Made by a program: the position numbers and the translations under genes
IMG/VR virus record: IMGVR_UViG_3300044971_000890
Span: 1-24,474 of that record
Reading direction: 5' to 3' (one strand)
DNA: 24,474 bases
DNA from: a virus
The notes under the pieces: model-generated
Told to the model about the DNA's origin: nothing
Database searches by the model: none
What the model saw: only the letters and a program-made list of their open reading frames with translations
Part shown: piece after piece, positions 1 through 24,474 of the stretch
Layout of the letters: each line of letters starts with the position of its first letter
Numbering within the stretch: the stretch's first letter is position 1

Positions 1-619
1 CTTTCATTGTAACTGGGCCTACATAGAATTGGTATCCTTCTTTACCATACAATGCAGCTGGAGAAGCATCCAACATTGATTGTAAACGAGCAACAACGTT
101 ACCTGAATTTGTGGCACCTGAACCAGCGCTTACGATAGCAGAGTTATCGATCAAGTATTGAACCATACCACCAGTGTAGAAAGTATTTGATTTCCAGATA
201 CCTAATTCAACTGTTTGAGCAACCTCAGCAGCAACTTGAGCTAATAAGAATTGTTCGAAAGTAGCTGGTAAAGATTCGAAAGCAGAGTAACCAGCTTGAG
301 CAGCTTCCCAAGTTGTTCTCAAATTGTTTTTACACAAAGTTAAGTTAACTTGTTTTTCAACTGTGGTCAATACATACTCACCTAAAGTGATTGAAGATGA
401 ATCAGTGTAATCACAAGTAGCATCAGTTACGCTGATTGATTGTTGCCAGTTACGGATAACTTGCTTGTAAGCAACATTAGGGTGCAAAGTGATTAACTCT
501 TTAGATAAAGTTTCACCACTCAAAAGGGCAGCAGCGATATATTCGTTGCCAAACTGACCAGCATAAGTATTTGGACTTACAGTCGGGCCAGACAATTTGA
601 TGTTTTTTAAATCTTTCAT
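1..619 (-). CDS. Major capsid protein, 3' end cut by the window edge
   Basis: The frame opens at ATG 617-619 (MKDLKNIKLSG...) and runs without a stop to the left edge, giving about 206 N-terminal residues. The sequence resembles the major capsid proteins of Bacteroidota siphophages: an early segment with GQFGNEYIAAALLSG, a cysteine-containing SVTDATCDYTD stretch, then an alpha-rich LTLCKNNLRTTWEAAQAGYSAF region followed by LLAQVAAEVAQ. It would polymerise into the prohead shell. Its position fits, because it directly follows a scaffold-like gene (635-1252) and an XkdF-type protease (1265-1873) in the transcribed direction. Codon composition is cleaner and less AT-biased than in the early genes, as expected for a highly expressed protein. 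The family call rests on sequence resemblance and context; the HK97 fold itself is inferred. Residues beyond the edge cannot be assessed. Confidence 0.85.
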   Translation of the reverse strand, partial: MKDLKNIKLSGPTVSPNTYAGQFGNEYIAAALLSGETLSKELITLHPNVAYKQVIRNWQQSISVTDATCDYTDSSSITLGEYVLTTVEKQVNLTLCKNNLRTTWEAAQAGYSAFESLPATFEQFLLAQVAAEVAQTVELGIWKSNTFYTGGMVQYLIDNSAIVSAGSGATNSGNVVARLQSMLDASPAALYGKEGYQFYVGPVTMK

Positions 620-634
620 TTTATTTGGTTTTTT

Positions 635-1252
635 TTATTTGAATAATTGGTTAAATACTCGGTCAGTTACAGTTTGGTTTCTGTTTTCACCGATTTTAAA
701 TTTGATTGAATTTACTGGATTCGCCTCTGGAGAGTGGAATGATCTTGGAGCTTCCTCAGATGCTAAACGAGATACTAACTCGTCTCTCTCTTCAGTTACA
801 CTTGACAATTTCATTTTAAGAGCATTTAACTCTTCTCTGATTTCAGAAATTTCAGCAGAAAACTCACTTACTTTAGTTGTAGTTTCAGTTAACTTTTTAG
901 GCTTTGCCATTTCCTCAACGATTTGTTCTTTCATTGGTTCATCTTGCATTACTTCCTCAATGATTGGCTCTTCCATTACTTCCTCTTCTTTAGTGGAAAT
1001 TTCCACGATGTAGCCTTTGTCATCAACTGATACAATAGTGCCATCTTCCATAGCGTATTCACCCATTGGAGCTGGGATTTTACCATCTTCAGTAACCACG
1101 AAAATAGCAGAACCAACTTCAAAAGATTCAGCGTCAAATGTAGCTTGACCATCTTCTGTTTTCATTGATGCAAGGTTAACTTCAACTGACGGAGCTTCGG
1201 CTTTAATGCCTAAAGCAACCATCACTCTGTTTAATGTTTCGTTTGCGTTCAT
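635..1252 (-). CDS. Putative capsid scaffolding / assembly protein (205 aa)
   Basis: This gene lies between the protease gene and the capsid gene, the usual place for a scaffold. Residues 1-85 look like a small beta-rich domain (FEVGSAIFVVTEDGKIP, then GTIVSVDDKGYIVEIS). Residues 87-110 are very acidic (EEEVMEEPIIEE...), and about 125-165 form a strongly predicted heptad coiled coil (SEISEIREELNALKMKLSS...). The C-terminus is basic and polar and ends FNQLFK. An acidic linker plus a coiled coil and a short basic tail is a common scaffold layout in which the tail contacts the coat protein; that role is inferred. No enzymatic motif is seen. The start at 1252 leaves a 12-base gap after the protease gene and is the only good ATG. 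The protein could instead be a head decoration protein because of its beta-rich N-terminus. Confidence 0.6.
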   Translation of the reverse strand: MNANETLNRVMVALGIKAEAPSVEVNLASMKTEDGQATFDAESFEVGSAIFVVTEDGKIPAPMGEYAMEDGTIVSVDDKGYIVEISTKEEEVMEEPIIEEVMQDEPMKEQIVEEMAKPKKLTETTTKVSEFSAEISEIREELNALKMKLSSVTEERDELVSRLASEEAPRSFHSPEANPVNSIKFKIGENRNQTVTDRVFNQLFK

Positions 1253-1264
1253 ATTATATATAAC

Positions 1265-1873
1265 TTATTTTTTTTTATTGTTACAATTTTGCCATTCAGT
1301 CAAGATGCTTATTACCTCTTGCAATTTGGCCTCCTCATCGGTTAACTGTTTAGATAACTTTTGTCCTTTGTCAACGAAATAACCTTCAATACTAAAGCCC
1401 TGAACTAATCCAGTTTTCACGTAATCATTCCATACTTCATCATTCTCAACTTTCATTGCCACCATCCAAGTGCCGATTGGATCAGACATCCCATATAAAG
1501 CAGACTTATCCTTCTCCATATCTTCTTTCACCCAAGATTCAACCAGGCATAAGCCTTGAATTTTAACGGCGTGTTCTAAAGTTGCTTGTCCTTGATTACC
1601 TCTTTGCAAATAAAGTTCACTTGCCTTCTTTACAGTTGCTCTTGAGAAGTAACAGTAAAATTCCATACCATCCTGATTTCTATAAATAGGTTTATTTGGT
1701 ATCAATGCTGGGCCAAGTAATATGCGTTTCTCAGCATCAACAGTGGCAAATTTTACCTTATGGTTATTAAGTGCCACGAAGTTAGATTCAATGGCTGGTG
1801 ATTTTACGATACTGATCGCATCGATACCACTTGCCATTTGATCCTCATCAAGTAATAACTCAAGTATTTGCAT
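1265..1873 (-). CDS. XkdF-type prohead serine protease (202 aa)
   Basis: The protein resembles the putative phage serine protease family named after PBSX XkdF. It should trim scaffold and coat protein during head maturation. Visible landmarks are an N-terminal ISIVKSPAIESNFVAL segment (21-36), GPALIPNKPIYR (54-65), a likely catalytic histidine at H101 in TLEHAV, the WMVAMKVEND strand (136-145), and a likely nucleophile S161 in QGFSIEGYF. This H...S arrangement with the GFSIEG motif is characteristic of the family. The start codon overlaps the stop of the preceding 96-aa gene as TAATG, which suggests translational coupling. The scaffold and capsid genes follow. The catalytic assignment is by family resemblance. 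Confidence 0.8.
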   Translation of the reverse strand: MQILELLLDEDQMASGIDAISIVKSPAIESNFVALNNHKVKFATVDAEKRILLGPALIPNKPIYRNQDGMEFYCYFSRATVKKASELYLQRGNQGQATLEHAVKIQGLCLVESWVKEDMEKDKSALYGMSDPIGTWMVAMKVENDEVWNDYVKTGLVQGFSIEGYFVDKGQKLSKQLTDEEAKLQEVISILTEWQNCNNKKK

Positions 1874-2163
1874 TATTTAATACGGCTATAAAGTTTAGTA
1901 CAAACTGCAAGTTTTTCTTGCAACATCTTTTTGCCTTTAGTAATTCTATCCATTAAAGGAGTATCACCAATTTGCTTTGATAGTTTATCCATCAATTCAA
2001 ACTCTGGAATCATATTGTTTAATGAATCCATATTGCTTTTGATTTTATTTTGCACTTCATTTAATTTAGCTTCCAACTGTGGCATTTGCATCGCCAAGTC
2101 GTTTATAGATGTTTCGATTGCATCTATTTTGCCCAAATCAATTTTAAAACCTTTCTTTTGCAT
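1873..2163 (-). CDS. Small coiled-coil protein between tape measure and protease (96 aa)
   Basis: No family is recognised with confidence. The protein is almost wholly helical with heptads (KIDAIETSINDLAMQMPQLEAKL, then NEVQNKIKSNMDSLNNMIPEF) and a basic C-terminal third (KGKKMLQEKLAVCTKLYSRIK). It has no membrane segment and no signal peptide. It starts 15 bases after the tape measure stop, and its own stop shares a base with the protease start (TAATG), so it belongs to the late operon. A structural or assembly-chaperone role at the tail/head junction of the operon is likely from position, but nothing in the sequence specifies which. Confidence 0.6.
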   Translation of the reverse strand: MQKKGFKIDLGKIDAIETSINDLAMQMPQLEAKLNEVQNKIKSNMDSLNNMIPEFELMDKLSKQIGDTPLMDRITKGKKMLQEKLAVCTKLYSRIK

Positions 2164-2178
2164 ATATTATAAAATAAA

Positions 2179-4080
2179 TTAACCGCCTAATGTTGCATTT
2201 TGGCTTATGCGACGATCAAGACTTTGACGGCTTGTTACATCATTACCCACGACATACGCTTTTTGAGGGCCACCAACCGCACCTTGTAAGCTTTTAGCCA
2301 TCTGTGTTGAGGAATCAACTTGACCTCCAACAACGCCTATTGATGGACCAGTGCTTACGGATGCACCACCTCCAGTATCAACACCCATTTTGCTTGCTTG
2401 TTCTGATATCTTTTTTATGTTTGCAATACCTGAAGCAATTACAGAGGCCATCAATACAAAGTTTAAAGGTGGTGGAGCTGCTGCCAAGGCCTTATTTGCT
2501 GCAACATAAGTATCAATAATAGCTTGACCGATAGCTAAAGCCGTTGCACCTTTAGAGTTTTCTTTTAGTAAACCTTGAATATTACCCAATACTTGTTTAG
2601 TAACATCAAGTTGGCTTTGCAACTGTGCTTCTTGTTGAGCTTGGAGTGCTTTAGTTTCTTCTTGTTGCTTTTTAGTTAAGTCTAATTTTTGTTGAGCAAT
2701 GGTTTTTTCAATGTCTAAAGTATCCTGGCCATTCTTTAATCTATTATTGTATATTTTTTCGTTTTTAGCAAGTTCTAAATCAAGTAAAGTTTGTTGCAAT
2801 ACTTTCTCATCCTCAATAGTTTGCATTGCGATGAGTTTTTTACGCTCATATTTATCAGAAATGGTTTTCTCTTCCAAAGCATATTGATCTTTTGCTTGTT
2901 GCTCTTCAATTTGCTTTTTCTTTTCTCCTTCCTCTTCTGCTTTTTTATCAGCATCCGCATTGATTTTAGCAATATTTAGTTTATATTGTTTATTGATCAA
3001 TTCTAATGCTTTGGCCTTCTCTTTTGCATTCATTGTTGAACGCTCTATATCACGCTTCGCATTGTCATTGTCAATCTCGGCTTGCTTCAAAGCCTTTTCT
3101 TTTTCAGTCTTAATTGAATCAACGGCAAGTTTTTCTTCTAATGCTCTAATTTTGTCGGCTGATTCTTGCCTTTGTTTATTATAATCTGCAATTCGTTTTT
3201 GCCTTTCCTCTGCTTGTTTCTTCTCCTCCTCGGCTTTAGCTTTTTTAGCGTCTACATCTTCTTTCTCAATCTTTTGGTTTTCTTTAGCAAACTCTCTTCT
3301 TTTATTGGCAAGATTGGTCTCAGTATTTAGGATTTGTATTTCCGCTTCTTGTAGTGCTTTTTTGCGTTCTTTTGATTCACCATTTAAAGCAATTTCTTTT
3401 CTAATATTCTCGGCTTTCTTTTTAGCGTTCTTTAATTCCTCTGCTGCCAAGCTTGTCTCGGCATCAGAAATCTTTTTAAGTGCTGCCTTCCTTTCCTCAA
3501 GTGATTTATTTGTGTCATTTAAAATCTCTTTTGCCTCTGCTAAATCTTTGTTTTGTTTTGCTCTTTTAAGGGCAAGTGATTCTTCAGCGTCTTCAACCTC
3601 TTTAATACTATCAGCTAAATCAGATGCTTGATCACCAGTTACGCCAAACCATCCAGCAACGGCCTCTAATACCCCAATAAATTTATCAGCTAAAAATATA
3701 GCAAAGTCTTGGACAACCTTAACAACTGGACTTATGATGCCATTAAATATTGCAGTAATCTTGGCAAGTTTACCCATCCCCTCATCTGTTGATGTAAGGG
3801 CCTTGTATAATACCATAAATGCACCAGCAATCGCAGCTACAGTCGCAACTATGGGATTGGCTAATAAAGAAAATAACTGTTTTCCAAAGCTTCCAAGTGA
3901 TGATGCTGCTTGACCAACTGGGCCAGGTATTGCACCGAATTTATCTCCGATGCCACCAATCTTATCACCCATCTTGCCAAATGTACTATCGGCTTTATTG
4001 CCTAATTTGTCAATAGAGCTTGTGGCTTTGTCAACCTTACTTACATTGACATCTATATCGTAGGTTATTTTCTCACTCAT
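2179..4080 (-). CDS. Tail tape measure protein (633 aa)
   Basis: This is a typical tape measure: an N-terminal Gly-rich region (residues 23-65, GKMGDKIGGIGDKFGAIPGPVG), a hydrophobic stretch at about 70-95 (LLANPIVATVAAIAGAFMVL), then a very long charged coiled coil of Glu/Lys/Ala/Gln repeats from about 155 to 510. A second small-residue hydrophobic segment near 525-570 (ALAIGQAIIDTYVAANKALA..., NFVLMASVIASGIANI) precedes a Gly/Ser-rich tail. It would be stretched inside the tail tube and set its length. At the usual roughly 1.5 angstrom per residue, 633 residues predicts a tail near 95 nm. The start is fixed by an ATGA overlap with the 48-aa gene upstream. The order tape measure then protease then capsid is unusual. 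Confidence 0.88.
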   Translation of the reverse strand: MSEKITYDIDVNVSKVDKATSSIDKLGNKADSTFGKMGDKIGGIGDKFGAIPGPVGQAASSLGSFGKQLFSLLANPIVATVAAIAGAFMVLYKALTSTDEGMGKLAKITAIFNGIISPVVKVVQDFAIFLADKFIGVLEAVAGWFGVTGDQASDLADSIKEVEDAEESLALKRAKQNKDLAEAKEILNDTNKSLEERKAALKKISDAETSLAAEELKNAKKKAENIRKEIALNGESKERKKALQEAEIQILNTETNLANKRREFAKENQKIEKEDVDAKKAKAEEEKKQAEERQKRIADYNKQRQESADKIRALEEKLAVDSIKTEKEKALKQAEIDNDNAKRDIERSTMNAKEKAKALELINKQYKLNIAKINADADKKAEEEGEKKKQIEEQQAKDQYALEEKTISDKYERKKLIAMQTIEDEKVLQQTLLDLELAKNEKIYNNRLKNGQDTLDIEKTIAQQKLDLTKKQQEETKALQAQQEAQLQSQLDVTKQVLGNIQGLLKENSKGATALAIGQAIIDTYVAANKALAAAPPPLNFVLMASVIASGIANIKKISEQASKMGVDTGGGASVSTGPSIGVVGGQVDSSTQMAKSLQGAVGGPQKAYVVGNDVTSRQSLDRRISQNATLGG

Positions 4081-4223
4081 ATGCTTTTAAATCTTCTTTT
4101 GAGGGCCTTTACTTTATTCGCCCATCCTTTTTTTATCTCGTGCTTACCTTTAGTAATCTCAACTGTATCAGATACCTTAATCCATTCGTGAGATTGTGCA
4201 AGTTTTATTATTTCGTTTATCAT
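4077..4223 (-). CDS. 48-aa basic protein coupled to tail protein and tape measure
   Basis: This short frame fills the gap between the 894-aa tail gene and the tape measure. ATG at 4221-4223 overlaps the upstream TGA (ATGA), and its own TGA overlaps the tape measure ATG (ATGA). The protein begins MINEIIKLAQSHEWIKVSDT and ends with a basic helix (KKGWANKVKALKRRFKSI). It has no cysteines, membrane segment or recognised motif. Exact tiling between two late genes with couplers at both ends argues strongly that it is translated. The function is unknown; a small tail-assembly factor or tape-measure partner is a positional guess. Confidence 0.65.
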   Translation of the reverse strand: MINEIIKLAQSHEWIKVSDTVEITKGKHEIKKGWANKVKALKRRFKSI

Positions 4224-6904
4224 ATAATTCGCTCTATTGTAAATGATGTTCTGGTTATGTCAACCGTTTTCGTTGATCCGTCTAAAGTATAAGCTCTTAA
4301 CTTTATAACTTGATTTTCTCCTATTGTCGCACTTGCAATCAAATTAATGCTTATCACCCCATTAGCGTGAACTTCTTGGTAGCCTTCAGTTTGCACATCG
4401 TCAATATTAACTTCAAAGCCAACTTTAGCCGATGAACTATTGTCGATTACCATATTGACATTGATTCTATATTGCCCAGATGTGTTTATGGTTACCTGGC
4501 TATTGGCAAGGTCATAAGTATAGAATCTTTGATCGCCATCAAAACCCACATCAGTCAAAGTTATTGCTTGAGCCGTTGGAGTAACCGTTATAGGTAAGTT
4601 TGAATAATTCCACATCGTTACTTTGTTAAGTGAAATCAATGGGAGTATATTATCCATAATTGGAGTAATCATTGATTGAGCTGATATGTTGAATGTTTCT
4701 ATATCAACCGCATCAGTAGTATAAATGCCTCCGCCCTCAATCGCATTGGCTAAAGCTTTACGGATTGGATTGCCATCAATAAAAGTCTTCCCAGCGTCCG
4801 TTGCAACCACCGTATTAAATGTAGGTTTCTTGCCAGTTGTTGAAGTAACTTGTAAATAGTTTACATTCGGATAAGTTATCAATTCAATGACGGCTTTTTG
4901 GCTTAACAAATCATATTGTATTTTCTGAATCTTATAGTAATTACCACTTATAGCCACATTGTCGTTTAGTTTCATATTAAGCCAGACGCCAACTGGTAAC
5001 ACCGCATTAACCACAACAATTCGGCTTCTTGATGAATAAAGCCTTGATAGGTATTTATTCCAATACATCCAATACATAGAATTGATTGGCATATTGCCTT
5101 TAAGTGGTGCTTCAAGCCCAAATGCAGTTGAATAAGCTCCAGATGTATAATTGCTAAATGGTGATGATGGCGGATATTGAGTGATTAGCGTAGTGCCAAC
5201 ATAAAAACTATTAGCGACCATTTTTATATTTGTATTTCGGCCATTATAGAACAATATTAGTTTCTGGTCAACCCCTTGAGATTCTGAATTGATGATAAAC
5301 GGCATTTCTATGTCCGTATTGCTGATCATATTCCCTGAAGTGTCAACCTCTTGGATTAATGTGATTGGGTTAACCTGGAATACAGTCTCAAACTCAATCG
5401 GCTCGTCTGAAAAGTCAACATCTGGTCTAAAGGTAACATCCCCAAAGTTTCGTTTATAGGTTGTCTTAAAAAATGTCTGTGGTAAAGCTTCACCTTCCTT
5501 GTGCTTCATTGTAATTGATGATGGCACATTCATCTTCCTATGAGTTAGATTCTTAAAATCTATAAACTCAGTGTACTCGACATTCTGACCTAAAGCATAC
5601 CAATCCTCAATGTTATGCAACTCAAAACCATTGATGGTATTTGACGGCACAAGCACTGCATTAAACATCTGAAGAACAGAATTGAAAAACTCTGAAACTT
5701 TAATCTCTGGCATCACTCTGGCCATATCAACTAAAACTTGGCTTGTAGGCGGAGACAATAAACATGCAATGCTACCATCAACCACCGCATCAACTGGTGT
5801 ATTGTAAATAAATTGAACAACATCACCTTTGCTTAATCTTAAAAAGTTACAAAATTGCTGACCACTACTAACCCATTGAGCTGCCGTTTTGTTCTGATAA
5901 AAGCCTTTAGTTTTGCCATTAACAATAACTTTAACGCCAAGCGTTGGAGTAAATGTAGGGGCAACCAATGGAGTGTAATTTGTAATCGTTAAACCAAAAG
6001 TATATTGACCAGTTTCAGGGCAAGTGTAAGTGTATGTTGTGTTATTCCACGCCCCACTTGTATTGCCAGTTACAACTGTATTACCAACTGGAAGAGCAAA
6101 CCAAGTGTTTAATGTGCTTGTAGGTCTAAATATATTCTGTGGTGTTGAATCATTAGCCTCAAAGTTACCATAGTTATTGCCGTTAATACGATCAAAATAA
6201 CTTCCAGGTGCTTCTTGTGGCGTTACATAAAGATACTCAAACTCTGGTCTTGACAATAAACTCCCACTTAAACTAAAACCCTCTGCCGTAAAGATATTTT
6301 CAATCATATCTTTAAGCAAAATTGATGGCCTTAATCCTTTATAGTTGATTGTGTTTTGTACACCTATGTCGTAGCTTACCCCACCACTCTTTTTGCAATA
6401 TCTGTATCCGTATCCGTAGTCCTTTAAATCCCAAATAATAGCACCGCCTAAAATACCCCCAGTCCAAGACGAAACGACTAAAGCATTGCTGATTGTATGT
6501 AAGTAGTTTGACCAGTCAATTTCGGGCAATGTCTTCTCACCCCAATTTACTAAAAGCTTTTTAGTTGTGCCATAGAAAACTATATTATAACTGCTTGGGA
6601 GTCCGTCAATAAATTTAACTTCGAGCAATTCAATCTCACCAGTAAACACTGGCAAGCCGTGGATGTAAATTTCCCCACTTAACGCAAAGTTCTGATTCCA
6701 AGATTGCAAAAGGACATTCTCGTCAAAATAGTTTTGAAATATCTTATTGTTTGATTCTGTAGCTGGTATGGTAAAGTTCTGTGAAAAGTCAGTAAAGACT
6801 GTATCAATCTTTGAATAGTCTTTTATCTGTCTGTTCAGCTCGATTGATTCATCTTGAAACAAGTCAACCAATTTACCATCTATAATAAGCGAAAAGTACA
6901 ACAT
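4220..6904 (-). CDS. Large tail tip / baseplate-type protein (894 aa)
   Basis: A long beta-rich structural protein. The N-terminus (MLYFSLIIDGKLVDLFQDES, then FTDFSQNFTIPATESNNKIF and YIHGLPVFTGEIELLEV) matches a class of tail proteins seen in Bacteroidota phages and resembles the start of Dit/Tal-like tail tip proteins. The middle has many Thr/Asn/Gly-rich strands (about 260-330, probably a carbohydrate-binding-like insert), and residues near 400-470 carry MARVMPEIKVSEFFNSVLQMFN, as in tail hub proteins. The C-terminal 150 residues look like a trimeric adhesin-like beta domain (QAITLTDVGFDGDQRFYTYD...). Start and stop overlap both neighbours (TAATG upstream, ATGA downstream). The exact tail role is inferred from size, composition and position before the tape measure. 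Confidence 0.65.
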   Translation of the reverse strand: MLYFSLIIDGKLVDLFQDESIELNRQIKDYSKIDTVFTDFSQNFTIPATESNNKIFQNYFDENVLLQSWNQNFALSGEIYIHGLPVFTGEIELLEVKFIDGLPSSYNIVFYGTTKKLLVNWGEKTLPEIDWSNYLHTISNALVVSSWTGGILGGAIIWDLKDYGYGYRYCKKSGGVSYDIGVQNTINYKGLRPSILLKDMIENIFTAEGFSLSGSLLSRPEFEYLYVTPQEAPGSYFDRINGNNYGNFEANDSTPQNIFRPTSTLNTWFALPVGNTVVTGNTSGAWNNTTYTYTCPETGQYTFGLTITNYTPLVAPTFTPTLGVKVIVNGKTKGFYQNKTAAQWVSSGQQFCNFLRLSKGDVVQFIYNTPVDAVVDGSIACLLSPPTSQVLVDMARVMPEIKVSEFFNSVLQMFNAVLVPSNTINGFELHNIEDWYALGQNVEYTEFIDFKNLTHRKMNVPSSITMKHKEGEALPQTFFKTTYKRNFGDVTFRPDVDFSDEPIEFETVFQVNPITLIQEVDTSGNMISNTDIEMPFIINSESQGVDQKLILFYNGRNTNIKMVANSFYVGTTLITQYPPSSPFSNYTSGAYSTAFGLEAPLKGNMPINSMYWMYWNKYLSRLYSSRSRIVVVNAVLPVGVWLNMKLNDNVAISGNYYKIQKIQYDLLSQKAVIELITYPNVNYLQVTSTTGKKPTFNTVVATDAGKTFIDGNPIRKALANAIEGGGIYTTDAVDIETFNISAQSMITPIMDNILPLISLNKVTMWNYSNLPITVTPTAQAITLTDVGFDGDQRFYTYDLANSQVTINTSGQYRINVNMVIDNSSSAKVGFEVNIDDVQTEGYQEVHANGVISINLIASATIGENQVIKLRAYTLDGSTKTVDITRTSFTIERII

Positions 6905-8013
6905 TATCTTACTATGCTATTGATTAGTGGTTGAGCGTATTCAAAATTAAAAGTATACATTATTAGCTTATCGTTTTTAGCCGTCTTTTTATCAAAGGCA
7001 GAATCCACGATCTGACAAGCATAGGTTTTAGCATTGTAATAAACAAATACTGCCGAGCTTAAAAGCAACTGTTGGAAATAATCGACATAAGATTCGGGAA
7101 TCCAGTTAGTATTTGCAAGTTGCTTGTATACACCTTGAATATTGTAAGGTGTTTTGATCCCAACGCCATAAGTCCAGGCCTCTGCCATATTAGTTTGTGC
7201 ATATATGCCTTTGTAATATTCCTCTTTAGTTGTAGTCATTGCAACCTTGCTTACCGCATTAAATGAATACCCCTCAATAACGCCATACCTATTTTTGAAT
7301 AAAATAGTTGTAGTGCCGTATTTGTTAGGGCAATCAAACTTGACGCTTATGGTTTCCGATCCAGTTGAGTAATTGAATACGATATTGATATCCGATCCCC
7401 AAGTACCTCCAGCCGTTATGAGTTGTTTTAGCTCAACCGCTTGGATATATGTACTTGAATTAGTAACCGCAGTCGGAGTGATAGTACTTGTGCCACAAAC
7501 AATGCTTGTGATTTTAGTCGCATCATACCATAAATAATCGTATTGCGTTTCTGTGGTAAGGTATACCGTTGCTCTATCTGTTAAAACTCTCTTTGTAGTT
7601 GCCTGGTTAAACCCTTCAAGTGTATACTCGTATCCTTTAGTGGCTAAAATGACATTACTTGTTACTGGAGACGATGAACCACCGCCCCAAAATCCATTTA
7701 CTTTAACTGCACAATAAACCGCACCGCTTCCAATGGTTGATGTGGATGCTCCAATGGTTAAAAAATTGTCGCTTATATATTGAGTTACAATTTTACTTAT
7801 ATCAATCCAACTTCTATTGCCAGCGTAAGTATCAGGAAGCCTATTTATTTCTGCTATTGGTGAAGCTGGTATGGTGGTCGTGCCACTCCAAACATAGATT
7901 TTGTACTGATAAACGAAATTAGGTTGAGCGTAATCAGTATCATACGCTTGATATATCATAGAGCTTAATGCTCCTTTTATACTTGTAGGTTGTACGGTTA
8001 AACTTATTGACAT
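6904..8013 (-). CDS. Distal tail-like structural protein (369 aa)
   Basis: A beta-rich protein of Thr/Ser/Tyr/Val strands with no enzymatic motif. It begins MSISLTVQPTSIKGALSSMI, followed by YKIYVWSGTTTIPASPIAEI and WIDISKIVTQYISDNF. The C-terminus carries YACQIVDSAFDKKTAKNDKL and ends QPLINSIVR. The pattern fits a tail tip or distal-tail ring protein from Bacteroidota phages that forms a platform for the 894-aa protein next to it. Both junctions are single-base TAATG overlaps, so it is coupled with its neighbours in the tail operon. Family membership is not certain; a minor tail tube or adaptor protein is the alternative. Confidence 0.55.
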   Translation of the reverse strand: MSISLTVQPTSIKGALSSMIYQAYDTDYAQPNFVYQYKIYVWSGTTTIPASPIAEINRLPDTYAGNRSWIDISKIVTQYISDNFLTIGASTSTIGSGAVYCAVKVNGFWGGGSSSPVTSNVILATKGYEYTLEGFNQATTKRVLTDRATVYLTTETQYDYLWYDATKITSIVCGTSTITPTAVTNSSTYIQAVELKQLITAGGTWGSDINIVFNYSTGSETISVKFDCPNKYGTTTILFKNRYGVIEGYSFNAVSKVAMTTTKEEYYKGIYAQTNMAEAWTYGVGIKTPYNIQGVYKQLANTNWIPESYVDYFQQLLLSSAVFVYYNAKTYACQIVDSAFDKKTAKNDKLIMYTFNFEYAQPLINSIVR

Positions 8014-8573
8014 TATTTTTTTGCTTTATTAAGGACTATGCCTATGTATTTATAAAAATCTTTACCTAATGCTTTGCTTAATTTATCCTCGTATTTATCA
8101 ACCGCAGTTTCAACGCTACGATCAATAAACGGATAAGCTTCAATTCCAAAGTATTTTATTTTTCTATTCATACAAAAGGCCATTGCTTTCCTATTGTTTT
8201 TTGTGTTCTTTAAAAATTCGCCAGTCTTGGTGTCTCTTGGTCTTAATCTTTTTTGACCAGTCCACTTATCCATCTGTTCAACTGGTATGCCCTTTCCTGG
8301 TTGTCTGCCATTATTGACATAAATACCATATTGATTCATAGATATACCCGACAATCCGTTTGGCAAACTAACAACATTTATTGAGTTGATTAATTGCCCA
8401 GACGCTGAATGATTAGCCGTTATTGATTTCACCCTCACATTCTTTGGCTTGCCATTCTTCCAATTAGCTCTGTATGTTTTGCGTTTTACCTTTGCCCCCA
8501 GATTGATTTTCATCTGATCAGCAAGGAAATCAAACATCCCTCTAAACTCTCTATTAAAATTAGCAATATCCAT
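8013..8573 (-). CDS. HK97 gp10-like tail completion / neck protein (186 aa)
   Basis: The segment SASGQLINSINVVSLPNG... MNQYGIYVNNGRQPGKGIPVEQ (about 76-122) has the layout of HK97-gp10-like proteins: a variable strand pair, then a YGxYVnnGR turn and a basic loop. The N-terminal helix (NFNREFRGMFDFLADQMKINL) and the C-terminal helical part (IDRSVETAVDKYEDKLSKALG) also fit. Such proteins join head and tail or cap the tail tube. The protein is basic and has no signal peptide. It overlaps the 164-aa gene by 14 bases and the 369-aa gene by one base (TAATG). The family call is by motif layout only. Confidence 0.65.
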   Translation of the reverse strand: MDIANFNREFRGMFDFLADQMKINLGAKVKRKTYRANWKNGKPKNVRVKSITANHSASGQLINSINVVSLPNGLSGISMNQYGIYVNNGRQPGKGIPVEQMDKWTGQKRLRPRDTKTGEFLKNTKNNRKAMAFCMNRKIKYFGIEAYPFIDRSVETAVDKYEDKLSKALGKDFYKYIGIVLNKAKK

Positions 8574-9054
8574 CAGTTACAATAGGATTGGCAACATCTA
8601 TATTTAAGCTTACAGTAAATCCAGCAATAACATCGTCATAAGTCTCCTCAAATGCAGTAAACAAAATCGGCCTTTGTATTTCCAAGGCATTGTAGTAAAG
8701 CTCTTCGTATTTTTTAACTGCGATGGCAAAGTCAACATATAATTGCTGAAGCACCATTGCATAGTTGTTATTCTCTGTATACCCAATTTCTGAATAAAGC
8801 GTTTCTTGGTTTAATCCTTGATTTTCTGTTGTGATAGTGTTTACTCTGTCAGCAATCATAATATTTACCTGAACGGTTGCCATTGGTGATCCTAAAGAAA
8901 CCTGGCCGATATTAGTGTGCATATACGGATAAACCAACATTGACCTCATATTTGTTTCAGTAATATTGCCGTGAGAATATCTTGCACCGATTTCGGTTGC
9001 CACATCTTTACAGAATGCGAGTGCAGTGCCGATATGATTTTTATCTTTTTGCAT
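8560..9054 (-). CDS. Putative tail terminator / minor tail protein (164 aa)
   Basis: Soluble alpha/beta protein with a central strand SLGSPMATVQVNIMIADRV, an alpha segment YAMVLQQLYVDFAIAVKKYEELY, and a last strand pair VIAGFTVSLNIDVANPIV. A final domain with a beta strand that describes an offset (FTAFEETYDDVIAGFTVSL) is reminiscent of tail terminator proteins, and its position next to a gp10-like protein is typical of that neck-tail group. ATG 9052-9054 lies 9 bases past the stop of the 240-aa frame, but inside the last codons of the -1 frame (stop at 9041). Its translation may therefore be influenced by frameshifting upstream. Function is inferred from position and resemblance. Confidence 0.5.
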   Translation of the reverse strand: MQKDKNHIGTALAFCKDVATEIGARYSHGNITETNMRSMLVYPYMHTNIGQVSLGSPMATVQVNIMIADRVNTITTENQGLNQETLYSEIGYTENNNYAMVLQQLYVDFAIAVKKYEELYYNALEIQRPILFTAFEETYDDVIAGFTVSLNIDVANPIVTDGYC

Positions 9055-9307
9055 TTATTTTCTTTAATTCGTTGTTTTGAACTTCTTGAAGGTCGAGTAC
9101 ATAACTTTGCCACAATAAGGTTTGATGAATAGGCTTGCATACCACATCATCAACTTTGAGTATGTCTCCTCCAGTAAGTCCATATATAAAGCCATACCAT
9201 CCCCACTTTTTACTAAACGCTGAAACTCCCGCATTTGCAAGTCCTTCGGCTTCTCCGCCACTAAAGACTTCTGGATATAAGCTATTAAGTCGATTCCTAA
9301 ATTGCAA
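9041..9307 (-). CDS. -1 frame extension of the tail chaperone-like protein
   Basis: This frame has no good start: a TTG at 9305-9307 sits directly after the T run, with no sign of separate initiation. It is best read as the C-terminal part of a frameshift product: 160 residues from 9786 to 9307, then 88 residues here, 248 in all. It reads LQFRNRLNSLYPEVF, then GGEAEGLANAGVSAFSKKWG, WYGFIYGLTGGDILKVDDV and a polar tail ending NNELKKINAKR. The Trp-Gly-Trp-Tyr...Gly-Gly-Asp pattern looks like a genuine globular domain rather than a shadow frame. Its stop overlaps the next gene by 14 bases. In lambda the analogous G/GT pair uses a -1 shift to add a tape-measure-binding domain; that parallel is inferred. 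Confidence 0.6.
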   Translation of the reverse strand: MQFRNRLNSLYPEVFSGGEAEGLANAGVSAFSKKWGWYGFIYGLTGGDILKVDDVVCKPIHQTLLWQSYVLDLQEVQNNELKKINAKR

Positions 9308-9786
9308 AAAAAAACCATTGCACCTTTCACATATGCCATTGGTATTTCTTGAAAATCATCAAAGATTTTGCCCTCATATTTTTCAATAAGGTATTTTTTG
9401 TCATCACCCTCAACAATAGGTCTATACAAAACAGACATTACCTTATACAGATTGTCTCTGTCTTTTTGGTAGTTGTCGATGTCTATAAATTCAGCCGTAC
9501 TTAACTTGTCAAAGTTAGGGATGAATCCGTACTTAACTCCATTAAGCTCAAATGTCTTAACCAAGCCAGGATCATCGGACAAAGCTTCTTTTATACTGGC
9601 GATTATTTTCTCAAGTGTCTTATAGGGGATTTGTTTAATCTCGTGAGTGTTAATTTCGCAGAATATAGAAATGGTTTGGATTGCACGGTCAAAGTCGCTC
9701 AATGTCTCTGGGAGCTTCTCAAACTCCAAGTATTGATGCAACTTAATATCTTTTAAACTTGTTGGTACAATTAGGCTTCTCTCCAT
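9064..9786 (-). CDS. Tail assembly chaperone-like protein, zero-frame product (240 aa)
   Basis: This is the first gene after the terminator at 9822-9844 and begins the tail module. The N-terminal 150 residues (LIVPTSLKDIKLHQYLEFEK, FGEI-like VKYGFIPNFDKLSTAEFIDI, YKVMSVLYRPIVEGDDKKY) resemble a family common in Bacteroidota phages that I associate with tail assembly chaperones. At codons 158-160 the frame crosses nine T bases (GTT TTT TTT TGC). In the zero frame it continues with CNLGIDLIAYIQKSLVAEK and REFQRLVKSGDGMALYMDLL, which reads like real protein. The -1 frame over the same bases is also open to 9041. In typical phages the chaperone lies just before the tape measure; here five genes intervene, which lowers certainty about the name. 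Confidence 0.65.
   Translation of the reverse strand: MERSLIVPTSLKDIKLHQYLEFEKLPETLSDFDRAIQTISIFCEINTHEIKQIPYKTLEKIIASIKEALSDDPGLVKTFELNGVKYGFIPNFDKLSTAEFIDIDNYQKDRDNLYKVMSVLYRPIVEGDDKKYLIEKYEGKIFDDFQEIPMAYVKGAMVFFCNLGIDLIAYIQKSLVAEKPKDLQMREFQRLVKSGDGMALYMDLLEETYSKLMMWYASLFIKPYCGKVMYSTFKKFKTTN
9306..9314 (-). promoter_or_regulatory. Putative -1 ribosomal frameshift site (T9 run)
   Basis: Nine consecutive T on the minus strand. In the zero frame the codons are GTT TTT TTT TGC, so the heptamer T TTT TTT sits exactly as X XXY YYZ. After a one-base backward slip the next codon is TTG at 9307-9305, which leads into the open -1 frame. A simple miscall of the homopolymer length would produce the same pattern, so raw read support matters. 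Confidence 0.55.
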
Positions 9787-9821
9787 ATGGGAATAAAACC
9801 CAAAAAAGCCGATTTGTTACG

Positions 9822-9844
9822 AAAAAAGGGGCTTTAATGCCCCC
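9822..9844 (-). terminator. Rho-independent terminator after the moron-like cassette
   Basis: Read on the minus strand: GGGGC, loop ATTAAA, GCCCC, then TTTTTT. The five-base GC stem is at 9839-9843 and 9828-9832, and the U-tract is at 9822-9827. It begins immediately after the stop codon of the 83-aa gene (9845-9847). It would end transcription from the promoter at 10456-10486 before the tail genes, unless it is leaky. Confidence 0.85.
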
Positions 9845-10096
9845 TTAGAATATTGAATGGTCGCCGAAAGTGTCTGTGTCGACATACTTGTTGAATAAAT
9901 CAACTATTTTATTGTGGGCATCAATTATAACCCTTTGGGCATTGCCAGTGCCGTAGTAAATATCCTCCTTTAATGTCTCAAGGATGTAAATGGCTTCTTC
10001 TCTGATTTTCTCGTCGCAGTCATTGAAGTGGCTTTCAACAAACTCCTCAAGTTCGTATAAATCGTGTGATGGGCAATTGTCTTCGTTTAGTTTCAT
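9845..10096 (-). CDS. Acidic 83-aa protein, last gene of the moron-like cassette
   Basis: No family recognised. The protein is acidic and mostly helical (YELEEFVESHFNDCDEKIRE, YILETLKEDIYYGTGNAQRV, DAHNKIVDLFNKYVD) with two Cys residues (CPSHD near the N-terminus and NDCDE) and no membrane segment. Its ATG overlaps the stop of the 33-aa membrane protein (ATGA), and its stop abuts a terminator. A soluble partner of the tiny membrane protein is possible from coupling alone. The role is unknown. Confidence 0.65.
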   Translation of the reverse strand: MKLNEDNCPSHDLYELEEFVESHFNDCDEKIREEAIYILETLKEDIYYGTGNAQRVIIDAHNKIVDLFNKYVDTDTFGDHSIF

Positions 10097-10194
10097 AAGC
10101 GTTCTATAATAGCGATTAAAGTGCCAAGTGCTAATGCCGTAATCATAATGGCATTAAATAGGTGAAGTGCGATGTTTTTTAATAGGTTTTTCAT
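10093..10194 (-). CDS. 33-aa single-span membrane protein
   Basis: The frame begins MKNLLKNIALHLF, continues with the hydrophobic AIMITALALGTLIAII and ends ERL. One transmembrane helix of about 20 residues follows a Lys/Asn N-terminus, so the N-terminus probably faces the cytoplasm. Start overlaps the 80-aa gene stop (ATGA at 10191-10194), and the stop overlaps the 83-aa gene start (ATGA at 10093-10096). The double coupling makes translation likely despite its size. A small membrane protein in an autonomous phage cassette could act in superinfection exclusion or membrane modulation; that is inference. Confidence 0.65.
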   Translation of the reverse strand: MKNLLKNIALHLFNAIMITALALGTLIAIIERL

Positions 10195-10433
10195 ATTACT
10201 GTGATTGATTGGATTTTCTCTGCAAATGTTTTGGTTGATTGGTCCATTGCGTGAACCATCCAAGATTCTAAAAAGTTATTGTAGGCTTTTTTAGTCATAT
10301 TTGAGGCCTCAATAATAAATCTAAACGCTTCAGTTGGGTGCATCATAAAAGTGATGGTGTCATTCTCGCACACATAAGTGTAAACGCTTTGATTGTCTTT
10401 TTTAGTTTCGTTTGTTAAAGCAAATTTTTTCAT
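10191..10433 (-). CDS. 80-aa protein, first gene of the moron-like cassette
   Basis: No family recognised. A short beta strand pair (SVYTYVCENDTITFMMHP) leads into an amphipathic helix (TEAFRFIIEASNMTKKAYNN), then FLESWMVHAMDQSTKTFAEK. There is one cysteine, no signal peptide and no membrane span. It starts about 23 bases downstream of the -7 box of a consensus Bacteroidota promoter and is the leader gene of a three-gene coupled unit. Function is unknown. Confidence 0.7.
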   Translation of the reverse strand: MKKFALTNETKKDNQSVYTYVCENDTITFMMHPTEAFRFIIEASNMTKKAYNNFLESWMVHAMDQSTKTFAEKIQSITVI

Positions 10434-10455
10434 ACTTTTTTCTTATTTGATAGAG

Positions 10456-10486
10456 CAAAGATACAGTTGTATTTTGAATTTACAAA
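10456..10486 (-). promoter_or_regulatory. Consensus Bacteroidota promoter for the moron-like cassette
   Basis: Minus strand: -33 TTTG (10483-10486), 19-base spacer, -7 TATCTTTG (10456-10463). This matches the Bacteroidota primary sigma consensus TTTG-N19-TAnnTTTG exactly. The start codon of the 80-aa gene is about 23 bases downstream. Confidence 0.8.
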
Positions 10487-10508
10487 ATAAAATATACAAT
10501 TTATTGTA
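10470..10508 (-). promoter_or_regulatory. Two inverted repeats over and above the cassette promoter (operator candidates)
   Basis: A 7+7 inverted repeat, TATTTTG-N6-CAAAATA, spans 10470-10489 and covers the -33 box and much of the spacer. A second, TACAAT-TT-ATTGTA, spans 10495-10508 just upstream. Both would suit a dimeric repressor or activator. AT-rich DNA makes such palindromes by chance, so confidence is modest. Confidence 0.4.
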
Positions 10509-10535
10509 ACTATTTGATTTTTAGGCTAATAATTT

Positions 10536-11705
10536 TTAGCGAATTGAATATTTACCATAATTAGGACGGTTAAAGCTATTGAATATTGCATATCTACTCG
10601 CATCAATACCGTGGTTAAAAGCATCCACTGGCCTATTAGTTGCCTTCCCATCTTTATCCTGAATATACTTGTAGTTTCTGAACTCCTTAATAAGATTGGT
10701 TGATCGTGTAGTAATATGTATCTTATACCTTCGCATCATATCAATACCTATATTTATTGAATCTGGGCCTTTAGCCGTAGGCTTTACATTAAACCCATAG
10801 GAATGAATCTCATTAATGGACTTTGGTTCGCTTGAATCAGCAAATATATTTACTCGCCTATCTATGTTTAGCGACCTCATAACATCCACAATATCCTTAT
10901 TGGTCATTCCGTTCTGGTATATATGCTCATCAAGGTAAATCTTGTCGTCATAAAGGTAAACAGAAACCAGGGCCGTAGGATCTTGAGTATACCCAAAGTC
11001 TAACCCATAAGCAATGAATCGAGCTTCTTGTGGTATATTACCAATCTCCTCGTAGTTAAACACCAATAGTTTAGATTGGGCCTTTTGTCCAAGCCCATAG
11101 ATTCGCCAGTATGTTTCATCAACTTCCTTAAGCCGTTCAATCTCAGCTACCAGGTTAGCATCAAGGAATGGGTTATCTTTGTAAGTGGTTACAAAGAACT
11201 CAGCGTCTGGTCTTGGAATGATATTATCATAAAGCCAATGATATTCCTCCGATGGATTAAAGTCAATAATAACCTTATCCGTTGTTCTTATGTTTAATTG
11301 GAAAAAATCTTCCCACTTCAGCTCATTGCCCTCATTAACAAATAGTAAGTGCCTTTTGCGACCTCTAATCTTTTGCGGTTCATCCAAACTTACAAATTCA
11401 ATCACATTGGAATTTAAATGGTATTCGTTTACAGACTTGTAGTGATCCTCTTCGTTATACAAATCATATTTGCGGAGTAACTCAAAAAAATCCCTCATTA
11501 CTGATCCACGAAGTGCTGGGCCGTGCTTTCTGACTATTGATATTATTTTATTCTGATTTGTTAAGCAATATTTGAATATTATCCAAATAAGGATATTGTA
11601 AGTCTTCCCAGAACGAGTACCCCCTTGCTCGACTGTAAAACGCTTAGTGCTTTGCTCTAAATGGGCAAATACACAGTTACTCTTCAAGTTTATTGATGAC
11701 CTCAA
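10536..11705 (-). CDS. terL: Terminase large subunit (389 aa)
   Basis: Packaging motor: an ATPase that threads DNA into the prohead, plus a nuclease that cuts the concatemer. Walker A is GGTRSGKT at 28-35. The Walker B-like region is HLLFVNEGNEL (about 119-129), with the following acidic residue as catalytic glutamate. The coupling motif region is IDFNPSEEYHW (147-157). The RNase H-like nuclease has GLDFGYTQDP (234-243, D236), FADSSEPKSINEI (289-300) and the C-terminal PVDAFNHGIDASRYA. The length is slightly shorter than the usual 400-450 residues but all motifs are present. It resembles the PBSX/SPP1-like (Terminase_3) group. It overlaps the small subunit gene by 29 bases. The tail module, not a portal gene, follows after the inserted cassette. 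Confidence 0.92.
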   Translation of the reverse strand: MRSSINLKSNCVFAHLEQSTKRFTVEQGGTRSGKTYNILIWIIFKYCLTNQNKIISIVRKHGPALRGSVMRDFFELLRKYDLYNEEDHYKSVNEYHLNSNVIEFVSLDEPQKIRGRKRHLLFVNEGNELKWEDFFQLNIRTTDKVIIDFNPSEEYHWLYDNIIPRPDAEFFVTTYKDNPFLDANLVAEIERLKEVDETYWRIYGLGQKAQSKLLVFNYEEIGNIPQEARFIAYGLDFGYTQDPTALVSVYLYDDKIYLDEHIYQNGMTNKDIVDVMRSLNIDRRVNIFADSSEPKSINEIHSYGFNVKPTAKGPDSINIGIDMMRRYKIHITTRSTNLIKEFRNYKYIQDKDGKATNRPVDAFNHGIDASRYAIFNSFNRPNYGKYSIR

Positions 11706-12036
11706 TGTTTATGTCTAAAGCTTTGCCGTTCATTCCCGTAATCTCCTTGCGTTCTATATATCCTCTGTCCTTACCCTTTGTTTTAAGCATAAAGATAATA
11801 GCCGTTGGATTGCCATCTCTGATAAGCTCGTATAGTTTTGATTCAGTAAAATCTAAAACAAGGTTTTGAATCTCTTGAACTTTATCTGCAAACTCTGGAT
11901 CATCACGCATCCATTTGTATGGAGTTGTTCTATCCATATTCAACTTTTTAGTTGCCTGGCTTATTATTCCAAGGTGCTTCTCTAAAACTTCAAGGAAAGC
12001 TTCCTTTTTAGACTGTAGATTTTGTTGAATATTCAT
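11677..12036 (-). CDS. terS: Terminase small subunit (119 aa)
   Basis: DNA-recognition subunit of the packaging motor. An N-terminal helix-turn-helix is visible (FLEVLEKHLGIISQATKKLN, then MDRTTPYKWMRDDPEFADKV), followed by a helical oligomerisation region (EIQNLVLDFTESKLYELIRD) and a C-terminal tail with KTKGKDRGYIERKEI, common in these small terminases. It overlaps terL by 29 bases, and its ATG overlaps the stop of the 45-aa gene (ATGA at 12033-12036). Length and gene order are normal. Confidence 0.85.
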   Translation of the reverse strand: MNIQQNLQSKKEAFLEVLEKHLGIISQATKKLNMDRTTPYKWMRDDPEFADKVQEIQNLVLDFTESKLYELIRDGNPTAIIFMLKTKGKDRGYIERKEITGMNGKALDINIEVINKLEE

Positions 12037-12170
12037 TTTAACTTAATGGTTAATTCAATCCAATAAATAAGGAATGACAAGTTGATTATCACTTCGTTTT
12101 CCTCATAGTCTAATATAAGAGACGGCCATATATAAATACAAGTATACCACTTGCCAGTTTTAATTTTCAT
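12033..12170 (-). CDS. 45-aa hydrophobic protein before the terminase genes
   Basis: The frame starts MKIKTGKWYTCIYIWPSL and ends LSFLIYWIELTIKLK. Two short hydrophobic stretches flank an acidic turn (DYEENE), so it may be membrane-associated. The start lies in the last codons of the 97-aa gene, and the stop overlaps the small terminase start (ATGA). It fills what would otherwise be a 124-base gap in a very tight operon. No family recognised. Confidence 0.5.
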   Translation of the reverse strand: MKIKTGKWYTCIYIWPSLILDYEENEVIINLSFLIYWIELTIKLK

Positions 12171-12453
12171 AAGTTTCTTTGTAGTATTTTTCTGCATTTT
12201 CTTTTATCCCATTTGGTATACAAAGTATATCACTTGCAGAATTAAAATATGCATCTTTAATTTGTTCCTTCTCCATTTCTTTGGCTTCGTGTATGATTAA
12301 TTCATAACGAGTTGCAAAGTTTTTACTAAACAATACAGTTTTATTTTTATCTAATTTAATTAAGTTTTGTTCTTCTAACTCATTAATTAGCCAATCTACT
12401 GCCATAACCATTTTGTTGGTGTTACCAGTATGGTTTGTTTGTTGTTTTTTCAT
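12160..12453 (-). CDS. Conserved-looking phage protein, EAKEMEKEQI type (97 aa)
   Basis: Soluble helical protein. It has AVDWLINELEEQNL near the N-terminus, then ELIIHEAKEMEKEQIKDAY and a C-terminal KENAEKYYKETYEN. I recognise the EAKEMEKEQI...A pattern as a small uncharacterised family frequent in Bacteroidota phages; no function is known to me. The start overlaps the DUF3310-like gene stop (ATGA at 12450-12453). Confidence 0.65.
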   Translation of the reverse strand: MKKQQTNHTGNTNKMVMAVDWLINELEEQNLIKLDKNKTVLFSKNFATRYELIIHEAKEMEKEQIKDAYFNSASDILCIPNGIKENAEKYYKETYEN

Positions 12454-12698
12454 AACTCTTTTATTTTTTGCTCATACCATTGGGCTTTTTTTAAATCTTG
12501 GTCAATAGGTTGGTTTGGTTTATTACCTAAACGCATACGATACTTAAACGCACACATTTGACAGTGCAACTTAAACGCATCCTTGCCCCAGATATCAACC
12601 ATCATTTCCCAGACTTCCTTGTTTAGTGTTTTATAGTGGTTTGGGTTAATGTAGTCATATACCTCGCCTTGTTCTCTGTCTTGATGAAATGTAGCCAT
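12450..12698 (-). CDS. DUF3310-like (SaV-type) small phage protein (82 aa)
   Basis: The core INPNHYKTLNKEVWEMMVDI, with CAFKYRMRLGNKPNQPIDQD and LKKAQWYEQKIKEL, matches the DUF3310 layout: an N-terminal HYK, a helix, a K-Y-x-x-R-x-G segment, then D-L-x-K-A-x-W-Y. Such proteins are common in phage early regions; their biochemical role is not settled. Its start lies inside the preceding 51-aa frame, and its stop is coupled to the 97-aa gene. Confidence 0.75.
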   Translation of the reverse strand: MATFHQDREQGEVYDYINPNHYKTLNKEVWEMMVDIWGKDAFKLHCQMCAFKYRMRLGNKPNQPIDQDLKKAQWYEQKIKEL

Positions 12699-12778
12699 TC
12701 TGAAAATTTGATTGGGTTAATGTTTTTCTCTTGGAGATAGTCCAAGGTTCTTGTGGTTAGTGGTGTTAATTTTTTCAT
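12623..12778 (-). CDS. Possible 51-aa protein overlapping the DUF3310-like gene
   Basis: ATG 12776-12778 is the first start after a near-consensus promoter. The frame reads MKKLTPLTTRTLDYLQEKNI then NPIKFSEWLHF before it enters the DUF3310-like gene in another frame and stops at 12623. The first 27 residues lie outside any other gene and look like protein; the rest is shadow-like. It may be a short leader peptide, or the remnant of a longer protein joined by a lost base. Confidence 0.35.
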   Translation of the reverse strand: MKKLTPLTTRTLDYLQEKNINPIKFSEWLHFIKTENKARYMTTLTQTTIKH

Positions 12779-12785
12779 ATCAGTG

Positions 12786-12817
12786 CAAATATAGTATTTT
12801 AATTTTACAATTTCAAA
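12786..12817 (-). promoter_or_regulatory. Bacteroidota-type promoter ahead of the terminase operon
   Basis: Minus strand: -33 TTTG (12814-12817, overlapping the HNH gene stop), 20-base spacer, -7 TATATTTG (12786-12793). The spacer is one base longer than the ideal 19. It would drive the small genes and terminase genes down to 10536. Confidence 0.65.
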
Positions 12818-13073
12818 TCTTGCCTATATCCATTCGTAGCTTGTGTATCTTTTTTAAATCTTCTTTGCAATCTGTAATATCACCGTACTCAATATGACAA
12901 GGTCTGCAAAGTGCCATCAAGTTAAATATGTTATCCTTGGAAGTTCTTCCCCCCATTCCCCTGGCTTCAATATGGTGGATGTCCGTTGCTCTGGCCTCAC
13001 AGACTTCGCAAGGGATGAAGTCGGATGTATCATAGCCAAAATAATCCAAGTATATTTTAGTGTGCTTTTTCAT
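12813..13073 (-). CDS. HNH nuclease (86 aa)
   Basis: Compact HNH protein: CEVC (22-25) and CRPCH (56-60) form a zinc-ribbon-like pair, HHIEAR (33-38) gives the catalytic His, and N48 lies in SKDNIFNLMALC. Phage HNH nucleases encoded near the terminase can be needed for DNA packaging cleavage in cos/pac phages; a role of that kind is plausible here, since the terminase lies about 1 kb downstream. I chose ATG 13071-13073 because it gives a normal family length with a short overlap with the ParB-like gene. An upstream ATG (13151) would add 26 poorly related residues inside that gene. Confidence 0.8.
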   Translation of the reverse strand: MKKHTKIYLDYFGYDTSDFIPCEVCEARATDIHHIEARGMGGRTSKDNIFNLMALCRPCHIEYGDITDCKEDLKKIHKLRMDIGKI

Positions 13074-13602
13074 TGATGTAAGCAAGTATTCGTTCTGATG
13101 TTGTTGTATAGTCTGGGAAATCCTTGTCAAGTTTTTTGATGAACTTCTCAAACTTTTTTAAGTCGGTATTGTTATTAAAACAGATAGTATAGTTAAAACT
13201 GTCTTCTTTATCCTCTTGCACCTCCTCCGCATCTTCCACTTCAAATAGGTTAGGATCAAGGTCAAGGCCAAATCCATCAAGCTCACTTAAATCCCACTCA
13301 TTTGCCAAGGCATCAAAATCCCAATCCCCATAGTTAAGATTGTCCTTAATAAGAAATTCCTTTTGCTGATCAATCGGTAAATCAACCACCAAAACTTCAG
13401 TTTCTTTGAATCCTAATTCTTTAAGAGCTTTAAGTCTCATATTACCCCCAAGCACCTCAAAGTCTTTATTGACTACAATAGGCCTAATATCCAGCATTTG
13501 CGGAAACTCCTTAATTGATAATAAGAGCTTCTTATATTTCGCCTTGTTGATTACCCTCGGATTGTTTGGGTTGGTTTTCAGTTTCGATACTTGTAATTTC
13601 AT
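13057..13602 (-). CDS. ParB/sulfiredoxin-like domain protein (181 aa)
   Basis: Residues 1-95 carry a ParB N-terminal-like fold: LKTNPNNPRVINKAKYKKLL, RPIVVNKDFEVLGGNMRLKA (40-59) and LKELGFKETEVLVVDLP. The GGNMRLKAL helix is the ParB Box II-like nucleotide/DNA segment. Residues 100-145 are unusually acidic (GLDLDPNLFEVEDAEEVQED), and the tail is mostly helical (LKKFEKFIKKLDKDFPDY). In phages this domain often precedes an adenine methyltransferase; here it stands alone, with the HNH gene as its 3' neighbour. DNA binding or nicking is the likely activity, but the substrate is unknown. Confidence 0.75.
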   Translation of the reverse strand: MKLQVSKLKTNPNNPRVINKAKYKKLLLSIKEFPQMLDIRPIVVNKDFEVLGGNMRLKALKELGFKETEVLVVDLPIDQQKEFLIKDNLNYGDWDFDALANEWDLSELDGFGLDLDPNLFEVEDAEEVQEDKEDSFNYTICFNNNTDLKKFEKFIKKLDKDFPDYTTTSERILAYINEKAH

Positions 13603-13641
13603 TATAATAATTTTTTAAAAGTTCAGCCTCTTCACGATTTT

Positions 13642-14076
13642 CTAATTGATGCCATACTCCTTATGTATAATTAAAAGGTCATTGATCATATCTTGCCAGG
13701 CTTTAGGGTTACAAGTACAAGGTCTATAAAATTTCCTTGATTGAAATACTCTATTCCAAATAGTCGCAATTTCGTCGCCTTCTTGTTTTGTCAAGGTTGT
13801 ATTATTAACCTTTTGAAACTCGGTTAAATAGTTAAACTCGTTTTCAGTCAAGCACAATGGTTGCTTGTAACGGAATAACTTATTGAGCTTCTCTTTACGC
13901 TCTTCGCATCCGCAGTCTTCTCCAGCAATGAACTTGACAAGCTTATCAATCCCAGTCGCTTTGGTTACCTTCGCAATCGTGTCCCCCAAACCTAACGATG
14001 GTTGTTCTTGTGTTTCTTGACTCTCGATATGCTCGATAATCGTTTTTTGTTTGTTTTTTAAGTTTTTCTTTGGCAT
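13642..14076 (-). CDS. Conserved phage protein with CGCEERKEKLNKLF motif (144 aa)
   Basis: The segment GDTIAKVTKATGID (31-44) followed by CGCEERKEKLNKLFRYKQPL (55-74) and LTENEFNYLTEF is typical of an uncharacterised family spread through Bacteroidota phages. A second cysteine cluster, CTCNPKAWQDMIND, lies near the C-terminus, so a metal-binding role is possible. Its first 44 codons overlap the end of the sigma-like gene in another frame (131 bases). Because the overlapped segment matches the family pattern, the start at 14076 seems right. Confidence 0.7.
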   Translation of the reverse strand: MPKKNLKNKQKTIIEHIESQETQEQPSLGLGDTIAKVTKATGIDKLVKFIAGEDCGCEERKEKLNKLFRYKQPLCLTENEFNYLTEFQKVNNTTLTKQEGDEIATIWNRVFQSRKFYRPCTCNPKAWQDMINDLLIIHKEYGIN

Positions 14077-14536
14077 TTTTTATAGTATTAAATATTGAAT
14101 GTACTCCAATCCCAGTGCTTTTGGCTATATCTCTTAAGCTGCAACCATTTACAAAATACAATTCAAGGAGCATTTGCTCATATTCCCCGAAGCCTTGTAT
14201 GATTCGTTTAAGTTTATGTATTAAAATCTGATATTTTTGCTCTTGATCATCAACTGGCTCAAGCTCGTATTCAAAATTAGTGAAGTCCGCCCCGTACTCC
14301 TTGCGTTTGTGGAAGTCGTAGTATAGGTTCTGAATGACCTTAAACACATAAACCGTATTTATACCCCCAGAATAGTTGACTAACTTCTCAAGATTGCCTT
14401 CTTTGATTTGTAATTCACCTATTTTTAAGTACATCTGTTGCACAATTTCCTTTGCCGTCGCTGAATCAGCCCCTAAATAATTTGCTATTTTGAGCCATTC
14501 TTTGTGCTTATTGGCAAAGTCTTGAAGTGTCAGCAT
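13946..14536 (-). CDS. Sigma-70-like (ECF-type) RNA polymerase factor (196 aa)
   Basis: Residues about 20-100 form a region-2-like helical domain (ATAKEIVQQMYLKIGELQIK and VFKVIQNLYYDFHKRKEYGA). Residues 110-160 form a region-4 helix-turn-helix (EQMLLELYFVNGCSLRDIAK then STGIGVHSIFNTIKNAKEKL). The last 35 or so residues (Arg-rich, ending GNQSDWD) overlap the next gene and look shadow-like, so the functional protein probably ends near residue 162. It could redirect host RNA polymerase to phage late genes, whose operons lack the host-type promoter. Region 2 is divergent, so a sigma-like activator is an alternative. Confidence 0.7.
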   Translation of the reverse strand: MLTLQDFANKHKEWLKIANYLGADSATAKEIVQQMYLKIGELQIKEGNLEKLVNYSGGINTVYVFKVIQNLYYDFHKRKEYGADFTNFEYELEPVDDQEQKYQILIHKLKRIIQGFGEYEQMLLELYFVNGCSLRDIAKSTGIGVHSIFNTIKNAKEKLKKQTKNDYRAYRESRNTRTTIVRFGGHDCEGNQSDWD

Positions 14537-14877
14537 AGGTATTCTTTAATTTTGGCCTCAAAGTCTTCAAATGAATAGCAAACAATGTACTTGAATCCGT
14601 TATCCTCGACATCCTTTTGCCATTCCTTTTGAGTATCTGTTTGCTTATTAGGCTTGATTTTCATCTCAATGCACAAACCGTGGTAGTTTTCTGTTGGTTT
14701 AAGCAATATAAGGTCAGCAACGCCAGACAATACGCCCTCGGCTTTTAATAGTTTAGCCGTTATAAGTGAGCGTTTGCCCCCATTAGGCACGGCAAATAAC
14801 AGTCTTGCAAGTTTAGGATAGTTAAACCTAAACCATTTGACGCATATAATCTGCAATTTGCTTTCCTCGTGTCTCAT
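14530..14877 (-). CDS. VRR-NUC domain nuclease (115 aa)
   Basis: Stand-alone VRR-NUC, a PD-(D/E)XK-type nuclease. Key signs are PNGGKR (31-36), EGVLSGVADLILL (47-59, catalytic Asp in VADL) and CIEMK (69-73), with E71 and K73 completing the site; Q79 follows. The length of about 115 is normal for phage versions. These often process branched DNA or recombination intermediates. It overlaps the sigma-like gene by 7 bases, and its ATG overlaps the stop of the 34-aa membrane protein. Confidence 0.88.
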   Translation of the reverse strand: MRHEESKLQIICVKWFRFNYPKLARLLFAVPNGGKRSLITAKLLKAEGVLSGVADLILLKPTENYHGLCIEMKIKPNKQTDTQKEWQKDVEDNGFKYIVCYSFEDFEAKIKEYLC

Positions 14878-14978
14878 AAATTAGACCATACAATTAGAGT
14901 CAATAAGCCAATTAACCCAATAATAAAAAAGCCAATCGCTTCGTATAAATGATGGTTGTCGTCGTCTTGATTATACAT
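14874..14978 (-). CDS. 34-aa single-span membrane protein
   Basis: Reads MYNQDDDNHHLYEA, then the hydrophobic IGFFIIGLIGLLTLIV and WSNL. An acidic His-containing N-terminus precedes one transmembrane helix. The ATG overlaps the end of the 94-aa gene by 8 bases, and its TGA overlaps the VRR-NUC start (ATGA), so translation is likely coupled. No family recognised. Confidence 0.55.
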   Translation of the reverse strand: MYNQDDDNHHLYEAIGFFIIGLIGLLTLIVWSNL

Positions 14979-15255
14979 AGCCTAATTCTTTTTTGCGTTT
15001 ATCTTGTGCAGTTGTTTGACGATTCACCCAATTAGTCCCCCTTAAATCAGGCCTCATTTGTTGAAGTTGTCGCCTTGCTCGGCTTACTGATTCAAAAGAC
15101 GGAATGGTTTTGTTTTTCATTGCCTTGAGTAATTCAAGGGCCGTGATGTTTTGGGCATCATAAAGCTTTAAGATTTGATTATACAAATAATAATCACAGT
15201 CCCTGGTGTGCTTTTGGTATAGCAAAATGTCCTCTATTGTTTCGTTTATTTTCAT
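14971..15255 (-). CDS. Small early protein with SFESVSRARRQLQ segment (94 aa)
   Basis: Helical basic protein. The central ELLKAMKNKTIPSFESVSRA and RRQLQQMRPDLRGTNWVNRQ resemble a small family found across tailed phages, with a helix-turn-helix-like core and an Arg-rich stretch. DNA or RNA binding is plausible. The start is 9 bases downstream of a TACATTTG -7 box, so the mRNA leader is almost absent. Confidence 0.65.
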   Translation of the reverse strand: MKINETIEDILLYQKHTRDCDYYLYNQILKLYDAQNITALELLKAMKNKTIPSFESVSRARRQLQQMRPDLRGTNWVNRQTTAQDKRKKELGYV

Positions 15256-15263
15256 ATCTGAAA

Positions 15264-15294
15264 CAAATGTACATTTAAAATTTTAAATTTAAAA
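15264..15294 (-). promoter_or_regulatory. Partial Bacteroidota promoter ahead of the sigma/nuclease operon
   Basis: Minus strand: a perfect -7 TACATTTG (15264-15271) with TTTT instead of TTTG 19 bases upstream. The gap 15256-15320 is otherwise A/T tracts. It could drive the 94-aa to HNH gene group. Confidence 0.5.
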
Positions 15295-15320
15295 AGAGTT
15301 ACTTAAAAAATATTCACAAT

Positions 15321-15563
15321 TTATGTGATTCTGTAGTGTTTAAAGTACATTACTTTAAATTCCTCATAAGATAACATACTTATAAACTCCATACCTCCAG
15401 AATAAATACTGGTATATTCCAATCCATCGTAGTCAATATACTTGCCAAATGAATCAATATGAATAAACAGTCGTGGAGCAATATCACATTCAGACATAAC
15501 ATACCCTTCGTCTTCGTTTTCGAGTTGGGCATCAGTTAGCTGAAATATGTCAAGCTCAAGCAT
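15321..15563 (-). CDS. Acidic 80-aa protein of unknown function
   Basis: No family recognised. Acidic N-terminus (FQLTDAQLENEDEGYVMSEC) followed by beta-like strands (PRLFIHIDSFGKYIDYDGLE) and a short helix near the end (LSYEEFKVMYFKHY). No membrane segment. It starts by TAATG overlap with the phosphoesterase gene, so the two are probably co-translated. It is followed by the promoter gap at 15256-15320. Confidence 0.6.
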   Translation of the reverse strand: MLELDIFQLTDAQLENEDEGYVMSECDIAPRLFIHIDSFGKYIDYDGLEYTSIYSGGMEFISMLSYEEFKVMYFKHYRIT

Positions 15564-16558
15564 TAGTATATTTCTTTAGTAAAGTAATCAATACGCTTGT
15601 TGTGTACTCGATAGTTGCCGTTTTCTTTGATTTCTATCATTGCAAAGCCCTGGTTATGTTTCGTGTTAAATGGATCATAATCGGGGGCGAGTTCGCATAA
15701 GCATCCAGTTGAATAGGTCGTTGATAGTTCGTGATTCAATATGCTTTCGGAATGTTCAGATGTGGTATGACAATGTCCTATAAGCATTGATGACTTAATA
15801 CGGTTATAAACACCTCTTGCTGGGTTTACTGGGCTAAAAAATCCTTTAACAATCATATGGCCGTGAGTCATTGGAAGCTTACCAGCCATTAAAATAACAT
15901 TCTGATCGTGCCAAATGATATTTTTCTCTCTTAATTTAAGTCTTGAAGATAGAGTATAATACTCATCGTGAAACAAAGCTGGGGCTTTTTTCATTAAATA
16001 ACGCTTATACCAGTTGTCGTGGTTGCCTTCAATCCAATGTATTGGACACTTGAAACGGTCATTAAGCATATCAAGGAAATCAGACACCATTTCAAACCAT
16101 TGGCGGATTTCAGAATACAATGGTGGAGGAGCATCGTGGCTTGTGAACGGTTCATTGTCTAAAATATCACCTCCTAAAACTATACAGTCAATCTGATTAT
16201 CTAATCCAAACTGCAAAGCACTTGTCAAAGCTTCATTGTCTTGGTTTGGGAAGTGTATATCTGACAACCATAGCACTCTTGTCGCACCTTCAATCTTTAC
16301 AAACTTGCGGACATTGGCCCTTGATTCTGGCAAACCAAATGGGTTCTCCCTTGATTGTATTCTATCTGTTTTGATCGGGTTTTTAAGCTTTGACCATCGG
16401 CCTGAATGTTGGCTTAAGATTGTCCTGGCTGCACTATAATTAGTAAATAGTGTTGGATAGTGCTCCATTAGTAACTGTGCTAAAGTCCTGATGGATGATT
16501 GAGGATATTTTGCAAGGTATTCTCTTACAATTAATCCTTTTTTGCTGATTTGCCCCAT
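15563..16558 (-). CDS. Calcineurin-like metallophosphoesterase with an N-terminal helical domain (331 aa)
   Basis: All five motifs are visible: DIH (100-102), GGDILD (129-134), GNHD (178-181), HGH (232-234) and GHCH (261-264). It should be a two-metal phosphoesterase or nuclease of the Mre11/SbcD-like fold; the natural substrate is unknown. Residues 1-60 are an extra helical domain (REYLAKYPQSSIRTLAQLLM... SAARTILSQHSGRWSKL), HTH-like, which might position it on nucleic acid. It follows the methyltransferase gene after 29 bases and is coupled to the 80-aa gene. Confidence 0.85.
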   Translation of the reverse strand: MGQISKKGLIVREYLAKYPQSSIRTLAQLLMEHYPTLFTNYSAARTILSQHSGRWSKLKNPIKTDRIQSRENPFGLPESRANVRKFVKIEGATRVLWLSDIHFPNQDNEALTSALQFGLDNQIDCIVLGGDILDNEPFTSHDAPPPLYSEIRQWFEMVSDFLDMLNDRFKCPIHWIEGNHDNWYKRYLMKKAPALFHDEYYTLSSRLKLREKNIIWHDQNVILMAGKLPMTHGHMIVKGFFSPVNPARGVYNRIKSSMLIGHCHTTSEHSESILNHELSTTYSTGCLCELAPDYDPFNTKHNQGFAMIEIKENGNYRVHNKRIDYFTKEIY

Positions 16559-16587
16559 TGAAAATAGAACGCATCTTTACGATTTTG

Positions 16588-17574
16588 TTACTTTATGTAG
16601 CTAAATATGTGGGCTATTACATCGACTGTCCAGCCATTTCCAAGCATCTTATACCTTTGAGAATCAGAAACATAAGCCGTATATCCATCTTTAACAGTTT
16701 GAAGCCTTTCACATTCTGTTGGGGTTAGTCTTCTTATTTTATTATAAAATTCAATAGCATTTGTATGACCAGTATCCAAACAATATGTTTTCCCATCATC
16801 TCTTGTTAAATGACCAGTACCACCTTTACCAGATGTGCTTGACCGTGGCATCATATTATGTACAATTATATCTGAATCAGAATTGCTTAAACTTTTAAAA
16901 TGATTTGTTTTAATTGTATTTAAATAGTACTTGTCATCAACTTTAGTTTCCAAAACATCTTTTAACAGTATGCCTTTGTCTTTAGGTTGTTCGATTATGC
17001 TTTGTAAATCTCCAAACAATCCGCCAGGTATCATACCTATATTAGTCCAATAAAGCCTTTGTCTGTTTTGTGCTGATACCAAGCTTGAATTTATCATAAT
17101 AGGATTAACCCCTATAGCTTTGCTTAAAACCTTCTCCCATTTTTCGCCCATCATTACATTTTCAAGTAAAAATAATACATTAGGGTTCTTTTCTCTTAAC
17201 TCATTAAGCAATCGCATATATTCCCAAAACAAATAAGATTGACCTTCAAACTCAAACCCTTCAGCTTTCAATTGCAAATAATGATCAAGTGTTAAAATCT
17301 CTTGTTCATCTTTTGTACTCATCCCTTTACGCTTACCAGCAAATGAGAATGATTGGCAAGGTGAACCACCAATTAATAAATCAATCTTTGGTAAAGCTCT
17401 TCCATCAACATTGACAACCGAACCAAGTTGAAGTGTATTTGGGTAATTTGCCATTGTAACTTGAATAGCATACTTATCAATCTCAGATGCAAAATACTCA
17501 TCCACTTTAATTCCTTGTCGTTGCAAAGCTTGTTGGCCACAAGACATTCCGTCAAATAAACTTAATACTTTCAT
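16588..17574 (-). CDS. dcm: Orphan DNA cytosine-5 methyltransferase (328 aa)
   Basis: Transfers methyl from SAM to cytosine C5. Motif I LSLFDGMSCG (4-13), motif IV GGSPCQSFSFAG (69-80, catalytic C73), motif VI LLENV (136-140), motif VIII QNRQRLYW (169-176), a target-recognition stretch with DKYYLNTIKTNHFKSL, then RRLTPTECERLQT (motif IX) and YKMLGNGWTVDVI (motif X). All core motifs are intact. I chose ATG 17572-17574, which overlaps the upstream stop as ATGA; an in-frame ATG at 17586 would add MFTK. No restriction endonuclease gene is adjacent, so it probably protects phage DNA against host cleavage. The target sequence cannot be read from the protein. Confidence 0.9.
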   Translation of the reverse strand: MKVLSLFDGMSCGQQALQRQGIKVDEYFASEIDKYAIQVTMANYPNTLQLGSVVNVDGRALPKIDLLIGGSPCQSFSFAGKRKGMSTKDEQEILTLDHYLQLKAEGFEFEGQSYLFWEYMRLLNELREKNPNVLFLLENVMMGEKWEKVLSKAIGVNPIMINSSLVSAQNRQRLYWTNIGMIPGGLFGDLQSIIEQPKDKGILLKDVLETKVDDKYYLNTIKTNHFKSLSNSDSDIIVHNMMPRSSTSGKGGTGHLTRDDGKTYCLDTGHTNAIEFYNKIRRLTPTECERLQTVKDGYTAYVSDSQRYKMLGNGWTVDVIAHIFSYIK

Positions 17575-17756
17575 TTTGGTAAACAATCAAATCCTAAACT
17601 TTTAATAACTTCAACTTTTAATACTTTCACTGGTTCTTTAAAATATCTTTTGCGGTTAAAATACCCATCAGTGTGTTTATATACCACATCTTTAACCCAC
17701 TTTGGTCCTTTGTCTGTTTGGACAAGTAGATTAGCTCTGAATATTTCTGTTGGCAT
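17571..17756 (-). CDS. Small basic protein coupled to the methyltransferase (61 aa)
   Basis: No family recognised. Basic beta-rich protein (RANLLVQTDKGPKWVKDVVY, NRKRYFKEPVKVLKVEVIKS) ending FDCLPK. I took the internal ATG at 17754-17756; an upstream start at 17789 would add a hydrophobic MLVYVFIIELV that comes from overlap with the preceding gene. Its TGA overlaps the methyltransferase ATG. It might be a partner or regulator of the enzyme. Confidence 0.5.
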   Translation of the reverse strand: MPTEIFRANLLVQTDKGPKWVKDVVYKHTDGYFNRKRYFKEPVKVLKVEVIKSLGFDCLPK

Positions 17757-18408
17757 AACAAGTTCTATAATGAAGACATACACAAGCAAACATTCTCCAA
17801 TTAATATTTGGCAAGGAGAAGTTGTTAATGAATGTCATAAATGGGTTATTTTTCGTTTGGTCTCTTTTGTACTTATCTTCCAAAGCCAGTTTTAATTCAC
17901 TGATCATAATTTCAAGTACAAACTCTGGGTATTGCATATCATCAAAAGTTCTTATAAACTCATACTTTGAACTAAAGAACATTGGAAACGAATCAAACTT
18001 TTTAGTCTCTTCGTAGTCATACCAAACTTTCCTCATATCTTCATATCCCTGGCGTTCCTCCTCTGGAGTAAGCTTCACAAAGTTTTCAGTCTTTTTTATT
18101 ATTGGCTTTTGGATGTCAATTTCACCAAGCAAACCACTATTGATTGCCTTATAGATAACTGTTGCTACAAATTGAGCGTTTAGTCGTTCTGGCTTCTTTA
18201 CATCAATTATTCCCATTATCCATTTGTCCATAGATTCCTTAATGACATTGATATTGTATTTACCATAGTTTTGTTTGATAAACTCAACAATCTCTGCTGG
18301 GTATTTCGGGATATCAAGGTCGGCTAACATACATACATTTTCGAGTATTTTGCCTATTTCTTTATTTTGTGCGTCTTTTATATACATAGTTTTCAAATTT
18401 AATCCCAT
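17731..18408 (-). CDS. Putative replication partner of the RepO-like protein (225 aa)
   Basis: No firm family. Mostly helical and acidic, with ILENVCMLADLDIPKYPAEI near the N-terminus, YGKYNINVIKESMDKWIMGI at 50-69, and a helical C-terminal part (FVLEIMISELKLALEDKYKR). The last 25 residues are Cys/Arg-rich (CVCLHYRTCYANRNIQS) and overlap the next gene, so they may not matter. Placement directly after a RepO-like initiator, with a 10-base overlap, is the usual position of a helicase loader; no Walker A is visible, so an AAA+ loader is excluded and a non-ATPase accessory is more likely. Confidence 0.55.
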   Translation of the reverse strand: MGLNLKTMYIKDAQNKEIGKILENVCMLADLDIPKYPAEIVEFIKQNYGKYNINVIKESMDKWIMGIIDVKKPERLNAQFVATVIYKAINSGLLGEIDIQKPIIKKTENFVKLTPEEERQGYEDMRKVWYDYEETKKFDSFPMFFSSKYEFIRTFDDMQYPEFVLEIMISELKLALEDKYKRDQTKNNPFMTFINNFSLPNINWRMFACVCLHYRTCYANRNIQS

Positions 18409-19088
18409 TTAATTGATTTTTCTTCCTTTACTTTTATTTCATCTTCCCAACGCTCTTGGTTAAGGTATGTGAGTGGATGTGGTGGCGTATAACTTGCAAA
18501 TGGTTTGTAAGCCAAAAAGCTCGGGAGCGTCGCCGAAATTTTCGCCCTCTGTGATTCCGTTAGTTTTTTGTATTTAGATTCACATCCTTTTTTGTTATTC
18601 TTATTAGGATATAAATTCCAAAAAGATTCAAAAGAAAAACAAGTATTTATATTATCTTTATTTTGTATTTCTTTATTTAGTAACTCTTTACTTTGTTTAT
18701 CTTTACTTTGTAGTTGCAGGTTGGCCGTCGACGGCTTTTCCGTAGATGGTTCAATCGTATATGGGTTATCCAAGTTCGGTATATTCCCTTTTTCCCCATT
18801 GTAAGCAACATCATAAACTATATGGTTATAAGTAAACCTTCCTTTATCATCGTATTGCTTAACTGATAAGATAAATCCTTTGTCCTGAAGCTCTTTAAAA
18901 ACCCTATCAAGCTTTTCCCTTCCCATATTTAATTGAGTATGTAAATAAGATTTTTGAATCACCCAATCATTTGGGAGCTTTAATAGACTTGCCAAAAGTC
19001 CGATGGCTTCAATACTTAACCCAGAGTTAAAAATGTCATTGGGTAATACCGTGTAATTACTGGCGTGTTTTGATTTGATTATTGACAT
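18399..19088 (-). CDS. RepO-like winged-helix replication initiator (229 aa)
   Basis: Residues about 14-75 (VLPNDIFNSGLSIEAIGLLA, LKLPNDWVIQKSYLHTQLNM and DRVFKELQDKGFILS) match the winged-helix domain of phage replication proteins of the lambda O / HTH_36 kind. A long Lys/Ser/Gln linker (120-150) precedes a C-terminal LYPNKNNKKGCESKYKKLTE / YLNQERWED segment, typical of this class and likely to contact the loader or helicase. It should bind the phage origin, often located in or near its own gene. It is directly preceded by the structured RNA leader at 19093-19204, whose U-tract ends 4 bases before its ATG. Confidence 0.75.
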   Translation of the reverse strand: MSIIKSKHASNYTVLPNDIFNSGLSIEAIGLLASLLKLPNDWVIQKSYLHTQLNMGREKLDRVFKELQDKGFILSVKQYDDKGRFTYNHIVYDVAYNGEKGNIPNLDNPYTIEPSTEKPSTANLQLQSKDKQSKELLNKEIQNKDNINTCFSFESFWNLYPNKNNKKGCESKYKKLTESQRAKISATLPSFLAYKPFASYTPPHPLTYLNQERWEDEIKVKEEKSIKWD

Positions 19089-19092
19089 AAAT

Positions 19093-19204
19093 AAAAAAGA
19101 GCATTAGTTTTCTTAGACTTTCGCGTGGGTGTAGTTAAACCCAGTCTAATACTCGCCAATGCTCTATTTAAAATATTATTCATAACTACTTAGGACGCGA
19201 ATCC
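19093..19204 (-). ncRNA. Highly structured leader RNA with interlocking helices and terminator-like 3' end
   Basis: A predicted transcript of about 112 nt between a perfect promoter (-7 box ends at 19210) and the initiator ATG (19088). Complementary blocks, by plus coordinates: P1 19098-19105 with 19158-19165 (8 bp); P2 19113-19119 with 19143-19149 (7 bp); P3 19127-19130 with 19139-19142 (4 bp); Pk1 19120-19126 with 19195-19201 (7 bp); Pk2 19131-19137 with 19183-19189 (7 bp). The last two place the 5' end of the RNA against the bulge and the apical loop of the P2/P3 hairpin, so it can pseudoknot or switch. P1 is followed at once by six U. It could be an attenuator, a ligand- or protein-responsive leader, a free small RNA or an origin. 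No Rfam family was recognised. Confidence 0.65.
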
Positions 19205-19209
19205 TTTTG

Positions 19210-19240
19210 CAAATATAAAGTTTGTTTTGTAATTTCCAAA
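19210..19240 (-). promoter_or_regulatory. Consensus Bacteroidota promoter for the structured RNA and initiator gene
   Basis: Minus strand: -33 TTTG (19237-19240), 19-base spacer, -7 TATATTTG (19210-19217). Exact match to the consensus. Transcription should begin near 19203-19206, so the Pk1 strand (19195-19201) lies almost at the RNA 5' end. Confidence 0.8.
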
Positions 19241-19257
19241 TATTTTTATTACTTTTG
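19226..19257 (+). promoter_or_regulatory. Possible divergent plus-strand promoter
   Basis: Plus strand: TTTG (19226-19229), 20-base spacer, TACTTTTG (19250-19257). It overlaps the minus-strand promoter for the initiator, so the two could compete. It would be the only plus-strand transcription signal in the window. ATTAC-N7-GTAAT (19249-19265) surrounds its -7 box as a possible operator. Confidence 0.4.
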
Positions 19258-19286
19258 CAGTAATTTTTTCATATCTGACAGGATTA

Positions 19287-19306
19287 GGGGGCTATTGCCC
19301 CTTTTT
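19287..19306 (+). terminator. Plus-strand terminator hairpin inside the end of the 142-aa gene
   Basis: Plus strand: GGGGC (19288-19292), loop TATT, GCCCC (19297-19301), then TTTTT. The U-tract is on the plus strand, so it ends rightward transcripts. On the minus strand the hairpin covers the last codons and stop of the 142-aa gene and has no U-tract. Paired with the plus promoter it would define an RNA of about 45 nt. Confidence 0.55.
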
Positions 19307-19720
19307 CTTTAATACAATACTATCTTTATAAGGCACAAATTTAGCTGACATCATTATTTCACCTTCCTCGCTGATCATTCCGTTATTACTCAAAGACAAC
19401 CTATAAGACTGTTTAGCAACATCTTGAATAGCTTTAAGCCTGGCGGATAGTTCAACATACTCTGGAATATGGTCATACTCGTATCTTCCTCCTCCAGTCC
19501 TTACTTCAACCACATAACCATTAAACTCTTGCTTATTATACTGATTAGCAGACTTTAAGAAATCTTCGTTTAAATCGCTTGAAATCTTATCGATGGTATC
19601 TTGTATCTGTTTTAAAGCAATAAGCAGTTCTAAAGGCTCAGAATAGCCTAAATTGACATCATTGTGCATCATCCTCAATTCAGACAATACACTTATAGGG
19701 GATATTTTCTTTTTTAACAT
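19292..19720 (-). CDS. Early helical protein of unknown function (142 aa)
   Basis: No firm family. Helical N-terminal half (ISVLSELRMMHNDVNLGYSE, LLIALKQIQDTIDKISSDLN) followed by a strand-rich part (GYVVEVRTGGGRYEYDHIPE) and a polar tail. The organisation (helical start, then a VEVRTGGGR turn) recalls small recombination/annealing-associated proteins, and it is next to the SSB-like gene (2-base gap), so a role in DNA replication or recombination is likely. Its stop codon lies inside a plus-strand terminator hairpin. Confidence 0.6.
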   Translation of the reverse strand: MLKKKISPISVLSELRMMHNDVNLGYSEPLELLIALKQIQDTIDKISSDLNEDFLKSANQYNKQEFNGYVVEVRTGGGRYEYDHIPEYVELSARLKAIQDVAKQSYRLSLSNNGMISEEGEIMMSAKFVPYKDSIVLKKKGQ

Positions 19721-19722
19721 AG

Positions 19723-20205
19723 TTAGAATGGCAAATCTTCCCTATTGTCTTTAGATATCTTCTTTGCTTTTAAGTCAAATTTTTCACCCAACATTTCAAA
19801 GTATGGGTTAACTCCAGATTCAACATAAGCTTCAAAATATTTAGCGTGTTCAAATAAGCTTTCAAATTTGATATGGCCACTAACCACTAAATCAGTTACG
19901 CATTTAAGGACTGACATACGAGCAATCTTCTTGTCTTTATCAGGATCGCTTGGTTTAGATGCGAAAGGCACGAAAGGTGCTTTGACTGGTTTTACTGTGT
20001 GAAATAACTTTCCATTGACATCTTTGCTTGTAATGTCGTAAGTTGATTCCTCACCCAATTTAAAAGAGGTTTGGTCTTTAGACTTTGAGTTGTAGTCTCC
20101 GACATCACCATTTGTGAAGCCGATTTCAAAACGATACATTGTACCGTACTTTGATTCCCAAGTCCCAGAGGCTTGGATGTGATTTACTGTGCTTGTTTTT
20201 TCCAT
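19723..20205 (-). CDS. ssb: Single-stranded DNA-binding-like protein (160 aa)
   Basis: The last residues, DNREDLPF, mimic the acidic hydrophobic C-terminal tip of SSB proteins (consensus DDDIPF) that recruits replication partners. The N-terminal 65 residues are strand-rich with aromatic and basic positions (SGTWESKYGTMYRFEIGFTN) as in an OB fold, and a Pro-rich linker (KPVKAPFVPFASKPSDPDKD) leads to a helical middle (KIARMSVLKCVTDLVVSGHI). It is atypical in that the helical domain separates the OB-like part from the tip. It starts 22 bases inside the HTH gene end. Confidence 0.65.
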   Translation of the reverse strand: MEKTSTVNHIQASGTWESKYGTMYRFEIGFTNGDVGDYNSKSKDQTSFKLGEESTYDITSKDVNGKLFHTVKPVKAPFVPFASKPSDPDKDKKIARMSVLKCVTDLVVSGHIKFESLFEHAKYFEAYVESGVNPYFEMLGEKFDLKAKKISKDNREDLPF

Positions 20206-20399
20206 AATGATTCTTGTTTTAAAGTGTAATTCATTCTTGTTAAAATTTCGATTTTTTTCTCTTGGCTCATAGCGTTGTGGCGAAAGTTAAACCTCCACGA
20301 AGCTATTGTGTTGTAATTAATGCCCATTGCGTCGGCTAACTCCTCATTTGATTTAGCAAACACCTCACTCAAGGCCACTTGCATTGTTTGTTCTTCCAT
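20184..20399 (-). CDS. Small helix-turn-helix protein (71 aa)
   Basis: Helix-turn-helix at about 17-40: SNEELADAMGINYNTIASWR, with a basic FNFRHNAMSQEKK helix after it. It has the look of a Cro/XRE-like DNA-binding protein, but it lies mid-operon rather than divergently from a repressor gene. It may regulate early transcription or act in replication. Two close ATGs (20399 and 20384) are possible; the first is annotated. Confidence 0.65.
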   Translation of the reverse strand: MEEQTMQVALSEVFAKSNEELADAMGINYNTIASWRFNFRHNAMSQEKKIEILTRMNYTLKQESLWKKQAQ

Positions 20400-20667
20400 A
20401 TTCTATTTGTTTGATAATAATGTCCCATTCAATCTCATCCAATAACACCATAAGCATCTTGTAAAGTGGCTCTGGGTTATCCCCTGAATACTCCACTATT
20501 TTGCCTCTGATGGCTTTGTATACATAAAGGTAAAGTGTTTGTGCATCAAAGCTTGGATTAGATAATAAAAATTGTTCGATGTTGATGATACCATCAAGGT
20601 TCTCAATCATTTGGTAGGTAGGATAGTTACCAACCCCTAAATCTGTGTTGTATTTCATATTTGACAT
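20365..20667 (-). CDS. Helical early protein (100 aa)
   Basis: Mostly helical: YQMIENLDGIINIEQFLLSN, YLYVYKAIRGKIVEYSGDN and LLDEIEWDIIIKQIEYGRTN. No family recognised. I start it at ATG 20665-20667 because upstream codons to 20763 lie inside the previous gene and are shadow-like; that start also comes just after a near-promoter sequence. It ends over the HTH gene start by 35 bases. Confidence 0.55.
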   Translation of the reverse strand: MSNMKYNTDLGVGNYPTYQMIENLDGIINIEQFLLSNPSFDAQTLYLYVYKAIRGKIVEYSGDNPEPLYKMLMVLLDEIEWDIIIKQIEYGRTNNASGLE

Positions 20668-20669
20668 TG

Positions 20670-20701
20670 CGAATTTATATTTTATTTTGTAATTTTCCAA
20701 A
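20670..20701 (-). promoter_or_regulatory. Weak promoter-like element
   Basis: TTTG at 20698-20701, 20-base spacer, TAAATTCG (20670-20677; one mismatch to TAnnTTTG). The upstream part closely resembles that at 19224-19240 (TTTGGAAA-TTACAAAA). The start codon is only a few bases downstream, so a leaderless mRNA is implied. Confidence 0.3.
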
Positions 20702-20966
20702 ACATACTTGGTGGGTAGTTCATATTTTTCTTGATTGTTTTGTATTGGCCAAGGTAACCCCAAACCAAGCCACCATATTGTTTCTGTGAATAGATGATTG
20801 GGATGCCATTACGCATACGCATCTCCTCAAACTTGTTGACGAATCGAGGACCATCACCAAACTCACTCCACCAAAAAAGATAATCGCCCTTTTTTAGTTT
20901 CATAAACTCAACCACATCATCTTCGGTGTATTGCATTACTGTCGGCAAGTGTTCTGTGATTACCAT
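20682..20966 (-). CDS. Early protein of unknown function (94 aa)
   Basis: Alpha/beta protein with many aromatic residues (MKLKKGDYLFWWSEFGDGPR and YGGLVWGYLGQYKTIKKN). No family recognised and no membrane segment. It overlaps the stop of the 77-aa gene by 7 bases and is read in the early operon driven from 21204-21234. Confidence 0.55.
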   Translation of the reverse strand: MVITEHLPTVMQYTEDDVVEFMKLKKGDYLFWWSEFGDGPRFVNKFEEMRMRNGIPIIYSQKQYGGLVWGYLGQYKTIKKNMNYPPSMFWKITK

Positions 20967-21193
20967 AAATTGATTTTTAAGATTGATTCACCATACTTTT
21001 TTTGTGCAACCAACATACCCATAATGATTTCAAATTTGTAGTGCTTCTTTTGTTGCAAGGCCCACACAAATAGGTGTTCGTAATGCATTGAAATTGTAAC
21101 CACATTACCAACGGCCTCAATAGGCAATCTTGTCTTGATTCGATAGAGTTGCTCAAATCTCTTGGCAAGTCTAAAAAGTTCTATTGTTTTCAT
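20960..21193 (-). CDS. First early protein of the replication operon (77 aa)
   Basis: Helical basic protein: KTIELFRLAKRFEQLYRIKT, then LPIEAVGNVVTISMHYEHLF and QKKYGESILKINLW. No family recognised. It starts about 11 bases after the -7 box of a consensus promoter, which makes it the first gene of the early operon, a slot where phages often keep host-takeover proteins. Confidence 0.6.
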   Translation of the reverse strand: MKTIELFRLAKRFEQLYRIKTRLPIEAVGNVVTISMHYEHLFVWALQQKKHYKFEIIMGMLVAQKKYGESILKINLW

Positions 21194-21203
21194 ATTGATG
21201 GCA

Positions 21204-21234
21204 CAAAGGTACTATTTAGAATTGTAAAAACAAA
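21204..21234 (-). promoter_or_regulatory. Consensus Bacteroidota promoter for the early operon
   Basis: Minus strand: -33 TTTG (21231-21234), 19-base spacer, -7 TACCTTTG (21204-21211). Exact consensus match. It lies in the 76-base gap between the homing endonuclease gene and the early operon. Confidence 0.8.
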
Positions 21235-21269
21235 ATAAATATGATAAAATTTTTTAAATGGCTTAATAT

Positions 21270-21707
21270 TTATGTTTGAATATTGTGTTGGTAAGCGTCA
21301 GCCCCATATAACTCAAATGCTTTTTTATTATAAGCTTTTTTAGCATCGTCAATATTTTTAAACGAACCTAACTTTAATGTTTTATTCTGATGGCTTATAC
21401 AAGCTCTATATCTATTCCCAGATTTATCAAAATAGATACCTCTACCATTTGGGTTTTTAACTTCGCAATTATAATTGTTTAATTTATTACTTACAATTCT
21501 TAAATTTTCTCTTCTATTGTCAAAACGCTTTCGGTTTATATGATCAACAATCTCATTTTTTTTAGCTCCTATAATTATTCTATGTAAATAATCATATTTT
21601 TTAGAGTCCCCTTCAAAGCATCTATAATAACCGCTTTGCTTATCGTATCTTATTTTGTATTTAGATAATACCCAGTTATCTTCATTTGATATTAATAAAG
21701 TATCCAT
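21270..21707 (-). CDS. HNH homing-type endonuclease with AP2 DNA-binding domain (145 aa)
   Basis: HNH core: LHRIIIG (41-47), DHINRKRFDNRRENLRIVS (55-73) with H42, H56, N64 and N68. AP2-like module at 86-136: NGRGIYFDKSGNRYRACISH then LKLGSFKNIDDAKKAYNKKA. This pair is typical of free-standing homing endonucleases that cut allelic sites and move laterally. It has its own upstream -7 box and separates the lysis cassette from the early operon, which suggests insertion. No intron or broken host gene is visible around it. Confidence 0.88.
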   Translation of the reverse strand: MDTLLISNEDNWVLSKYKIRYDKQSGYYRCFEGDSKKYDYLHRIIIGAKKNEIVDHINRKRFDNRRENLRIVSNKLNNYNCEVKNPNGRGIYFDKSGNRYRACISHQNKTLKLGSFKNIDDAKKAYNKKAFELYGADAYQHNIQT

Positions 21708-21711
21708 ATTG

Positions 21712-21742
21712 CAAATATAATACTTTAATGGGGAGGATAAAA
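21712..21742 (-). promoter_or_regulatory. Probable promoter for the homing endonuclease gene
   Basis: Minus strand: perfect -7 TATATTTG (21712-21719); TTTT rather than TTTG 19 bases upstream. The gap 21708-21752 holds nothing else. The AUG is 5 bases past the -7 box, so the mRNA would be leaderless. Confidence 0.45.
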
Positions 21743-21752
21743 GTTTTTTTTA

Positions 21753-22172
21753 TTAAATTTTAGCTAACTGAAAATGCATCGGATCAGAACGAAGCCACAA
21801 CCCACCCCAATCAAATCCAGCGTCAGTAAAGCATTTTGCGAATGTCGGAGATAGTTTAGGCGTTTGATATAATCCATTTTCAAAGGCATTGACATCAATA
21901 GCCAAACCCCAAGAATGTAAGCTCATAGTCGATAGGCCTCGCTTTTTTCTAATGTTAAAACAACCATCCCAGGTCTTTAGCTCCTTAACCGCTCCAGTAT
22001 CAATAAGATTCTTAAACGCCTTTTTAAGTGGCTCAACCATTAGCCTATTACAGTATATTCGTTTTGGTATAATGCCAATTTCCAACTCTGTTGGCACATC
22101 CCAAAGCGTCATACACTTATTAGATGCTGACGGCTCACCGAATTTTGCCAAACATTGTTTACTTGATACCAT
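21753..22172 (-). CDS. Endolysin, M15-type peptidase (139 aa)
   Basis: Zinc peptidase of the VanY/Ply118-like M15 group, expected to cut peptidoglycan stem peptides. Zinc ligands and neighbours: H86 and D93 in MSLHSWGLAIDVNAFEN, and H133 in DPMHFQL; the catalytic acidic residue is probably in the GFDWGGLWLRSDP stretch. The length is typical of a single-domain endolysin without a cell-wall-binding module. I use ATG 22170-22172, because upstream codons overlap the holin candidate and add a spurious hydrophobic leader. The preceding small genes form the rest of the lysis cassette. Confidence 0.85.
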   Translation of the reverse strand: MVSSKQCLAKFGEPSASNKCMTLWDVPTELEIGIIPKRIYCNRLMVEPLKKAFKNLIDTGAVKELKTWDGCFNIRKKRGLSTMSLHSWGLAIDVNAFENGLYQTPKLSPTFAKCFTDAGFDWGGLWLRSDPMHFQLAKI

Positions 22173-22353
22173 CGACCTGAATAAAATTAGAAAGGAATTT
22201 ACCACAACCACCAATAATTGCACACCATCTCATAAGCTCTGGATCATTCAAATTAAATGAAGCCACAAATATAGTCGCACCTGCTATGGCATCCCCAAAC
22301 ATACGGACTTGCTTTTGTGTTGGGCTGAAATATGGTTTTAGTTTTATCTGCAT
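22159..22353 (-). CDS. Small hydrophobic protein, holin candidate (64 aa)
   Basis: Basic N-terminus (MQIKLKPYFSPTQKQVRMFG), then small-residue hydrophobic stretches AIAGATIFVASF and RWCAIIGGCGKFLSNFI that could be one or two membrane helices. Position directly before the endolysin, with a 14-base overlap, fits a holin. The hydrophobic segments are shorter than ideal, so the other small membrane protein (22456-22647) may be the true holin. Confidence 0.55.
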   Translation of the reverse strand: MQIKLKPYFSPTQKQVRMFGDAIAGATIFVASFNLNDPELMRWCAIIGGCGKFLSNFIQVDGIK

Positions 22354-22475
22354 CGTCCCTGGCCTCTGTATTTTTTATCTGGCTTTGAGTTTTTACTGTG
22401 AACGCCCTTGTTATTCTTTTTAGGCTTCACCTTAAACATCTTTAGTACATCAACCTTACTCCCCTTCTTTGCCAT
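22344..22475 (-). CDS. Small very basic protein ending RGQGRCR (43 aa)
   Basis: Lys/Arg-rich protein (MAKKGSKVDVLKMFKVKPKK, HSKNSKPDKKYRGQGRCR). Similar basic peptides ending in YRGQGR occur in Bacteroidota phages; the role is unknown. ATG 22473-22475 overlaps the preceding gene by 20 bases and removes an unconvincing 18-residue extension from 22529. Confidence 0.55.
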   Translation of the reverse strand: MAKKGSKVDVLKMFKVKPKKNNKGVHSKNSKPDKKYRGQGRCR

Positions 22476-22647
22476 TGATGTTCTTTGTTTTGAAATAATA
22501 GTAACGAATAGCAAATAAACCCGATACAATAGCCACTAAACCCCACACAAAAGATACGATAGGTTGCACGCTTGTCATAAAGTGTGCAATGCCTCCAACG
22601 AAAGTTGTAGTTGTTAATGCGTCGGCTATATTGTCGTTGTTACTCAT
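22456..22647 (-). CDS. Small membrane protein, holin candidate (63 aa)
   Basis: Polar N-terminus (MSNNDNIADALTTTTFVGGI), a weak hydrophobic segment around AHFMTSVQPIV, then a clear membrane helix SFVWGLVAIVSGLFAIRYYY and a basic tail KTKNINGKEGE. The charged C-terminal tail and lysis context fit a holin. I start at 22647, where ATG overlaps the end of the 74-aa gene; 22686 would add a weak leader. Confidence 0.65.
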   Translation of the reverse strand: MSNNDNIADALTTTTFVGGIAHFMTSVQPIVSFVWGLVAIVSGLFAIRYYYFKTKNINGKEGE

Positions 22648-22864
22648 TGATAGGTGTCGGTGGAATTGGTGGTATGTACTCAACAAAAGGGCAATTAAGT
22701 ATCCACGCCCATTCGGAATTAGTTACGATTACGATGTCATCAGCTGACAAAAATGTGAACCAATCTGCGTTGATGTCTTGAACACAGTTGAAGTATTGGT
22801 CAGGGGCGTACATTACGCCTTGAATTGAATCTTTTTGTGATATGTCTAAAAGGTATCCTTCCAT
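22640..22864 (-). CDS. Small acidic protein next to tail fibre (74 aa)
   Basis: Acidic, aromatic protein (GVMYAPDQYFNCVQDINADW, DDIVIVTNSEWAWILNCPFV) ending in Pro-rich PPIPPTPINE. No membrane segment. It lies between the fibre gene and the lysis genes; a fibre-associated or chaperone role is possible by position. No family recognised. Confidence 0.55.
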   Translation of the reverse strand: MEGYLLDISQKDSIQGVMYAPDQYFNCVQDINADWFTFLSADDIVIVTNSEWAWILNCPFVEYIPPIPPTPINE

Positions 22865-22877
22865 TTTATTATATTAT

Positions 22878-24212
22878 TTAAACTTGGCGGGCCAATTCAG
22901 TTTGATAGGTTTGTATTGTAGTATATAAATTACCCGATTCAGTAGTGTTTAATGAATCGCAAATATACCCAGCGCAAAACCTATTATTTACGAATTGTTG
23001 AGTAGTTCCATTCACATTTATACCACCAATTGAAAATGGTTGATTTGGTCTATTTGTACCATTTAAACTACCACTTGCAGTTTGTGTCCTTACATAAGCA
23101 TTAACTGTTGTATTGTTATTAGTTACAAACATATGCCCAGTTGCCGCAGGCGATGCCGTCATTGATGTTGTATTTGCGGCAAACATATTAAAAGATAAAG
23201 CATTTCCACTATTTATCTGAATAGATGCATAGTTTGTACTTCCACTAAACGCCCCAATAGGATGTTTATCGTTTACAAATGTAGTTGCAGTATTTACATA
23301 AACACCAAAGCCAAGCGGCTTATCTGTAAAAACAGTAGTCGCATTTAAATAAGTATTTGCAAATCCATTCACACCATTTGGCGTTGCTCCTTGTTTACTA
23401 TATGTCCAAGTACCGTTGAACGCTAATCTGAACGCAGCGTCAAGGTCTCTTGCGTCTTTAAGGTTATATTTGAACTGAGAAACAAATCTGTTTGCTGGGG
23501 TTGTGGCTATTGGTTGGTAGGTAGTTAACGCCCCTTGTTCAAATTGAAATCCCCAAGTAAAAATACCGCTTGTGCCGTCTCCAAGATAGTTATAGGTTGA
23601 ACCATTGCTTGAAGTTGCCCAATAATAATTTGATACTACAGTTGCCGCATTTCTTGTCGCTGAACATCTATACCACCCGTTTCCTACCGAAGTTATACTT
23701 GTGCTTGTATAACCGCTTTGGCTTACTAAAGTCCCAGTCGACAAATTAAAATAAGCAGTATGAACGCCAGCATCATCATCAATCAAAACTGCATATTGCC
23801 TTTCAGCAGCTTTAAAATACCCAGATACTGTATAAGTTAATCCAGCAGTCAAAGTTGATGCAGTCTTTAACCAATGCCCAGAACTTACCGCAGTTTCTGT
23901 AATTTTATTTGCAGTATTAGTTCCATCTGGAGCAGTGCCAACATTTTGAGTTAATGTTATAGCAGTTTTTGTCCAAAAAGCGTTTGAATAATCAGTTGTA
24001 TAACTTAATAGATTTGTTGTATCAGAAACGAAAGGATAGATAGCTTTCATCTTCGACCATAGGCCGTAAGATTTAAGATTTGCTACAAGATTATTTACCG
24101 CATTAACCTCTGTCGTGCCAGTCAGTCCAGTTGCAGCAATAAACGCCTGGGCATCACTATCCCCATAGCTAACACCTCTTCTCCCTACACTTATAGATGG
24201 GCCAAAATACAT
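22878..24212 (-). CDS. Receptor-binding / tail fibre protein (444 aa)
   Basis: Mostly beta structure with Thr/Ser/Asn/Gly repeats and aromatic positions. Residues about 65-240 (NLLSYTTDYSNAFWTKTAIT... APDGTNTANKITE... GLTYTVSGYFKA) look like a carbohydrate-binding jelly-roll domain of the CBM-like type found in phage fibres. Residues 260-430 (LAFNGTWTYSKQG... GFGVYVNTATTFVNDKHPIG...) resemble a second concanavalin/LamG-like domain. It begins with a short alpha part (QAFIAATGLTGTTEVNAVNN) that may attach it to the tail. It should bind host surface glycans and decide host range. It starts after the stop of the previous partial gene (TAATAATG). Confidence 0.7.
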   Translation of the reverse strand: MYFGPSISVGRRGVSYGDSDAQAFIAATGLTGTTEVNAVNNLVANLKSYGLWSKMKAIYPFVSDTTNLLSYTTDYSNAFWTKTAITLTQNVGTAPDGTNTANKITETAVSSGHWLKTASTLTAGLTYTVSGYFKAAERQYAVLIDDDAGVHTAYFNLSTGTLVSQSGYTSTSITSVGNGWYRCSATRNAATVVSNYYWATSSNGSTYNYLGDGTSGIFTWGFQFEQGALTTYQPIATTPANRFVSQFKYNLKDARDLDAAFRLAFNGTWTYSKQGATPNGVNGFANTYLNATTVFTDKPLGFGVYVNTATTFVNDKHPIGAFSGSTNYASIQINSGNALSFNMFAANTTSMTASPAATGHMFVTNNNTTVNAYVRTQTASGSLNGTNRPNQPFSIGGINVNGTTQQFVNNRFCAGYICDSLNTTESGNLYTTIQTYQTELARQV

Positions 24213-24214
24213 TA

Positions 24215-24474
24215 TTAGATATTGTACATTATTACTGAACCACTCGTCAAGGTAATTGAGCTAATATATGTACCATCAGGCACACAAATAAACGCTCCTT
24301 GCTTTAAGGTTACGCCACTCAATCCTAAAGATGTCATCAATGATGCGCTTGCTTGATCAAGAATTGCTGAAACAACCGCATCAGCGTTAACCACAAAACC
24401 TCTAAATGTGCCAGTGTTTGCACTTGTATTTGAAACGACTTTACAACCAGTGTATCCAGCCGAGAATGATGTTG
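24215..24474 (-). CDS. C-terminal end of a small beta-rich phage structural protein, cut by the window edge
   Basis: Open from the right edge to a stop at 24215-24217; the visible 85 residues read TSFSAGYTGCKVVSNTSANT... then GFVVNADAVVSAILDQASAS and GVTLKQGAFICVPDGTYISS, ending GSVIMYNI. The end resembles small beta-barrel proteins often found before fibre genes in Bacteroidota phages, possibly a fibre adaptor or head/tail decoration. The start lies outside the window. Confidence 0.55.
   Translation of the reverse strand, partial: TSFSAGYTGCKVVSNTSANTGTFRGFVVNADAVVSAILDQASASLMTSLGLSGVTLKQGAFICVPDGTYISSITLTSGSVIMYNI

Follow-up and report, generated by a model that had tools for sequence, protein, structure and literature searches.

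Results

A structured leader ahead of the replication initiator gene

The window, by which we mean the whole 24,474-nt stretch of virus record IMGVR_UViG_3300044971_000890 that was analysed, carries on its minus strand a gene for a RepO-like, HTH replication initiator (18399-19088; phrog_270, replication initiation protein, E = 4.5e-25), which is the first gene after the leader at 19093-19204 and has its ATG at 19088-19086. A C5 cytosine DNA methyltransferase gene (16588-17586, minus strand; Pfam DNA_methylase, E = 2.7e-39) lies downstream in the replication region. A Bacteroidota-type promoter on the same strand (19210-19240), with TTTG at 19240-19237, a spacer and TATATTTG at 19217-19210, precedes the leader and is strongly conserved among close relatives, supporting the first-pass annotation in its view that the leader would be transcribed into RNA from this promoter. 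On the plus strand, within 19226-19310, a terminator hairpin (19286-19303) lies about 30 nt past a promoter-like TTTG..TACTTTTG, and the two may delimit a very short divergent transcript beside the leader promoter.

The five complementary blocks described in that annotation are found exactly at the positions it gave, and every pairing is perfect. The outer block AGAGCATT (19098-19105) matches AATGCTCT (19158-19165), as read from the sequence; in the minus-strand RNA, to which all further leader features belong, the outer helix P1 joins 19099-19107 with 19156-19164 in 9 bp, one of them G-U. Its 5′ strand GAGCAUUGG (19156-19164) shows a compensatory U-A/A-U change and G-U pairs among homologues, and its 3′ strand CUAAUGCUC (19107-19099) is followed by six U (19098-19093), an intrinsic-terminator-like end with the initiator ATG next, which bears out the terminator anatomy noted earlier. 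Inside P1 lies an internal loop made of AGUA (19150-19153), invariant among close homologues, and GAAAA (19108-19112; AAAAA in contig L320), which we infer to form a bulged-G-like three-dimensional motif. P2 pairs UUAGACU (19143-19149) with AGUCUAA (19113-19119; plus-strand TTAGACT against AGTCTAA, perfect) and has two compensatory pairs, and P3 pairs GGGU (19139-19142) with ACCC (19127-19130; plus-strand GGGT against ACCC, perfect), a helix whose invariance leaves covariation silent either way. The two long-range helices cross this hairpin: bulge A (ACGCGAA, 19120-19126) pairs with arm A′ (UUCGCGU, 19195-19201; plus-strand TTCGCGT against ACGCGAA, perfect), and 19131-19137 of the apical loop (19131-19138) pairs with arm B′ (GUAGUUA, 19183-19189; plus-strand GTAGTTA against TAACTAC, perfect). 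An A/U-rich linker (19165-19182), read from the sequence, spans P1 and P2. The 5′ hairpin region GG-AUUCGCGU-CC (19193-19204) lies near the predicted transcript start; its GG/CC is retained in the four closest leaders and is GGGA/UCUC in L320. The nested part of the window leader folds with z = -2.69, and 2 of 200 shuffles were equally stable.

Close homologues and covariation

The gene upstream of the leader, of 142 amino acids, is common to seven viral contigs, and flanks were compared in six sequences, the window and five contigs. Identity over the upstream 400 nt is 90-94% among the six, and over the downstream 400 nt it is at chance level in every pair except L088/L090. Five of the six leaders are 80-98% identical; that of the remaining sequence, L089 (a contig that also appears as L009), is unrelated to them and carries its own 7-nt arm-loop complement, GGTCAAG/CTTGACC. 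The leader is thus a module independent of the gene that follows, kept while the DNA behind it differs, and this speaks against the RepO-like protein regulating its own gene through it. The boundary at 19093 in the window, and its counterpart in L003, L086, L088, L090 and L089, is a sharp mosaic junction at the leader's U-run: the upstream gene and promoter are conserved, the replication-module genes beyond the U-run are unrelated, and in L089 the leader itself is swapped.

Among the window, L086, L088 and L090 leaders, the differences fall mostly within the two long-range 7-bp pairings, both of which are intact in each. Helix A occurs as UUCGCGU:ACGCGAA, UUGGCGU:ACGCCAA and UUCGCAC:GUGCGAA, with both sides changed at three of seven pairs and 100% pairing in five leaders; helix B reads GUAGUUA:UAACUAC in the window, UCAGUAU:AUACUGA in L086/L088 and UCAAGAU:AUCUUGA in L090. 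Over the whole interlocked structure of the four leaders, 95.7% of cells are paired (88.2% when shuffled) and 8 pairs carry double-sided changes (2.0 when shuffled), even with the window's helix B offset by one base in the alignment and so scored as partly unpaired though its own pairing is perfect. None of 500 shuffles reached any of the covariation measures, and slid registers drop to 34-44% paired. A pattern scan recovered the known leaders and a fifth, L320, in which helix A is identical; in its helix B six of seven pairs hold, one through a compensatory change, and the seventh is mismatched; an out-of-sample prediction of its arm as GCAGTAA was partly borne out (GCAGTTA). With L320 added and the apical-loop helix left out, 98.6% of cells pair. 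The interlocking fold proposed at first pass, a double kissing or pseudoknot arrangement, is thus supported in both of its long-range helices, and the compensatory changes whose absence from homologous leaders would have counted against it are present.

A wider class of kissing leaders

A pattern made of promoter, gap, T6 and ATG, with no demand for complementarity, gave at least 120 matches among viral stretches. Of the 69 unique matches that bear a hairpin, 29 contain an arm-loop complement of 7 nt or longer, compared with about 4 (maximum about 10) when arms were permuted. A second pattern, of promoter, AGTAG, 9-14 nt and CGAA, found 71 stretches, and in 24 of 25 unique T-run leaders among these a complement of at least 6 nt is present, against 2.5 expected and a maximum of 8 in 1000 permutations. 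The outer P2 pair forms in all 29 leaders of this AGTAG subfamily (null 12.0, maximum 20); in all of them a stem brackets the kissing sequence at the 5′ end, and 31-42 nt, most commonly 37, separate the 5′ loop from the internal loop. One hairpin scan was limited to loops of at most 8 nt and therefore cannot report the window's own terminator-like hairpin; hairpin and U-run are present in the class members used.

The class comprises about 70 sequence-diverse leaders, nearly all from phages, and its structure, its location and its standing as a class are well supported. Its members begin with the TATATTTG promoter, a 5′ hairpin with a loop of about 6-8 nt and an A/U-rich linker, and continue with a terminator-like hairpin, a U-run and a replication gene 3-50 nt on. 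The apical loop of the terminator-like hairpin complements the 5′ loop, and the AGUA/GAA internal loop is often present; the AGUAG../CGAA form is seen in many leaders outside the window's family. A typical member is, on this evidence, a predicted kissing pair between the 5′ hairpin loop and the terminator loop, and the window leader is an elaborate version with two predicted contacts. Another subfamily (L125, L138, L153 and L186) has GUGAG-rich kissing loops, and its conserved internal loop is UGAA../GGAU-like rather than AGUA/GAA.

That no described RNA family was recognised at first pass has held up: no family in Rfam 15 matches the window at gathering thresholds, a lax search with the leader gave chance-level matches only, and 14 loci with other class members returned only tRNAs. 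A literature search that took in flavophage papers, with most subscription papers outside its reach, found no description of the class. BLAST of the window leader against 50,697 phage records gave no match, as expected for a sequence-variable class. In a sample of 395 Bacteroidota genomes, taken together with any prophages in them, the promoter-T6-ATG pattern gave 17 matches (6 for the reversed control), none with hairpin and kissing, whereas 20 of 120 viral contigs pass the same strict test. No leader turned up in Riemerella CRP5 or close to six replication genes of Bacteroidales or human-gut phages when these were searched by a simple scan.

An ORF begins 3-37 nt past the U-run in 28 of the 29 AGTAG leaders, and start codons usually lie 3-20 nt from it; in Muminvirus the distance to the ATG reaches about 50 nt. 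Typed downstream proteins are mostly replication initiators (DUF6291, RepO/DnaD-like, DUF1376-like), primase-helicases and helicases, and small or HNH-like genes come after some leaders.

Evolution of the kissing cores

In leader pairs whose scaffolds are 86-98% identical, the kissing cores show either no difference at all or differences at 6-8 positions (3-4 base pairs). Differences affect 6 of 28 kissing and 3 of 83 scaffold positions in L086/L088, 6 of 12 and 5 of 70 in L259/L265, and 6 of 14 and 5 of 64 in L252/L270; these pairs are not independent and the leaders were ascertained by complementarity, so the counts are suggestive only. Core change looks episodic, since some pairs with no kissing difference show at least 10 scaffold changes. 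Such all-or-several-pair differences suggest selection for specificity, and diversification of specificity hints that one RNA molecule recognises another, as happens with plasmid incompatibility RNAs (PMC10724649) and pT181 attenuators (PMC3753616). Pairing that persists through rapid sequence change is what would be expected of an RNA switch that controls phage replication and recognises its own kind.

Discussion

A terminator-like hairpin set between a promoter and a replication gene has the layout of an attenuator, and we give about an even chance to the reading, based on the sequence comparisons, that the leader governs the phage replication operon as a conditional terminator built on kissing loops. 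Transcription would start just ahead of the 5′ hairpin, whose loop (in the window, two 7-nt arms) would base-pair with the U-run hairpin at its apical loop and its bulge, and the pairing state would decide between a stop at the U-run and transcription on into the initiator gene. Termination in vivo, an effect of pairing on readthrough, and recognition of cores between sister transcripts are what this reading leads us to infer. Folding calculations give the terminator-competent state a median advantage of 5 kcal/mol over the nested arm-loop state and put the kissing helix, taken as a free duplex, at about -9 kcal/mol. Since that state is favoured and the geometry of kissing leaves room for P1, the kissing contact does not have to block termination; a leader that terminates by default, its fold stabilised by kissing, is plausible on this model. 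A switch between two states of equal energy is weakened by the same energies.

The proximity of the start codon to the U-run would also suit translational control. L293, L258, L305 and L299 have a further copy of the 5′ loop sequence within a few bases of the initiator ATG, on its upstream side (4 observed against 0.77 expected, with a maximum of 4 in 500 permutations), a recurrence that could reflect a second contact, between the terminator loop and the translation start. The potential pairing in these four leaders, together with cores that are both hypervariable and self-complementary, would also suit a stand-alone small RNA of about 110 nt with its own terminator; it would target, in trans, initiator mRNA from its own phage or from a relative, in the manner of P4 CI RNA or plasmid incompatibility RNAs, with the initiator itself expressed by leakage. 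We regard this as doubtful: general target sites at other gene starts were not significant (7, against a permuted mean of 2.8 and maximum of 9), and strong pairing in cis would hide both loops in the mature RNA. It is unlikely that the leader serves translation or stability, as a compact knot that shields the 5′ end and offers a U-rich start region to the ribosome. The close spacing of U-run and start codon in 28 of 29 leaders and the sequestration of the 5′ end by design would fit, but a hairpin followed at once by T5-T9 is the anatomy of a terminator, the ATG distance is variable and reaches about 50 nt in Muminvirus, and mere protection would not favour hypervariable cores. Lower still we place a put-like nascent RNA that would bind RNA polymerase and bring about readthrough of its own and later terminators; the position right at the start of the replication operon and the conserved scaffold, with its AGUA/GAA loop and narrow spacing, speak for this improbable alternative, with which the leader shares architecture only.

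Inverted repeats adjoining an initiator gene, and able to change in concert, might instead be a DNA-level origin or set of initiator binding sites. We hold this to be very improbable because the repeats fall exactly in hairpin loops between promoter and U-run, P1 and P2 covary with G-U pairs included, and nearly the same leader precedes unrelated genes while a different leader follows the same upstream DNA; the last two observations likewise disfavour an autoregulatory site of the RepO-like protein and the origin recognised by it that the first-pass annotation had listed. An attenuator, a two-state switch and a trans-acting small RNA, also proposed there, stand as candidates. The ribozyme-like fold on the same list gains no support, nor does a metabolite riboswitch, as the long-range pairings are the most variable part, and the AGUA/GAA loop alone recurs, not in all subfamilies, where an invariant aptamer or catalytic core would be expected. 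A 34-codon open frame MNNILNRALASIRLGLTTPTRKSKKTNALFYLCQ (19181-19077, minus strand) passes through every helix of the main hairpin and shares sequence with the RepO start. Read by eye, this frame is open in the window, L086, L088 and L090, but an ATG ORF spans the hairpin in only 2 of the 29 AGTAG leaders and variation is concentrated at compensating loop positions, which makes a coding function scarcely credible.

The conditional-terminator reading has precedents in plasmids. Native rep control in pT181 depends on an antisense RNA from the opposite strand as pairing partner. The pT181-type rep-leader attenuator is a conditional terminator with loop-loop RNA recognition (PMC3753616), and the window likewise has a leader with terminator anatomy, judged from its sequence, ahead of a replication initiator gene. 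Unlike pT181, both partners lie in the sense leader: a consensus scan of the window found no opposite-strand promoter reading into the leader, and the sole nearby plus-strand TTTG..TAnnTTTG match (19226-19257) faces away from it. In the RNAI/rep leaders of the I-complex (IncI/IncK/IncB), kissing loops precede rep and a few loop changes alter incompatibility (PMC10724649). Permutation and covariation point to similar loop kissing in our leaders, whereas the I-complex has an antisense RNA and translational control and belongs to enterobacterial plasmids. The complementary loops of about 7 nt in ColE1 RNAI/RNAII resemble those of the window leader in length, but ColE1 uses two opposite-strand RNAs and controls a primer rather than an initiator gene. 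The phage P4 CI immunity RNA arises in a sense leader whose internally complementary blocks control termination before replication genes; the window leader shares such blocks and position, but P4 has an unlike architecture and needs processed CI RNA. HK022 put RNAs are, like the window leader, structured RNAs at the 5′ end of phage operons, and to our knowledge have no terminal U-run or kissing loops. The class likely resembles the known rep-leader RNA controls in function and, with both partners on the sense strand, belongs to none of them.

Recognition between sister transcripts through the variable cores would give dosage control and insulation from related phages. As a tentative extension, possible rather than probable, the class may constitute an antisense-free sensor of genome dosage widespread in flavobacterial phages: every leader would hold a hypervariable lock together with the key that fits it, and readthrough into the replication operon would be set by terminated and nascent copies of one and the same leader acting on each other. 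If so, co-infecting relatives would diversify their cores as plasmids diversify incompatibility groups. The leaders add an apparently undescribed, widespread class of structured RNA at the entry of the replication operon of flavobacterial phages, and cores that are hypervariable yet always complementary make a direct prediction of RNA-level compatibility between phages, a property known for plasmids and here, for phages, a prediction only. The class also offers natural orthogonal kissing-loop parts and includes cultured isolates, so that it is testable at once.

The leader is carried by the window phage and many relatives infecting Flavobacteriia-type bacteria, including the isolates Flavobacterium 11b, Cellulophaga phi13:2, Muminvirus, Lillamyvirus, elemo, Danklef and Harreka; it precedes the replication module in Danklef_1, Harreka_1, elemoA/C, tooticki, filifjonk, hemulen, stinky, phi13:2 and 11b. 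A simple scan of the 29 AGTAG leaders found no upstream terminator isolating the operon. A terminator-like hairpin does sit upstream of the Muminvirus and Lillamyvirus leaders, which makes it appear that the operon is entered there by way of the promoter and the leader terminator. Flavobacterium LMO phages are described as virulent and Danklef encodes an integrase, and the element is therefore not confined to temperate phages.
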